Shown here one piece after another: positions 1 to 64,000 of a stretch of DNA of 64,000 nt; positions within the stretch are counted from its first letter, which is position 1; each line of letters starts with the position of its first letter. A program made the position numbers and the translations under genes. The notes beneath the pieces were generated by a model, which made no database searches, was not told the origin of the DNA, and saw only the letters and a program-made list of their open reading frames with translations. The stretch comes from an uncultured Pseudomonadales bacterium. GTDB lineage: Bacteria; Pseudomonadota; Gammaproteobacteria; Pseudomonadales; UBA7434. Where the stretch lies: positions 304,300 to 368,299 of the forward strand of contig CALSRU010000004.1 in NCBI GenBank assembly GCA_943788835.1, given 5' to 3'.

Positions 1-22
1 GAGTCTTTTTGGCTGCAGCTTT

Positions 23-385
23 TCATAAGGACAATCGAGCCATCATTGCCTTGGCCTGGATACGCCCCGAAATCAAATCATCAATATATTTTAATCTTTC
101 TATCAGCTTTGTTCCCTTTTCTATTTTTTTGCTAAGGTATTCTTCTGCAAGTGGTGCAATGTCAGATTGAGATGGCAGCGGACCGCCCTGGTCGATGATA
201 GCGTGCATCTTTTCTAAAAATATAAACTGAAGCCACTGAGAAAAATTGAGGGTGTCTATACAAAAAGGCTCATTGCTCGCAAGCGCGGCTTCGCTTGGAC
301 GCTCTAATTCCCACAGTTGCAAAGAGACCATTTCTTCTTGAAGAGCTTGTAACTCAGCAGCCAGAGCAGTGTGAATGTTGTGCAA
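23..385 (-). CDS. yqcC: YqcC family protein (DUF446)
   Basis: A 120-residue protein that matches the small YqcC family. Recognisable features are an N-terminal helix rich in Leu and Gln, then a central 'PFCIDTLNFSQWLQFIFLEKM' type segment (aromatic, W and M-H positions as in YqcC) and a 'GGPLPSQSDIAPLAEEY' loop. The biochemical role is unknown; in enterobacteria the gene lies beside truC, the tRNA pseudouridine-65 synthase, which would be to the left of this window. The start is TTG at 385, chosen because AGGAGA lies about 8 bases upstream on the minus strand. It is divergent from the NADAR gene. Family assignment is by remembered motif similarity. Confidence 0.75.
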   Translation of the reverse strand: MHNIHTALAAELQALQEEMVSLQLWELERPSEAALASNEPFCIDTLNFSQWLQFIFLEKMHAIIDQGGPLPSQSDIAPLAEEYLSKKIEKGTKLIERLKYIDDLISGRIQAKAMMARLSL

Positions 386-731
386 TAGTGTGTCTCTCCT
401 AAAAAGGGTCGATGGCTTTGGTGTTGGTTGTTAAGCCCGTTTGTTGCCTAAGCCGTTTTAATTATTCGTTAATAATAATTATTCGTGTTTGTCGAATATT
501 GTTTAAATGATAGCAATAAACATTAAGAGTGGGGTAGCGGCGCGTTGTTTCGGAGACGTCGTTTGTTCTGTACCATTGTTTTGGGTCTTGAGTGCTTATT
601 CACACGTATGTCGCAGATGCCAATGTTAGAGATATCGCTACCTTTCACTCGAATTGATATTATTGTTAAAACCTTTGGCGCCGAGCTTGCCTAATCTTGC
701 GCTCAGTTACTTAACACGAGGAAACGCTTAG
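386..731. other. Intergenic region between divergent genes, AT-rich with short repeats
   Basis: This 346-base gap separates the yqcC-like gene from the NADAR gene, so it should hold two divergent promoters. No gene is seen. An AT-rich core at about 455-515 has a 10-base direct repeat, AATTATTCGT, at 460-469 and 477-486, and an inverted ATTCG/CGAAT pair at 481-497. I could not place a convincing -35/-10 pair. The rest shows nothing I can name. Confidence 0.5.
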
Positions 732-1220
732 ATGGGTATATTCCCTGAAATTGATGAAAACTCAATTTATCTATCACGCAAGGACCCGGAAGAGCTCTTG
801 GGCAGTTGGTCGCGCTACAGCTTTGAACTTGAAGGCGATGAGTGGCCGTCTGTGGAGCACTATTATCAGGCGATGAAGTTTGATAATGAGGAGTATCGCG
901 AGAAAATTCGGCAGGCCAGTAGCCCTGCGGTCGCACGTAAAATGGGTCGAACAAGGCTCAAAAGAATACGTCATGATTGGAGCAATGTGAAAGAGGTCGT
1001 GATGACGCGTGCCGTATATATTCGAGCGCGTAGCTATCCAGAGCTTGCGCAGGAGCTTTTGAATACCGGTGAACAAACTTTGGTTGAAAATAGCCAGTAC
1101 GATTATTTTTGGGGATGCGGCCGAGATCGGCGCGGTAACAATACCTACGGTAAAGTGCTTATGAATGTTCGTCGTAAACTGCGTAAAGAGACAGACGAAC
1201 TCTCTGATCCCTCTAGCTAG
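732..1220 (+). CDS. NADAR/YbiA-like N-glycosidase
   Basis: A 162-residue protein of the NADAR (YbiA, formerly DUF1768) superfamily. Signature segments are 'GSWSRYSFELEGDEWPSVEHYYQAMKF' near residues 24-50 and, near the C terminus, 'YDYFWGCGRDRRGNNTYGKVLM' around residues 123-144, which carry the Trp, Glu, Tyr and Gly-rich positions of the active site. Family members cleave N-glycosidic bonds: YbiA acts on early riboflavin-pathway intermediates, and some NADAR proteins remove ADP-ribose from guanine. Which substrate applies here cannot be told. GAGG lies 10 bases before the ATG. No DarT-like toxin or riboflavin gene is adjacent. Confidence 0.85.
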   Translation: MGIFPEIDENSIYLSRKDPEELLGSWSRYSFELEGDEWPSVEHYYQAMKFDNEEYREKIRQASSPAVARKMGRTRLKRIRHDWSNVKEVVMTRAVYIRARSYPELAQELLNTGEQTLVENSQYDYFWGCGRDRRGNNTYGKVLMNVRRKLRKETDELSDPSS

Positions 1221-1279
1221 TTATACATAACCCTGTCCGCTCCATGAGCGAATTTCTGATAAATGCAGCCACATTACTT

Positions 1280-1296
1280 TTGGCCTCGTATTTGCA
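1280..1296 (+). promoter_or_regulatory. Candidate sigma-54 promoter for flhB
   Basis: TTGGCCTCGTATTTGCA has the invariant GG (1282-1283) and GC (1294-1295) separated by exactly 10 bases, with TTGGC at -24 and TTGC at -12. It precedes flhB by about 160 bases. In Pseudomonas and Vibrio, FleQ/FlrA with sigma-54 drives flagellar export genes, so the position fits. No activator site was sought. Confidence 0.55.
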
Positions 1297-1453
1297 GCAC
1301 AATTAATTAAGTCCTTAATTTACAGTCCAGATGTCGAGATTCTGACGGGTTGCGGTCGAGCGATCGCGACATGAGTTGGTGTTGAGACTCCGCGGGCTTG
1401 GCTATATGGCAATAACAAATCTTATAAACGACTAATGCAGTTAATCTAGCGCT

Positions 1454-2623
1454 ATGGCCGAAGACGAGAGCGGGCAGGAAAAGACCGAAGAAGCGACCCC
1501 CAAGCGGCTAGAGAAGGCGCGCGATGAGGGTCAAATTGCTCGGTCACGTGAACTTGGAACGACGCTACTGTTGATGACTGGCGGAGTTTCGTTGCTTATG
1601 TTTGGTACGACCTTGGCCGAGCGATTCCAGGGTGTCATGCGCAGCAGTTTTTCATTCGATCGCGACGCAGTGTTCGATAGCAGCTACATGATTTCGCATT
1701 TAGGGCGCTCATTGGATTCTGTCATTGATGTAGTCGTGCTTATTTTAGTGTTGTTGATGATAGCTGGTGCAATAGGTTCGATAAGTTTGGGTGGTTGGTT
1801 GTTTTCCAGCAAGCCAATAACACCCAAGCTCAGCCGAATGAACCCGCTGGAAGGTCTACAGCGGATGTTTTCGGCGAAAGCGCTCGTTGAATTGTTTAAA
1901 GCCATTGCTAAGTTCTCGCTCGTTGCTCTGATGGCCAGCATGATTCTATGGTATATGCGCAGTGAATTGTTGTCGCTAGGCCAAGAATCACTGGTCCCAG
2001 CGATTACTCATGCGGTCTGGATTTTGGTCTGGTCGGCATTGGGAATGAGCTCCGCGACGATTATTATTGCCGCAATTGACGTGCCTTTTCAGCGTTTTGA
2101 AAACGCTAAAAAATTGCGTATGACGCGTCAACAGGTTAAGGACGAATATAAAGACTCAGAAGGAAAGCCAGAAGTTAAAAGTAAAATTCGTCAACTTCAG
2201 CGTGAGCTCGCGCAGTCGCGCATGATGGCATCAATACCTGAAGCCGACGTCGTTATTACCAACCCCGAGCATTTTTCTGTGGCATTAAAGTACGACATTA
2301 ACGGTAGCGGAGCACCGGTGGTAGTGGCCAAAGGGGCTGATGAAATAGCCATGAAAATTCGTGAAATCGCCAATATTAACGAAGTGCCTTTACTGCGCTC
2401 GCCGCAGCTCGCTCGAGCAGTATTTTTTAGTACTGAGATTAACGATGAAATTCCAGCTTCACTCTATCTTGCCGTCGCCCAGGTGTTAGCATTTATCTTC
2501 CAGATGCGTCAAGCCAGTAGCAGTAAGCGGCCAGCCGATGCGCAGGTCAGAGCACTCAACCGCAAGCTCGACATACCCGACGACATGGCATTTGATGCAA
2601 GTGGTGAAGTGCCAGATCGCTAG
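1454..2623 (+). CDS. flhB: Flagellar export switch protein FlhB
   Basis: Inner-membrane component of the flagellar type III export gate; it switches secretion from hook to filament substrates. At 389 residues it has normal length. The N terminus 'MAEDESGQEKTEEATPKRLEKARDEGQ' style sequence is typical, followed by about four membrane segments (residues 30-215) and the cytoplasmic domain with 'VKDEYKDSEGKPEVK'. The autocleavage site, normally N-P-T-H, reads N270-P271-E272-H273. Asn and Pro, which flank the cut, are kept. fliR, which usually precedes flhB, is not present; a NADAR gene is there instead. The ribosome-binding site before the ATG is weak. Confidence 0.97.
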   Translation: MAEDESGQEKTEEATPKRLEKARDEGQIARSRELGTTLLLMTGGVSLLMFGTTLAERFQGVMRSSFSFDRDAVFDSSYMISHLGRSLDSVIDVVVLILVLLMIAGAIGSISLGGWLFSSKPITPKLSRMNPLEGLQRMFSAKALVELFKAIAKFSLVALMASMILWYMRSELLSLGQESLVPAITHAVWILVWSALGMSSATIIIAAIDVPFQRFENAKKLRMTRQQVKDEYKDSEGKPEVKSKIRQLQRELAQSRMMASIPEADVVITNPEHFSVALKYDINGSGAPVVVAKGADEIAMKIREIANINEVPLLRSPQLARAVFFSTEINDEIPASLYLAVAQVLAFIFQMRQASSSKRPADAQVRALNRKLDIPDDMAFDASGEVPDR

Positions 2624-2679
2624 CCGCAGTCGAGCGTCTATTGCCGTGGGATGAAAGTTTTTTGTAGATAAATTAAGAA

Positions 2680-2696
2680 CTGGTTTGGTTCTTGCT
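2680..2696 (+). promoter_or_regulatory. Possible sigma-54 promoter for flhA
   Basis: CTGGTTTGGTTCTTGCT carries GG (2682-2683) and GC (2694-2695) 10 bases apart, with a good -12 element (TTGCT) but a weaker -24 (TGGT rather than TGGC). It lies about 75 bases before the flhA start. Support is the spacing, the position and a similar element before flhB. Confidence 0.4.
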
Positions 2697-2772
2697 GTAA
2701 CCAAGTTATTAAGGCCGCTAGCGTCAATATTTTGTTGCCGGCTATGCAAGATTCTCTCATGGGTGCGCAGTT

Positions 2773-4866
2773 TTGGCAGATCAAGCAATTCAACGATTCG
2801 GAAGCGCAGCACAAGCCAATATGGGCGTGCCGATACTGCTGTTGACGCTGCTCGGCATGATGATTTTGCCGATTCCTCCTTTTCTCCTCGATACTCTGTT
2901 TTCGTTCAATATTGCACTCTCAATTGTGGTTCTACTGGTTTCGGTGTACGCCATGCGGCCACTCGATTTTGCAGTTTTCCCCACCATATTACTGGTCGCA
3001 ACCTTGCTCCGACTTGCGCTCAACGTCGCATCTACGCGGGTGGTGTTGCTCGAAGGCCATGCCGGTGGTGATGCCGCGGGTAAAGTGATCCAAGCCTTTG
3101 GCGAAGTAGTGGTAGGTGGCAACTATGCTGTCGGCTTAGTGGTGTTCTTCATTTTGGTGATTATCAATTTCGTGGTGGTCACCAAAGGTGCTGGTCGTAT
3201 CTCAGAGGTGAGTGCCCGTTTTACATTGGACGCGATGCCCGGCAAGCAAATGGCCATTGATGCTGACCTTAACGCAGGCACACTGACCCAAGAAGAGGCC
3301 AAAGAGCGGCGTCAAGAAATTAGCAGTGAGGCTGACTTTTACGGTGCTATGGACGGTGCGAGCAAGTTTGTGCGCGGTGATGCCGTGGCCGGTATTTTGA
3401 TTCTTATCATCAACATACTGGGCGGTTTAGGAATTGGTATGGTTCAGCACGACCTAGACTTCCAGCGAGCAGTGGAGGTGTATACGCTGCTGACTATAGG
3501 TGATGGCCTCGTTGCGCAAGTGCCATCGTTGTTGCTGTCAACTGCTGCTGCGATCATGGTCACTCGAGTTAACAGTGAAAGCGATATGCGCGAGCAAGTC
3601 TTTACCCAAATGTTTAGCTCACCAAAGGCGCTTACCGTTGCGGCTATGGTGTTGGCAATCATGGGGTTGATTCCTGGAATGCCGCACGTTGCATTTTTAT
3701 CTCTAGCTGCGGCTTGCAGCGCAGGTGCCTTCTACGTTCAGCGCTCCGCGATGCAAAAGATAGCTTTAGTTCAGGAGAGTGAGCGTGAAAAGGGAGCGCA
3801 ACTAGCGCAGGAGGCTCAAACGCCTAATAGTGAGCTAGGTTGGGACGATGTTGCACCCGTCGATATGATTGGTCTTGAGGTAGGCTATCGGCTTATTCCT
3901 ATGGTTGATAAAAATCAGTCGGGCGAGCTTTTGGGCCGGATAAAAGGCATTCGTAAAAAACTATCTCAAGAAATTGGATTTTTAGTTCCGGCTGTGCACA
4001 TTCGCGATAATTTAGAGTTGCAGCCCAGTAGTTATCGGATTTCGCTGATGGGTGTCATGGTTGGCGAATCCGAGGTTCATCCTGATCGGCATTTAGCCAT
4101 TAACCCGGGGCAGGTGTTTGGCAGTTTAGAGGGCATAGCTGCGAAGGATCCAGCATTTGGCTTGGATGCAGTATGGATTGATGATGCCATCAAAGACCAT
4201 GCTCAGACACTGGGCTATACAGTGGTTGATGCCAGTACCGTCATTGCGACACATCTTAATCAATTGTTACAGAAACATGTTCATGAGCTGCTAGGCCACG
4301 AAGAAGCGCAGCAGATGATTGATCGTTTGGCTCGTCATTCACCCAAGCTTGCTGAGGTGTTGGTGCCTGATACCGTAAGTATGGGGGTATTGCTGCGCGT
4401 GCTGAAGAACTTATTGCAAGAACAGGTTCCAGTTAGAGATTTCCGCACTATATCTGAAGCGTTAGTGGCTAATATGGCAGTTAATCAAGATCCGACTCGA
4501 TTGGCTGAAGCAGTTCGTGTGGCTTTATCACGATCGATTGTGCAGGAGATTTTTGGTAGCGAAACGAATTTACCTGTCATTACGCTGGCCATGTCGATGG
4601 AGCAAATGTTGATGAAATCAATGGCGCAGCAAGCAGCTGGTGAGCTTACGCTTGAGCCTGGGCTTGCTGAACAGTTGCAAAGTTCTCTCAGCGCTGCAGC
4701 GCGAGATCAAGAGGCTAAAGGCCATGTTGCCGTATTACTTGTAGCTGCCACTTTGCGCCCCGTTATGGCGCGATTAGCAAGGTTTAGTAGCCATCCGCTT
4801 TCGGTTTTATCATACAACGAAATACCTGACGATAAACAAATCACCATAGAGAACACGGTGGGTTAA
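2773..4866 (+). CDS. flhA: Flagellar export gate protein FlhA
   Basis: The main export-gate protein of the flagellar type III system. The 697 residues include an N-terminal membrane domain of about eight segments (roughly residues 20-330), the FHIPEP-type cytoplasmic loop ('ISEVSARFTLDAMPGKQMAIDADLNAG' region) and a C-terminal cytoplasmic domain that docks chaperone-substrate complexes. Length agrees with Pseudomonas FlhA (about 707). The start is TTG at 2773; no good Shine-Dalgarno is seen, and an in-frame ATG occurs 16 codons later just before 'GVPILLLTLLG', so the exact start is uncertain. It is followed 48 bases later by flhF. Confidence 0.97.
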   Translation: MADQAIQRFGSAAQANMGVPILLLTLLGMMILPIPPFLLDTLFSFNIALSIVVLLVSVYAMRPLDFAVFPTILLVATLLRLALNVASTRVVLLEGHAGGDAAGKVIQAFGEVVVGGNYAVGLVVFFILVIINFVVVTKGAGRISEVSARFTLDAMPGKQMAIDADLNAGTLTQEEAKERRQEISSEADFYGAMDGASKFVRGDAVAGILILIINILGGLGIGMVQHDLDFQRAVEVYTLLTIGDGLVAQVPSLLLSTAAAIMVTRVNSESDMREQVFTQMFSSPKALTVAAMVLAIMGLIPGMPHVAFLSLAAACSAGAFYVQRSAMQKIALVQESEREKGAQLAQEAQTPNSELGWDDVAPVDMIGLEVGYRLIPMVDKNQSGELLGRIKGIRKKLSQEIGFLVPAVHIRDNLELQPSSYRISLMGVMVGESEVHPDRHLAINPGQVFGSLEGIAAKDPAFGLDAVWIDDAIKDHAQTLGYTVVDASTVIATHLNQLLQKHVHELLGHEEAQQMIDRLARHSPKLAEVLVPDTVSMGVLLRVLKNLLQEQVPVRDFRTISEALVANMAVNQDPTRLAEAVRVALSRSIVQEIFGSETNLPVITLAMSMEQMLMKSMAQQAAGELTLEPGLAEQLQSSLSAAARDQEAKGHVAVLLVAATLRPVMARLARFSSHPLSVLSYNEIPDDKQITIENTVG

Positions 4867-4874
4867 ATTTGTAA

Positions 4875-4895
4875 CGCTTAATGATTCGTTAAGCG
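4875..4895 (+). other. Perfect stem-loop between flhA and flhF
   Basis: CGCTTAA (4875-4881) and TTAAGCG (4889-4895) form a perfect 7-base-pair stem with a 7-base loop. No T run follows, so it is not a typical terminator. It lies just upstream of the flhF ribosome-binding site (GGAG near 4904) and could be an RNA processing or translation-control element. Confidence 0.45.
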
Positions 4896-4914
4896 CTTAT
4901 TACGGAGTAGCGCC

Positions 4915-6495
4915 ATGCAAAAACATACAGCTAACAGAGTGCAACGGTTTGTAGCTCCCGATATGGGTAGGGCGCTGAAGATGCTGACCAATGAACTCGG
5001 TGGAGAGGCCATTCTGTTAGCTTCACGGCGGGTAGACAGCGGCGTTGAGGTCGTTGGTTTGCCACCTGGTGCTGCCACTAACAATATAGATATGAGTCAG
5101 TTGTATGGTGAACGACGCAGGAATGAGCGTCGTGCAAATGGGCGTCGCGCCGCTGATGAAGTGGCGCTAGAGTTGCCGATTGAGCCGTTATCAGAGTTTG
5201 CTGCAGAATCGGCTGATGGCTCGAGCGATCGTTCTCATGAGGACTCTAAAGCACTGCGCCATAATGCTCAGTCGCGCCGGTCTTTTGGCGATACGCTAGC
5301 TCGTTTGCGCACTGATTATCCATCCTTGTTAGGTGATTCCGCAGGCAGTCCGGCCAAGGCTGATGATCTGGATGCTGATGAAATGCATCATTCATCAACG
5401 GCTTTGGATTCCGGTATTGGAATCAGGGATACGGCTACCGCACTGGCCGAGCAGATCCACCACTTGCCGCATGAGTCTCCACGAGTCAAAAGTGAGAGCC
5501 TGCCTGAGCCTGATGTTGCATCAGCATTAGAACAGCTGACTTCAGTTGATTCGGCCCGTCAAGAAGAAAGTATGCCCATAGATGCAATTCAGGTTGAATT
5601 GAAACAGTTAAAGACGCTGCTTGCTGACTCTTTAGCGCGTAATCATGGTGAGAGCGTTCTCCCTCAACCGGCACAATACATTGTCATGCAGCGATTGTTG
5701 CAAATGGGCTTTTCGCAAACGGTGATTACCGCATTATTACAAAATGTAAGCGGTAGTAATGTCGAGGCACTTTGGTCGGCTTGCCTTGAGCAACTTAATT
5801 TAGTGCTGCCGCTGCTGGAAAAAGAAGTGATAGACGGCGGTGGTCTATTTGCTCTAGTCGGCCCCCTAGGTTCAGGTAAAAGCTCTGTGATGGCGATGTT
5901 GTTGGGGCGCTTTATTGAGCAAGATAAAGCAGATGAGGTGGCTGTCATAAGTTTGGAAGGTGCTCGCTCAGAGGTTATATCGCAGCTTACCTCATTAGCT
6001 GGCATTACTTATTTGCCGGTGGATGCTGATTTTTCTCTCACTCAAAGAATTAACCAGTGCTCACGCTTTCGAACGGTATTGATCGACACGGCTAATGGTC
6101 TGGATGAGGAAAAACCGTTGCACGGGTTGTTTGATGAGGCGCATGCTGAGAATATTAAAATTAGCGAACTACTTGTTCTACCGGCTACAGGAGAACAGCG
6201 CTATCTACGCCATGTTATTCAGCAATATAATAGACCGCACACAGTGGGTTGCGTACTGACGTTTTACGAGCAAGCACAATCAGTTGGCGAAATTATGAGT
6301 TTACTACTGAGCGAGCGCATGCAGGCCGCCTATGTAGCAAAAGGAACGCTTTTGCCAGAGCACTTAACGGTCCCGAGTAAGCAGCAGATGCTCCAGAAGT
6401 TATCATTTGAGCAAGCAGATGAGATGGCATTTGAAGTGCTGGCGCCTACCCTCAATATAAAAGCAGGCGACCGGGTGCCGTCGTTGAGTGTTTAG
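4915..6495 (+). CDS. flhF: FlhF-like flagellar placement protein with degenerate G domain
   Basis: FlhF is an SRP-type GTPase that sets the position and number of polar flagella. The position between flhA and fleN and the N-terminal region ('RVQRFVAPDMGRALKMLTNELGGEAILLASRRV', residues about 8-40) identify it. A long variable middle follows, then an NG-type domain from about residue 240. The P-loop GPLGSGKSS (316-324) is intact. Other signature motifs are not: the DTYRIGA segment is absent, DTAG reads D391-T-A-N394, and the guanine-specificity TKLD reads T449-F-Y-E452. The fold is probably kept while GTP binding or hydrolysis is altered or lost. GGAG precedes the ATG. The open frame is uninterrupted. 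Confidence 0.88.
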   Translation: MQKHTANRVQRFVAPDMGRALKMLTNELGGEAILLASRRVDSGVEVVGLPPGAATNNIDMSQLYGERRRNERRANGRRAADEVALELPIEPLSEFAAESADGSSDRSHEDSKALRHNAQSRRSFGDTLARLRTDYPSLLGDSAGSPAKADDLDADEMHHSSTALDSGIGIRDTATALAEQIHHLPHESPRVKSESLPEPDVASALEQLTSVDSARQEESMPIDAIQVELKQLKTLLADSLARNHGESVLPQPAQYIVMQRLLQMGFSQTVITALLQNVSGSNVEALWSACLEQLNLVLPLLEKEVIDGGGLFALVGPLGSGKSSVMAMLLGRFIEQDKADEVAVISLEGARSEVISQLTSLAGITYLPVDADFSLTQRINQCSRFRTVLIDTANGLDEEKPLHGLFDEAHAENIKISELLVLPATGEQRYLRHVIQQYNRPHTVGCVLTFYEQAQSVGEIMSLLLSERMQAAYVAKGTLLPEHLTVPSKQQMLQKLSFEQADEMAFEVLAPTLNIKAGDRVPSLSV

Positions 6496-6574
6496 TCGAC
6501 TGTCAAGTCAGATTGTCAGCTTAGTCTGTCAGCTGAGATTGCGAAGTCTATATACGTCAATATTCGTTGCTCGC

Positions 6575-6580
6575 TATAAT
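6575..6580 (+). promoter_or_regulatory. Weak -10 candidate upstream of fleN
   Basis: A perfect TATAAT hexamer lies 95 bases before the fleN start, in a 180-base gap. No acceptable -35 is found 16-18 bases upstream, so this is only a possible promoter. Three loosely similar TGTCA-containing segments occur at about 6500-6535. Confidence 0.2.
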
Positions 6581-6675
6581 CGTATACAATAAGTTATTTA
6601 CAGGCATTGATGTTTTTTTTCGGGCGCGCTGCATTGGAAGCGTTTACTCGGGCAAAACTTTTCTTATAAATTACT

Positions 6676-7548
6676 GTGGTGGACAATACATTGGCGGCTT
6701 CTGAGCAAACCACGCCCACAAATCAATCCGCTAAAAATTCGTCGACCGTTCGTGTTATTGCCGTGACGGGAGGGAAAGGCGGCGTTGGTAAAAGCAACGT
6801 CTCTATTAATCTTGGTATGGCTCTAGCGCAGCTTAAGCAGCGTGTGGTGTTGCTCGATGCTGACTTAGGTCTAGCAAATATTGATGTTCTATTAGGCTTG
6901 CGCCCCGCGCGCAATCTTGAAGATGTTTTTGCCGGTGAGTGTGGTCTGCGCGATGTGATAGTAGATGGGCCCGGAGGCATTCGCGTTATACCCGCAAGTT
7001 CCGGTACTCAGTCGATGGTGCGCCTCAATCATCAGCAACATGCAGGGTTGATTGCTGCCTTTAGTGATTTAGTTGATGAAATTGACGTATTGATTATCGA
7101 TACCGCTGCAGGCATTTCAGATTCAGTAGTCAGTTTTGTTCGCGCAGCTCAAGAAGTGCTCGTTGTGGTGTGTGATGAACCGTCCTCGATTACCGACGCT
7201 TACGGACTGATTAAAGTATTACACCGAGATCATGGCGTACAAAGCTTTCGTGTGCTCGCTAATCAAACGCGTAGCAATGAAGAAGGCAGAGCGCTTTACG
7301 CCAGACTCGTGGCCACTACTGATCGTTTTCTTGATGTGATGCTGCACTATGCAGGAGACATTCCACACGATGAATTACTCCGCAAGGCCGTACGCAAGCA
7401 GCAGGCTGTTTATGCGCTTTATCCGAATAGCTCAGTTTCAAAGGCGTTTGGCCAGTTGGCAGAAAAAGTAGACAAATGGCCCTTGGCTACAGGTGCTAGC
7501 GGTTACCTAGAGTTTTTTGTTGAAAGTCTGCTAGCAAGTCATAATTAA
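6676..7548 (+). CDS. fleN: Flagellar number regulator FleN (FlhG)
   Basis: A MinD/ParA-like ATPase that limits flagellar number, in Pseudomonas by antagonising FleQ. The 290 residues contain a deviant Walker A motif GGKGGVGKS at 32-40, 'VVLLDADLGLANIDVLLGL' and 'LEDVFAGECGLRDVIVDGPGGIRVIPASSG', which are typical of FleN/FlhG, and 'VLIIDTAAGISDSV' as the second nucleotide motif. The start is one of two consecutive GTG codons (6676, 6679). It follows flhF and precedes fliA, the usual order. Confidence 0.95.
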   Translation: MVDNTLAASEQTTPTNQSAKNSSTVRVIAVTGGKGGVGKSNVSINLGMALAQLKQRVVLLDADLGLANIDVLLGLRPARNLEDVFAGECGLRDVIVDGPGGIRVIPASSGTQSMVRLNHQQHAGLIAAFSDLVDEIDVLIIDTAAGISDSVVSFVRAAQEVLVVVCDEPSSITDAYGLIKVLHRDHGVQSFRVLANQTRSNEEGRALYARLVATTDRFLDVMLHYAGDIPHDELLRKAVRKQQAVYALYPNSSVSKAFGQLAEKVDKWPLATGASGYLEFFVESLLASHN

Positions 7549-7699
7549 CTCACAGGGTTGGTGTTGATGCTCGTGCTTTTTAGTCAGCGTTGCTACCTTT
7601 TAGCTATGTATTTTTATCAGCGTGACTGGCCACCAGTGTCTCTTAACAATAAAGCTGTTTTAACGCAGCAAAATTCAATCATAGTGAATAAAAAAGCGG

Positions 7700-8425
7700 A
7701 TGCCGCGCACTAACCAGCCTTACAGTGATAATAATCAATCGAGCATCGAAACATTGCTCGAGCGTCATGCTCCTTTGGTCAAGCGCATTGCTCATCATCT
7801 GCTCGCGCGTTTACCTGACTCGGTGCAGGCTGACGATTTGATTCAAGCGGGCCTTGAAGGCCTGCTTGATGCGGCGACCAATTTCGAGCACGGCAAAGGC
7901 GCAAGCTTTGAAACTTATGCTGGCATCCGTATTCGCGGTGCTATGCTCGATGAAATGCGTCGCGGCGATTGGTCGCCTCGATCTTTGCATCGCAATGCCC
8001 GCACAATGGCAAGTGCCTATCAAAAGCTGCAAGCCAAGTTCGGCCGAGACCCAACGGCTAGTGAAATGTCTGAAACAATGGGGGTCGATGTCGATGAATA
8101 CCATGCGATGGCCAAGAATACACTGGGCGCCAAACTGACTAGCTTTGATGAGGTTCTTGGTGACGATCAGGGCGGTACCCGAGGTGACGCGATTGCTGAT
8201 ACGGATGTTGATCCAGCCGAATTGGTTGAGAAAGATGAGCTGCGAGCACGTCTTGCCGCGGCTATCAGCGAGCTTGCCGAGCGTGATCAACTGCTTCTGA
8301 GTCTGTATTATCAACAGGAGCTCAATCTGAAGGAAATTGGCAAGGTGCTGGGTGTTAGCGAGTCACGCGTGAGTCAGCTACACGCTCAGGCTGCATTGCG
8401 GTTGCGCGCCATCTTGGTTGAATAG
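7700..8425 (+). CDS. fliA: RNA polymerase sigma factor FliA (sigma-28)
   Basis: Sigma factor for late flagellar genes. The 241 residues carry region 2 ('HAPLVKRIAHHLLARLPDSVQADDLIQAGLEGLLDA', then 'FETYAGIRIRGAMLDEMRRGDW'), region 3 and a region 4 helix-turn-helix ('LNLKEIGKVLGVSESRVSQLHAQAALRLR'). Length equals the E. coli protein (239). It begins at ATG 7700 with only a weak ribosome-binding site. In Pseudomonas cheY would follow directly; here 219 bases without a clear gene follow, then an unrecognised ORF. Confidence 0.97.
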   Translation: MPRTNQPYSDNNQSSIETLLERHAPLVKRIAHHLLARLPDSVQADDLIQAGLEGLLDAATNFEHGKGASFETYAGIRIRGAMLDEMRRGDWSPRSLHRNARTMASAYQKLQAKFGRDPTASEMSETMGVDVDEYHAMAKNTLGAKLTSFDEVLGDDQGGTRGDAIADTDVDPAELVEKDELRARLAAAISELAERDQLLLSLYYQQELNLKEIGKVLGVSESRVSQLHAQAALRLRAILVE

Positions 8426-8644
8426 CGCTCACTGTGTTGAATGTTTAACCGATTCAGGGCGGGTTTTTACCACTATAAGCGATCTTTGTTACTGTTGCTG
8501 GCTAGTTTGCTGGCATCTTCTAGACTTATCCGTAGAGTGATGCAATAGAGTTTTCCGGTGCTCCATCGGCTTGCGTCAAGAGGCACTAGCGAGGGTAATG
8601 TTGTCCTTGTTTTGTTACGGTAGAAGAGCAAAGAGCTGTTAATA

Positions 8645-9250
8645 ATGGATACCCGATCTCCAGATTCATACAATCTCAATTTTTCAGCGCAAGGCGAGCT
8701 GTGGGAGCGGCGGCCTGGCGAGGTTGATGTGACCGCTGACAATGTTCGTTGGTTGAATGAGCAACTTATATCGAGTTTGAAGCGTCTAGTTAGAACAATG
8801 AATACGCTGGTCTATACCCGTAATCCAATCGCGGTAGCTGTAGGTGCGCAACAATGTGACCGTGTGGATCGAATTGCCAAACAGTTAGAGCGAGCCTATC
8901 AACTCATCGGTGTGCATAAACTGACTGCTGTTCGGGTTAGCGCAGCAGATCAGGCGTTACTAGCAGACACCCATCAAATGCTGGCTGAAGCTCGTCGTTT
9001 GGTTAGCGTGCCACTGCGACCGCTATGCAGAGATGATAATGTTGTCGATCTCCAGCCTGATTATGGGGACTTAACGGATGCGGCTTTTGAAAGGATGTTA
9101 GCTTCCTCTGACATTCCACAGCTTTTATCCGATGCCAATTGGTGGGTTGACGCGGCAGATTTGGAAAAGCCCCGTCAGGAAGCTTCTGCGCAGCTAGAGG
9201 TTAAGTTGAGATTAGTTTATTCAAGTGATCGACCTCAGAATAAAGAGTAG
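8645..9250 (+). CDS. Unrecognised protein at the usual cheYZAB position
   Basis: A 201-residue protein I do not recognise. It has no signal peptide, membrane segment or known motif. The middle (about residues 30-125) looks helical and amphipathic, with segments such as 'LNEQLISSLKRLVRTMNTL' and 'VDRIAKQLERAYQL', and two basic Arg/Lys patches; the C-terminal third is more acidic. It does not show the CheZ C-terminal CheY-binding tail, CheY aspartates, or CheW/CheA/CheB motifs. It is 219 bases after fliA and 75 before motC, on the same strand, so it is probably transcribed with the stator genes. The ribosome-binding site is weak. A link to motility is inferred from position only. Confidence 0.7.
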   Translation: MDTRSPDSYNLNFSAQGELWERRPGEVDVTADNVRWLNEQLISSLKRLVRTMNTLVYTRNPIAVAVGAQQCDRVDRIAKQLERAYQLIGVHKLTAVRVSAADQALLADTHQMLAEARRLVSVPLRPLCRDDNVVDLQPDYGDLTDAAFERMLASSDIPQLLSDANWWVDAADLEKPRQEASAQLEVKLRLVYSSDRPQNKE

Positions 9251-9325
9251 TTAAGGGGTGCATCTACCGCTTCGGATGTGCGGCCTGTTATGGGTAACGA
9301 TAATTTAAGGTAAAGAAATATAAGT

Positions 9326-10072
9326 ATGGATCTTTTAAGTGTTATTGGAGTTGTTGTTGCATTTGCTGCAATTTTGGGCGGTAACTTTCTTGAGGGTGGG
9401 CATCTATCAACCTTGCTCAATGGTCCTGCTGCGCTGATTGTTATTGGTGGTACCTTTGGCGCTGCCGCGCTCCAAACGCCTCAACCAATCTTTGTTCGTG
9501 CATTGAAAATGTTTAAATTGGTTTTTAAAGCGCCACAACATCAGTTTGAAGAAGAGCTCAATAAAATCGTGATGTGGGCAAATATTGCGCGGCGTGAAGG
9601 GCTGCTCGGCTTAGAAAAAGTCGTCAAGAATGAGATGAGTCCATTTGCAAAAAAAGGTTTACAGCTTTTGGTGGATGGCAATGAGCCTGCGCAAATAAAA
9701 ATGGTAATGGAAGTCGATTTAATTAGCCGAGAGCGTGCCGAGCATGAAGCGGCTAATGTTTATGACGCGATGGGTGGTTATGCCCCGACTATAGGTATCA
9801 TAGGCGCAGTTTTGGGTTTGATTCATGTCATGGGCAACCTTGCAGATCCCAGTATGCTGGGCACCGGCATAGCGGTGGCTTTTGTTGCGACTATTTATGG
9901 TGTGGGGTTCGCTAACCTGTTGCTGTTGCCTGTTGCTAATAAGTTGCGCGCCTATTCCCGTCATGAAACACAAATTAGAGAAATGTTTATAGAAGGCTTG
10001 CTATCGATTGCCGAAGGCGAGAACCCTCGATCAATTAATGAAAAGTTAAAGGGTTTTTTTGCAGTCTCCTGA
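9326..10072 (+). CDS. motC: Flagellar stator protein MotC (MotA family)
   Basis: Proton-channel stator subunit of the second Pseudomonas-type stator (MotCD). The 248 residues have four membrane segments (about 3-22, 34-52, 147-167 and 180-200), the cytoplasmic loop between the second and third, and the conserved 'GGYAPTIGIIGAVLGLIHVMGNL' segment. TAAGG lies upstream of the ATG. It pairs with the MotB-type protein encoded 48 bases downstream. Sequence 'LSTLLNGPAALIVIGGTFGA' is typical of the family. Confidence 0.96.
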   Translation: MDLLSVIGVVVAFAAILGGNFLEGGHLSTLLNGPAALIVIGGTFGAAALQTPQPIFVRALKMFKLVFKAPQHQFEEELNKIVMWANIARREGLLGLEKVVKNEMSPFAKKGLQLLVDGNEPAQIKMVMEVDLISRERAEHEAANVYDAMGGYAPTIGIIGAVLGLIHVMGNLADPSMLGTGIAVAFVATIYGVGFANLLLLPVANKLRAYSRHETQIREMFIEGLLSIAEGENPRSINEKLKGFFAVS

Positions 10073-10119
10073 AACAGATAACTTGCGTCATTCGCTAGAG
10101 GCGATTTTTTAATACCAGT

Positions 10120-11110
10120 ATGCGCTATAAACGAATTCAGTCGCGGCTAAGTGGCAACACGCTGATAGCAGCTAGCGGGCAAACCGGCCACGATCGCTGG
10201 TTGGTATCCTATGCCGATTTTATGACATTATTAATGGCATTTTTTTGTTGTTATGTATTCGATCTCCCAAGTATCGGAGCAAAAATACCGCGTTTTATCG
10301 GCGACATTTTCTGAGGCTTTCAATGCGCCGATCGACGAGCAAAACATTTTTTCAGAGGGGCAGCCGCAACACTCTCATACGAATACGCCAATTGATTTAG
10401 ACGGGCGTGCGCTTGAGGATCGGCCCGGTAATGATGCCAACGAAGTTCCTGAGACATTCACTCGAATTGCTGAACAGTTGGAGCAGAGCTTTCAGTCGCT
10501 GATTGAGAAAGATTTGATTGTTGTGGCAGGCGATGAGCGGTGGTTGCAAATTGAACTTCCGTCGGAGGTTCTTTTTAGTAGCGGTGGTGTACAAATGAGT
10601 GAAGCGGCGGCCGCGATTATTGATGATATTGCGATGACTTTAATCAACCACAACAACGTGATTCGGGTTGAGGGGTTTACGGACGATGTTCCTATCAATA
10701 CTGTGCAGTTCGAATCCAATTGGGAGTTGTCTACCGCGCGCGCTGCAGCGGTGGTTAGGCAGTTGGTCAATCGAGGTATTGAGCCGGAGCGCTTAGCCGC
10801 GATCGGTTATGGGGAGTTTCAGCCAGCCCAGTCTAACTCGACTGAGGCTGGACGCAGTAAAAATCGGCGTATTGTGTTGATGGTGTCTACGCGCAATCGT
10901 CTGCGGCCTGATGCAGCTCAAGTCGACGATCTGATTATCGCTCCCACGCCTAGTATTGAATCGGCAGCCGAGGATGTGCCTCTGGTGCGCGGTTTGGAGC
11001 GCAGCGCGATGGATGAGGCGCGTGCATGGCTGTCTGATCGTTATCCTGAGGCGGCCCTGATTGAGCCAAGCGGCGAAACCGAGGCATCGGCAGAGTCAAC
11101 AAGCCAATGA
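10120..11110 (+). CDS. motD: Flagellar stator protein MotD (MotB family), frameshifted
   Basis: Peptidoglycan-anchoring stator subunit. The first frame gives 'DRWLVSYADFMTLLMAFF' with the proton-binding Asp33, then runs into 'CCYVFDLPS' and stops at 10314. The second frame resumes as 'MYSISQVSEQKYRVLS' and runs to 11110 with an OmpA-like domain ('VEGFTDDVPINTVQFESNWELSTARAAAVVRQL', 'GYGEFQPAQSNSTEAGRSKNRRI'). Removing one T from the seven-T run at 10240-10246 joins them as MAFFVVMYS, the family sequence, giving 329 residues. The domain after the break is well conserved, so the break is either a sequencing error, a recent mutation, or a slippage site. The N terminus has a weak ribosome-binding site. 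Confidence 0.9.
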
Positions 11111-11603
11111 GTTGTTGCAATATTGTGTTGCGGTCATCTTGGTTAAGTATCAATTAACATTGGCTCTCATCGCGCTTGCAGCAAACACTTTTCCCTCTAA
11201 ATCTTTTGTTCTCCTACGGCTAGCCTATTGTCGGCATCTGCTCTCGCCCGCAAACAAAAAGAGTACCTCGCGTCGGGCCTCTCTGGCTGTCTTAATTCTC
11301 ACCATCGATCTGCGAGAATTCTGCGGTGAGCTATTATCAGGTCGCTGTGGATAACTCTTGCCGTGCTGTATATAACTATGCTCAATTGTGTTGATTTTAA
11401 TACCTTGGGTTGCACTTTGACTTGTAGTGGTAGACACTTCGCATTCAACACTGACAATACGACTGAGGCGCATTATTTGGCTTTTTAATAGTCAATATAT
11501 GCGGAGCTTTAAGCCTTTGGCGGGTCTGCCAGTTGGCGTTGAAGTTGGCGCTGAAATGCGTAGGTTGCCAAGGTTCCATATATATTTTTGAGGGGATAGA
11601 TCC
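11111..11603. other. 493-base stretch without a recognisable gene
   Basis: Between motD and parC no ORF has family features; the two short frames here overlap each other and lack ribosome-binding sites. The region is more T-rich than its neighbours. A possible promoter for parC begins with TTGACT at 11415-11420 but lacks a good -10. A GAGGGG ribosome-binding site for parC lies at about 11590-11595. It may hold remnants of lost sequence, but I see nothing that proves it. Confidence 0.4.
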
Positions 11604-12401
11604 GTGCGAGTCTGGGCAGTTGCGAATCAGAAAGGTGGTGTCGGAAAGACGACGACAACAGTTACGCTGGGTGGCTTGTTGGCTGAGCAGGGTCACCGAG
11701 TTTTATTGGTTGATCTTGATCCGCACGGTTCATTGACTAGTTACTTCGGTTACGACCCCGACTCACTTACTCGATCGAGCTACCAAATATTCCAAGCAGA
11801 CGAGAGTATGACTACGCAGGAAATGCTGGGACTGTGCACCGGGACATCGGTGCCAGGCTTGAGCCTCATTCCTACATCGCCGGCATTAGCGACTGTTGAG
11901 CGGCAGATGACGGGCAAGGATGGTATGGGGTTGCGCATTATGCGCGCTCTACAATCGGTCAAAGGAAACTTTGACTATATTTTGCTGGATTGTCCGCCTG
12001 TGCTTGGTGTGCTGATGATTAATGCATTGGCCGCGTGTGAGCGCTTAGTCTGTCCTGTGCAGACCGAGTTCTTGGCCATAAAAGGATTGGAGCGCATGAT
12101 TCGTACACTGCAGATGGTGCAAAAAGCACGCCCGCAGGACTTGGGTGTAACGATAGTGCCCACTATGTTTGATCGACGCACTCAGGCTTCAACCTCATCC
12201 CTCAATAGCTTGCGTAAGCAATATCCTACGCAGCTTTGGCGCTCTGCCATCCCGGTTGACACTCGCCTGCGTGATGCTAGCAAGAAAGGCCTGGCTCCTT
12301 CGGTCCATAGCCCTGATAGCCGAGCAGTGCGAGCATATCGTCAGTTGCTCACTCGGCTGTTACAAGACGAAAAACAGAATGAAAGCCAGCTGCGTGCCTA
12401 G
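11604..12401 (+). CDS. parC: ParA-family ATPase ParC (polar chemotaxis array partitioning)
   Basis: A 265-residue ParA/Soj ATPase. 'VANQKGGVGKTTTTVTLGGLL' carries the deviant Walker A with Lys10 and Lys15; 'VLLVDLDPHGSLTSYFG' and 'YILLDCPPVLGVLMINAL' are the other nucleotide-binding segments. In Pseudomonas (PA1462) and Vibrio the orthologue ParC recruits chemotaxis arrays to the old pole and passes them to daughter cells. It starts with GTG at 11604 after GAGGGG. The next gene, parP, encodes its partner. The presence of both argues that chemotaxis arrays exist in this organism although the signalling genes are not here. Confidence 0.9.
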   Translation: MRVWAVANQKGGVGKTTTTVTLGGLLAEQGHRVLLVDLDPHGSLTSYFGYDPDSLTRSSYQIFQADESMTTQEMLGLCTGTSVPGLSLIPTSPALATVERQMTGKDGMGLRIMRALQSVKGNFDYILLDCPPVLGVLMINALAACERLVCPVQTEFLAIKGLERMIRTLQMVQKARPQDLGVTIVPTMFDRRTQASTSSLNSLRKQYPTQLWRSAIPVDTRLRDASKKGLAPSVHSPDSRAVRAYRQLLTRLLQDEKQNESQLRA

Positions 12402-12535
12402 CATGGGTATCAATCTAGGGTGCATGCAGCGTTCTGTTGTGTACAGGTTTATTCAACCGCAAATTATTTGTTCTGCTGTCTGTGCAGCGGGCTTCAATAG
12501 TCGTGATTTCGTAGCGGCTAGTAGGGATTGTTATC

Positions 12536-13402
12536 ATGCAATTGTTAATTGAGTCGGATCATGCGGTGCAGCAGTACATCGAAGGGTTGCTAAGCGAGCT
12601 ACCGATTACTGCTGCGAGTCATGAGGCTTTGGTAAGCGCTCCTTCGGATTCGCTCGCGGCTAATGCGGCGGCAAGCCCTAGAGTCGAAAAGGCTACAGAA
12701 GCCGTTGGCATCAAGGCGCCAGATTCGATTGATCCTCCCACGGTCGAAGCGAGTTTGGCGGCGGCAGAGCACAGTAGGAATACCGCTTTTGTAAAGCACC
12801 TCGAATTAGCTCAAGAAGCTGTTGCGCAAAAAATGGCTGGCCGAGTATTGCGGCCAGCGGCGTTGGCTGCTGCGCCGGCTTGGGTGGTTAGCGAGCAGAT
12901 CCCTTGCTTGACCTTTAAGATTGCCAACCTCAAGCTGGCTTTGCCGCTTCAATATTTGGGTAAGGTAGAGCCTTTTGCCGGGGCTGATTGCATCGCTCCA
13001 TCGTTGAAAGTTTCTAATATTGCCGAGCAGTCTAATTGGCAGAATTCGTTTCTTGAATGCTGTCTGGGTGAGGTTGATGATCGGGTGATTGTCGATACGG
13101 CAAGGTTGGTTATGCCAGAGCGCTACGATAACAATATGGTGTCCAATTATCGACAAGTGTTGCTGATCCGCGACATGGATTGGTGCTTTGCTGTTGATTC
13201 TATCGGCGGTCAAATGGATATCAATGTGAGTGAGGTTCGCTGGCGGAGTCAGCACACTCGTCGTGAGTGGCTGGCAGGAACCATTATTGAAAAGATGTGC
13301 GCTATCGTTGACGTTGACGCGCTGCATCGATTGTTATTGGCGGCAAGTGTGCTGGGTGACGATGCGGATACAGGTTCAGATTCTGAGTCTGGGAGGCCGT
13401 GA
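12536..13402 (+). CDS. parP: ParP-like protein with C-terminal CheW-like (AIF) domain
   Basis: A 288-residue protein with an Ala/Pro-rich, low-complexity N-terminal half (about 1-120) and a C-terminal CheW-like domain (about 120-275): 'IPCLTFKIANLKLALPLQYLGKVEP', 'QVLLIRDMDWCFAVDSIGG' and 'WLAGTIIEKMCAIVDVDALHRLL'. This layout matches ParP, which couples ParC to the chemotaxis array through its AIF domain. It is too long and divergent to be plain CheW. No separate cheW follows, unlike in Pseudomonas. It overlaps the next gene by four bases. Confidence 0.82.
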   Translation: MQLLIESDHAVQQYIEGLLSELPITAASHEALVSAPSDSLAANAAASPRVEKATEAVGIKAPDSIDPPTVEASLAAAEHSRNTAFVKHLELAQEAVAQKMAGRVLRPAALAAAPAWVVSEQIPCLTFKIANLKLALPLQYLGKVEPFAGADCIAPSLKVSNIAEQSNWQNSFLECCLGEVDDRVIVDTARLVMPERYDNNMVSNYRQVLLIRDMDWCFAVDSIGGQMDINVSEVRWRSQHTRREWLAGTIIEKMCAIVDVDALHRLLLAASVLGDDADTGSDSESGRP

Positions 13403-13800
13403 GTATGGAGCTTTGGGGCGTGCTAGGTGGCGTGAGCCTTGCCCTGTTGCTTGTAGTCATCTTGCTAGCAAGGCTGGCAATAAAAAACAATGAGTTAAGG
13501 GCTACAGTTGAAGTTGTTAATAGGGATATTGGCTTGCTGCAAGACAGTCAGCAGGGCCTCGGTCGACATTTGTTAGAGCTTGAGCTGCAGATGCACAATG
13601 TTCTGAAAATGCAGGCTTCAGGAGATGTGGTTGCAGCGTCGGGATCATTGAACCAAATAGCCGACCGTTTGCGTGCCGGGGCTTTGGCCAGTGAAGTTAT
13701 TACCGCGCTGGGTGTGAGCGAGGCCGAGGTCAAGCTGGTTCAGATGATTCTGCGCAGTTCAGGTGCTACAGGTGATGGTGGCAGTACCAAGTCCACTTAG
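13399..13800 (+). CDS. DUF2802 membrane-anchored protein
   Basis: A 133-residue protein with an N-terminal membrane helix ('GGVSLALLLVVILLARLAI', about 8-27), a coiled-coil stretch (about 30-70) and a C-terminal helical segment with 'ALGVSEAEVKLVQMI'. It matches the DUF2802 proteins that close the flagellar/chemotaxis cluster in Pseudomonas (PA1465). The function is unknown. The GTG start at 13399 overlaps the parP stop (GTGA), implying translational coupling; an ATG two codons later is an alternative. Confidence 0.8.
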   Translation: MSMELWGVLGGVSLALLLVVILLARLAIKNNELRATVEVVNRDIGLLQDSQQGLGRHLLELELQMHNVLKMQASGDVVAASGSLNQIADRLRAGALASEVITALGVSEAEVKLVQMILRSSGATGDGGSTKST

Positions 13801-13911
13801 GCTTGCCCTGTATTGTCCCATGTTGCCCCTTAAAATAGTACTAAACAGGTGTAGCCCAGCCGTTTCCCAAGTATTTTCCCCTTTAGTCGCGGAATTACCC
13901 CAAATAGCATT

Positions 13912-13939
13912 TTGAGAACGCGCTATGCTGTGGTATAAA
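13912..13939 (+). promoter_or_regulatory. Candidate promoter for rpsB-tsf
   Basis: TTGAGA (13912-13917) and TATAAA (13934-13939) are separated by 16 bases. Transcription would begin near 13946, leaving a leader of about 140 bases before rpsB. In enterobacteria the rpsB leader binds S2 for autoregulation, so a structured leader is expected; I did not fold it. Confidence 0.5.
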
Positions 13940-14087
13940 ACTGCGCCGCCAAAGTAGCGGTATTTGTTAAACCTAATTCTCACACACACCGACACGTCTT
14001 CCAGGGTGCCAAAGCGGGTTGATAGCAACGCGTTGCGGTTGGATTGATGGGGTGAGTGGAGGCCTAACCCTAAAAAAGGAAAATATT

Positions 14088-14879
14088 ATGAGTACCTCCG
14101 TTAGTATGCGCGAGATGTTACAAGCTGGCGTTCATTTTGGTCACCAAAGTCGTTATTGGAATCCTAAAATGGCGCCCTTTATTTTTGGCGCGCGAAACAA
14201 AATCCATATCATCAACCTCGAAAAAACCGTTCCTGCATTCAATGAATCGTTGGCATTTGTTGAACGTCTGGCAGCGAGTAAAAACAAAATTTTATTTGTT
14301 GGTACTAAGCGGGCAGCGAGCAAAATCATCAAAGAAGAAGCTCAACGCTGCAATATGCCTTTTGTTAGTCATCGCTGGTTAGGTGGCATGCTGACAAACT
14401 ACAAAACAATCCGTGCTTCAATTAATCGATACCGTGAACTAGAAGCTCAGGAAAAAGATGGCACTTTAGAGAAGCTGACTAAGAAAGAAGCTTTAATGCG
14501 TACCCGAACGAAAGAGAAGCTGGAAAAAAGTATCGGTGGTATTAAAGATATGGCTGGCCTGCCCGATGCTCTATTTGTTGTGGATGTCGACCATGAGCGT
14601 ATCGCAATTACCGAAGCTAACAAGCTAGGTATCCCAGTTATTGGTATCGTCGACAGCAATAGTAATCCCGATGGCGTTGACTACGTTATCCCGGGCAATG
14701 ACGATGCTATCCGCGCAATTAAACTTTATGTCGGAGCCATTGCAGATGCGTGTGCCTCAGCGGCAAGCGCGCCTGCTGTAGTGGCAAAGGATGAATTCGT
14801 TGAAGAGGCTGTTGCTGCCGAAGAGCCTGCTACTGAAGCACCCGTTGCTGACGAAAAACCTGCTACTGACGAAAAGTAA
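14088..14879 (+). CDS. rpsB: 30S ribosomal protein S2
   Basis: Small-subunit ribosomal protein S2, 263 residues. Family segments include '[38 protein letters not shown]', '[16 protein letters not shown]' and '[15 protein letters not shown]'. The start is ATG 14088 with AAAGGA seven bases upstream; the frame is open further upstream but that part is not conserved. Compared with E. coli S2 (241) it has an acidic Ala/Glu/Pro-rich tail over the last 30 or so residues. It is followed by a hairpin and then tsf, the usual arrangement. Confidence 0.98.
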
Positions 14880-14890
14880 TTAGCAAGTTG

Positions 14891-14917
14891 CGCCGCTTCG
14901 GCTTTGGCCGAGCGGCG
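14891..14917 (+). terminator. Hairpin attenuator between rpsB and tsf
   Basis: CGCCGCTTCGGC (14891-14902) pairs with GCCGAGCGGCG (14907-14917), an 11-base-pair GC-rich stem with one bulged T and a short TTTG loop. No T run follows, so it is more likely a partial terminator or processing site that reduces read-through into tsf than a full terminator. Confidence 0.55.
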
Positions 14918-15061
14918 TTCGTGCTTTCTGACAAAATACAGGCTTGCAGTAGTTTCCAAGACTACAATCTTAAAACACGTTTGAGGTATTTTTATACAAG
15001 CCAGCGGGTGGCCAGCGTATTTTAACAAGCAAAATTAATTTTCATATATGAGGTAACTGGA

Positions 15062-15928
15062 ATGGCCGAGATTAAGGCATCCATGGTAAAAGAACTGCGA
15101 GATCGTACTGGTCTGGGCATGATGGAATGTAAAAAAGCATTGGCTGGAGCCGGTGGAGATATCGACACTGCGATCGAAGAACTGCGCAAATCGAGCGGTA
15201 TGAAAGCTGCAAAGAAAGCCGGGCGAACGGCTGCCGAAGGCGCAATTGCATTGCAATTGGCTGATGATGGTAAATCCGGTGTGATGGTTGAAGTTAATAG
15301 TGAAACTGATTTTGCCGCTCGCGATGCTAATTTTTTGGGATTTGTCGGTTCGGTTGTCGCCGAAGTGGCAGCTCAGCAGCAAACTGATGTAGCGCAGCTG
15401 ATGTCTGCTGGTTTGGAAGATAAGCGCCAGGCGCTTGTACAGAAAATTGGAGAGAATATTACAGTGCGACGTGCCGAACTAGTCACCGGAGATGTTGTGG
15501 GCGGTTACGTGCACGGCAACGGTAAAATAGCGGTATTGGTGAACCTAATCGGTGGTGATGCCGAGCTCGCCAAAGATGTGGCTATGCATGTGGCTGCAGT
15601 TAATCCGCAAGTCGCTAAGCCTTCGGATATGTCGCCAGAAGTACTTGAGAAAGAGCGCGCAATTTATGTTGCCCAAGCTGCAGATAGTGGAAAACCGCCG
15701 GAAATCGTTGAAAAGATGGTTGAGGGGCGCGTCCGCAAGTTTGTTGCTGAGAGCAGCTTAGTTGAACAACCTTTCGTTAAAGACCCCGATCTCAAAGTGA
15801 GCCAGCTGTTGAAGAACGCGGGTGCTGACGTGGTTGGGTTTGTCAGATTCGAAGTGGGTGAAGGGATCGAGAAGGATGAGGTGGATTTCGCTTCTGAAGT
15901 GGCTGCCCAGGTGCAGCAAAGCAGTTAG
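15062..15928 (+). CDS. tsf: Elongation factor Ts
   Basis: Nucleotide exchange factor for EF-Tu, 288 residues (E. coli 283). The N-terminal UBA-like motif '[19 protein letters not shown]' and the core '[19 protein letters not shown]' are diagnostic. GAGG lies 9 bases before the ATG. It is separated from rpsB by 182 bases containing a hairpin, and is closed by a strong terminator. Confidence 0.98.
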
Positions 15929-15930
15929 TT

Positions 15931-15959
15931 AAAAGAGGGCTTATACAGCCCTTTTTTTT
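15931..15959 (+). terminator. Rho-independent terminator after tsf
   Basis: AAAAGAGGGC, a seven-base loop TTATACA and GCCC followed by eight T residues. The stem starts two bases after the tsf stop and the A/T tracts make it potentially bidirectional. Confidence 0.85.
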
Positions 15960-16060
15960 CGGGCGTTGCAAGTAGGTTGGCCGGCTGCAACGCCTGTGTA
16001 GACCAGCCGTGGCAAGAGTTGAGCGCAAAAAATTGTGGGATTCGATGTTTCGGCCTGAAC

Positions 16061-16088
16061 ATTTGAAGATGAATATTTGAAGATGAAT
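16061..16088 (+). repeat. 14-base tandem duplication before pyrH
   Basis: ATTTGAAGATGAAT occurs twice in perfect tandem (16061-16074, 16075-16088) and ends four bases before the pyrH ribosome-binding region. It adds length to the leader and no coding sequence. Confidence 0.9.
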
Positions 16089-16108
16089 ATCAAGGTAGGA
16101 TGATTAAG

Positions 16109-16834
16109 ATGGCTCAACCGGAAACGAGTGGACGGTATCGGCGCGTATTATTGAAGCTCAGTGGTGAGGCGCTTCAGGGTGAGGGCGATTTTGGGATAGA
16201 CCCCAGTGTGCTCAATAGGATGGCGCTCGAGATTGGTCAGTTGGTGGGCATGGGGGTGCAGGTTGGCTTGGTTGTTGGTGGAGGCAACTTGTTTCGCGGT
16301 GCGGCACTTAGTGCGGCAGGGCTGGATCGTGTTACCGGCGACCAGATGGGTATGTTGGCCACCACAATGAATGCCTTGGCGCTGCGAGATGCGCTGGAAC
16401 GAGCTGATATTGCGACAACAGCAATGTCGGCAATTCCTATGAGTGGCGTGGTCGATCGTTACGACCGGCGCTCGGCGATTCGCTGTCTAGAGCAGGGCGA
16501 TGTGGTCATCTTTTCAGCGGGAACAGGCAATCCTTTTTTTACAACCGATTCTGCAGCGGCGCTGCGTGCGATTGAGATTGATGCCGAGCTGATGCTCAAG
16601 GCGACTAAGGTTGACGGAGTTTATGATTCAGATCCTGTTAAAAATAGCAGCGCTAAAAAATATGATGAGCTCAGCTATGATTCGGTACTTGAGCAAAAGT
16701 TGGGGGTTATGGATCTGACGGCAATATGCTTATGTCGAGACCACTCAATGCCAGTAAGGGTCTTTAAAATGGAAAAACCGAGTGCTCTTGTGAATATTAT
16801 AGTGGGCGGTGACGAGGGCACGTTGATAAAATAG
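16109..16834 (+). CDS. pyrH: UMP kinase
   Basis: Phosphorylates UMP to UDP in pyrimidine synthesis; bacterial hexameric amino-acid-kinase family. The 241 residues show '[14 protein letters not shown]' near residue 11, '[12 protein letters not shown]', '[15 protein letters not shown]' and '[20 protein letters not shown]', all typical. I chose ATG 16109 over the in-frame ATG 16100 because AGGA ends 8 bases before it and the resulting length equals the E. coli enzyme. It lies between tsf and frr as usual. Confidence 0.97.
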
Positions 16835-16965
16835 ACGATAAGAATTGTCTTCTGCGCTTGAATATCGGTGCGAAGCATGCGACATACTGTTGGCTATACA
16901 AGCACAGCTGTCTTGTCTGCGCCATTATGTAGAATAACCGGTCTCAATAAAAAAGGTAACTCCAC

Positions 16966-17523
16966 GTGTTAGATGAATATAAGCAAGATGCAACTGAACG
17001 CATGGGTAAGAGTATTGATGCGCTAAAGTCAGCATTTAATAAAATTAGAACTGGGCGTGCACACCCCAGCATTCTCGAAGGTTTGCGCATCGATTATTAC
17101 GGGAGTGAGACGCCATTAACACAAATGGCGAATATTACTGTCGAAGATAGTCGTACGCTGTCGATAACGCCCTGGGAAAAAAATCTAGTTCCTGATATTG
17201 AAAAAGCCATTATGAAATCTGACCTGGGCTTGAATCCATCAACGGCCGGAGCAGTTATTAGAGTGCCTATGCCTGCGTTAACTGAAGAGACTCGCAAAGG
17301 GTTTATCAAGCAAGCCAGGCATGAAGCCGAGAATGCAAAAGTTTCATTACGTAGTATTCGTCGCGACGTGATGGCTGACCTAAAAGAATTACAAAAAGCT
17401 AAAGAAATATCTGAAGATGAAGAGCGCAAAGGCCAAGATGATATTCAGAAATTAACCGATCAGTTCGCAGCTAAAGTTGAAGTAGAGCTTAAGGCCAAGG
17501 AAGTCGACCTGCTGGAAATATAG
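16966..17523 (+). CDS. frr: Ribosome recycling factor
   Basis: Splits post-termination ribosomes with EF-G. The 185 residues match the standard length; 'FNKIRTGRAHPSILEGLRIDYYGSETPLTQMANI' and the C-terminal helix with 'DEERKGQDDIQKLTDQF' are typical. GTG start at 16966 preceded by AAGG with a 9-base spacer. Followed after 43 bases by uppS. Confidence 0.97.
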   Translation: MLDEYKQDATERMGKSIDALKSAFNKIRTGRAHPSILEGLRIDYYGSETPLTQMANITVEDSRTLSITPWEKNLVPDIEKAIMKSDLGLNPSTAGAVIRVPMPALTEETRKGFIKQARHEAENAKVSLRSIRRDVMADLKELQKAKEISEDEERKGQDDIQKLTDQFAAKVEVELKAKEVDLLEI

Positions 17524-17566
17524 TGCACTTTGTTACGTCCTGTGAGTATTGGCTGCGAGTAGCGCT

Positions 17567-18484
17567 ATGAATAAGATATCTGCGATTTTAAATAATTTAA
17601 AAAATATCTTTAAACGATCTGACAGTTCAGGCACTGCCGATGCGGTGCCGTCAGATGGCTTCCCCGTGCCTGCTCATGTGGCGATAATTATGGATGGAAA
17701 TAATCGCTGGGCTAAGCAACAAAAGCTGGCGGGGGTGAGTGGGCATCAGGTGGGAGTTGAAAGCATTCGCAGGGTGCTCTCAGTATGCGAAGAGCGATCT
17801 GTTAAAGTACTTACGCTGTTTGCCTTTAGCAGTGAAAATTGGCAGCGGCCTGAAGCCGAAGTGCTCGAGCTGATGAGACTGCTTAAAACATATTTGCAAA
17901 ACGAAGTTGAGGAGCTGCATCAGCGCGGAGCGAGAGTGCGATTTATCGGTAGGCGTGATCGACTCGACGCCGATATTGTTGGCTTAATGAAAGCTGCTGA
18001 GCAAAAGACCCAAGGCAATAGCGTTAGCAACCTCGTGTTGGCTATCGATTATGGTGGCCGTTGGGATATTGCAGACGCGACTCGTGCCATTGCCGGCAAA
18101 GTGGTCGATGGCAGCATTGGCGTTGATGAAATTGATGAGGGATTGCTGGCGCAGCATATCGCTATGCCTGATTTACCAGCCCCTGATTTGTGTATTCGTA
18201 CTGGTGCTGAGCACAGGCTAAGCAATTTTTTGTTATGGCATTTGTCGTATGCTGAGTTGTATTTTTGTGATTGCTACTGGCCTGATTTCGATGAAGTGCA
18301 GTTTCGTAAAGCACTGTTAGAATTTGGCATCCGACAGCGTCGCTTCGGGCAAACGGGCGTTCAGCTTGAGCAGCGCACGCTCGCTGAAAAAAATAGTGGC
18401 GGAGCGGGTCAAGAAAGTGCTTGCAGTTTAGATCCTGCGAACGCCAACCATAGCGACACTAACGTTGGGCCGCGCAATGCTTAA
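17567..18484 (+). CDS. uppS: Undecaprenyl diphosphate synthase, with N- and C-terminal extensions
   Basis: Cis-prenyltransferase that makes the C55 lipid carrier for cell-wall and O-antigen synthesis. From ATG 17567 it has 305 residues against about 253 in E. coli. 'HVAIIMDGNNRWAKQ' holds the catalytic Asp43; 'LTLFAFSSENWQRP' and 'PDLCIRTGAEHRLSNFLLWHLSYAELYF' are family motifs. The extra length is about 17 residues before the catalytic motif and about 30 polar residues at the end. A TTG at 17549 is an alternative start. Its end overlaps cdsA by eight bases. Confidence 0.95.
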   Translation: MNKISAILNNLKNIFKRSDSSGTADAVPSDGFPVPAHVAIIMDGNNRWAKQQKLAGVSGHQVGVESIRRVLSVCEERSVKVLTLFAFSSENWQRPEAEVLELMRLLKTYLQNEVEELHQRGARVRFIGRRDRLDADIVGLMKAAEQKTQGNSVSNLVLAIDYGGRWDIADATRAIAGKVVDGSIGVDEIDEGLLAQHIAMPDLPAPDLCIRTGAEHRLSNFLLWHLSYAELYFCDCYWPDFDEVQFRKALLEFGIRQRRFGQTGVQLEQRTLAEKNSGGAGQESACSLDPANANHSDTNVGPRNA

Positions 18485-19388
18485 GCAGCGTATTATTACC
18501 GGAGTTTTGGTTGCCGCCTCTTTTTTAGTCGCTCTGATGATCTTGCCCGCAAGTTATTTGAGCGCTATCAGCAGTACGGTCTTGGTGTTTGCGGCTTGGG
18601 AGTGGTCTGCTCTAGCAGGTGAAAAGCGCTCCCGTTATCGGTTTGGATTTACTGCTCTTGTCGGGCTACTTATGTTTGGAGTTTGGTGGGCGCTCGTTAG
18701 ACAAGGGTCTTCTGTGCCGATGGGTCTGATGCAGCCAATACTAGCTGTTGCTGTGCTGGTATGGTTGATGCTACTCGGAGTGGTGTTGCAATATCCGTCG
18801 GGCTGGCAATGGTTGCGTACTGCTCGTGCACAGCTGGTCCTGGGCCTTGTTATTTTGCTGTTTGGTGCGATGGGTTTTACTGTCTTAAGTGTTAATCCTC
18901 TGGCCAAATTCTGGATTGTCTATGTTGTCGCGATTGTTGTTATTGCCGATGTAGGTGCTTATTTTTCTGGCAAAGCTTTTGGTCGGCGAAAGCTGGCGCC
19001 ACAAGTGAGTCCTGGTAAAACGTGGGAAGGCTTTTGGGGCGGGTTTATTGCGGCTCAATTATTGGCCGTTGTATTTCACGTCTGGATTTTAGACCTTGTT
19101 AAAAATTATGCACCGTCGCTAGGCTCAAGCGAATTGCAGTCAATGACCGCCACTCCTGCATCTTATGGCGTTGAGTCGGCCTCGTTATTGATTTTTGTTT
19201 TGATTGCAGGTTTGCTTTCGGCGGCGTCAGTGCTGGGCGATTTGTTTGAAAGTGTACTTAAGCGAAACATCGGAGTTAAGGACAGCGGGTCCCTATTGCC
19301 GGGGCACGGTGGCGTTCTAGATCGTATCGACGGTATGCTTCCAAGCGTTCCATTGTTGGCGTTTTTTGTGATGATTTTTAATTGGTAG
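18477..19388 (+). CDS. cdsA: Phosphatidate cytidylyltransferase
   Basis: Makes CDP-diacylglycerol, the precursor of all phospholipids, in the inner membrane. The 303 residues contain several membrane segments and the family signature near the C terminus: 'LKRNIGVKDSGSLLPGHGGVLDRID' with the Lys-Asp-x-Gly and Pro-Gly-His-Gly-Gly elements. ATG 18477 overlaps the uppS stop, so translation is probably coupled; an upstream in-frame TTG (18465) is less likely. Confidence 0.96.
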   Translation: MLKQRIITGVLVAASFLVALMILPASYLSAISSTVLVFAAWEWSALAGEKRSRYRFGFTALVGLLMFGVWWALVRQGSSVPMGLMQPILAVAVLVWLMLLGVVLQYPSGWQWLRTARAQLVLGLVILLFGAMGFTVLSVNPLAKFWIVYVVAIVVIADVGAYFSGKAFGRRKLAPQVSPGKTWEGFWGGFIAAQLLAVVFHVWILDLVKNYAPSLGSSELQSMTATPASYGVESASLLIFVLIAGLLSAASVLGDLFESVLKRNIGVKDSGSLLPGHGGVLDRIDGMLPSVPLLAFFVMIFNW

Positions 19389-19436
19389 CCTCGAGTGAGG
19401 TCAGTCTTTCTGTTGGATCTGAATTAAGTAAAAGTT

Positions 19437-20762
19437 GTGCAAACTTTGGATAAATACAGCGTGAAGAATGAGAGTCAATTATTGGCAGACAAGGTCAGGC
19501 CGCATCCGCGTGGGGTGGCGCCAGCGGCTGGGCAATCGTTGCAACGTCTCACTATTTTGGGTAGCACCGGCTCTATTGGTCGCAGCACGTTGGCGGTGGT
19601 CGCATTGCACCCAGGTGACTATGAAGTTTTTGCACTGACGGCGAATCGCGATCAGCGCATGCTTGAACAGCAATGCCTTGTCTATAAGCCACGCTTCGCT
19701 GTGTTGAGTGATGGTCAGGCCGCCGCCGAGCTGCAAGTCAAGCTAACGTCGGCAGGGCTTACAACAGAAGTGCTAAGCGGTGAGGCCGCTTTAAATATCG
19801 TTGCCAGCCATGCTGAGGTCGATACGGTGATGGCCGCTATTGTTGGCGCTGCGGGCTTAGAGTCATCACTGGCAGCTGCTAACGCGGGCAAGAAGATTTT
19901 GTTAGCTAATAAAGAGTCACTGGTAGTTGCTGGGGCTTTGTTTATGCGAGCGGTCAAAAAATCGGGTGCAACATTGTTGCCGATTGACAGCGAGCACAAT
20001 GCAATTTTTCAATGCCTCGATAATAGAACTCGTATCCAGGTAGGCGGGTCTTCAGTGAGCGCGCAAGAAAGTTTATTGCATGAGAGCTTGTCGTTAAAAG
20101 AGCAGGGGGTTCGCAAGCTTTTATTGACGGGCTCCGGTGGCCCTTTTAGAACGCTCGACATGGCTGCTTTTGATACCATTACCCCTGAGCAAGCATGCGC
20201 TCACCCTAACTGGGTTATGGGCAGGAAGATTTCGGTTGATTCGGCTACCATGATGAACAAAGGGCTTGAGCTGATTGAAGCATGCTGGTTATTCAATTGT
20301 CAGGCCAGTGATGTGGACATTGTCGTACATCCTCAAAGTATCATTCACTCAATGGTCGAGTACGTTGATGGGTCAGTGTTGGCCCAGCTTGGTGTCCCGG
20401 ATATGCGCACACCCATTGCCCACGCATTAGCCTGGCCACGAAGAATTCAGTCGAATGTTGAGCGGTTGGATTGGACAAGTATGTCTCAATTCACCTTTGA
20501 GCAGCCTGATACACGGCGCTTTCCGGCTTTGAGTATTGCGCGACAGATCGCTGATGATAATGGGACTGCGGCTATTGTATTGAATGCTGCTAATGAGATG
20601 GCCGTGCAGGCTTTTCTCGATGGGCAAATAAGTTTTCCCGCTATCATCAAGATCGTTGAACAGACGCTTGAAAAAATACCAAGCACGGAACCAGAGTCGT
20701 TATTGCATATCCAAGCGGTAGATCAGCAGGCGCGCCAGTTGGCCGCGGGTATGATTGAATAA
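19437..20762 (+). CDS. dxr: 1-deoxy-D-xylulose 5-phosphate reductoisomerase
   Basis: Second enzyme of the MEP isoprenoid pathway (IspC). The NADPH-binding motif '[15 protein letters not shown]' lies at residues 38-52; '[12 protein letters not shown]', '[15 protein letters not shown]' and 'LTGSGGPFR' form the metal and substrate site. With the GTG start at 19437 the protein has 441 residues and about 35 extra N-terminal residues compared with E. coli (398). A later start is possible (GTG 19461, TTG 19539), but none has a clear ribosome-binding site. Confidence 0.96.
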
Positions 20763-20806
20763 AGCACACGGGCGTGATTGCCCTCGTTGACATATAGGAG
20801 AGCTTC

Positions 20807-22156
20807 TTGCTCGTTACATTATTTTATTTTCTCGTAACGTTAGCCATTTTGGTGGCGGTGCATGAGTTTGGTCACTTTTGGGTGGCCCGTAAGTTGGGCG
20901 TTAAGGTATTGACCTTTTCTATTGGCTTTGGTCGTCCGCTGCTTCAGCGAACGGATGCAAGTGGTACACGTTATGTGATCGCGGCTATCCCTTTGGGCGG
21001 CTTTGTTAGCATGCTTGATGAGCGCGAAGCAGAGGTTGCGCCAGAGCTACAAAAGCATGCATTCAATCGTCAGCCTTTGTGGGCGCGCGCAGCGATTATC
21101 CTTGCGGGCCCGATGGCGAATTTTTTATTGGCGATTGCCGTGTATTGGGCTGTATCGGTGATTGGGGTGCAGGGTTACCAGCCTGTTGTGGGTGAGATTA
21201 GACCCGGCTCGGCAGCAGAGCGTGCGGGTTTGTTTAGTGATCAGCTAATTGTTGCTATTGACGGTAAGCCTGTGCAGAGCCGAGCGCAGGTTAATATGGC
21301 TTTACTTCAGCGCGTGGGTGATACCGGCAAGATCGACATTGCCACCAGTATGCATGGTAGCAATGTGGCCAATTCCCATGCTTTAGATATTGAGCGTTGG
21401 TTGTCTGGCAGTGAAATGCAGGCGCCTTCTACAGCACTGGGTTTCGAGTTTTGGCAACCGGAATGGCCAGCGGTTATTGACAAGGTAGTTGCTGGGCAAG
21501 CTGCAGCAAATGCGGGTTTGTTGTCCGGTGATAAATTGGTGGCTATTGGCGGCCAGCCGGTTGCCGTTTGGCAGGACGCGGTAGAGTTAATTCGTACGAG
21601 CCCGAATCAAGCACTGAATATTGAAGTAGAGCGAGATGGTGCGCGCCGAGCAATACAGCTCACTCCTGCGGCCCATCGCTTGGCAAGCGGAGAACTAGTA
21701 GGGCGGATCGGTGTATCAGTGGCGCTTCCCGAAATGCCCGCTAATATGCAGGTTTTAGTGCGCTCCGGAATCCTAGAAGGCTTGTGGGTTGCAAGTAAAG
21801 AAACCGTGAGCATGATTGGCTTTACCTTGAATTCAATTAAAAAAATGTTGGCTGGGCTTATCTCCACCGATAATCTCAGCGGCCCAGTCACTATCGCTAA
21901 AATTGCTAGCGCCTCCGCGGCTTCCGGCTTAACACCTTATTTGCAGTTTTTGGCTTTAATCAGTATCAGCTTAGGGGTCATCAACTTATTACCTATTCCG
22001 GTGCTAGACGGTGGTCAGCTAGTGATGCTGGGTGCCGAAGCGGTAACCGGTAAGCCCTTGCCCGAGCGCATAATGCAATTTGTACAGCAAGTTGGTCTAA
22101 TGCTAATACTCTCGATTATGGCGCTGGCGCTGTATAATGATTTTACTCGTTTATAG
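20807..22156 (+). CDS. rseP: Site-2 protease RseP
   Basis: Intramembrane zinc protease that cleaves anti-sigma factors after DegS and trims signal peptides. The 449 residues have HEFGH at 19-23 in the first membrane helix, two PDZ domains (about 115-300), and the third zinc ligand in 'LLPIPVLDGGQL' (Asp401). TTG start at 20807, decided by ATAGGAG 8 bases upstream. It sits in the conserved dxr-rseP-bamA order. Confidence 0.96.
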   Translation: MLVTLFYFLVTLAILVAVHEFGHFWVARKLGVKVLTFSIGFGRPLLQRTDASGTRYVIAAIPLGGFVSMLDEREAEVAPELQKHAFNRQPLWARAAIILAGPMANFLLAIAVYWAVSVIGVQGYQPVVGEIRPGSAAERAGLFSDQLIVAIDGKPVQSRAQVNMALLQRVGDTGKIDIATSMHGSNVANSHALDIERWLSGSEMQAPSTALGFEFWQPEWPAVIDKVVAGQAAANAGLLSGDKLVAIGGQPVAVWQDAVELIRTSPNQALNIEVERDGARRAIQLTPAAHRLASGELVGRIGVSVALPEMPANMQVLVRSGILEGLWVASKETVSMIGFTLNSIKKMLAGLISTDNLSGPVTIAKIASASAASGLTPYLQFLALISISLGVINLLPIPVLDGGQLVMLGAEAVTGKPLPERIMQFVQQVGLMLILSIMALALYNDFTRL

Positions 22157-22168
22157 GCGCCAATCGTT

Positions 22169-24806
22169 TTGTTTGATACACACATCCGTAACCCATTTCG
22201 TCTTTTATTGAGCTATTGCTGGCGCTCGCCTACCAAGTACTGTATCCGGCTAACTACTAACATCGCTGCGTTGTTATTGGCTTTGTGTGTGGTGATGCCT
22301 GCTGCTGCTCAACGTGACGCTGTGATTAAAGATATTCGCATTGAAGGCCTGCAGCGTGTGGCCGCCGAAAGCGTGTTTGCCGTGCTTCCGCTTGATGTGG
22401 GTGACCGGCTTACTGAGTCAGCTGTGGCTAATACTGTGCGTGCTGTGTTTGGTACGGGCAACTTCCAAAATGTGGAGTTGGGTATCGATCAAGGTGTGCT
22501 AGTGGTCTTGGTTGAGGAACGTCCCTCGATTAGTGCTATTAGCATTGAGGGTAACAAGGCTATTCAAACAGAATCATTGCTTGATGGCTTGCGCAATCAA
22601 GGCATGGCCGAGGGGCGGGTCTTTCAGCGTGCAACGCTTGAGGGGATGCGCAAAGAGTTAGCACGACAGTACGGTGCCCAGGGTCGTTATGATGCCCAGG
22701 TGACCACCGATGTGATAGCAGAGCCTCGTAATCGCGTGGCAGTAGATATTGTGATTGACGAAGGCAAGCCCGCAAAAATTAAAAAAATTAACATTGTCGG
22801 TAACAAACATTACAGCGACGAACAGCTCTTAGAATTGATGGAGCTCAAGGACCGCGGTTTTTTTTACTAAGCTGGGCAGTAAAAATAAGTATGCACGCGA
22901 AAAACTCTCGGGCGATTTAGAAAATATTGAAGACTATTACCGCGATCGTGGTTATATACAATTTCGCATTGCATCAGCCAATGTTTCAGTGGGGCCGAGT
23001 AAAGATTCTGTTTATATTAGTATCACAGTCGATGAAGGCGAGCGCTATACCGTGGCTAATATCGATTTGGCTGGAGAAGTTAAGGAGCAGGCAGCATTGC
23101 TTGAACGCGCTTATTTAGTTCGTGGTGGCCAAGTTTTTTCGCAGGGTCTGGTGACTGCCACCGAAGATTTGATGAAGCGCGTGATGGGTAATCAGGGTTA
23201 TGCGTTTGCCGAAATAAAAAGTATCCCTGAAGTGAATGAAGACGAAAAAACCGTCGATATTACTTTTTTGGTCGAGCCGGGTAAGCGTACCTACGTACGG
23301 CGAGTTGAGTTTTCTGGCAATAGCAAAACTGCCGACTACGTGTTGCGTCGAGAGATGCGTCAACTGGAAGGCGCTATAGCGTCGACAGATCTCATCGAGC
23401 GCTCGCGCGTGCGTTTGGAGCGCCTCGGGTTCTTTGATAACGTAAAAGTGGAGACCCCAGAAGTTGCCGGCAGTGACGATCTAATTGACGCAAAGTTTGT
23501 CGTTGATGAGCAATCGTTCGGCAGCGTTTCGGCCTCGCTTGGTTATTCCCAAGACGTAGGACTTATTTTTGGTGCTGATTTCCAGCAGAACAATTTTATG
23601 GGTACGGGCAGACAGGTCAATGTGCAGGCTAATCGCAGCAGCTATCGAACAAGTTATAGCCTCTCTTATGTCAACCCCTATTACACACCTGAAGGTGTCA
23701 GCCGAGGGTTTACGGTATTTGCCCGTGAAACCGATTTTGATGCGATAAATGTGACCAGTTTTAGTACCAACAGCTGGGGCGGATCGGTTATTTTCGGTTA
23801 TCCGTTAAGTGAAACTCAGTCGATTCGTTTCAGTATTGGGTATACATCTACTACAATCGAAACGGGCTTTGCCGCTGTTCAGGAAATTAAAGCGTCGCCA
23901 TTGGCGGAGGTGTCGTTAGAGCCCGGCATTGCCTACAAAGTGTCAACAGCAATTGATACATCGCAAATATATACGCCCGGCGTATCTCCCGAACTTGTGC
24001 TCACCAATGAAGAGGAATTTTTGTTGTCAGAGCCAGGTTTTGTCGATGTTAATGGCGATGACTTTGGCGTGGTGACTCTGAGCAGTAGTTGGCGTGAATC
24101 GACATTGAACCGGGGTATTTTTCCAACAGCGGGGCACGCCAATTCAGTGCAGCTCGAGGCCACTGTGCCAGGCAGTGAAATCGATTATTTCAAATTGTCT
24201 TACAATGGCCAGTATTATAAGCCGCTAAATCGTCATTTTACGCTTCGAGTTCGAGGTGAGCTGGGTTACGGAAGAGGTTACGGTGGCGTTGATGAGTTGC
24301 CGTTTTTTGAGAACTACTTTACCGGCGGTATCGGTTCGGTGCGCGGATTTGAAAGTAATACCCTTGGCCCTAAGAGTACACCGGCTCGCGTATACAACAC
24401 GGGGCAGGTGTTGGTTTCGCCAACCGACGGGCTTAGGACTTATCTTGCAGATGATAATGGTAACTTGTTGAGTTCGCCTGTTGATCTAGACCCCGACCCC
24501 TTTGGCGGAAACATCTTAGCGGAGGGCAGTGTTGAGCTGATTTTACCTACCCCTTTTGCCAAAGGCAGTCGTGCGGTGCGTACTGTGGCATTTTATGATA
24601 TCGGTAATGTATTTAACGATTCCTGTCGATCTACTCAGCTGAACTGTTCTAATTTTGAATGGTCTCAGTTGCGCTCTTCCGTGGGACTTTCACTAACTTG
24701 GCTCTCAGGTTTTGGGCCGCTGTCATTTAGTTTTGGCTTCCCAATAGAAGAGCAGCCTGATGACAAAACAGAATTCTTCCAGTTTACTCTGGGCGGAGCA
24801 TTTTAA
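22169..24806 (+). CDS. bamA: Outer membrane assembly factor BamA, frameshifted
   Basis: Central beta-barrel insertase of the BAM complex; an essential protein. The first frame (22169-22870) has a signal sequence ('IAALLLALCVVMPAAAQ') and POTRA 1, 2 and part of 3, ending 'ELKDRGFFY' and stop. The downstream frame continues 'TKLGSKNKYAREKLSGDLENI' through POTRA 3-5 and the barrel with 'GSVRGFESNTLGP', ending with a terminal Phe. Removing one T from the eight-T run at 22858-22865 gives DRGFF-TKLGS, as in the family, and 878 residues. Because the gene is essential and both halves are conserved, an error in the sequence or a slippage mechanism is more likely than a pseudogene. The start (TTG 22169) is uncertain. 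Confidence 0.93.
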
Positions 24807-24836
24807 TTATCAACAGTACTATGGAGAAATGAAGTG

Positions 24837-25370
24837 ATGAAAAAAACCATTATGAATTACGTATTAACTAGCCTGTTGGTAGTTTTGTTGCCATCGGCAG
24901 TTTTGGCTGAGGAGCGGGTTTCGAAAGTTGCGGTTGTAGATATTCAGCGGGCAGTATTGCAAACAGAGCAGGCGCAAAAAAGTCTCGAAGATTTAAAAAA
25001 CCAGGCTGACTTTAAAACCAATATGAAAGAGCTTGAAGATCTAGAAAAAGCCTATCAGGATATGGTTGCGGCCTATCAAAAGGATCGCGCAGTGATGAGT
25101 GCTGAAAAGCGAGATGCAGAAGAGCGAAGCATTCTGGATAAGCAGCAAGATCTAAAGTATGTAGCGTCTAAACTTCAGCAAACGCAAAAAGAATTTATTG
25201 AAAAAACCTATGAGGCTCGTGCCGCCGATACGCAAAAAGTGTTGGAAGGCTTGATTAAAGAGCAAAACATAGGCCTACTTTTGCGCAGTGATGCGAGAGC
25301 TGTGATGCATGCAGATGCCTCATATGATATTTCTGATCAAGTGACCGAACGACTTAATGCGATTAAGTAG
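24837..25370 (+). CDS. skp: Periplasmic chaperone Skp (OmpH)
   Basis: Trimeric periplasmic chaperone that carries unfolded outer-membrane proteins to BAM. The 177 residues begin with a signal peptide (cleavage likely after AVLA, residue 24), then 'VAVVDIQRAVLQTEQAQ' and a long charged coiled coil, as in the family. GGAG precedes both a GTG (24834) and the ATG chosen here. It lies between bamA and lpxD as usual. Confidence 0.93.
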   Translation: MKKTIMNYVLTSLLVVLLPSAVLAEERVSKVAVVDIQRAVLQTEQAQKSLEDLKNQADFKTNMKELEDLEKAYQDMVAAYQKDRAVMSAEKRDAEERSILDKQQDLKYVASKLQQTQKEFIEKTYEARAADTQKVLEGLIKEQNIGLLLRSDARAVMHADASYDISDQVTERLNAIK

Positions 25371-25408
25371 GCGGGCGAACTAATCTACACGGTTTTTACT
25401 ATTACAGC

Positions 25409-26503
25409 ATGACTTTAACGACAGCCAACTACTCGCTAAAAAGTATCGCTGCGCATTTGGGCGCTGAGCTTCGCTGTGTGGGTGGTGATGAGCTTGCCAA
25501 TAAAGAGGCCAGCGGCGTAGCCACGTTGATGGGCGCCAATAACAGCCAAATAGCGTTTTTGGCTAACCCCCGTTATCGTGCCCAGCTTGCTGATACGAAA
25601 GCGCTGGCCGTAATAGCCAGCGAGGCTGTTAGCGCTGATGTTCCGGTGCATTGTTTGGTGCACAGCGAGCCTTACCGCGCCTATGCTGAGCTTACCCAGC
25701 TATTTGAGCAGCGTCCCAGTCCAGCTGAGGGGGTTCATCCTTCGGCTTGCATTGGTGATCATGTGGTGATTGGTGCCGGCGCAAAGATCGCTGCTGGCGT
25801 GGTCATTAATGATTATGTGGTTATTGGCTGTAATGCAGAAATTTTAGCTAACGCCGTTATCGAGTCGGAGTCTACGCTGGGCGACGAAGTTTTTATAGGT
25901 GCCAATGTGACGCTGGCTCATGGAGTAACCTTGGGTGATCAGGTGCGAATCCAGGCTGGTACCGTTGTTGGTTCTGAAGGTTTTGGTTATGCGCCATTTC
26001 GCGATGCTAGCGATGGCGACGTTCGTTGGCAACGTATCGCTCAGTTGGGTAGCGTAGTCATTGGCAATCGCGTTGAAATTGGAGCAAACACATCTATTGA
26101 TCGCGGTGCATTGGACAATACCATTATCGAGGATGACGTCATTATTGATAACCAAGTGCAGGTTGCACACAACGTTAAAATTGGCCGTGGTACGGCTATT
26201 GCCGGTTGTGTGGGCATTGCTGGTAGCGCAACGATCGGGCGTGAATGCAGCATTGGCGGCGGGGCTGGCATTGCGGGCCATTTAACCATTGCCGATGGAA
26301 CAACCGTGCTTGGCATGACGCTTATCAATCGTTCGGTGAACAAAGCGGGCGCTTATGCGTCTGGAACGGGTATGCAAGAGGCAGCAACTTGGCGTAAAAG
26401 CGCGGTTCGTTTTACTCAACTTGAACAACTGAACAAAAGAGTTAAAGCGCTCGAGCAGCAACTAGTCAATAAAATCGGCGTAGATGATAATGAGTCAACT
26501 TAA
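25409..26503 (+). CDS. lpxD: UDP-3-O-acylglucosamine N-acyltransferase
   Basis: Third enzyme of lipid A synthesis. The 364 residues have an N-terminal uridine-binding domain ('QIAFLANPRYRAQL', 'AYAELTQLFEQRP') and a left-handed beta helix of hexapeptide repeats from about residue 105 to 320. 'DNQVQVAHNVKIGRGTAIAG' holds the catalytic His. A short C-terminal helix (about 325-355) is coiled-coil-like. Length is slightly above the usual 340. Confidence 0.96.
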   Translation: MTLTTANYSLKSIAAHLGAELRCVGGDELANKEASGVATLMGANNSQIAFLANPRYRAQLADTKALAVIASEAVSADVPVHCLVHSEPYRAYAELTQLFEQRPSPAEGVHPSACIGDHVVIGAGAKIAAGVVINDYVVIGCNAEILANAVIESESTLGDEVFIGANVTLAHGVTLGDQVRIQAGTVVGSEGFGYAPFRDASDGDVRWQRIAQLGSVVIGNRVEIGANTSIDRGALDNTIIEDDVIIDNQVQVAHNVKIGRGTAIAGCVGIAGSATIGRECSIGGGAGIAGHLTIADGTTVLGMTLINRSVNKAGAYASGTGMQEAATWRKSAVRFTQLEQLNKRVKALEQQLVNKIGVDDNEST

Positions 26504-26568
26504 ATTGGGCGACCAAGCTTCCGCCTTCTGTCAGACAAAACGATAACCAATAACTTACAGGCCTTTGG

Positions 26569-27003
26569 ATGGACATTAAAGAAATTCGAGAGTATTTGCC
26601 GCATCGCTACCCTTTTTTGTTGGTCGATCGGGTGGTTGAACTTGAATTGGGTGAGCGCATCACAGCGTTAAAGAATGTGTCAGTGAATGAGCCATTTTTC
26701 ACTGGGCACTTCCCTGAGTTGCCTATCATGCCCGGAGTATTAATTATTGAAGCATTGGCCCAAGCCGCAGGTATTCTGGGTTTTAAAACAGTCAATAAAA
26801 AACCGGCGGATGGATCGATCTATTTGTTTGTTGGTGCCGATAAAATGCGTTTTAAGCGTCCGGTGGTGCCAGGCGATCAGCTGCACTTACATGCCGAGAT
26901 ACTCGCAGAAAAGCGCGGAATCTGGAAGTTCAGCTGTCGGGCTGAGGTTGATGGGCAGTTAGCTGCGAGTGGTGAGATTCTTTGCGCCGACCGGAAGCTC
27001 TAA
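26569..27003 (+). CDS. fabZ: 3-hydroxyacyl-ACP dehydratase FabZ
   Basis: Hot-dog-fold dehydratase of fatty acid elongation. The 144 residues show '[17 protein letters not shown]', the active-site His in '[25 protein letters not shown]' and the following Glu. It sits between lpxD and lpxA, which balances lipid A and phospholipid precursors. The stop codon is one base before the lpxA ATG. Confidence 0.97.
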
Positions 27004-27004
27004 G

Positions 27005-27778
27005 ATGATTCATCCGTCGGCTATTGTTGATCCTTCGGCTGAGCTTGCAGACGATGTGTGTGTGGGGCCTTTCACGGTTATTGGTGCTGACGTAAAAATC
27101 GGCATGGGTACCGTCATCGCCTCGCATGTTGTGGTCAAGGGCCCAACGACGATTGGTCGTAACTGCCAGATTTTTCAGTTCGCAACAGTGGGCGAGGCAA
27201 CGCCCGACGTAAAGTATGCAGGTGAGGCTACAACTTTAACCATTGGCGACGATAATATTATTCGCGAAGGTGTCACGCTGCACCGTGGCACGGTACAAGA
27301 TCGTGGCGATACATCAATAGGTAGCAATAATTTACTAATGGCTTACGCTCATATAGGGCACGACTGCGTTGTTGGTGACCATTGCATATTTGTTAATAAC
27401 GCAGTGTTGGCCGGCCATGTCATTGTTGATGACTGGGTTATTGTGGGCGGTTATGCCGGCATACATCAGTATTGCCAATTGGGCATGCATTGCTTTATTG
27501 GGGGCATGAGTAAAGTTACTCAGGACGTCCCTGCGTATATTATTGCCGAGGGGCATCCGGCCACGCCGCGAATGATCAATGTTGAGGGCTTAAAACGCCG
27601 CGGGGTCGCTCCAGAGGATATTCGGCAGCTTCAGCAAGCTTATAAAATTTTGTATCGAAAAAAATTAAAGTTAAAAGATGCGCTAGCTGATTTGCACTCA
27701 ATTGCTGCCGATAACGATGTCGTTCAACGTCTGGTTGACTCGATTGAGGGTTCTAAGCGCGGAATCATCCGAGGTTAG
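27005..27778 (+). CDS. lpxA: UDP-N-acetylglucosamine acyltransferase
   Basis: First enzyme of lipid A synthesis. The 257 residues form a hexapeptide-repeat beta helix starting '[18 protein letters not shown]'. '[25 protein letters not shown]' carries the catalytic His (residue 119, equivalent to E. coli His125). The C-terminal helical domain follows ('[24 protein letters not shown]'). The start is ATG 27005 with GGAAG just upstream inside fabZ; the upstream open frame overlaps fabZ and is not conserved. Confidence 0.97.
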
Positions 27779-27906
27779 TAAAGTGGTTGTACGCACCTTA
27801 GATTCTTTTCAGGTGCCTATTGTGAGTGTGTTAATACATTAATAAGCACACTATCTACGGCGCGTTGATGGCCATGTGTTCAACAATCTTATAACCGGCG
27901 CACTCA

Positions 27907-29112
27907 TTGACTTCAACTAACACTCCTTTAACCATTGGTATTGTTGCTGGCGAAAAGTCGGGCGACGCGTTGGGCGCTGGATTGATCGATGCTATCCAAG
28001 CGCTGGAGCCCAATACGAGCTTTACTGGCCTGGGTGGTCAGGCTATGACTGAAAAAGGCTTTGTATCGATTGCTGCAATGGAGCGGCTTTCGGTGATGGG
28101 TTTAATAGAGCCTCTCAAACGACTGCCTGATCTCATCAGGTTGCGGCGACAACTGTATCAGCATTTTATCAATTTAAAGGTTGATATCGTTGTTGGTATC
28201 GATTCACCTGACTTTAATCTTGGTTTGGAAAAAAAGCTCAAGCGTTACGCAATACCGACCTGTCACTATGTGTGTCCATCGGTCTGGGCATGGCGGCAAA
28301 GCCGCGTTAAAAAAATTCGTGCGAGTGTTGATCACGTATTGGCGCTGCTGCCATTTGAGGTGGGTTTTTTAGAGCAACATGACATTGACGCAACATTTGT
28401 TGGGCATCCACTGGCTGATCGTGTTGCCGCTAGTGTCGTTGCTGAACTTGACGCTGAAACGGAAGCTCACGCAAGCGATGAAACTGCGCACGGCGCCGAA
28501 ATGCTTCGCCTTTGCATTATGCCTGGCAGCCGCAGTAGTGAGGTCAATGCGCTAATCGACTGCTTTTTGCAAACAGCGCTGCTGTGTGTGGCGCGCATAC
28601 CTCAGTTAGAAATAGTTATTCCGGCGGCAACGCCAGCTTTATACGATAAGATCCAAAGTGTTTTGCAGCAAACGCAGTATTGCTCACTTGGTTCCTGCCT
28701 GACCGTGCAACGTTGTTTTGGTCGTGACGCAGCTCACGCATGTGTGCGCGAGGCAACGGTTGTTTTGTTAGCGTCTGGCACAGCCACGCTGGAGGCAGCT
28801 TTGTTAGGTAAAGCCATGGTTGTTGCGTATCGTATGTCGAGTATGGGCTATGCAATCGCATCGCGATTGATCAGAAGCGAGCACATAGCACTGCCTAACT
28901 TGTTATTGGGTGAGCGGGTTGTGCCTGAGCTTGTTCAGGATCAGGCAACACCGCAATGTTTGTCTGATGCGCTACTCGAACTACTAGTTAACCCGTCGCT
29001 ACGCAGCGAAACTGAACATAAGCTTGAAGGCTTGCGCAGCCAGTTGGCGCTAGGTGCTGATCAGTTGGCGGCTAGTACTGTCTTATCGTTGGCTCGCGGT
29101 GGGCGTATTTAG
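27907..29112 (+). CDS. lpxB: Lipid A disaccharide synthase
   Basis: Joins two acylated glucosamine units in lipid A synthesis (GT19). The 401 residues carry 'GIVAGEKSGDALGAGLIDAI' at the N terminus, 'VGIDSPDFNLGLEKKLK', 'YVCPSVWAWRQSRVKKI', 'FVGHPLAD', 'LCIMPGSRSSEV' and 'LASGTATLEAALLGKAMVVAYR'. TTG start at 27907 without a clear ribosome-binding site. A 128-base gap after lpxA contains an AT-rich inverted repeat (AGTGTG/CACACT), which may be a promoter region. Confidence 0.96.
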   Translation: MTSTNTPLTIGIVAGEKSGDALGAGLIDAIQALEPNTSFTGLGGQAMTEKGFVSIAAMERLSVMGLIEPLKRLPDLIRLRRQLYQHFINLKVDIVVGIDSPDFNLGLEKKLKRYAIPTCHYVCPSVWAWRQSRVKKIRASVDHVLALLPFEVGFLEQHDIDATFVGHPLADRVAASVVAELDAETEAHASDETAHGAEMLRLCIMPGSRSSEVNALIDCFLQTALLCVARIPQLEIVIPAATPALYDKIQSVLQQTQYCSLGSCLTVQRCFGRDAAHACVREATVVLLASGTATLEAALLGKAMVVAYRMSSMGYAIASRLIRSEHIALPNLLLGERVVPELVQDQATPQCLSDALLELLVNPSLRSETEHKLEGLRSQLALGADQLAASTVLSLARGGRI

Positions 29113-29236
29113 CTGATGTTAAAAAAGGCCACAAAGATATGGCTTGTTGAGGCGTTAGTGACCGCCAACCGCGAGAATTTTTATATCATGGCGTCACGAC
29201 TGACAATGAGATCAAGAACAGTGAGCATTTGAGTTT

Positions 29237-29255
29237 GAGGGCAGTTGTTGCCCTC
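29237..29255 (+). other. Perfect stem-loop before rnhB
   Basis: GAGGGCA (29237-29243) and TGCCCTC (29249-29255) form a perfect 7-base-pair stem around a 5-base loop. No T run follows. It lies in the 201-base gap after lpxB and could be an RNA-processing or attenuation element. Confidence 0.4.
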
Positions 29256-29313
29256 GTCAGAGGATAGACTTGGCTACAGTAGGCCAATTGTATGGGCTTA
29301 GTAAGAGTGATTA

Positions 29314-29934
29314 ATGAAAATAAAACATAATCGAACTATCCCCCCCATTGCCTATGCGGGCGATTGCCTAGCGGGTGTCGATGAAGTTGGCAGGGGGCCG
29401 TTAGCGGGTGACGTTGTTGCAGCAGCGGTAATCCTTGATCCGATGAATGTCATTGAAGGTTTAAGAGATTCTAAAAAGATTACCGCAGCTCGACGCGACG
29501 CCCTGTATGAGTCTATTTATACGCAGGCAGCAGCGGTTGCGGTGGGTCGAGCGAGTGTCGCTGAAATTGATCAGCACAATATACTCAATGCCTCGTTGCT
29601 GGCTATGCATCGTGCTGTGACAAACCTTAAGTCACAGCCTGAATATGTCTTGGTTGATGGCAATCGGTTGCCGTCTTGGGATTACCCTAGTGAGGCTATT
29701 GTGAAAGGCGACAATTTATTTGATTGCATTAGCGCAGCCTCGATTATTGCAAAAGTAGTGCGTGATCGAGAAATGATTGCGTTGGCGCAGGAATATCCAG
29801 AGTATCAATTTGATCGCCATAAAGGCTATCCTACTGCTCTGCATCTACAGGCATTGGAAGAGCATGGTGCGTCGATACACCACAGAAAAAGCTTTGCTCC
29901 GGTGAGACGAATATTGCAGTCCACATCATGCTAG
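29314..29934 (+). CDS. rnhB: Ribonuclease HII
   Basis: Removes RNA from RNA-DNA hybrids and single ribonucleotides from DNA. The 206 residues show '[24 protein letters not shown]' with Asp23 and Glu24, 'VLVDGNRLP' and '[37 protein letters not shown]'. Position between lpxB and dnaE is standard. Confidence 0.96.
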
Positions 29935-30046
29935 CGGTGCGAGTCCCTTTTATGCTAGCCGGCGTCTGCTTCTTGAAGATGGTCTTGATGTTTTGCCATA
30001 CGCCCGTGGCAGCGAGTCGAGTACTTCAGTGGCTGAGGATTGTTGG

Positions 30047-33000
30047 GTGACTGCGCCGTTTGTACATCTTCGTAACCACTCAGAATTTTCGTTAACCGAT
30101 GGGTTGCTCAAGGTTAAGAAATTAGTGGCTCATGCTGCCGATAGTGGTATGCCTGCTGTTGCTATTACCGACAGGACCAATTTTTACGCGCTGGTTAAAT
30201 TTCAAAAAGCCGCTTTTGCAGCAGGTATTAAGCCAATTTTCGGTGCAGACTTACAATGGTTTGATCTTGCTGATCCTTCGAGCTACAAAACCATTACCCT
30301 CATTGCGCAAAATAAAAAGGGTTATAAAAATTTAATTGAGCTTATTTCTAGAGCTTATACTCAGGGACAGTCGACGCGTGGTGTGTTTGTACAAAGAGAG
30401 TGGATTGAAGAGTTTAACGAAGGGCTGATCGCGTTGTCGGGGGCTTGTGAGGGAGACATTGGTCAAGCGTTACTCGGCTCTAATCCTCAGCTTGCCGGAG
30501 CAGCGGCCAAAAGATGGCAGCAGGTTTTCGGCAATCGTTTCTATATCGATTTACAGCGCTTGGGTCGCGCTGATGATGAGCGTTATATCCATGCGTCGGT
30601 GGCCTTAGCCGAGCAGTTGAGCATTCCTGTGGTTGCAACGAACACCAGTTGCTTTATGCGCCGTGAGGATTTTGAGGCGCATGAGGTGCGAGTCTGTATC
30701 AATGATGGGCGAGCACTTGATGATCCGCGCCGGCCACGAAAATATACGAGCGAGCAATACTTTAAATCAGCTGATGAAATGGCAGAGTTGTTTAGCGACA
30801 TACCTGAGGCGTTAGAAAACAGCTTGGCTATTGCAAAGCGCTGCAGCGTCCACGTCGAGCTGGGCAAATACTGGCTGCCAGAGTACCCAATTCCTGAAGG
30901 CGAAACACAAGAAAGCTTCTTCCGTGCTATTTCTCATCAAGGGCTTGATCGAAGGCTCGAACAATTGTTTGATCTTTCGTCGCCGGACTTCAAAGAGACT
31001 CAAGAGCGTTATAGGGCTCGGCTTGATTTTGAAGTAGATACGATTTTACAAATGGGTTTCCCCGGTTATTTTCTTATTGTAATGGACTTTATTGGCTGGG
31101 CTAAGGAGCACGGCGTTCCGGTGGGGCCAGGGCGGGGTTCTGGAGCGGGGTCATTAGTGGCCTATGCGCTGGATATTACTGATCTTGACCCTCTGGCTTA
31201 CGATCTGCTCTTCGAGCGATTTCTTAATCCCGAGCGGGTCTCCATGCCCGATTTCGATGTTGATTTTTGCATGGAAAAGCGCGATAGGGTAATAAAGTAT
31301 GTGGCCGACACTTATGGGCGTGAAGCGGTAGGTCAAATAATTACTTTTGGCACCATGGCTGCTAAAGCTGTAGTGCGCGATGTGGCAAGGGCCCAAGGTA
31401 AGTCGTATGGGTTAGCTGATAAGCTTTCCAAAATGATTCCATTTGAAGTGGGTATTACACTTGGCAAGGCGTATGAGCAAGAAGAAGTATTGCGTCAATT
31501 TTTGCGGGATGACACTGATGCTCAAGAAATTTGGGATATGGCTGTGCAACTGGAGGGCACTACACGGAATGTAGGTAAGCACGCTGGTGGAGTGGTTATA
31601 GCACCATCTAAACTAACCGACTTTTCACCGCTTTATTGTGATGAAAGTGGGCAGGGGCTGGTAACGCAGTATGACAAAAATGACGTAGAGGAAGCGGGAC
31701 TCGTTAAGTTCGATTTCTTAGGGTTGCGCACACTCACAATTATCGATTGGGCTCTAGTCATTATCAATCAGCGGCGCGCCGATGGTGGCGAGCAGCCATT
31801 AAATATAATCGACATACCGCTTGATGATGCGGCTACTTTCAAGATGTTGCAAGAAGCGGTTACTACGGCAGTATTCCAATTGGAATCGCGTGGTATGAAG
31901 GATCTCATCAAGCGGCTTAAACCCGATACGTTTGAAGACATTGTTGCTTTGGTGGCGCTATTTCGGCCGGGGCCGCTGCAATCAGGGATGGTCGACGATT
32001 TTATTAATCGAAAGCTAGGCCGAGCAGAGCTGGCGTTTCCTCACCCGCAGTACCAGCATGAGAGTTTACGACCAATACTACAGCCAACCTACGGCATTAT
32101 TTTGTATCAAGAGCAGGTTATGCAAATTGCTCAAACTATGGCAGGTTATTCTTTAGGTGAAGCCGACTTGTTGCGCCGAGCTATGGGCAAGAAAAAACCT
32201 GAAGAGATGGCCAAGCAAGGTGAGCGGTTTTTGCAAGGTGCGCAGGAGCTGGGCCATGATCATGAGTTAGCCAAAAATATTTTTGATTTGATGGAGAAGT
32301 TTGCGGGTTATGGATTTAATAAGTCGCATTCGGCAGCTTATGCTTTAGTTTCGTATCAAACGGCATGGCTGAAAAAACATTATCCCGCCGAGTTTATGGC
32401 CGCGGTATTGAGTTCTGAATTACAAAATACCGATAAAATCGTGACGTTGATTGATGAATGCCGAAATATTGGCGTCGAATATACGCCGCCTAACGTTAAT
32501 GACGGGCAGTATTTATTTAGTGTCGATGCTCAGCAAAATGTGATTTATGGTCTGGGCGCAATTAAGGGGTTGGGTGAGGGGCCGGTTGAAGCGATTCTTG
32601 AGGCGAGGAATGAACAGCCTTTTACAGACCTATTTGATTTTTGTCGCCGTACCGACTCGCGTAAAGTTAATAAGCGCGCACTGGAGGCGTTGATTAAAAG
32701 CGGAGCGTTTGATGTGTTAGGTGAGTCACGTTGGGTTTTGATGAAGGCCTTACCTGATGCAATGCATGCTGCAGATCAGCATGCCGCGAATGAGAATGCG
32801 GGTATCAATGATTTGTTTGGCGGAATTGGCGGAGCCGATCCGAGTAATTTGTATGAAGACTTCCGTCATGAACGTCCTTGGTTATTGCAAAAAATTCTCA
32901 ACGCTGAAAAGGATACGCTGGGTTTATTTTTGTCAGGGCATCCCATTGACGCTTACGATGAAGAAATTAATCGAATGGTCAAGCGCCGTTTAAATGCTGT

Positions 33001-33586
33001 GCAAGTGCAGTCAGGCAAGCAGCGTTTGGCAGGGATGATCGTGGCTATGCGCACAATGAAGAACAAGAAAGGCGAGACGATGGCGTTCCTCACGCTAGAC
33101 GATCGTACTGGGCGTATAGAGGTATCGGTGTTTGCGAAAGTTTTTAATGATATGCGGGAGTTATTATTAAAGGATGCCATTATTCTTGTTGACGGTGCAG
33201 TGAGACAAGATGATTACACAGGCGGTCTTAGCATAAGAGCCGAAAAAGTACAAAGCCTTGCCCAGGCGCGTCAGGAGCAAGCCAAAGGGATTCGTTTAGA
33301 GTTGAGCTCTGATGAGGTAGGTGGAAGCTTTATTGGAAGCTTGCGAGAGCTATTGCGTGGGCAGATTAATAGCACCGGTGCAGGTGAATGTGTGCTGCAA
33401 ATTGCTTACACCGGACCTACGGCGAGTTCAGTTATTAATTTAGGTCCAAATTGGCTTGTCCAACCCAGCGAAGAGTTACTGGAAAAACTGCGAGAGTTAT
33501 GTGGTGAATCGAAAGTTCGAGTCGTGTATCGCAGCTCGGCGCTAATGCCTGCGGTAGAAAAATACCAGCGTGCTGGCATGCATTAG
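30047..33586 (+). CDS. dnaE: DNA polymerase III alpha subunit
   Basis: Replicative polymerase catalytic subunit, 1179 residues (E. coli 1160). An N-terminal PHP domain begins 'TAPFVHLRNHSEFSLTDGLLK'; the palm has 'VGPGRGSGAGSLVAYALDI' and 'MPDFDVDFCMEKRDRV' with catalytic Asp402 and Asp404; 'GIILYQEQVMQIAQ' and the C-terminal OB fold ('GMIVAMRTMKNKKGETMAFLTLDDRTG') follow. I chose GTG 30047 because GAGG lies 8 bases upstream and the catalytic residues then align within one residue of E. coli; the frame is open back to TTG 29993. accA, which often follows, is absent. Confidence 0.97.
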   Translation: MTAPFVHLRNHSEFSLTDGLLKVKKLVAHAADSGMPAVAITDRTNFYALVKFQKAAFAAGIKPIFGADLQWFDLADPSSYKTITLIAQNKKGYKNLIELISRAYTQGQSTRGVFVQREWIEEFNEGLIALSGACEGDIGQALLGSNPQLAGAAAKRWQQVFGNRFYIDLQRLGRADDERYIHASVALAEQLSIPVVATNTSCFMRREDFEAHEVRVCINDGRALDDPRRPRKYTSEQYFKSADEMAELFSDIPEALENSLAIAKRCSVHVELGKYWLPEYPIPEGETQESFFRAISHQGLDRRLEQLFDLSSPDFKETQERYRARLDFEVDTILQMGFPGYFLIVMDFIGWAKEHGVPVGPGRGSGAGSLVAYALDITDLDPLAYDLLFERFLNPERVSMPDFDVDFCMEKRDRVIKYVADTYGREAVGQIITFGTMAAKAVVRDVARAQGKSYGLADKLSKMIPFEVGITLGKAYEQEEVLRQFLRDDTDAQEIWDMAVQLEGTTRNVGKHAGGVVIAPSKLTDFSPLYCDESGQGLVTQYDKNDVEEAGLVKFDFLGLRTLTIIDWALVIINQRRADGGEQPLNIIDIPLDDAATFKMLQEAVTTAVFQLESRGMKDLIKRLKPDTFEDIVALVALFRPGPLQSGMVDDFINRKLGRAELAFPHPQYQHESLRPILQPTYGIILYQEQVMQIAQTMAGYSLGEADLLRRAMGKKKPEEMAKQGERFLQGAQELGHDHELAKNIFDLMEKFAGYGFNKSHSAAYALVSYQTAWLKKHYPAEFMAAVLSSELQNTDKIVTLIDECRNIGVEYTPPNVNDGQYLFSVDAQQNVIYGLGAIKGLGEGPVEAILEARNEQPFTDLFDFCRRTDSRKVNKRALEALIKSGAFDVLGESRWVLMKALPDAMHAADQHAANENAGINDLFGGIGGADPSNLYEDFRHERPWLLQKILNAEKDTLGLFLSGHPIDAYDEEINRMVKRRLNAVQVQSGKQRLAGMIVAMRTMKNKKGETMAFLTLDDRTGRIEVSVFAKVFNDMRELLLKDAIILVDGAVRQDDYTGGLSIRAEKVQSLAQARQEQAKGIRLELSSDEVGGSFIGSLRELLRGQINSTGAGECVLQIAYTGPTASSVINLGPNWLVQPSEELLEKLRELCGESKVRVVYRSSALMPAVEKYQRAGMH

Positions 33587-33694
33587 TCTTCAATCAATCG
33601 CAGATTCCTGTTGCCGGTAAAGAGCTTACTGCAGCGTTCGATGCATTACTGAGGGCAGGGTGTCTGAAATCGACTTTCATCATGAATAATCCTA

Positions 33695-34912
33695 ATGCAT
33701 AAGCCATTAAACAATATACAGCTCGATCGCAGCGTAACCCTCCTTCAGCTAACGTTGTTTGGCACCGGTTCAATTCTCGGTGCCGGTATTTATGTTCTGA
33801 TCGGTAAAGTCGCCGGTGAAGCGGGGATCTACACCCCGATGGCGTTTTTACTTGCTGCAGCGATAGCGGCAGTTACGGCATTTTCTTATGCCGAGGTGAG
33901 TGCGCGATACCCTCGCAGTGCTGGTGAGGCAACTTATGTGTTGGCGGCGTTTCAGCGTCCTTGGCTTGCCACACTGGTGGGCTATGCCATTGTGCTCACA
34001 GGTATTGTATCTTCGGCTACCCTTGCTAACGGCTTTGTGGGTTACAGCCAGCAATTACTGCCACTACCCGCACTTCCGCTTATTCTTATTCCGGTGGCGC
34101 TCATAGGTTTAGTCGCTATATGGGGGATTAGGCAGTCTATGGTGACAGCGGCAGTAGTCACGTTAATAGAAATAGGCGGGTTATTGTTGGTTATCGCGGT
34201 TGCCAAAGACAGTTTGCTTACACTACCCACGCAATGGCCAAATTTAGTGCCAGCCATCAATCAAGTAAACTCGTTGGCGATTATCAGCGGATGCACCCTG
34301 GCGTTTTATGCATTTATTGGCTTTGAAGACATGGTTAATGTGGCGGAGGAAGTTGTTGAGCCACGCAAAAATCTTCCTAAAGCCATTTTGTTAGCGTTTT
34401 TCATGGCAACTAGTTTATACGTTTTTGTAGCAGTGCTGGCGGTGTTGGCATTGCCAATGCAGCAGCTAGCCGCTAGTGAGGCGCCCTTTGCAACGCTCAT
34501 GGAAAACTACGGTTATTCACCCACGTTAATTAGTCTTATCAGTTTAATTGCAATAATTAATGGCGCACTGGTGCAGATCATCATGGCATCAAGAGTGCTT
34601 TATGGGTTAGCTCGGCAAGGTGGTGCCCCTAGTTATCTGTCCTCTGTTAACTCCACGACAAAAACGCCAGTGATTGCTACCGTGTTGGTAACGCTGACTG
34701 TGGCTGTGTTGGCTCTGTTATTTCCCTTGGCTTCACTAGCTAAGATGACTAGTATCATAGTGCTGGCGGTGTTCGTCCTAGTAAATGTATCCTTAATCAA
34801 AATAAAAATCGACGACGATAAATCGCCAGAAAGTTTTGCGGTTCCTTTACTTGTGCCTTTTGCTGGAGCGTTGTTATCTGCTGCGTTGTTGCTAATGGCG
34901 ATTTTCGCTTGA
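33695..34912 (+). CDS. APC-family amino acid permease
   Basis: A 405-residue integral membrane protein with about 11-12 hydrophobic segments. The first helix 'TLFGTGSILGAGIYVLIGKVAGEAG' has the Gly-rich substrate-binding motif of the amino acid-polyamine-cation superfamily, and 'FYAFIGFEDMVNVAEEVVEPRKNLPKAILLAF' is the conserved loop of the cationic-amino-acid-transporter-like branch. The substrate cannot be named. It lies alone between dnaE and the phasin genes, where accA would be expected in many relatives. Confidence 0.9.
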   Translation: MHKPLNNIQLDRSVTLLQLTLFGTGSILGAGIYVLIGKVAGEAGIYTPMAFLLAAAIAAVTAFSYAEVSARYPRSAGEATYVLAAFQRPWLATLVGYAIVLTGIVSSATLANGFVGYSQQLLPLPALPLILIPVALIGLVAIWGIRQSMVTAAVVTLIEIGGLLLVIAVAKDSLLTLPTQWPNLVPAINQVNSLAIISGCTLAFYAFIGFEDMVNVAEEVVEPRKNLPKAILLAFFMATSLYVFVAVLAVLALPMQQLAASEAPFATLMENYGYSPTLISLISLIAIINGALVQIIMASRVLYGLARQGGAPSYLSSVNSTTKTPVIATVLVTLTVAVLALLFPLASLAKMTSIIVLAVFVLVNVSLIKIKIDDDKSPESFAVPLLVPFAGALLSAALLLMAIFA

Positions 34913-35216
34913 GCGCTTTATCTGAACTATTGGATGAGGTTAAAGCCGGGGAAGGTTAGCCACGGTCGCCTTAGGTAAAAGTGGCAATGCGCTCGGTTGA
35001 TGGTCTTGAAGAGCGCGGTGTCCGGTTGCCTACTCGACTATCGATCGTGCTGACGATCGTACATCCCATGAAGACGCATGAGTAATTCGGAATGGTTTTT
35101 TAGAAGGCTAATTCTAATTATATTGGCTAATCTACTCGCAGATGAAGGGATTCCCTTCGGCGGCGAGGCAATAGCCAGTCGTATTTTTAATGTATCAAGT
35201 TGAAGAGGTATCTATC
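34913..35216. other. Intergenic region with two perfect palindromes before phasin gene
   Basis: No gene is seen in this 304-base stretch. It contains a perfect inverted repeat CGATCGT-GCTG-ACGATCG at 35042-35059 and a second, GAAGGG-ATT-CCCTTC, at 35144-35158, about 60 bases before the first phasin start. GGCTAAT is repeated at 35106 and 35125. The second palindrome could be a repressor site; the adjacent PhaD-like regulator is a candidate, by inference only. Confidence 0.5.
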
Positions 35217-35636
35217 GTGGCCAAGAAATCAACGTCTAGCGAGAGCAAAATCATCGAACTTACGCGAGATATGTTTTATGCATCGCTGGGAGTTCAGAAG
35301 GTTGCTTATGAGTTTGGAGTGGACAAGTATTCTGAGTTTTCTAAGCAGCGTAAAAAAGATATGAAAAACTATATCAAACGTGGCGAGGAGCTTGAGTCAC
35401 AGTTAAAGGACTTATATAGTGAATTTAAGGCTGCTGATACACGAGTAGCGAAAGGGGTAGTTACTGTAGAGCAGCAAGTAGATAAGGTTGCTAAGTTAGT
35501 TACCGATCTAAGTGATAAGGTGGTTGGTGTGGCTAGTAAAAAAGCCCCCGCGCGCAAAAAGACTGTGGCGCGCAAAGGCCGCGCTCCTGTTAAGCGAGCC
35601 CCGGCTAAGAAGGACGAAGTTAGCAAGGCAGCTTAG
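35217..35636 (+). CDS. Phasin-like protein with basic Ala/Lys/Pro tail
   Basis: A 139-residue protein. The N-terminal part, 'IIELTRDMFYASLGVQKVAYEFGVDKYSEFSKQRKKDMKNYIKRGEELE', is a helical phasin-like segment, followed by a coiled coil (about 55-100) and a tail of Lys, Arg, Ala and Pro from about residue 107, like the histone H1-like tail of Pseudomonas PhaF. PhaF-type phasins coat polyhydroxyalkanoate granules and bind DNA to share granules between daughters. The start is GTG 35217 with GAGG 8 bases upstream; the ATG at 35190 has no such signal. Confidence 0.75.
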   Translation: MAKKSTSSESKIIELTRDMFYASLGVQKVAYEFGVDKYSEFSKQRKKDMKNYIKRGEELESQLKDLYSEFKAADTRVAKGVVTVEQQVDKVAKLVTDLSDKVVGVASKKAPARKKTVARKGRAPVKRAPAKKDEVSKAA

Positions 35637-35707
35637 GTTTTAGGCAGCTTCTAGCCAGCTACTAGTGAGTTACTAGTTGGCTAAGAGAAAAAAAGTGCAA
35701 GTTAAAA

Positions 35708-35752
35708 GTCGGTAGTATTCGTAGTATGCAGTGGGTGCTACCGACCTTTTTT
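35708..35752 (+). terminator. Rho-independent terminator after first phasin
   Basis: GTCGGTAG (35708-35715) and CTACCGAC (35738-35745) form a perfect 8-base-pair stem with a 22-base loop, followed after one C by six T residues. An imperfect hairpin (TAGCCAGCTACTAG / CTAGTTGGCTA) lies just upstream at about 35653-35684. Confidence 0.7.
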
Positions 35753-35813
35753 CGTTGTTTAAGTTGATTTTAGAGCGCAGTAAGAAAGCAAGGCAGTAAA
35801 GCAGGCAGTATTT

Positions 35814-36197
35814 ATGAGTGCAGAAAAAGGAAAAAAATCGAGTGATTTTGCCAAAAATATTTGGCTGGCAGGACTAGGCGCTCATGGCAAGGCATTTGAT
35901 GCAGCGGCAGAAAAATATTCTAGTGCGTCAAAGGAATCAGCCAAGCTTTTTAACGAGCTAGTTGAGAAAGGCGCTGAGCTAGAGAAGCAGACTCGGGAGC
36001 AGTTGGTAAATCCATTGCCAACGCCCAAGATAGCTATTGAAGAACGGATTGAAAAAATGCGTACGTATCTCGGTATGTCCGGTACCCGCTCCTCTGATAG
36101 TGATGAAGTCGAACGTTTGGAAAAGAAAGTTAGTTCGTTAGAGCAAGAGTTAGCTAGTTTGTCTGCTCAATTGAATGCTCAGTCCTCCACCAAATAA
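35814..36197 (+). CDS. Phasin family protein
   Basis: A 127-residue protein with 'FAKNIWLAGLGAHGKAFDAAAEKYSS', the hallmark of PhaI/PhaF phasins, then an amphipathic region and a C-terminal leucine-heptad coiled coil ('VERLEKKVSSLEQELASLSAQLN', about residues 100-122). It lacks a basic tail, so resembles PhaI rather than PhaF. It coats polyhydroxyalkanoate granules in characterised relatives. It has its own terminator downstream and is separated from the first phasin gene by another, so the two may be expressed independently. Confidence 0.85.
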   Translation: MSAEKGKKSSDFAKNIWLAGLGAHGKAFDAAAEKYSSASKESAKLFNELVEKGAELEKQTREQLVNPLPTPKIAIEERIEKMRTYLGMSGTRSSDSDEVERLEKKVSSLEQELASLSAQLNAQSSTK

Positions 36198-36231
36198 GCG
36201 GAGTACATGGCAGTATTTTTTTTAGCACGAC

Positions 36232-36268
36232 TAAGTAAGTAGTAAGTAGTAAGTAGTAAGTAAGGTAG
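36232..36268 (+). repeat. Short tandem repeat (TAAGTAG)n
   Basis: Three perfect TAAGTAG heptamers (36236-36256) are flanked by further TAAG units and a GTAG. It is in the gap after the second phasin gene and before its terminator hairpin. Copy number may vary between strains. Confidence 0.9.
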
Positions 36269-36320
36269 TCTCCAGTTTTTATCTCTGATCCTATAGGTGT
36301 ACTTTGCACCGATCTTTATG

Positions 36321-36350
36321 CCACCTCATACTCTGGGGTGGTTTTTTTTT
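36321..36350 (+). terminator. Rho-independent terminator after second phasin
   Basis: CCACCTC (36321-36327), a 7-base loop and GGGGTGG with one G-T pair, followed by nine T residues. Confidence 0.85.
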
Positions 36351-36474
36351 ACCCATAAAACAGTTATACAAATCACTGGACGTGTCTTGTGCGAAAAACA
36401 ATAATGGCTGCATCTTTGTTAGCTTGTAGGCGGCTTTGGCCTTCATCAACCTTGGAAATAAAGTAGACGTTGTC

Positions 36475-37116
36475 ATGAAGACTCGCGAAAAAATCTTGTA
36501 TGCTAGCCTTGCGCTGTTTAATGACGAGGGTGAGCCTAATGTCACAACAGTAGATATTGCTGCAGAAATCGATATAAGCCCAGGCAACCTTTATTATCAT
36601 TTCAGGGGTAAGGGCGCCATCATCACTGAGCTATATGGTCAGTTTGAGTCTGAGTTGGTTGATATATTGAACGCTTCGTTAGAATCATTGAGTATTGACG
36701 ATCGGTGGATATATTTGTACGTGCTGTTTGAGCGAATTCATGCCTTTCGTTTTTTTTATGAAAATCAGCATGACATTTTGCATCGGACCCCGGAGTTGGT
36801 GCCGCGTTTTAGGCGCTTGCTTGCTCGGAAATTCCGGATGGCGGTGGCGCTGCTAACAGATCTGCGAGAGGCCGGCGTGCTTGCTATGGGTGATGATGAA
36901 ATTGGCATGGTTAGCGAAAACATTGTGCTTTTGCAAACGCACTGGCTTAATTACTCAAAAAGTAGAGCGGTTGGCTTATCTGAAACGGTGGTTTTACATC
37001 GCGGCGTGTTTCAGATGTTAAGTATGCTGATGCCTTACTTAACTGAAGCGCATCAATCTGCCTATGATGATGTGAAAAAAATCTATCATGAAAACGTAGG
37101 CTCACTCGACCTATAA
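36475..37116 (+). CDS. phaD: TetR-family regulator, PhaD-like
   Basis: A 213-residue TetR/AcrR regulator. The N terminus 'MKTREKILYASLALFNDEGEPNVTTVDIAAEIDISPGNLYYHFRGK' has the helix-turn-helix and is very close in pattern to PhaD, the regulator of phasin and polyhydroxyalkanoate genes in Pseudomonas. The ligand-binding domain has 'FRFFYENQHDILHRTPELVPRFRRL', also PhaD-like. The conserved start is ATG 36475; the open frame extends upstream without conservation. Its place next to two phasin genes supports the assignment, though the polymerase genes are not in the window. Confidence 0.8.
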   Translation: MKTREKILYASLALFNDEGEPNVTTVDIAAEIDISPGNLYYHFRGKGAIITELYGQFESELVDILNASLESLSIDDRWIYLYVLFERIHAFRFFYENQHDILHRTPELVPRFRRLLARKFRMAVALLTDLREAGVLAMGDDEIGMVSENIVLLQTHWLNYSKSRAVGLSETVVLHRGVFQMLSMLMPYLTEAHQSAYDDVKKIYHENVGSLDL

Positions 37117-37140
37117 TTAATTTTGTCTGATGGGCGCGGC

Positions 37141-37176
37141 TTTGGCTGTTGCTACTTTGGCTGTTGTTACTTTGGC
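37141..37176 (+). repeat. 15-base tandem repeat after phaD-like gene
   Basis: TTTGGCTGTTGCTAC (37141-37155) is followed by TTTGGCTGTTGTTAC (37156-37170) and a partial TTTGGC. It fills most of the gap between the converging phaD-like and lysR genes. Confidence 0.85.
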
Positions 37177-37203
37177 GTTCACGCTTAGTTATGGCTGAGT
37201 CGG

Positions 37204-38073
37204 TTATGCTATTAACAGCGTCTTAAAGGCATTTGCAGCGTTAGATAGCTTACGTCCACTGTGTTCAATGATGCCGAGTGATCGCTCCAGATACACGTCG
37301 GGCACATGAATTATTTCAAGGCCCTCGGTCATTGTTCGTGGGAGAACGCTCCAGCCCAGCCCAATTGACACCATCATTTTTATCGTTTCTAAGTAGTTGG
37401 TTGTCATGGTTGCCCCCAGTTTAAGGCCTTGCTTGGCAAAAGCAGTGCTTACAATTCGGCCTGTATAAGTATTGGCCGCTGGCAAAATGGCATCGAGCTG
37501 CGAAAGATCTTCGAGTGAAACATGATCGCGCAAATGCAATTGATGCTCAGGGCTGCAAACAAATACTAATGGGTCAGCCCATAGCGCCGTTGCATGCATG
37601 TCTCTCTGTGGGTCGGGGGCTAATGTGATTAACGCAAGTTCGCTGCTGCCTTCCCTTAGTCGGTTATAGGCTTGCTCTGAGTCCACAAATTCAATGTCAA
37701 GGCGCACTTGTGGTTGGCTCGCAGAAAATTTTTTAAGGAAGGGCGGGAGCCGGTGCAAGCCAATGTGATGACTGAAGGCGATCGACAGGGTTCCGGCAAT
37801 GTTACCCTCAAGTTCTATCACCGCCTGATAGGCTTCATCAAGCTGTTGCAGGGCGCTTCGAGCTTTGGGCAGCAGTGTTCGGCCGGCTTCGTTAAGTGCT
37901 ACTTTTTTGCTTACCCGGTCGAGTATCTTTGTGCCTAGCTGGCTTTCAAGTTGGGCGATCCGCTTACTCACTGCGGGCTGGGTTAGCCCTAGTTGCGAGG
38001 CTGCTATGGAGAATGAGCCGCTGTTCGCCACAATGATAAAGGCTCTCAATGCGTCGGTGTCTAGTGATTTCAT
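37204..38073 (-). CDS. LysR-family transcriptional regulator beside leuC
   Basis: A 289-residue regulator with an N-terminal winged helix ('DALRAFIIVANSGSFSIAASQLGLTQPAVSKRIAQLESQLG') and a periplasmic-binding-like effector domain. The start at 38073 gives the family N terminus, with GAGG about 10 bases upstream; the frame is open further but that part is not conserved. It is divergent from leuC, as is PA3122 in P. aeruginosa, so control of leuCD is likely. The effector is unknown. Confidence 0.92.
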   Translation of the reverse strand: MKSLDTDALRAFIIVANSGSFSIAASQLGLTQPAVSKRIAQLESQLGTKILDRVSKKVALNEAGRTLLPKARSALQQLDEAYQAVIELEGNIAGTLSIAFSHHIGLHRLPPFLKKFSASQPQVRLDIEFVDSEQAYNRLREGSSELALITLAPDPQRDMHATALWADPLVFVCSPEHQLHLRDHVSLEDLSQLDAILPAANTYTGRIVSTAFAKQGLKLGATMTTNYLETIKMMVSIGLGWSVLPRTMTEGLEIIHVPDVYLERSLGIIEHSGRKLSNAANAFKTLLIA

Positions 38074-38158
38074 GGTGGAAAAACCTCGTATTTCTTTTTC
38101 TTGCCTTGAATGCGGCTTGCTCCGAACGGTGCCGAAAAAGTCCATCCACAGCACGATC

Positions 38159-38191
38159 ATTCCCATAAAGAATGGTTATTATAAGTATAAT
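38159..38191 (+). promoter_or_regulatory. Candidate LysR operator and leuC promoter
   Basis: ATTC-N7-GAAT (38159-38173) has the T-N11-A shape of LysR sites. Next to it ATTATA-AG-TATAAT (38178-38191) is a perfect palindrome whose right arm is a consensus -10. The leuC start is 114 bases downstream, the lysR start about 85 bases upstream. No clear -35 is seen, which would suit an activated promoter. Confidence 0.5.
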
Positions 38192-38304
38192 GAATTTTAT
38201 TTATCCATGTTTTTTCGCTATCCTTTGACCTCGAATTATCGGCACTAACTTAGGTCGATATCGGTTTGGTTTATTATTAATAGGTAATACTCAGGGGCTT
38301 CCTT

Positions 38305-39732
38305 ATGGCAGGTAAGACACTTTACGACAAGTTGTGGGATCAACATTTGGTTTCGCAGCGCGATGACGGCACCGCGCTTATATACATCGATCGGCAACTC
38401 ATTCACGAAGTAACGTCCCCGCAGGCATTTGAAGGGCTGCGAATAGCTGGGCGCAAGCCGTGGCGAGTGGCCTCCAATATCGCTATGCCGGATCACAACG
38501 TGCCAACCACAAGTAAAGAGCGCAGTGCAGGGCTTGCGGGTATTGCCGATCAAGTGTCGCGTGTGCAAATTAAAACGCTCGATGATAACTGCGATGAGCT
38601 GGGTATTACTGAATTTAAGATTGATGATCGTAGGCAGGGGATTGTACATGTAGTGGGCCCCGAGCAGGGTGCAACACTGCCAGGCATGACGATTGTTTGC
38701 GGTGACTCCCATACGTCTACCCACGGTGCCCTAGGGGCTCTGGCGCACGGTATTGGTACTTCTGAGGTTGAGCATGTAATGGCGACGCAGTGCCTGCTGG
38801 CTCGCAAAATGAAAAATATGCTGGTGCGTGTCGATGGTGAATTGCGCCGCGGTGTAACAGCTAAAGATATGATCTTAGCGATCATTGGTGAAATCGGCAC
38901 AGCCGGCGGAACCGGGTACGCATTAGAATTTGGTGGCGACGCTATTAAAGCCCTCTCTGTCGAGGGCCGCATGACCGTTTGTAATATGGCGATTGAAGCG
39001 GGAGCTCGTGCTGGCATGATTGCGGTCGATCAAAAAACCATTGATTACTGTCAAGGTCGACCGATGTCGCCTAAAGGTGAGCTATGGGATATGGCGGTTG
39101 AGGCATGGCGCGATTGTGTTAGTGACGATGATGCGGTATTCGATAAAGTCGTTGTTATAAAGGCCGAAGACATCGCTCCGCAGGTCACCTGGGGTTCGTC
39201 GCCGGAACTTGTTGGTGCAATTACTGACAGAATTCCCGAGCCTGCTGATGAAAGCGATCCTACGCGACGCAATTCGCTTGAAAGGGCGCTCGAATATATG
39301 GGGCTTGAAGGCGGACAACCTATTAAAAACATTCCAGTGAATAAAGTTTTTATTGGCTCGTGTACAAATTCTCGTATCGAAGATTTACGGGCCGCTGCAG
39401 AGGTTGTTGAAGGTCATACCGTTGCGAGTAATATTACTTTAGCGATGGTCGTGCCCGGTTCAGGGTTGGTGCAAGACCAGGCAGAATCGGAGGGTTTGGA
39501 TAAGATCTTCGTTGCAGCCGGTTTTGAGTGGCGTGAGCCGGGCTGTTCGATGTGCTTGGCAATGAATGCAGATCGGCTTGAGCCTGGTGAGCACTGTGCT
39601 TCAACATCTAACCGAAATTTTGAGGGGCGACAAGGTTTTGGTGGCCGATCTCACTTGGTTAGTCCGGCAATGGCAGCGGCTGCCGCAATTGCTGGCAGAT
39701 TTGTTGATATTCGCGAAATGGGAGAAGCATAA
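38305..39732 (+). CDS. leuC: 3-isopropylmalate dehydratase large subunit
   Basis: Aconitase-family subunit of isopropylmalate isomerase in leucine synthesis. The 475 residues begin '[13 protein letters not shown]' and contain '[28 protein letters not shown]', the cluster-ligand motifs '[17 protein letters not shown]' and 'GCSMCLAMN' for a 4Fe-4S cluster. It is two bases from leuD. Length is usual (E. coli 466). Confidence 0.97.
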
Positions 39733-39734
39733 AC

Positions 39735-40373
39735 ATGAAAGCATTTACTAAACATACAGGTGTTGTTGTGCCGCTTGATCGCGCTAATGTCGATACGGAT
39801 ATGATCATTCCGAAGCAGTTTCTCAAATCGATTAAGCGAACGGGCTTTGGTCCTTATTTGTTTGATGAGTTGCGTTATCTCGATAAAGGTGAGCCCGATA
39901 TGGATTGCACTAATCGACCCTTGAATGACGATTTCGTCTTGAATCAGGCAGGCTACAGCGAAGGTAGTGTTTTGCTATCACGCCAAAATTTTGGTTGTGG
40001 TTCTAGTCGCGAGCATGCGCCGTGGGCGCTTGAGGATTATGGGTTCCGCTGTCTGCTAGCTCCAAGTTTTGCAGATATATTTTTCAATAATTGCTTTAAA
40101 AATGGCATCTTGCCCATTGAACTGCCGGAGGAGCAAATAGATCAATTGTTTGCAGCAGCTAGTGCTAAGGCAGGCTTTGAATTGTCGATTAATTTGGAGC
40201 AGCAGGTCATCACACTTCCGGATAGCAGCACTATTGCGTTTGAGGTTGACACTTTTCGTAAGCATTGCTTACTTAATGGCTTGGATGATATTGCATTGAC
40301 GCTGGAAGATGCGGATACGATTACGGCATTTGAAGAGCAGCACCGTAGTCGTATGCCTTGGTTATTTAGCTAA
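39735..40373 (+). CDS. leuD: 3-isopropylmalate dehydratase small subunit
   Basis: Swivelling-domain partner of LeuC, 212 residues (E. coli 201). '[40 protein letters not shown]' and '[44 protein letters not shown]' are diagnostic. GGGAG precedes the ATG. leuB, which often follows, is absent; asd begins about 100 bases on. Confidence 0.97.
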
Positions 40374-40476
40374 TAGAACTTTTATTATTTGTATTTTCTT
40401 ATTTATCGCCACCACGGTGCGTCCTTAAGTTTAGGTCGTCACTGTGGCGAGCATGTATACAGCAGAGAGATTTTTA

Positions 40477-41499
40477 ATGTCTAAAACTTATGATGTCGCA
40501 GTGGTCGGAGCGACTGGTGCAGTTGGCGAAGCGATTATTGAAATATTGCAGCAACGAAAATTCCCTGTGGGCACCTTGTATCCTTTGGCCAGCGAGCGCT
40601 CGGCGGGTAAGCGTATTCAGTTCAATGGTAAGCAAGTCACTATTCAGAATTTAGCAGATTTTGATTTTTCTAAAGTGCAGCTAGGTCTGTTCTCTGCCGG
40701 TGGTTCAATTTCGGCTGAATATGCGCCCAAGGCTGGAGCAGCAGGTTGTGTTGTGATCGACAACACATCGCATTTTCGCAATGAGGCTGATGTTCCGTTA
40801 GTTGTGCCGGAAGTTAATCCCGAAGCTATCGCTGATTATGCCAACCGTAACCTAATTGCCAATCCGAATTGCTCTACCATTCAGATGTTGGTTGCATTGA
40901 AGCCCATTTATGACGCGGTAGGCATTGAGCGTATTAATGTGGCCACCTATCAAGCTGTTTCGGGCACAGGGAAAGAAGGTATTGAAGAGCTAGCTGGCCA
41001 GACGGCGCGCTTGCTCAACGGTCAGCCTGCTGAGACGGACGTTTATCCGCATCAAATTGCCTTCAATGTGTTGCCGCAAATTGATGTTTTCCAAGAGAAT
41101 GGCTACACCCGCGAGGAAATGAAAATGGTTTGGGAGACGCAAAAGATCTTTGCTGACCCTAGCATAATGGTGAACCCGACCTGCGTGCGTGTGCCAGTAT
41201 TTTATGGTCATTCCGAGGCCGTACATATTGAAACGCGGGATAAAATCAATTTGGCGGATGCGCGAAAATTACTCGCTAGTGCTCCGGGTGTTACGTTGAT
41301 TGATAAGCGGGAGGATGGTGGTTATCCAACTCCTGTTGGAGACGCAACTGGTGAAGATGCAACCTATGTGGGGCGGCTTCGCGAGGATATTTCTCATCCT
41401 CGAGGGCTAAATATGTGGGTTGTGTCTGATAACGTAAGAAAAGGTGCTGCGCTCAATACCGTGCAGATTGCCGAACTCTTGATAAAGCAGCATATATAA
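40477..41499 (+). CDS. asd: Aspartate-semialdehyde dehydrogenase
   Basis: Makes aspartate semialdehyde for lysine, threonine, methionine and diaminopimelate. The 340 residues have the NADP-binding 'VAVVGATGAVGEAIIEIL', the catalytic Cys132 in 'NPNCSTIQMLVALKP', and 'VSGTGKEGIEELAGQ'. This is the shorter Pseudomonas/Gram-positive-like type. The start ATG 40477 follows AGAGAGA; the upstream open frame to 40444 is not conserved. Confidence 0.97.
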   Translation: MSKTYDVAVVGATGAVGEAIIEILQQRKFPVGTLYPLASERSAGKRIQFNGKQVTIQNLADFDFSKVQLGLFSAGGSISAEYAPKAGAAGCVVIDNTSHFRNEADVPLVVPEVNPEAIADYANRNLIANPNCSTIQMLVALKPIYDAVGIERINVATYQAVSGTGKEGIEELAGQTARLLNGQPAETDVYPHQIAFNVLPQIDVFQENGYTREEMKMVWETQKIFADPSIMVNPTCVRVPVFYGHSEAVHIETRDKINLADARKLLASAPGVTLIDKREDGGYPTPVGDATGEDATYVGRLREDISHPRGLNMWVVSDNVRKGAALNTVQIAELLIKQHI

Positions 41500-41632
41500 C
41501 CAATACTTACCCAATGCCACAGCGTTTCAAGGCCCGCGATTTTAGCGCAGTATAAACAGTGGCTAGTGGCCTAGCGCATAAGATTTGTTTTACTTGGTTG
41601 ACTGCATGCCTTGGCGGCAATGGGATTTAATT

Positions 41633-43468
41633 ATGAAAACAAAGTTAGCAACGGCAGTTATGCTGGTGATGCTGCTGCATGCGGGTATGGTCTCTGCGCT
41701 AGGTCTTGGTGATATTGTCGTCGAATCTAAGCTAAATGAGCGGCTTGTTGCTGAAGTGCCGTTAATCAATTCGCAGAATTTAGGTGCGGGTCAAATTATT
41801 GCGGGCCTTGCAACGGCAGACGAATTCGCGCGCGCTGATGTCGAGCGCTCGCATTGGCTAAGCGATCTCTCCTTTCGAGTGCGGCTGGATGATAGTGGTG
41901 ATCACGTGCTCGAGGTGACCACCAATGAGGCTGCGCGGGAGCCTTACTTGAATTTCTTACTCGAAGTGCGCTGGCCCAATGGGCGAATGCTAAGAGAGTA
42001 CACGGTTTTACTGGATCTGCCCTTTTATGCGGGTGACGTGACGGAAACAAGTCCGTCGGCTTCAAGGGCGCTTGGCGCAGCAGATACTCAAGCTAATGCA
42101 TTGATCCAAGACTCTGCAGGTAGCGCAGACAACCAGCTACGGCCGCGCGCAGACGTGCCGCCGGCTAAGGCTCTCAATACCTCGTCTGGGGAAGTCCCCT
42201 CTACGGCCACACGTTTACCTGCGAAAGGCGACGCTGTGCTTTCGCGAAATCAAGCACTGAGTGCAGAAGCGGCTCAAGTTAGTGCGAGTAATGGAGAGAT
42301 CGCTCGGCTTCAAGCGGAGTTGGCTAGCAGCCTTGAAAGTCTCGATCGAGCATCGTTAGAGAATCAGTCGTTGGTTGAGCGCATTGAAGACATAGACGCT
42401 AAGTTTGATGACATTGAGCGGCTTTTAGAGCTTAAGGCGCAGCAGCTTGAATCGTTACAGGCGACACTGGACGAGAGTGGTGCTGCGCTGGATGCCGAGG
42501 TGACCACCACGGCCAAGCTCTCAGACCGCAGGCAAGTCGATACGCCTGCGACTGTGCCGGTTGAAGCTGAGGTTGTTGTTCCCGCGGCGTCAGGCAATTC
42601 GACGATAGGTGCTAAGAGTTACTTGTGGTGGGTTATCGGGTTGGCAGTTTTAGTGGCTTGTTTGCTCGTATGGATTCTTGCGCAGCGAAAAGATGACTAC
42701 CAAGCGACAGTTTTTGATGCTCCGCCAGATCCAGGCTCTAATCCTAAAGACGCTTATGAACCTGCAGAGCCGGTTAGTGCAGTCGATGCAGCAGCAACGC
42801 TGGCTGCGGCCAAGGCAGCTGAGACGGATATAGCGGAAGAATTTTATAATGAGAATGCCGAGCGCAGTTTTGATGGCAGTGATGATGACGAGCTCGGCGG
42901 CCCGGAGGCAGAGTCACGCGCTCCTGAAACACCTGACGAAGTGATTGCTGAGGCCGATATTTATCTCGCCTACGGCCGTAATGAGCAGGCTGTGTTAATG
43001 CTAGAAGCTGCGATCGAGGGTGAACCGTCGCATATTGAAATGCGCATGAAGCTGCTTGAAGTGTATGGGGTGCTAAGCGACAAAGATCGCTTCGAAGCTC
43101 AGAAAGCCCAAATTCTTTTGCTGGACCCAGCCCGCGAAGCAGACATTGCCGAAATCCTTGAAATGCTCGTGGGTCCTTCTGAGGATCATGAGAGTGCGGG
43201 TCAAGCTAGTGCAATGGACCTTGGTGAAACGGTTGACCATGAACCCGTTGATAGTGTGGTTTACGCTGCAGGTCATATTGATTTATCAAAAGTAGAAACC
43301 TTATCGGCTGAAGACATTGAGGCCGAAGTGACCACTAAGCTCGATTTGGCTCGTGCCTATGTTGACATGGGTGACTTTGACGGCGCGCGCGAGATCCTCA
43401 ACGAAGTGGTGGATGAGGGCAGCGAGATACAATGCGAGGAAGCGCGGCAAATGCTAAAGCAATTATAG
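41633..43468 (+). CDS. fimV: FimV-like polar organiser, LysM domain not seen
   Basis: Inner-membrane protein that in Pseudomonas supports type IV pilus assembly and twitching. The 611 residues have a signal peptide, the FimV N-terminal domain ('LGLGDIVVESKLNERLVAEVPLI', 'PYLNFLLEVRWPNGRMLREYTVLLD'), a linker, a coiled coil (about 220-290), one membrane helix (about 329-350), an acidic TPR-containing cytoplasmic part and the FimV C-terminal domain ('TTKLDLARAYVDMGDFDGAREILNEV'). The periplasmic LysM motif usually following the first domain is not visible. It is shorter than the P. aeruginosa protein (about 919). It sits between asd and truA as expected. Confidence 0.92.
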   Translation: MKTKLATAVMLVMLLHAGMVSALGLGDIVVESKLNERLVAEVPLINSQNLGAGQIIAGLATADEFARADVERSHWLSDLSFRVRLDDSGDHVLEVTTNEAAREPYLNFLLEVRWPNGRMLREYTVLLDLPFYAGDVTETSPSASRALGAADTQANALIQDSAGSADNQLRPRADVPPAKALNTSSGEVPSTATRLPAKGDAVLSRNQALSAEAAQVSASNGEIARLQAELASSLESLDRASLENQSLVERIEDIDAKFDDIERLLELKAQQLESLQATLDESGAALDAEVTTTAKLSDRRQVDTPATVPVEAEVVVPAASGNSTIGAKSYLWWVIGLAVLVACLLVWILAQRKDDYQATVFDAPPDPGSNPKDAYEPAEPVSAVDAAATLAAAKAAETDIAEEFYNENAERSFDGSDDDELGGPEAESRAPETPDEVIAEADIYLAYGRNEQAVLMLEAAIEGEPSHIEMRMKLLEVYGVLSDKDRFEAQKAQILLLDPAREADIAEILEMLVGPSEDHESAGQASAMDLGETVDHEPVDSVVYAAGHIDLSKVETLSAEDIEAEVTTKLDLARAYVDMGDFDGAREILNEVVDEGSEIQCEEARQMLKQL

Positions 43469-43494
43469 GCTTTGCCCTGTCACGCAGTACGATC

Positions 43495-43525
43495 AAAAAA
43501 AACCGGTTATGGCGCCGGTTTTTTT
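43495..43525. terminator. Bidirectional terminator after fimV
   Basis: Eight A residues, AACCGG, an 8-base loop, CCGGTT and a run of T residues. The symmetrical A and T tracts let it act on either strand. It closes the fimV unit before truA. Confidence 0.85.
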
Positions 43526-43821
43526 ATGCGCAAAGTTTTGACTCGCAGTAGCTCATGCTTGCTGCCGTTAGCACATAAATTGGCGGGGCGCGTGTCGATT
43601 TCATTAGACCGCCGAATTTGGCCTGTGTATCATGCGAGACGCCGCTGCCAGGGTGTTTCTTGCGGCATGGCGGATTTATTTTTTGATCTCGCATTGGCGG
43701 CCAACTCCTTTTGTATCTTAAGGCTTGCCTAATATTTTTTGGAGCCATTCGTACCGTGCCGACTAGCATCGCCCCAATATCCTCAGCTGCTCGCGACCGA
43801 GCATACCCCCATGCAGACGGC

Positions 43822-44613
43822 ATGACTCAGCGTATAGCCATTGGTGTTGAGTACAACGGCAGGAACTTTCATGGATGGCAGCGCCAAGCTTCCCCTGAGC
43901 TACCCACGGTTCAGGGTGCCCTCGAACCGGCCATTAGCCAAGTTGCTAACCATCCAGTGCAGTTAGTCTGTGCCGGGCGCACCGATGCAGGCGTGCATGC
44001 GAGTGGTCAAGTTGCTCATTTTGATGTGGCCGTTGATCGCCTGAATAAAGCGTGGGTGGCGGGTGTGAATAGCCTATTGGTGCCCGCGGTTCGTGTTGTT
44101 TGGGCGGCGCCGGTAAATGCTTCGTTTCATGCGCGTTTTTCCGCGGTGGCCCGGCAATATCAATACTGGATCCACAATGCCCAAATCGCCCCCGGAATTT
44201 TTGCAGGGCAACTTACGCACTTTCCCCGCCCGCTCGATGCGGCGCTAATGAATCAAGAGGCTCAATGCTTGCTTGGTGAGCTGAATTTTTCTTCTTTTCG
44301 TGCAGCCGGTTGCGAAAGTCGTACAGCGATGCGCAATGTTCATAATGTGCGGGTATTTCGGGCCGGTCAGCGAGTATGCCTAGAGATAAAAGCCAACGCT
44401 TTTTTATTGCATATGGTGCGCAATATTGCTGGAAGTCTTATGGCTGTGGGCAGTGGAGCTAAGCCTTGTGGCTGGATGCAAGAGGTGTTGGAGCGGCAAG
44501 ATCGAACCCAGGCTGCGGCGACGGCTAGCCCGGCTGGCCTTTATTTACGACGCGCCATTTACCCGCGCACGTTTTGCTTGCCAGAGAGCGAATCGCTGCT
44601 TTTTGGCGAATAA
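43822..44613 (+). CDS. truA: tRNA pseudouridine synthase A
   Basis: Modifies uridines 38-40 of tRNA. The 263 residues contain 'IAIGVEYNGRNFHGWQRQ' and the catalytic Asp55 in 'CAGRTDAGVHASGQVAHFD', plus 'NAFLLHMVRNIAGSLMAVG'. I chose ATG 43822, where similarity begins; the frame is open back to 43711 without conservation. The ribosome-binding site is weak. Confidence 0.96.
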   Translation: MTQRIAIGVEYNGRNFHGWQRQASPELPTVQGALEPAISQVANHPVQLVCAGRTDAGVHASGQVAHFDVAVDRLNKAWVAGVNSLLVPAVRVVWAAPVNASFHARFSAVARQYQYWIHNAQIAPGIFAGQLTHFPRPLDAALMNQEAQCLLGELNFSSFRAAGCESRTAMRNVHNVRVFRAGQRVCLEIKANAFLLHMVRNIAGSLMAVGSGAKPCGWMQEVLERQDRTQAAATASPAGLYLRRAIYPRTFCLPESESLLFGE

Positions 44614-44796
44614 AAAAGGTGCTCGGCTCAGGGTGCTTGGTATTACTGCTATGAGATAGCCGCAGCGTATGAGAGGCTTATTTGTTACCATCCTGCACAC
44701 AACGAAACCGATAGGCAGCCCGGGTGATTTCTGGCGCTTGTTTTGAGTTTTTGGCCAGAAATTGGGACCTATTCATATCTCCGGCGGTAAACATTG

Positions 44797-45453
44797 ATGG
44801 CGCCAAGCCGAATTAAAATATGCGGGTTGACTCGTAGCGAGGATGTTTGCTGCGCCGTAGCTTGTGGAGCCGATGCGCTGGGGTTTGTTTTTTATGAGGC
44901 CAGTCCGCGCTCTGTGACGATTGAACAGGCGGCTCGATTGCTCGCTGATTTACCGCCATTTGTTACAGCGGTGGGTTTGTTTGTAAATGCTGACGATGAT
45001 TTTATTCAAGAGGCTGTCGAGCGATTGCCTTTGAGTTTGTTGCAGTTTCATGGCGACGAAACTGCGGCGCAGTGCGAGGCGGCGGGGCTGCCTTATATCA
45101 AAGCGGTGCGACTGCCGCTCGTAGACGCGGAGCAAGCGGTAAAAGATCAAGCAAAACTTGCTCTTAATGAAGAGATGCAGCGGCATACCCAAGCCAGAGG
45201 ATTTTTGCTTGATGCGCTGTCTAATGCGGCTCGCGGTGGAACAGGTGAGCAATTCGACTGGGATCTGCTGCCTGCGCAAAATAGCCGCCCATTGGTTTTG
45301 GCAGGTGGATTAAACGCAGAAAATGTGGCTCAGGCGATTAAAGCTCATCGGCCTTATGCTGTAGATGTCAGTAGTGGAGTCGAGATATCGGCGGGCATAA
45401 AAGACGCCAAAAAGATCGAAAAGTTTGTGCAGACCGTATTGGATAACCGATAG
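44797..45453 (+). CDS. trpF: Phosphoribosylanthranilate isomerase
   Basis: Third step of tryptophan synthesis after anthranilate. The 218-residue TIM barrel has 'RIKICGLTRSEDV' with the general-base Cys9, 'LLQFHGDE', 'FLLDALSNAARGGTG' and 'VLAGGLNAENV', 'YAVDVSSGVE'. ATG 44797 follows a TTG (44794) that could also start it. A TTTCTGGC/GCCAGAAA inverted repeat lies in the 180-base gap upstream. Confidence 0.96.
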   Translation: MAPSRIKICGLTRSEDVCCAVACGADALGFVFYEASPRSVTIEQAARLLADLPPFVTAVGLFVNADDDFIQEAVERLPLSLLQFHGDETAAQCEAAGLPYIKAVRLPLVDAEQAVKDQAKLALNEEMQRHTQARGFLLDALSNAARGGTGEQFDWDLLPAQNSRPLVLAGGLNAENVAQAIKAHRPYAVDVSSGVEISAGIKDAKKIEKFVQTVLDNR

Positions 45454-45554
45454 CAGCAAAACAATTTTAGGTCAGACAAACCTCTTCGCGGCGCTAGTGG
45501 CCGTGCCGGCAGATGGCTGGTAGGGGGGAATGAATAGGTGAGAGTAAACGCATT

Positions 45555-46793
45555 ATGAATAGCAAAGCAGATAGCCGCATTATATCACCGCCTGTTGATT
45601 ACGGCGCGGTGCCTGATGCTCGCGGGCGCTTTGGGCCTTATGGTGGCCGATTCGTTGCTGAGACACTGATATCAGCTTTGGATGACTTACAGGCCTTGTA
45701 TTTAAAGCTCAAGGATGACCCGTCTTTTCAGCAAGCTTTTGACAAAGACCTTGCGCACTATGTAGGCCGCCCTTCACCTGTTTATCATGCTGAGCGCTGG
45801 AGTAAGCAGTTGGGCGGTGCTCAGATCTACCTCAAGCGTGAGGACCTCAATCATACCGGTGCGCACAAAATCAATAACACGGTCGGCCAGGCATTGTTGG
45901 CAAAGTTTATGGGTAAGCCGCGAGTTATTGCGGAAACCGGTGCGGGGCAGCACGGGGTGGCTACCGCCACTATAGCGGCCAGATTTGGTATGGAGTGTCA
46001 GGTATTCATGGGGGAGGAGGACGTCCAGAGGCAGTCTTTAAACGTTTATCGCATGAAGCTACTTGGCGCCGAAGTTATCCCTGTTAAGTCGGGCAGCCGG
46101 ACGTTGAAAGACGCAATGAATGAGGCCCTGCGCGATTGGGTGACTAATGTCGACAATACCTTTTACATCATCGGTACCGTGGCAGGTCCTGCGCCTTATC
46201 CTCAATTGGTTCGCGATTTCCAATCAGTTATTGGCCGTGAGGCGCGACAACAAATGATTGATCGCACTGGCCGATTGCCTGATGCGCTAGTGGCATGCGT
46301 GGGCGGTGGTTCCAATGCTATAGGCCTCTTTCACCCCATGCTTGAGGATAGTACGGTCGCTATGTATGGTGTGGAGGCTGGTGGCTTTGGTCTTGAAACG
46401 GGTAAGCACGCAGCGCCTTTGAGTGACGGTCGCCCTGGGGTTTTACATGGTAACCGAACTTATTTAATGGAAGATGAGGGGGGGCAGATCATTGAAACTC
46501 ACTCAATATCAGCAGGCCTCGATTATCCTGGCGTAGGGCCCGAGCACTCGTGGTTAAAAGATCTTGGGCGCGTCAATTATGTGGCTGTTAATGATGACGA
46601 AGCGATGGATGCTTTTCGCACGCTCACCCAAATAGAGGGCATAATGCCTGCGCTAGAGACGAGTCATGCCCTAGCATATGCAGCCAAGTTAGCAACGACG
46701 ATGGATAAAGACCAATCAATAATGGTTAACCTTTCAGGTCGAGGCGACAAAGATATTTTAACGGTAGCTGAGCTCGATGGTATTACATTGTAG
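45555..46793 (+). CDS. trpB: Tryptophan synthase beta subunit
   Basis: PLP enzyme that joins indole and serine. The 412 residues show '[16 protein letters not shown]', Lys105 in '[22 protein letters not shown]' as the PLP lysine, '[16 protein letters not shown]' and '[15 protein letters not shown]'. It pairs with trpA 89 bases downstream. Order trpF-trpB-trpA-accD differs from Pseudomonas, where trpBA is elsewhere, but is common in other gammaproteobacteria. Confidence 0.98.
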
Positions 46794-46882
46794 AGTCGGT
46801 TTTTATTAACTAGTGCTATGTGCCCGTTAGCCATAGCTTAAATCAGTAGCACGCACTGTGCCGTGAAAAAGAGAATTACGTT

Positions 46883-47713
46883 TTGAGTCGGATTAAAGCT
46901 ACGCTGGCAAACCTAAAAAACACTAATCGCAAAGCCATTATTCCTTATATCGTAGCGGGCGATCCTGAGCCGGGCGCCACCGTTGATCTGATGCACGCAT
47001 TGGTTGATGCGGGGGCCGATATTATCGAACTCGGCGTACCCTTCTCGGATCCTATGGCTGAGGGGCCGGTCATACAGTTAGCACATGAACGAGCACTTGC
47101 CCATCATGTCAGCCTGACTCACGTGTTGCAGATGGTGTCGTTGTTTCGCGAAACTGACCAGCAAACGCCAGTGGTATTGATGGGGTACGCCAACCCGATC
47201 GAGGCAATGAGTTACGTTGCCTTTGCGCAGCAGGCTGCCAATGCCGGGGTTGACGGCGTTCTGACTGTGGATATGCCACCCGAAGAAATCGGAGAGCTAG
47301 GCAGTCTGTTGATTGAGCAGGATATAGACAGTATTTTGCTGATCTCGCCGACTACTTCACCGGATCGCATTGAAAAAATTTGTGCCAAAGCAAGCGGCTA
47401 CATATATTATGTTTCACTCAAGGGTGTGACTGGCGCAGGGCATCTAAATGTCACAGAGGTGGCTGCGCAGGTTGATTTAATTAGGCAGTGTACGTCGCTA
47501 CCTATTTGTGTAGGTTTTGGTATCAAAGATGCCGCTTCGGCTAAATCGGTTGCGGGCATTGCCGATGGAGTCGTCGTTGGTAGCGTGCTAGTTAGCAATA
47601 TCGCTGCGGCAGCAGAGCAACAACTACCCGGAGATTTGAACGTCAAGGTCTTGGGTGAGGTGGTTGCAAAGTTAGTTAAAGATATCTCGGTTGGCGCGAA
47701 TAGCGTCGAGTAA
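46883..47713 (+). CDS. trpA: Tryptophan synthase alpha subunit, Glu at position 60
   Basis: Releases indole from indole-3-glycerol phosphate. The 276-residue TIM barrel starts at TTG 46883 (AGAG upstream). The catalytic Glu49 is present in '[11 protein letters not shown]'. The second catalytic residue, Asp60 in E. coli ('LADGP'), is Glu60 here ('MAEGP'). Phosphate-binding segments 'GVTGAG' and 'VGFGIKDA' are normal. With trpB next to it and no other defects, the enzyme is probably functional. Confidence 0.96.
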
Positions 47714-47739
47714 ATACAGATGATGAGTTACAAAATTTT

Positions 47740-48738
47740 ATGAGTTGGTTAGATAAAATAAAGCCTTCGTTTGTGTCGGCAGTCGACGAAAAAGCTGATC
47801 ATCGTGCCTCAGTACCTGAGGGACTATGGAAGAAGTGTGTGCGTTGCGACGCGGTGCTTTACCGCCCTGAATTAGAGAAAAACTTGGACGTATGCCCGAA
47901 ATGCCAGCACCATATGCGTATCGATGCTCGGCGTAGACTTGATGTTTTTCTTGATGAAGCGGATCGTGAAGAGTTGGCAATGGACGTATTGCCCGTTGAT
48001 AGGCTCAAGTTTAAAGACACTAAAAAGTACAAAGACCGCCTTACACAAGCGCAAAAGAAAACTGGCGAGAAAGATGCTTTGGTAGTTATGTCGGGTACCG
48101 TGCAAAATCGACCGTTGATTGCGGCAGCCTTTGCATTTAGTTTTCATGGCGGTTCGATGGGCTATGCCGTTGGCGAAAAATTCACTAGAGCAGCCAATGC
48201 GGCTCTTGCAGCGAAATGTCCGCTGGTTTGTTTCAGTGCAACCGGCGGGGCACGCATGCAGGAAGCGTTGATTTCGCTGATGCAGATGGCCAAGACGAGT
48301 GCCGTACTTGAGAAAATGAAGTTGGCCGGCGTGCCATATATTTCGGTGATGACCGATCCGGTTTATGGTGGTGTCTCGGCTAGTTTGGCAATGTTGGGCG
48401 ATATTAATATCGCCGAACCCAATGCGCGGGCTGGCTTTGCAGGGCCTAACATCATAGAGCAAACCATTCGGCAAAAGCTTCCACCGGGCTTTCAGCGCAG
48501 CGAGTTTTTGCTCGAACGCGGTGCCATAGATATGATCGTTGCGAGGGTGGATATGCGAGCGACCATAGCAAGGCTGTTAGATAAGCTTATGGCAAGTAAC
48601 GATGAACCCGATGTCGAGATGCTTGAAGCCGATAGTCAGCTGCGCGGGGGCTCGGGCGAAGGCTCAAAGTCTGCAGTAATTGCACCTGATAATGCCGTTG
48701 GGGATGATCATCCAGAACACGTGGTGATTGATCAGTGA
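47740..48738 (+). CDS. accD: Acetyl-CoA carboxylase carboxyltransferase beta subunit
   Basis: Transfers carboxyl from carboxybiotin to acetyl-CoA with AccA. The 332 residues carry the zinc ribbon Cys33, Cys36, Cys52, Cys55 ('[10 protein letters not shown]', '[11 protein letters not shown]') and the crotonase-type core ('[22 protein letters not shown]'). The C-terminal 40 residues are variable and acidic. It is in the usual trpA-accD-folC order; the partner accA is not in the window. Confidence 0.97.
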
Positions 48739-48882
48739 TCCTGACTTTTTCGCGAAGATGAAGTCGCGATTCTTATGCCCTCTAGCACCAAGTTCTACTT
48801 CTCAGTCGAGTGTGCTTTCGCCAAAACCCAAATGATTCCAAGGTATCCTTTTATTAGTTATGGCTAATGCGGTTGAGTCCAT

Positions 48883-50310
48883 ATGCGCTTTCTAGAACTC
48901 GATGCATGGTTGAGCTGGTTAGAGACGCTCCATCCTCGGAGTATCGAACTTGGGCTTGATCGAGTTGCTGCGGTTGGTAGAGCCCTTGGGGTTGATTCTT
49001 TGCCCGCGACTACCATCACCGTTGCCGGTACCAATGGCAAGGGTTCAGTGGTTGCAGCCTTGCAGGTTTTGTTACAGGAGCCTCATGAGGCTTGTGCCTT
49101 GCCTCGAGTGGGTGTCTACACATCGCCTCATTTGCAGCGATTCAATGAGCGAGTAATGATCGATGGGGGCGAGGCCTCCGATGACTCTCTTTGTGCTGCT
49201 TTTGAGGCGGTTGATCGTGCTCGATTTACGGCAAATGTTGCTCAAGACGAACCCATCAGCCTCAGTTATTTTGAATTTACAACACTTGCTGCACTGCTTT
49301 TGTTTAGAGAGGCGCGGCTTGATTATATTATTCTTGAAGTGGGTTTGGGTGGCAGGCTCGACGCCGTCAATATTATTACTCCAGACATCGCAGTTATTAC
49401 TCATATTGGCATCGATCACGAGTCTTGGCTTGGCCACACGCGCGATCAAATTGCGCGGGAAAAAGCCGGTATTTTAAGAGCGGGTGGGACGGCGGTTATC
49501 GGGGATCCTAATCCGCCCAAAGCTTTAGCGGCTATTGCTGAAAAACTGGAAGCGCGCGTTTACTGGGCCGAGGGTGTCACGGCTAATACAATTGATTGCA
49601 CAGCCGACGACGAAAAACCGTCAGGTCATGGCTTTAGCCTCTATGAAGGCTCTTTGCATTGGCGTGGTAAAGGTCTCGACGGGAAGTCTTGTGAGCTGGC
49701 AAGCTTACCCGAGCCTGTGCTTGCGCAGCACAACTGGAGCTCGGCGCTGCAAGTCGCAGTCTTGCTCAATGCATTGCCCAAACCCGCCACGCTCAAAGGT
49801 ATGCTAAGCAAGACGGTGTTGCTAGGCCGCCAGTCCAGACACACTTTTGCGGGCAGAGAGGTGATCCTTGATGTGGCCCATAATACCGATGCGGTGCAAC
49901 GTCTAGCAACTGCACTTTTGGGGCAAAAAAAGTTTTGTTTGGGTGAGGGCGCTAGGGCGGCGCACGCTTCGGATGGAAAGATTGTGATGGTTTTTGCGGC
50001 ATTAGCCGATAAGCGCGTCGACGAAATGATCGACCAGCTATTGCCCTGTGCAGATGCATGGATTTTTGCACAACTAGCAGAATGTCCTCGGGCGCTAGAA
50101 GCAGGTAAAATGCGCCAATTGCTGCAAGAAAACCAAAGCGCCAATCATGCACACAAAGCTAATGCAATCATAGCCGGTTCCGTGGCGGAGGCTATGGAAC
50201 TTGCTCTTGCACAAGCTACTAGCGTCGATAAGGTAGTCGTTTGCGGCTCATTTTACACTGTCTGCGAGGCGTTAGATCACATGGCATCGCCAAGTAGTGG
50301 GGATCGGTAA
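48883..50310 (+). CDS. folC: Folylpolyglutamate/dihydrofolate synthase
   Basis: Adds glutamate to folates and makes dihydrofolate from dihydropteroate. The 475-residue Mur-ligase-type enzyme has the P-loop 'VAGTNGKGSVVAAL' (about 47-60), 'YTSPHLQRFNERV', 'LEVGLGGRLDAVNI' and 'VILDVAHNTDAVQRLA'. Slightly longer than E. coli FolC (422). It is followed by dedD. Confidence 0.96.
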   Translation: MRFLELDAWLSWLETLHPRSIELGLDRVAAVGRALGVDSLPATTITVAGTNGKGSVVAALQVLLQEPHEACALPRVGVYTSPHLQRFNERVMIDGGEASDDSLCAAFEAVDRARFTANVAQDEPISLSYFEFTTLAALLLFREARLDYIILEVGLGGRLDAVNIITPDIAVITHIGIDHESWLGHTRDQIAREKAGILRAGGTAVIGDPNPPKALAAIAEKLEARVYWAEGVTANTIDCTADDEKPSGHGFSLYEGSLHWRGKGLDGKSCELASLPEPVLAQHNWSSALQVAVLLNALPKPATLKGMLSKTVLLGRQSRHTFAGREVILDVAHNTDAVQRLATALLGQKKFCLGEGARAAHASDGKIVMVFAALADKRVDEMIDQLLPCADAWIFAQLAECPRALEAGKMRQLLQENQSANHAHKANAIIAGSVAEAMELALAQATSVDKVVVCGSFYTVCEALDHMASPSSGDR

Positions 50311-50509
50311 AATCGTAGCGAGCAATGTGGGCATGCCCATGCGAGCTGACGGAGTTTGGGCGAATCAAAGATTGACTGAGTTATTATCGGCGCCAGTATC
50401 AAGCGCAATACGGAGATAAGCAATTGCATTGCACTATTCAAGAATCGTTACTGCATAAACGTTATGCTGACTGCAACGAGCGCAATTTGCCAATGGGTGA
50501 GGGTGTTCT

Positions 50510-51136
50510 GTGTTGGGGTTCAATACATTGAATGAGGCACTAAAGCGACGTCTTACCGGTGCGGCTGTTTTGCTGATTCTGGCAGGGTTCCTTTGGCCGG
50601 TATTGTTCGATTTTGATGAGGCTACTCGTACCCAAGTGCCTTCAGTTAATATTCCTGATATGCCAAGCGCAGTCGCTGTCAATGAAGCTGATGCTGATGC
50701 GAAGCGCTTGTCCAAAACGTCCAAAATAAACCGTGTTGGGGATGAACAGGCCGTTACCGAGCGATTGAGCGAAGAGGCCGAAGATTTAGCTGAGATTCTA
50801 AAAAATGCTGCCGAAACCGCGGTTGCCGTAGTTGCGCGACCCGGATCGGCGTCGCAGAAAAGTCAGCCTCGGCTTGATCAAAATAAAATTCCTGTTTCCT
50901 ACGTTGTGCAAGTGGCCACATTTAATGGCTGGAACAACGCCCAAAACTTTAAAGAGACACTTCTGGCCAAGAAGTTTAAAGCCTACGTTAAACCAGCTAC
51001 AGATAGCCAAGCAGGCCCTTATAGAATCGCCGTGGGGCCAGTTTTGACTTACGCCGAGGCCGAGGAAATTGTGGCTAAAATTCAACGCGAGCATAAGGTC
51101 AATGATGCGATTATTCGACGGTTGCGAGATGTTTAG
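50510..51136 (+). CDS. dedD: SPOR-domain protein DedD
   Basis: Septal membrane protein. The 208 residues have one N-terminal membrane helix ('RLTGAAVLLILAGFLWPVLF', about 13-32), a charged linker and a C-terminal SPOR domain ('YVVQVATFNGWNNAQNFKETLLAKKFKAYV', about 130-205) that binds denuded peptidoglycan at the division site. GTG start at 50510 with GAGGG upstream. Between folC and cvpA as in Pseudomonas. Confidence 0.93.
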   Translation: MLGFNTLNEALKRRLTGAAVLLILAGFLWPVLFDFDEATRTQVPSVNIPDMPSAVAVNEADADAKRLSKTSKINRVGDEQAVTERLSEEAEDLAEILKNAAETAVAVVARPGSASQKSQPRLDQNKIPVSYVVQVATFNGWNNAQNFKETLLAKKFKAYVKPATDSQAGPYRIAVGPVLTYAEAEEIVAKIQREHKVNDAIIRRLRDV

Positions 51137-51187
51137 CCATGTGGGTAGCTTTTTAGAAGGCCTACGAACTATGGTGCCTTGGTTAAT

Positions 51188-51700
51188 ATGACGAACGAAC
51201 TGGATCTGACCATCTTAATCATTTTGGGGTTTTCAGCTCTTGTGAGTCTGTTGCGCGGTTTTGTCAAAGAGGCGCTATCGTTACTTATTTGGGTGGTCGC
51301 TTTTACTGTGGCCGTAGCGCTTAGTCCGCAGCTTGGCGTTTATTTAGCAGACTGGTTTGCACACGAGACACTTCGGGTCATAAGCGCCTTTATTATTTTA
51401 TTTGTTGGCACATTGATTGTAGGCGGCTTAATCAACAAGGTCATTGTTTCTTTAGTCAGTAAAGCTGGGCTTGGCCCAATTGATAGGATGTTAGGTACGG
51501 TTTTTGGTTTGTTGCGTGGCGCGATAGTTGTGCTGGCTTGTCTGATGATTATTCCGAATATTATTACGGTAGAAGATCAAGATTGGTGGACGCAATCACA
51601 GTTAGTGCCAAAGTTCCTAATGTTAGAAGACTGGGCCATACAAACGTTTGGCGATATGTCACACTGGCGTCCCAAAGACTTGGTCAAAGCTGTTGGTTGA
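51188..51700 (+). CDS. cvpA: CvpA family membrane protein
   Basis: A 170-residue inner-membrane protein with four hydrophobic segments and the family motif 'LRGFVKEALSLLIWVVAF'. E. coli CvpA is needed for colicin V production and envelope fitness. I chose ATG 51188; TTG 51179 is also possible. It precedes purF, the usual order. Confidence 0.92.
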   Translation: MTNELDLTILIILGFSALVSLLRGFVKEALSLLIWVVAFTVAVALSPQLGVYLADWFAHETLRVISAFIILFVGTLIVGGLINKVIVSLVSKAGLGPIDRMLGTVFGLLRGAIVVLACLMIIPNIITVEDQDWWTQSQLVPKFLMLEDWAIQTFGDMSHWRPKDLVKAVG

Positions 51701-51803
51701 TTGTGTAGTGCGGGACTATAGTAGTCGGTTGTTTATTTTGCCGATTATGGCGGTAGTCATTAAAAGTTAGCAGTAATTAAGCAATAAGCGAGGAATTCAA
51801 TCT

Positions 51804-53336
51804 GTGTGCGGTGTAGTCGGTGTTGTTGCCCAGTCGGGTGTGAGCCAAACGTTGTATGATGCGCTAACGATTTTGCAACATCGCGGTCAGGATGCGGCAG
51901 GCATGATGATCTATGGTGGAGGTAGGTTTAATCAGCGTAAAGGCAACGGTTTTGTGCGTGATGTTTTTCGACAGCATCATATGGAGCATTTAATTGGTGA
52001 CCTAGGTGTTGGTCACTGTCGCTACCCAACAGCAGGCAGTTCTAGCCCTGCTTTGGCGCAGCCGTTTTACGTCAACTCACCCTATGGGATTGCGCTCGCT
52101 CACAATGGTAATCTTGTTAACGCTGAAGATTTAAAGCGCGAAGTTTTCCGCGAGGATCTTCGGCATATTAATACTGATTCTGATTCTGAAGTCATGCTCA
52201 ATGTTTTCGCTCATGAGCTGCAGAAAGTTGGCAAGCTGACGCCTACGCCACGCGATGTATTTCACGCAGTTAAAGGATTACATCGGCGCTGCTCCGGTGG
52301 CTACGCGGTAGTGGCTATGATTGCCGACTATGGGATAGTAGGCTTTCGTGATCCGCATGGCATTCGACCATTAGTTTATGGTCGGCGTGAGACTAGCACT
52401 GGCCCTGAATATATGATTGCCTCAGAAAGTGTAGCGTTGCGCTCGCAAGGCTTTGAGTGCATAGCCGATGTTGCGCCGGGGCAAGCCGTCTTTATTGAAC
52501 GTAGTGGAGCTATACATATTGAGCAGTGTAGCCATGATGTGGCGCATAGTCCGTGCATTTTTGAGTATGTCTATTTCGCGCGCCCGGACTCGATTATTGA
52601 TGATATCTCTGTTTATAAAGCTCGCTTGCGTATGGGCGAGAAATTAGCTGAAAAAATTATGCGCTTGTATCCGGATCACGATATTGATGTGGTTATTCCT
52701 ATCCCTGACTCTAGTCGCGTCTCGGCGCAGGTACTGGCGCACAATATGAATCTTAAGTTTCGTGAGGGCTTGATAAAAAATCGCTATATTGGTCGGACGT
52801 TTATTATGCCGGGGCAGAGCACGCGAAAGAAGTCCGTGCGTCAAAAGCTCAATGCAATTGAGTTGGAGTTTCAAGATAAAAATGTATTATTAGTGGACGA
52901 CTCTATAGTTCGTGGAACCACCTGTAATGAAATTATTCAGATGGCCAGAGAGGCTGGAGCGAAAAAAGTCTATTTTGCTTCTGCCGCGCCACCGGTGCGT
53001 TATCCTAATGTTTATGGCATTGATATGCCTTCAGCGGATGAGCTGATAGCACATAACAAAACTGTTGAGCAAATCGGCTTTGAGATTGGTGCGGACTGGC
53101 TTGTATATCAAGATCTGGAGGACTTAGTTGATGCGGCTCGAGAAGGTAATCCCGAAATCGAAAACTTTGATTGTGCAGTGTTTGATGGCAAGTATGTGAC
53201 CGGTGACGTCGACCAAGATTATCTCGATCAATTGGATACCAGGCGCAATGATCAGGCGCAAGCTGAAAAGTCTAATGGGTTTTCAACCGTGCCCGACGAG
53301 GCATCGGTCGTTGATTTGTACAATGACAATTCCTAA
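51804..53336 (+). CDS. purF: Amidophosphoribosyltransferase
   Basis: First committed step of purine synthesis. The 510-residue enzyme has the N-terminal nucleophile Cys2 ('CGVVGVVAQS') revealed after Met removal, 'LQHRGQDAAGM', 'LAHNGNLVNAEDL', and the PRPP-binding 'NVLLVDDSIVRGTTCNEI'. GTG start at 51804, preceded by GAGGA with a 9-base spacer. Confidence 0.98.
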   Translation: MCGVVGVVAQSGVSQTLYDALTILQHRGQDAAGMMIYGGGRFNQRKGNGFVRDVFRQHHMEHLIGDLGVGHCRYPTAGSSSPALAQPFYVNSPYGIALAHNGNLVNAEDLKREVFREDLRHINTDSDSEVMLNVFAHELQKVGKLTPTPRDVFHAVKGLHRRCSGGYAVVAMIADYGIVGFRDPHGIRPLVYGRRETSTGPEYMIASESVALRSQGFECIADVAPGQAVFIERSGAIHIEQCSHDVAHSPCIFEYVYFARPDSIIDDISVYKARLRMGEKLAEKIMRLYPDHDIDVVIPIPDSSRVSAQVLAHNMNLKFREGLIKNRYIGRTFIMPGQSTRKKSVRQKLNAIELEFQDKNVLLVDDSIVRGTTCNEIIQMAREAGAKKVYFASAAPPVRYPNVYGIDMPSADELIAHNKTVEQIGFEIGADWLVYQDLEDLVDAAREGNPEIENFDCAVFDGKYVTGDVDQDYLDQLDTRRNDQAQAEKSNGFSTVPDEASVVDLYNDNS

Positions 53337-53416
53337 AGGGTGTTCTTCTAACGCTGTAAGATGGTTATATGATCGAAGGGTCGTTGGATAAAAAATGTTA
53401 GTGAGTGGTGAGTGTA

Positions 53417-54658
53417 ATGACCGATAGTCCTTTTGATTCCACCGATGGTGATGAAAATTGTGCGCTGGTTTTAGAGGATCAATTTGCGCAAGACCTGCAT
53501 CGCGAAACACTCGGGGTGAGAGCTGGTCAGCGTCGCACAGCTGAAGATGAGCATTCTGAGGCCTTATTTTTAACCTCCAGCTATGTATTCAAAGACTGCG
53601 CTGATGCAGCGTCTCGATTTAACGGAGGCACAAGCGGTAGCGTTTATTCGCGGTATACGAATCCTACGGTGCGTAATTTTGAGCTGAGGCTGGCTGCATT
53701 AGAGGGCGCGGAGGATTGCATTGCAACATCCTCTGGTATGGCTGCAATCATGAGTATCTGCTTGGCCCACCTTAAGGCGGGCGATCACATTGTCTGTTCG
53801 CGTGACGTGTTTGGTTCAACGGTTGTGTTATTGGATAACTTTTTCGTTAAGTTCGGCGTAAAAGTCACTTACGTCGGTCTTACTGATCTGTCTGGCTGGG
53901 CAGCTGCGGTTACTCCAGACACACGTCTATTCTTTCTTGAGTCACCATCGAATCCACTCAACGAAATTGCCAACATCGGCGCGCTATCTGAATTGACGCG
54001 CAAGCACTCAATTATGCTGGCCGTCGATAATTGTTTGTGCACCCCCGCATTACAGCAGCCATTAGCGCTAGGTGCCGATATGATCGTGCACTCAGCCACT
54101 AAATATCTGGATGGGCAGGGTCGTTGTCTGGGTGGTGCAGTGGTTGGCCGCGCTGAGTTTGTTGACCCCATTCGCGCTCTAGTGCGCGCTGGCGGTCCAT
54201 CAATGAGCCCGTTCAATGCATGGGTTTTTCTTAAAGGGCTTGAAACGTTGTCGCTGCGTATGAACGCACATTCCGCTAGTGCGCTGCATATTGCCCGCTG
54301 GTTAGCCGAGCAAGTTTGGGTAGAAAAAGTATTTTATGCTGGGCTTGAAGACCATCCGGGGCATACTATGGCGCAGCAGCAGCAAAGTGCTTTTGGCGGC
54401 GTTTTGTCATTTCGTATACGCGGAGATAGAGCGATGGCTTGGCGTTTCATTGACGCGACTCGCTTAATGTCGCTAACGGCTAACCTTGGTGACGCGAAAA
54501 GTACTATCGTCCATCCCGCAACAACCACTCATGGGCGGCTTAGCGATGCGGCGAAGGCTACCGCAGGCATCACTGAGAATCTTATTCGTTTGTCGATCGG
54601 GCTAGAGGCATGTAGCGACCTGATTGCCGACCTAGAACGTGGCGCTGCTGCCATCTGA
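53417..54658 (+). CDS. metZ: O-succinylhomoserine sulfhydrylase
   Basis: PLP enzyme that makes homocysteine directly from O-succinylhomoserine and sulfide. The 413 residues show 'TLGVRAGQRRTAEDEHSEALFLTSSYVFKDCADAA', 'YSRYTNPTVRNFELRLAALEGAE' and the PLP lysine Lys229 in 'HSATKYLDGQGRCLGGAVVG'. The purF-metZ order is as in Pseudomonas. ATG 53417 is taken; GTG 53405 is in frame. Confidence 0.95.
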   Translation: MTDSPFDSTDGDENCALVLEDQFAQDLHRETLGVRAGQRRTAEDEHSEALFLTSSYVFKDCADAASRFNGGTSGSVYSRYTNPTVRNFELRLAALEGAEDCIATSSGMAAIMSICLAHLKAGDHIVCSRDVFGSTVVLLDNFFVKFGVKVTYVGLTDLSGWAAAVTPDTRLFFLESPSNPLNEIANIGALSELTRKHSIMLAVDNCLCTPALQQPLALGADMIVHSATKYLDGQGRCLGGAVVGRAEFVDPIRALVRAGGPSMSPFNAWVFLKGLETLSLRMNAHSASALHIARWLAEQVWVEKVFYAGLEDHPGHTMAQQQQSAFGGVLSFRIRGDRAMAWRFIDATRLMSLTANLGDAKSTIVHPATTTHGRLSDAAKATAGITENLIRLSIGLEACSDLIADLERGAAAI

Positions 54659-54920
54659 TCAGCACGGACAGATTTCTGCGATTGTGCAATACCTAACCGA
54701 TATCGCCTTCAATGGGGTTGGCTTAGCCGCTATTTGGTAAAAAAACTCGTCTTCGGGGCTTCTAATCCCGCGAACTGATAATCGAAGTCTATACTTACCT
54801 AATTAACGCACTGTGAGGCGGTGGTTGAGCTTCAGTGGTTGTTTGTGTCGACAGAATGATTGGGTCGATCTCAGTTCCACCTTTATTTTAACAGTGATGA
54901 TCTAATCCTCGGAGACCTAG

Positions 54921-55880
54921 ATGTCCGGCATTACCCAGTTATCCCAAGAGTCGTTTGACAGTGATGGTAATAAAGCGCTGCGCACAACTATGGCTGCAGT
55001 CGGCGAGGCGGTACTCGGTAAAGAAGATCAAATTCGTATGGCGCTCTGTTGTTTGCTGGCGCGGGGTCATCTGCTGATAGAAGATTTACCCGGTATGGGC
55101 AAAACTACTTTGGCACATGCGCTGGGAGACGCTTTGGGCTTGAACTATCAGCGAATCCAGTTTACTAGCGATATGTTGCCGGCTGATGTATTAGGGGCTT
55201 CTATATTTGATCGGGATTCTGCGAGTTTTCGCTTTGTTCCAGGCCCGGTGTTTACGCAGCTGTTGCTGGCCGATGAGGTCAATCGCACTACGCCAAAAAC
55301 GCAAAGTGCATTATTGGAAGCGATGGAAGAGCGGCAGGTAAGTATCGATGGTGTATCGCATCCGTTGCCAAAACCCTTTTTTGTGATTGCCACCCAAAAC
55401 CCTGGCAGTCAATCGGGTACCTATCCATTACCAGAGTCACAGCTTGATCGATTTTTAATGCGTATTGAACTGGGTTATCCGGGTCATGATGCAGAGCGAC
55501 TTATGCTCCAGGCCGGTTTGTCGGGCCAACATAAAACGTCCGTCCGCCAATGCATGAGCGTTGATATGCTGATAGATTTGCAGGATAGGGTCGATCACGT
55601 CAAGGTATCAGAACCATTGCTCGATTACTTACAGCGATTGGTCGATTATTCGCGCACTGCTGCTGACTTTGCTTACGGGCTATCGCCGCGAGGCACCCTA
55701 TCTTTGTTACAAGCGGCTAAGTCTTGGGCATTTATCGACGGTCGAAATCACGTTATCCCTGAGGATGTGCAATCGGTTTTACCGTGGGTGGCCTCTCATC
55801 GTCTGGCATCAACCAACGGTACGTTAAGTAACGGTTTGTCGCTAGTTGCGCAAATGCTAGATGCTGTCGATGTGCTTTAG
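54921..55880 (+). CDS. MoxR-family AAA+ ATPase
   Basis: A 319-residue AAA+ ATPase with Walker A 'DLPGMGKTTLAHAL' (GMGKTT at 58-63), Walker B 'LLLADEVNRTTPKTQSALLEAMEERQV' (Asp118, Glu119) and sensor 'FVIATQNP'. MoxR proteins act as chaperones for DUF58/von Willebrand partners. It is first in a MoxR-DUF58-TgpA set, with GGAG before the ATG. A 262-base gap before it, where I see no gene, should hold the promoter. Confidence 0.95.
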   Translation: MSGITQLSQESFDSDGNKALRTTMAAVGEAVLGKEDQIRMALCCLLARGHLLIEDLPGMGKTTLAHALGDALGLNYQRIQFTSDMLPADVLGASIFDRDSASFRFVPGPVFTQLLLADEVNRTTPKTQSALLEAMEERQVSIDGVSHPLPKPFFVIATQNPGSQSGTYPLPESQLDRFLMRIELGYPGHDAERLMLQAGLSGQHKTSVRQCMSVDMLIDLQDRVDHVKVSEPLLDYLQRLVDYSRTAADFAYGLSPRGTLSLLQAAKSWAFIDGRNHVIPEDVQSVLPWVASHRLASTNGTLSNGLSLVAQMLDAVDVL

Positions 55881-55917
55881 TCTTAGCGCCACTATTCGCT
55901 AAGGCTGATTTTTCTGC

Positions 55918-57000
55918 ATGCGTATTCCTAGTGACCTGTACCAAAAGCGTTATCGCGATCGCCGTGGGCGGCAGGGTCGCCGTAGCCGCTTTAGTTGGCG
56001 TCAGTCCTGGCGTGCTTGGATAGACAAGCGCCTCCCTCCGCAGCGTGAGCAAGTGCTTTCGCATCGTAATATTTTTATTTTTCCATCGAGAGCCGGCCTT
56101 GTATTCACGGGGCTGCTCATTATGCTATTGCTGGTGGCGATCAACTTTGAAAACAGCGCCATTTTCGCTTTGGTTTTTTTGTTAGGCGGATTATTTGTTG
56201 TTTCTATCTTACATACCTTTGGCAATTTAATGGGCTTAAAGATTTCGGGGCGCTCGGCGGAGGCAGCTTTTGCGGGGCGGCAAGCTATTTTCCCCATTAT
56301 GCTCTCGGCGTCAGGCCGTCAGCATTTTGGTGTGCAACTCAGTTGGCAGGATATATCTTCGGATCGAATTGATGTCGCTAAACAATCCGAACGCAGTATC
56401 CCTATGCGTTTTAGAACAGGTCCTCGAGGTATTTGTAAGCCGGGGCGCATTAAAGTTGAAACCAGTTATCCATTGGGTTTAATTACTGCCTGGACCTGGG
56501 TTGACTTAGCCATCGACACTGTAGTTTATCCCTTTCCTGATAAAAGCGCTGGAGATCCAGTTAGTCAAAGTGCCTACCACGAATCGGGTATGCAGGAGCG
56601 TGCCGGTAGTGATGATTTCTTTGGTCTTCGTAGCTATGTCGTTGGCGATAGTATGCGATCAGTGGCGTGGAAAACATTTGCTAAGACTGGTCAGCTATCG
56701 AGTAAGCAATTCGTCGATTATATTGATCACAGGCTGTGGTTAGATTGGAATAAAACGACGGGCGATGATGAACAGCGTCTGCAACAGCTGTGTCACTGGG
56801 CGCTGGTGGCAGAGGCGGGGCACCATGAATACGGTTTACGACTACCTAGTGTTAACGTGCCGCCGGGTCGTGGTATGCCTCACCTCAATGCGTTGCTCTC
56901 GGAATTAGCGTTATATAGATTGCCACTTAAGCAGTCTTCTGGCTCTTATGCCGGATCAATTCGACAAGCAGGTTCACCTAAACCGAGTGTTGCGCTATGA
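55918..57000 (+). CDS. DUF58 domain protein
   Basis: A 360-residue membrane protein. Two hydrophobic helices ('SRAGLVFTGLLIMLLLVAINFENSAIFALVFLLGGLFVVSIL', about 55-100) precede a beta-rich region and the DUF58 motif 'DDFFGLRSYVVGDSMRSVAWKTFAKTGQLSSKQF' near 235-270. DUF58 proteins are partners of MoxR ATPases. It overlaps tgpA by four bases (ATGA). Confidence 0.92.
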   Translation: MRIPSDLYQKRYRDRRGRQGRRSRFSWRQSWRAWIDKRLPPQREQVLSHRNIFIFPSRAGLVFTGLLIMLLLVAINFENSAIFALVFLLGGLFVVSILHTFGNLMGLKISGRSAEAAFAGRQAIFPIMLSASGRQHFGVQLSWQDISSDRIDVAKQSERSIPMRFRTGPRGICKPGRIKVETSYPLGLITAWTWVDLAIDTVVYPFPDKSAGDPVSQSAYHESGMQERAGSDDFFGLRSYVVGDSMRSVAWKTFAKTGQLSSKQFVDYIDHRLWLDWNKTTGDDEQRLQQLCHWALVAEAGHHEYGLRLPSVNVPPGRGMPHLNALLSELALYRLPLKQSSGSYAGSIRQAGSPKPSVAL

Positions 57001-59024
57001 GTGCAGCAGAGCAAATACCACGCAATAGTATCATCTGGTTGTTAAGTGCCCAGCTGGCGGTGATCATTCCGCTTATGGGGCTTATGAGTTGGTGGATGAT
57101 CGCCTTTTGGCTGTTGTGTGCTGTATGGCGCGTTGCCATGTTTCGAGGTGAGGCAAGTTTTCCAGGAAAAATTGTCCGAGGCACATTGGTAGCGTTAGGC
57201 GGCTTGGGTGTCGCAATATCTTTTAGTGGCTTGGGTAGTTTAGAAATTGCGGTAGCGCTTTTAATTCTTGCGTTTTCTCTTAAGTTAATTGAAGTTCGAA
57301 CTCGACGAGATATGTATTTGGTTTTTTGTCTGGCGCTGTTTATTGTGGCGGCAGCCTTTTTGTTTTCGCAGTCAATATTTCTTGCCATCTATCAGGTTTT
57401 TAGCGTTGTCCTGATTATTACTGCAATGGTGGCGACACAACATTCGTTGTACAACCGCGAACCTGCTTTGGCCATGCGCATGGCTGGCAAGCTTGTTGCG
57501 CAAGCTGTACCAGTGATGATTCTTTTTTTCTTAGTGTTTCCCCGCATTGAGCCAATATGGTCGGTTCCTACCAATGTTCCTTCTGCCGGAATAGGTATGA
57601 GCGATAACATAGAACCGGGTGATATTGCTAAGCTGAATCAATCCGATGAATTGGCGTTTCGTGTCGAATTCGATGGGCCAATGCCGCTACGCGAAGACAT
57701 GTATTGGCGGGGTATGACTTTGTCAAATTTCGATGGGCGCAAATGGTCGGTGGGTTCTTACTTGACAAGAAATCCTGGGTCAGAGAATTTGGCAGCCAAG
57801 TATGAACTCTATGGTGAGCCTCTGCGTTACAAAATGACGATTGAGCCGACCGGCAAAAACTGGCTTTTCATGTTGCCCATTGCAATCCCTATCGATTCAA
57901 CACAGGGGTCTACTATGGCTTTTGTACAGACCGAAGATTTTGCATTGCGTAGCGTAATGGCTTTAGACCGACCTGTCGGTATAGAGGTCGAATCTTACGT
58001 GAATTATAGCGTGGGCCTCAACATAACTGAGGCTCAGAGAGTTGAATACACCAAGCTACCTGCTGGGTTTAACCCGCGCGCGCTGAGCTTCGCTGCAGAC
58101 TTGCGCGAACGTACAGCCTCGCCTCAAGAATACGTTGATCAGTTGTCCAAATATATGCTCGAGCAGGACTTTTATTACACGCTTGAGCCACCAGCATTAG
58201 GTCGTGATACGGTAGATGATTTTATTTTTGGTACCCGGCGTGGTTACTGTGAGCACTATGCTAACGCGTTTGCTTTTTTACTGCGTGCAGCCAATATTCC
58301 AGCACGGGTGGTGGTGGGATATCAGGGAGGGGAAATCAATCCGCATAATATGACTTTAAATGTGAGGCAGTTGGATGCCCACGCTTGGATAGAGTACTGG
58401 CGGGCCGGCTCAGGATGGCTTCGCCTTGATCCGACGTATATTGTGGCACCTGATCGCATTCATTTAGGCTTTGATGGTTCGCTTGAGAGGGATTCGGAAT
58501 TTGCTAATAATAAATTGTTGTCACCGCTCTTCTATAAAAATATGGGGCTCATCAAGGCTTTGCGCCTGCGCTTAGATGCCATCAATTATACGTGGCAGAA
58601 AAAGGTTGTTGGTTTTGGCGCCGACGAGCAGCGAGATGTATTAAACGATTTGCTAGGTGGTGTTACCTCGCTTAAGTTGGGGATATTGGTCGCTGGTATT
58701 TTGCTAATTGTGCTTGGGATCTTGGCACTATGGATACTAAGGGGCGCACGGGGCATCAACTTTTCGCCAGAAAAAATGCTGTATTTAAAATTCTGTAAAA
58801 AAGTTTCGGCTAGGCTCGGTTTGTTCAGGACAAAGTCGGAAACTCCGCAAGCCTTTGCAGAGCGTATTATTGAGAAATATCCGCAAAGTGCTGAGCAGAT
58901 TCGCGCTATCACAACGCAATATAATGAGATCGCCTATGCTGATGAGCGCTCAGCAGCCAATCTTGATCAGCTCAAAGCTTATATCGCGGGCTTTCAGCCG
59001 AGCTTAGCCAGAGCTAAGCTGTAA
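56997..59024 (+). CDS. tgpA: Transglutaminase-like membrane protein TgpA (DUF3488)
   Basis: A 675-residue inner-membrane protein with about six N-terminal membrane helices (about 10-180), a periplasmic transglutaminase domain with triad Cys418 ('RRGYCEHYANAFAFLLRAANIPARVVVGY'), His462 ('DAHAWIEYW') and Asp478 ('LRLDPT'), one more helix (about 560-585) and a C-terminal DUF4129 region. TgpA is essential in P. aeruginosa; the substrate is unknown. It is translationally coupled to DUF58. Confidence 0.93.
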   Translation: MSAAEQIPRNSIIWLLSAQLAVIIPLMGLMSWWMIAFWLLCAVWRVAMFRGEASFPGKIVRGTLVALGGLGVAISFSGLGSLEIAVALLILAFSLKLIEVRTRRDMYLVFCLALFIVAAAFLFSQSIFLAIYQVFSVVLIITAMVATQHSLYNREPALAMRMAGKLVAQAVPVMILFFLVFPRIEPIWSVPTNVPSAGIGMSDNIEPGDIAKLNQSDELAFRVEFDGPMPLREDMYWRGMTLSNFDGRKWSVGSYLTRNPGSENLAAKYELYGEPLRYKMTIEPTGKNWLFMLPIAIPIDSTQGSTMAFVQTEDFALRSVMALDRPVGIEVESYVNYSVGLNITEAQRVEYTKLPAGFNPRALSFAADLRERTASPQEYVDQLSKYMLEQDFYYTLEPPALGRDTVDDFIFGTRRGYCEHYANAFAFLLRAANIPARVVVGYQGGEINPHNMTLNVRQLDAHAWIEYWRAGSGWLRLDPTYIVAPDRIHLGFDGSLERDSEFANNKLLSPLFYKNMGLIKALRLRLDAINYTWQKKVVGFGADEQRDVLNDLLGGVTSLKLGILVAGILLIVLGILALWILRGARGINFSPEKMLYLKFCKKVSARLGLFRTKSETPQAFAERIIEKYPQSAEQIRAITTQYNEIAYADERSAANLDQLKAYIAGFQPSLARAKL

Positions 59025-59224
59025 TCTCCGTTACTGACTTGTGACGAACATTCATCTGTAGTTAAATCGAGTTTATTTTCGTATACATCGGGCGTGTGGC
59101 TTGATGTAATGAGCTGATTGCTTGGTCAGCCGCGAATCTAACTGAGCCAAGCGTCGTCGACCTTTGGCAGCAAGGCCTCTGTTTTTCACGTTCTCAGCGG
59201 TGCAGCTAACTTGTTAATTATCTG

Positions 59225-59254
59225 TTGAGAAAAGTATTAATCTTAACGTATACA
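59225..59254 (+). promoter_or_regulatory. Possible promoter for the DUF1289 gene
   Basis: TTGAGA (59225-59230) and TATACA (59249-59254) with an 18-base spacer, about 50 bases before the start codon. It lies in the 281-base gap after tgpA, which otherwise holds only a GCTGA/TCAGC hairpin near 59111-59128. Confidence 0.35.
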
Positions 59255-59305
59255 TTACTTACGGATTCCTCTGTCGACCGTTTTTATGGTCTGGTGGGTT
59301 AAATT

Positions 59306-59791
59306 ATGAAGCTCTTTCAGCATGTTCAAACGCCTTGTGTAGGTGTCTGTTCTACAGGCATAGGAGACTCAGTGTGCCGAGGCTGCAAGCGTTTCGATTA
59401 TGAGGTGATCCGGTGGAATAGCTACGATGGCAGCCAAAAGTTCTCCATCGACCAGCGTTTGGATCATTTGCTCAGCGGGGTTGTGGCTAATCGGTTGCAT
59501 ATTTTTGATTCACAGCGGCTTGCTGATCAGCTTAAGTTACAGCAAGTTCGTTATGCGAGCTATCGTGACCCCTATTGCTGGCTACACGAGTTGTTGCGTG
59601 CTGGCGCTAGCCAAATAAAAGATACGCAGGACTATGGATTTAATCGACGCGAGCAGGAAGAGCAATGGACATTGCTGCAGTTGCGAGAGCAAATAGATCA
59701 TGAGTTTTATTTGTTGTCGGTGGCCCATTATGAGAGATATATCGTGGCCAACCAATTCAGAGCGCGTCAGGGCAGCGACGATAATCGTTAG
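59306..59791 (+). CDS. DUF1289 protein with C-terminal helical extension
   Basis: A 161-residue protein. The first 35 residues are the DUF1289 motif with Cys11, Cys15, Cys24 and Cys27 ('TPCVGVCSTGIGDSVCRGCKRF'), a likely metal site. Most DUF1289 proteins are 55-80 residues; here about 110 further residues follow, rich in charged and aromatic amino acids and without a motif I know. Function unknown. It is close to and upstream of miaE. Confidence 0.85.
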   Translation: MKLFQHVQTPCVGVCSTGIGDSVCRGCKRFDYEVIRWNSYDGSQKFSIDQRLDHLLSGVVANRLHIFDSQRLADQLKLQQVRYASYRDPYCWLHELLRAGASQIKDTQDYGFNRREQEEQWTLLQLREQIDHEFYLLSVAHYERYIVANQFRARQGSDDNR

Positions 59792-59889
59792 CTAATGCTT
59801 TGGCATTTTATTCCATGCTTGAGTTTAGCGCTGTTTTCGGCGCGACCTGAGCTCCAAGCTTAATCCCAACTTAGTAAGAGTGAAAATAC

Positions 59890-60621
59890 GTGAATGCAAC
59901 TTCTAACAGTGCGGTGTCAAGTAGCGATACAGCTTCGGACGACTATGGTGTTGATTTAATCTCGGTTCGAAGCTTTTTGGGTTGCGCAACACCTTGTTCT
60001 TGGCTTGAGCAGGTTGAGGCTAATCTAGGTCTGCTTTTGATTGATCATGCTAACTGTGAAAAGAAAGCAGCATCGACAGCGCTCAATTTATTGTATAAGT
60101 ATATTGACCGGCCTGAGCTTTTACACAAGCTTTCCAAACTTGCTCGGGAAGAGTTGCGACATTTTGAGCAAGTACTTGAGCAGATGGCGCGATTAGAAAT
60201 TAATTATGAGCATGTTAGCCCTTCACGTTATGCGGCAGGAATGCGCCAGCATGTGGCAACCCATGAGCCTGCAAAACTTGTTGATACGCTAATTGTCAGT
60301 GCGTTTATAGAAGCGCGTTCGTGTGAGCGCTTTGCGCTACTCGTACCGGTGATTAGCGCCATCGACACTGCTCTAGGTAAGTTTTATTTGTCGTTGCTAA
60401 AATCTGAAGCTAGGCACTTTAAAGATTATCTTAGCCTCGCTGGTAGTTATGCCTTGGCGCATAATAATGATATCGAAGCGTCGGCGTTTAAAGGAGTTCC
60501 AGCGAACAAAGGAATGATCGATGTTGAGCAGCGCATCGACCTTTTTGGCGAGATAGAGGCTGATCTAGTGACCGCCCCAGATAGCGAATTCCGCTTTCAT
60601 AGTGGCTCCTTAATTAGCTAA
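59890..60621 (+). CDS. miaE: tRNA 2-methylthio-N6-isopentenyladenosine hydroxylase MiaE
   Basis: Diiron monooxygenase that hydroxylates ms2i6A37 of tRNA. The 243 residues contain the ferritin-like ligands Glu57, Glu88, His91 ('EELRHFEQVLEQM'), Glu141 ('EARSCERFALL'), Glu173 and His176 ('KSEARHFKDYLSLA'). GTG start at 59890. It converges with the ampG-like gene; CTCAAC/GTTGAG after the stop could form a weak hairpin. Confidence 0.95.
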   Translation: MNATSNSAVSSSDTASDDYGVDLISVRSFLGCATPCSWLEQVEANLGLLLIDHANCEKKAASTALNLLYKYIDRPELLHKLSKLAREELRHFEQVLEQMARLEINYEHVSPSRYAAGMRQHVATHEPAKLVDTLIVSAFIEARSCERFALLVPVISAIDTALGKFYLSLLKSEARHFKDYLSLAGSYALAHNNDIEASAFKGVPANKGMIDVEQRIDLFGEIEADLVTAPDSEFRFHSGSLIS

Positions 60622-60677
60622 AGAAACAGCGTCCTCAACGGTTTTCTTCAAAGTTGAGTTGTTGAGTTCTTAACTGG

Positions 60678-62267
60678 TTACCTGGATGCGGGAGTGTCGG
60701 GCGGTTTGAATGCAGGCTCGCGTTCTAGCTGCTTGCTCAGCTTTAATAAAATGAGTAAGGACGGCACCACAGCCAGAGCGGTAAGAATGAAAAATAATGG
60801 CCAGTTGCCCTGCAGCCAGTCAACTAGCTGGCCGCTTGATGAAGCAAAAAAAGTTCGACCCAGTGTTCCCAGTGAAGCCAGCAACGCATATTGAGTTGCG
60901 GTATAGGTTCTGTCGCAAAGAGACGATAAAAATGCAACAAAAGCTACGTTTGACCAAGCCGAGGTAAACCCATCAATGATGACCGTGGTGGCGAAAAGCC
61001 ATTTGATCGGTCCCAGCGAAGCCAATATGGCAAACATGAGGTTGCTGGCCGCCATGGCTATACCGGCCACAAAAAGACCGCGCACAATGCCGAAGCGCAC
61101 CACAAAAGCACCGCTAAGCAGTGAAAATACAACGGTGACACCCCAACTCACTAACTTGGAGTAGTAGGCGATATCAGAATTACTAAATCCAACTTCCCGA
61201 TAAAAGACTAGCGACATTCGGCCTAGAAATGCTTCGCCGATCTTAAATAGTACGATAAATAATAATATTCCTAAGGCGAGTTTGACGCCGTTGCGACTAA
61301 AAAATGCTGCCAGTGGTGCGATAACTGCCGAGGCTAGGGCGGCGCTTAAATAATCGAGTTTATCGAAGTTGTTATCCACTGGTGAGCTCGAGTGAGTAAG
61401 TTTGCTTGTCATCCGATGATTATTACCAATCAATAACATTCCTGACGTTAAAAGACCGGCACCCGCCAGTAATCCCAACGGAACATACCAAGCCGATTCT
61501 TTAATGGTATCGGCAATGCCGGCCCCACCAGATAGCAGCCAAAGGGCGAGTACCAGTGGGCTTGCTGTAGCGGTTAGCGCAAGTAGTTTACGGTAGCTCG
61601 ACTGGCGTTTAGCCGCATTGATATAGTTTTCTCTGACGCCTTGCTGTTTGGCCTGTCGTTTTTGCGTGTCAGGCTCGGGAAAAAAAATCACTAGAGCGGT
61701 AATTGTTAGTAATGCTGGTGCAATCATCCTATACAAGGTAGGCCAGTCGAGAGTGAAATGATCGGCTAATAGAAGAACTACTGCGCCAATGCCTGCATAG
61801 CCGGTCCACCAACCAGCAATTGCCATGGCGGCTCCTACTGACATCAATTCGTTTTCATCTTCAGTTATAGAGTCGATGCGAAATGCATCAATAGCAATGT
61901 CTTGCGTGGCTGAGGCTATAGCAACAACGAGGCAGAGTAATATAGTTAGGCTTGCATTACTGACGGGGTTGGTAGTTGCCACGGCAAGGCAGGCGAGTAT
62001 CATAATAAGCTGGGTTGCTACAATCCAGCTTTTACGCTGGCCGAGGTTGATCCCAAGCGGGCGATGAATTCGGTCAATCAATGGCGACCAAATAAAATTG
62101 ATTGAGTAGGCTGCATAAATGGCACCTGCATAACCAATGCTGGAGCGACTCAGCCCCGCGTCCTTGAGCCAGAGTGTTAGCATTGAGCCGATGACAACCC
62201 ACGGTAGGCCGCTGGCAATACCTAAAACAAAAATACGCAGAGAGCGTGGATCAAAATAATAGTGCAT
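60678..62267 (-). CDS. ampG: AmpG-like muropeptide permease (MFS)
   Basis: A 529-residue major-facilitator transporter with about 12-14 hydrophobic segments. The N terminus 'RIFVLGIASGLPWVVIGSMLTLWLKDAGLSRSSIGYAG' and 'ASATQDIAIDAFRID' are AmpG signatures. AmpG brings anhydro-muropeptides from the periplasm for cell-wall recycling and beta-lactamase signalling. The middle has extra residues between the two halves (about 205-300). It is 60 bases from the batD-like gene on the same strand. Confidence 0.9.
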   Translation of the reverse strand: MHYYFDPRSLRIFVLGIASGLPWVVIGSMLTLWLKDAGLSRSSIGYAGAIYAAYSINFIWSPLIDRIHRPLGINLGQRKSWIVATQLIMILACLAVATTNPVSNASLTILLCLVVAIASATQDIAIDAFRIDSITEDENELMSVGAAMAIAGWWTGYAGIGAVVLLLADHFTLDWPTLYRMIAPALLTITALVIFFPEPDTQKRQAKQQGVRENYINAAKRQSSYRKLLALTATASPLVLALWLLSGGAGIADTIKESAWYVPLGLLAGAGLLTSGMLLIGNNHRMTSKLTHSSSPVDNNFDKLDYLSAALASAVIAPLAAFFSRNGVKLALGILLFIVLFKIGEAFLGRMSLVFYREVGFSNSDIAYYSKLVSWGVTVVFSLLSGAFVVRFGIVRGLFVAGIAMAASNLMFAILASLGPIKWLFATTVIIDGFTSAWSNVAFVAFLSSLCDRTYTATQYALLASLGTLGRTFFASSSGQLVDWLQGNWPLFFILTALAVVPSLLILLKLSKQLEREPAFKPPDTPASR

Positions 62268-62327
62268 AGGTTTCTGGCAGTGGTGATAGGTAAGCGGTGG
62301 ATACGGTAATGCTCTCTGCCAAATAGG

Positions 62328-64000
62328 TCAAGGGATCGTTTTACCATTGGGATAAAGCGGCGGTAAAGTATCTTTGCTATCAGTCGCGACACTTGGCAGG
62401 TTGCGTATAGCGTCACCGAGTAACTCGCCGTTCCAACTTGGCTGATCCTTTGTATCGCTAGGAGCACTGTAGAGCCAAGCGTTGAGATCTTCGCCTGCCT
62501 TGGTGAGTGCTGCACTGCCAATTAAGGCCATGATGGCCTCGCTGCTACGAGCGTGATTAAACGCGTTGTCTGTTGAGAGGTGGCTCATGGAGGATGCACT
62601 GTGGCCAGCGCGTTCATAAGCGTAGGCTTTTAACCATAGGCTTAATGCTTGCTTAGCTGCGGCGGCATTATTATCTGCACAGGCCTGTTGTAATGTGCGG
62701 AGACAAGCGCCGCCGTTGATTGGATTTTTGACGGGGTTTGCCCGTTGATTTGGTCTAGCCTTGCCTGCTATTCGGTTGCGTTTAATCCATAGGGCGCCAG
62801 CTACTACTGTTGCAAGCCAGGCAAGCATTGCCCAAATCGCTATATTACGCCAAAAAGACGTCGGACTTTTATCGTCGGTAGGCTCGATGGTATTTCCTAA
62901 GTCGCTGCGGCCAACGATTGTTTGTGAGCCAGCGCCTGCTGGTGTCGAAGCTTCTGCTCGTTGTGTAGATACGGGCAACGTATTCGTCTTCGCGCTATTG
63001 GGTGCATCGGCAACATAAAAGGTTTTGCTGGGTAAACTTGCGGTTCGTTCCTTTCCCGATTTTGTATCCCACCAGGTTAGCGTTGTTGCGGGTAGCGTAA
63101 AGTTACCAGAGCGTGTGGGTATAAGTGCAAAGGTGTCAACGCGTTTGCCTGCCACACCGCCTTGCCATGGTTGGCTAATGAAAGCCGGTTTTTCTGGATA
63201 GATATTGAGTCCATCAATGGTTGTACTTTTGGGCAGTGGAAGTTGCGCTCCAGCTAAGCCCTCGGCAAAGATCTCGATCGAGCGCGTGAGAGGTTGGCCA
63301 ACAACGGCGTTAGTGTCGCTATCGTCCCATTGCTCGGTTATGGTGAGACTCTCTGCTGGCAACCATGATTTACCCTGCGCGGCAGCGGGAATATCCTTGA
63401 CCAAAAACTTTATAGGGTCTGCGCCCAGTTTTATTTGCCGGCCGCCGGCTAATGAATTTGCGCTAAAGCCGAGGCCAAAACGACTGCGATTTGCGCCAAT
63501 GACCGCGGTGAGTACCTGAGGTTCTATGTTGATGGCGCCGGCTTCTTTAAAAAATAGAGCATAGCGTTTTTCCACTACCTGATAAGTTTGCCCACCGATG
63601 CTGCGTTGATAGGTAACATCTTCGAGTTCTGTAATGTCCGTATTAGGAATTTTTAGCGGGGTGATTTCAGCATTGTTTAACCCGACCCGATAAATAACAC
63701 GAAACGTATAGAGTACCTGCTCGTCGACATAGGCATTGGCTTTATCGGTTTCAGCCTGTACCACCATTGATTGATCATCTAATCGATCCGGTGGTGCTAC
63801 TGGTTCGCGAATAGTGATTGTTATCGGGGCGCTGCTGCGTTTGCGCTGCGTGATAGGTGGAATTGTGAAAGTGCCTACTGCCTTGGGTGCTAACGTAAGT
63901 ACTAGTTTTTGTACCGATTCGGTACGGCCATTCACCATCGAGTATTCACTCTGAGATGATCGATTGACGATAGTAAAATGCTCGTTAATTGCTTGGATAT
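62328..64000 (-). CDS. batD: BatD-like protein, partial (5' end beyond the window)
   Basis: Membrane-anchored BatD ('oxygen tolerance') protein. The frame stays open to the window edge: the codons above Met at 63938 read 'NEHFTIVNRSSQSEYS', family-like, so that Met is not the start. Repeated beta-domain segments ('KAVGTFTIPPI', 'VDEQVLYTFRVIYRVGLNNAEI', 'TRSGNFTLPATTLTWWDTKSG') precede a membrane helix ('NIAIWAMLAWLATVVAGALWI') and a cytoplasmic tail. Bat proteins normally sit with MoxR and von Willebrand proteins; here batABC would lie to the right, while another MoxR set lies 4 kb to the left. Confidence 0.9.
   Translation of the reverse strand, partial: IQAINEHFTIVNRSSQSEYSMVNGRTESVQKLVLTLAPKAVGTFTIPPITQRKRSSAPITITIREPVAPPDRLDDQSMVVQAETDKANAYVDEQVLYTFRVIYRVGLNNAEITPLKIPNTDITELEDVTYQRSIGGQTYQVVEKRYALFFKEAGAINIEPQVLTAVIGANRSRFGLGFSANSLAGGRQIKLGADPIKFLVKDIPAAAQGKSWLPAESLTITEQWDDSDTNAVVGQPLTRSIEIFAEGLAGAQLPLPKSTTIDGLNIYPEKPAFISQPWQGGVAGKRVDTFALIPTRSGNFTLPATTLTWWDTKSGKERTASLPSKTFYVADAPNSAKTNTLPVSTQRAEASTPAGAGSQTIVGRSDLGNTIEPTDDKSPTSFWRNIAIWAMLAWLATVVAGALWIKRNRIAGKARPNQRANPVKNPINGGACLRTLQQACADNNAAAAKQALSLWLKAYAYERAGHSASSMSHLSTDNAFNHARSSEAIMALIGSAALTKAGEDLNAWLYSAPSDTKDQPSWNGELLGDAIRNLPSVATDSKDTLPPLYPNGKTIP

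Follow-up and report, generated by a model that had tools for sequence, protein, structure and literature searches.

The bamA locus

The window, by which we mean the whole 64,000-nucleotide stretch of DNA that was analysed, holds the customary block of genes, which we take, from the translations of their open reading frames, to be frr-uppS-cdsA-dxr-rseP-bamA-skp-lpxD-fabZ-lpxA-lpxB-rnhB-dnaE. Only bamA was tested against a protein family. Inside this gene, whose product is an outer-membrane assembly protein, the reading frame is interrupted at a run of eight T, which was read directly from the sequence and is also present in the run listing (Table 1). The first frame, for which a TTG start codon was listed mechanically, ends in ELKDRGFFY and meets the stop codon TAA at 22868–22870. 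From 22866 onward the alternative frame, with the sequence TKLGSKNKYAREKL, continues without interruption to a stop at 24804–24806.

Table 1. Features of the bamA locus and of other parts of the window
Feature	Position	Strand	Basis
MotB/MotD-like gene (MotB_plug and OmpA domains), broken by one extra T	10120–11110	+	Ends inferred from the sequence and the sister ORF
Seven-T run in the MotB-like gene (six T in the sister species)	10240–10246	+	Run listing and sister comparison
t44 RNA (RF00127)	13961–14068	+	Rfam match, 62.8 bits
bamA, first piece (N-terminal region, POTRA 1–2 and start of POTRA 3)	22169–22870	+	ORF, POTRA match, TIGR03303 positions 2–180 (189.5 bits)
Eight-T run (seven T in the sister species G007)	22858–22865	+	Sequence and sister comparison
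bamA, second piece, in the alternative frame (remainder of POTRA 3, more POTRA repeats, barrel)	22866–24806	+	TIGR03303 positions 183–741 (584.8 bits)

A BamA of the TIGR03303 family (an equivalog model of 741 positions) is expected to occupy a single uninterrupted frame, which is not what this record contains. The second piece scores above the curated cut-off of 297.15 bits, whereas the first piece alone scores below it. Because the two match adjoining parts of the model, they are one BamA, broken where the third POTRA repeat begins. The break was placed there by a POTRA_1 match at 203–232 of the first piece together with the model position. The earlier note, made from the sequence alone, had described bamA as split at the eight-T run, with one frame ending in DRGFFY and a stop within POTRA 3 and the other open to the end of the barrel. 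Sequence and open reading frames bear out both statements, the family match extending to the last position of the model. Runs of this length are not rare, since 22 coding-strand T8 runs, this one included, occur in the sampled aligned coding sequence; the unusual feature is the frame break and not the run.

The MotB-like gene, with seven T where the sister species has six, is the second clear frame break in the window. In total, the window differs from the sister sequence by 73 indels, 52 of which are not multiples of three. A protein scan of the window flagged four sister ORFs and four of its own, and the only clear gene breaks among them were those in bamA and in the motB-like gene. Apart from the t44 RNA, nothing in the window reached the gathering score of an Rfam family, and no tRNA was found.

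Comparison with relatives and copy number

Over 221 bases, 93% identity is shared with the nearest genome, that of the sister species G007, in which the run has seven T and is in frame. When 12 genomes of the genus were searched with the first BamA piece, 10 matched (this genome and nine others); two of the 11 other genomes, G001 and G004, gave no bamA match in this search. The search also returned a weak second match in G009 (L136, 19.6 bits).

The comparison across the site covered nine relatives from the genus. The frame is open across the site in all nine and the frameshift is found in none. A run of seven T or more is present in one of them, where it is a T7 in frame, and is absent from the other eight. 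Since the run is missing from eight relatives, it is, as judged from these alignments, not a conserved slippery site. In a search for other DNA of this species, an exact 26-base pattern had no matches among viral contigs, as expected for a chromosomal gene.

Relative to G007, dN/dS falls from 0.113 ahead of the break (229 codons) to 0.013 behind it (473 codons). The low value behind the break shows that this part of the gene was under selection until recently, and it rules out an old pseudogene.

When the whole genome (98.97% complete) was searched with the Omp85 family, the only match besides BamA was weak and fell short of the cut-off; in this single search no second BamA was found. We rejected the weak match (G000:C4 5451–5927) as a second BamA, as it is the end of a frame-broken ShlB-type transporter. 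This two-partner secretion transporter (G000:C4, approximately 4109–5927; L002) is split in two frames here and open in the sister species, and its break lies outside any long run. The earlier note had also allowed for bamA being a pseudogene beside a second, intact copy; that alternative is unsupported, this broken transporter being the one further Omp85 match that the search returned.

Single-base insertions across the genome

In all, 1.166 Mb (42% of this genome) was set against 1.177 Mb of G007; the aligned part came to 621 kb, of which about 525 kb is coding. The forward scan took sister ORFs of at least 100 aa; 860 were matched and 28 were flagged as frame-broken in this genome, and the flagged junctions were sorted by eye. 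This reading left 14 genes with 16 one-base insertions in this genome and one possible deletion (L117 against L162, about 70% identity), which was counted separately. By simple arithmetic, a division of 16 to 1 would arise with a chance of approximately 3 in 10,000 under equal odds, and the insertions occur about once every 33 kb of the coding sequence that aligned. Five of them fall in T runs of six or more, and the remaining 11 lie outside runs of that length.

The broken genes are bamA, the motB-like gene and those for a TatD-family nuclease (tatD-family), the ShlB-type transporter, a multihaem cytochrome, an ABC ATPase (two insertions), an AMP-binding enzyme, a TonB-dependent receptor, a phosphopantetheinyl transferase, Wzi (two insertions), polysaccharide export, a MaoC-domain protein and a pterin dehydratase, as well as a 107-codon ORF. 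For several, including TatD, MotB-like, AMP-binding, ABC ATPase, phosphopantetheinyl transferase, Wzi and pterin dehydratase, the family names come from Pfam searches. Three insertions are located in the opening 3.3 kb of contig C2, over the polysaccharide export and Wzi genes (L158, G000:C2 2091–3275), and a single ABC ATPase gene holds two more, no farther than 0.7 kb from the end of C16 (L171, G000:C16 15881–15918). An earlier, smaller sample had given five breaks in 251 kb aligned; when it was re-read, the pterin dehydratase and the 107-codon ORF, first judged spurious, were counted.

In the reverse scan, 897 of this genome's own ORFs had a match and 14 places were flagged, two or three of which are this genome's breaks viewed from the other side. 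None of the 14 flags marks a clear break in G007, two being uncertain (own_304300|497318 and |299526); one row from a repeat region (L170|9531) was too long to align.

Thirteen of the 28 forward flags were left out of the gene count. These were read as 5′ extensions (L084|223, L101, two of L110 and, by low identity, L102), antisense or intergenic ORFs (L022, L039|1496 and L073), a repeat array (L029, judged by its listed entry) and ORFs that are short or divergent (L078|17538, L106|7588, L106|16725 and L116). In the first three of the last group, set aside as short or non-coding, bases are missing from this genome rather than extra; if they were real genes, the tally would become 16 to 4, with odds of about 0.01 (arithmetic).

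Before the rows were read, the raw clean one-base gaps in a loose coding mask numbered 21 extra and 16 missing and looked unbiased; outside the mask there were 56 extra and 57 missing. In the missing-base rows within the mask, the gap lies approximately 40 codons or less from either end of a stop-to-stop ORF, or else the frame stays open (one such row printed no context). Among the extra-base rows, 13 sit at least 40 codons inside an ORF on both sides, and it is these 13, together with the motB-like, L097 and C18 insertions from the protein scan, that make up the 16. A gene which we presume to be NqrD-like, its Pfam match being Rnf-Nqr, has A8 against A7 in the sister species at about codon 6 (G000:C4, approximately 503435; own_304300 199136). 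It was left uncounted, since translation from a TTG codon could avoid the break.

Interpretation of the frame break

These comparisons allow us to propose, with high confidence, that the bamA break is an artefact, the eighth T having entered the consensus through an error of sequencing or assembly. We arrive at this reading because, in the portion of the assembly compared, single extra bases also break other conserved genes, and no clear break was seen in the nearest species. The open frames of the nine relatives, the low dN/dS behind the break and the finding of only one BamA count for it as well. At the insertion rate given above, a break in bamA needs no special cause. The 14 genes broken in the 621 kb aligned, as sorted by eye, are unrelated to one another, and the bias is directional, whether taken as 16 to 1 or, with the three set-aside flags, as 16 to 4. 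The real chromosome would then most likely have a T7 run and a single ordinary, unbroken bamA lying between rseP and skp, and the additional base would be one of the assembly's single-base insertion errors. An insertion-biased consensus would leave extra bases in unrelated genes, in and out of runs, some of them near contig ends, and the clusters seen there are such as thin coverage might give. The position of bamA, far inside an 879 kb contig, is a point against an error. An insertion-prone long-read consensus would presumably fit this assembly.

According to one report, homopolymer indels in Nanopore consensus sequences often cause frameshift errors in gene calling (PMC9262707). The likeness lies in a one-base run-length error that breaks a conserved gene, with several such errors per assembly. 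The present case differs in that 11 of the 16 insertions lie outside runs of at least six, which would make it a wider type of error.

It is also conceivable, though in our judgement highly improbable, that the eight T are real and that RNA polymerase drops one U in a share of the transcripts, so that enough BamA is made; none of the observations demands it. A study of the E. coli enzyme describes about 10% deletion on a T8 reporter, no deletion on the poly(A) runs examined and no activity below seven T (PMC6260861); the bamA run has eight. Conservation of bamA behind the break is consistent with such rescue, and Blochmannia is believed to tolerate frameshifts located in runs (PMC3017870). In this genome, the interior breaks in runs of at least six comprise five on T and none on A on the coding strand, despite A runs being commoner (among runs of at least seven bases in the sampled coding sequence, 114 are of T and 160 of A). 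The odds of all five being T are about 0.01, or 0.05 with the NqrD-like gene. This skew counts for slippage because E. coli RNA polymerase deletes on T runs (PMC6260861). It may be a slight hint of slippage tolerance, noticed after the fact and with bamA included, and is possibly due to chance. The broader proposal that the T-run breaks (bamA, motB-like, tatD-family and two more) are all real and are kept by RNA polymerase dropping a U likewise seems to us very doubtful. The 11 insertions outside runs of six or more cannot be rescued by slippage on runs, and at the bamA site the run itself is lacking in eight relatives and in frame in the ninth. In E. coli, moreover, under 1% of transcription deletions began in uninterrupted runs, according to another study (PMC5574713), and coding runs of nine or more are few in this genome, with one of T and seven of A in the counted coding sequence. 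Compared with the poly(A)/poly(T) frameshifts of Buchnera and Blochmannia, which may be corrected by transcriptional slippage (PMC3017870), the bamA case is alike in that a conserved gene carries a single A/T-run indel with no sign of decay after the break. It is unlike them in that some frameshifts are kept between species there and this one occurs in one of the 10 genomes compared; coding tracts of at least nine are numerous there, whereas here the run is one of eight and most of the other breaks lie outside runs. A literature search combining bamA, frameshift and slippage returned nothing that looked relevant. The earlier note had left two branches standing, a base error or slippage; the former gains from the other insertions and from the relatives, while the latter is poorly served by an unconserved run and by a majority of insertions outside runs of six or more.

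That the extra T arose by genuine recent mutation, or comes from a minority allele of the sampled population caught by the consensus, we regard as very unlikely. The sequence behind the break is undamaged, and new +1 changes arise commonly in runs. However, BamA is essential in E. coli, and a recent mutation would leave 16 insertions against one possible deletion across ordinary genes unexplained. Scarcely credible, in turn, is the idea that the two pieces are made separately or are joined by a ribosomal +1 shift at UUU UAC. The second frame is indeed long and intact, but on direct reading this piece has no signal-like start of its own. The prfB frameshift site has a stop codon at the place where here UUU UUU is followed by UAC, which is not a stop. 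Direct reading also indicates that slipping by −1 on U UUU UUU would put the ribosome into the wrong frame, a shift of +1 being needed, and the frameshift site is retained in none of the nine relatives.

Implications

As far as sequence comparison can tell, the split of bamA is most likely not a real feature of this bacterium. Should the T8 run be genuine, the supply of an essential protein would hinge on slippage by the polymerase, and this in a bacterium without the look of an endosymbiont, which would be notable. If the T-run breaks as a group were real, an uncultured bacterium of this non-endosymbiont-like kind would tolerate frameshifts on coding-strand runs of T, and not of A, and one of the affected genes would encode an essential outer-membrane protein. 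A consensus error being the preferred explanation, the finding stands chiefly as a warning that, in this genome record, broken genes, even essential ones, need to be checked against relatives before they are given a biological reading.
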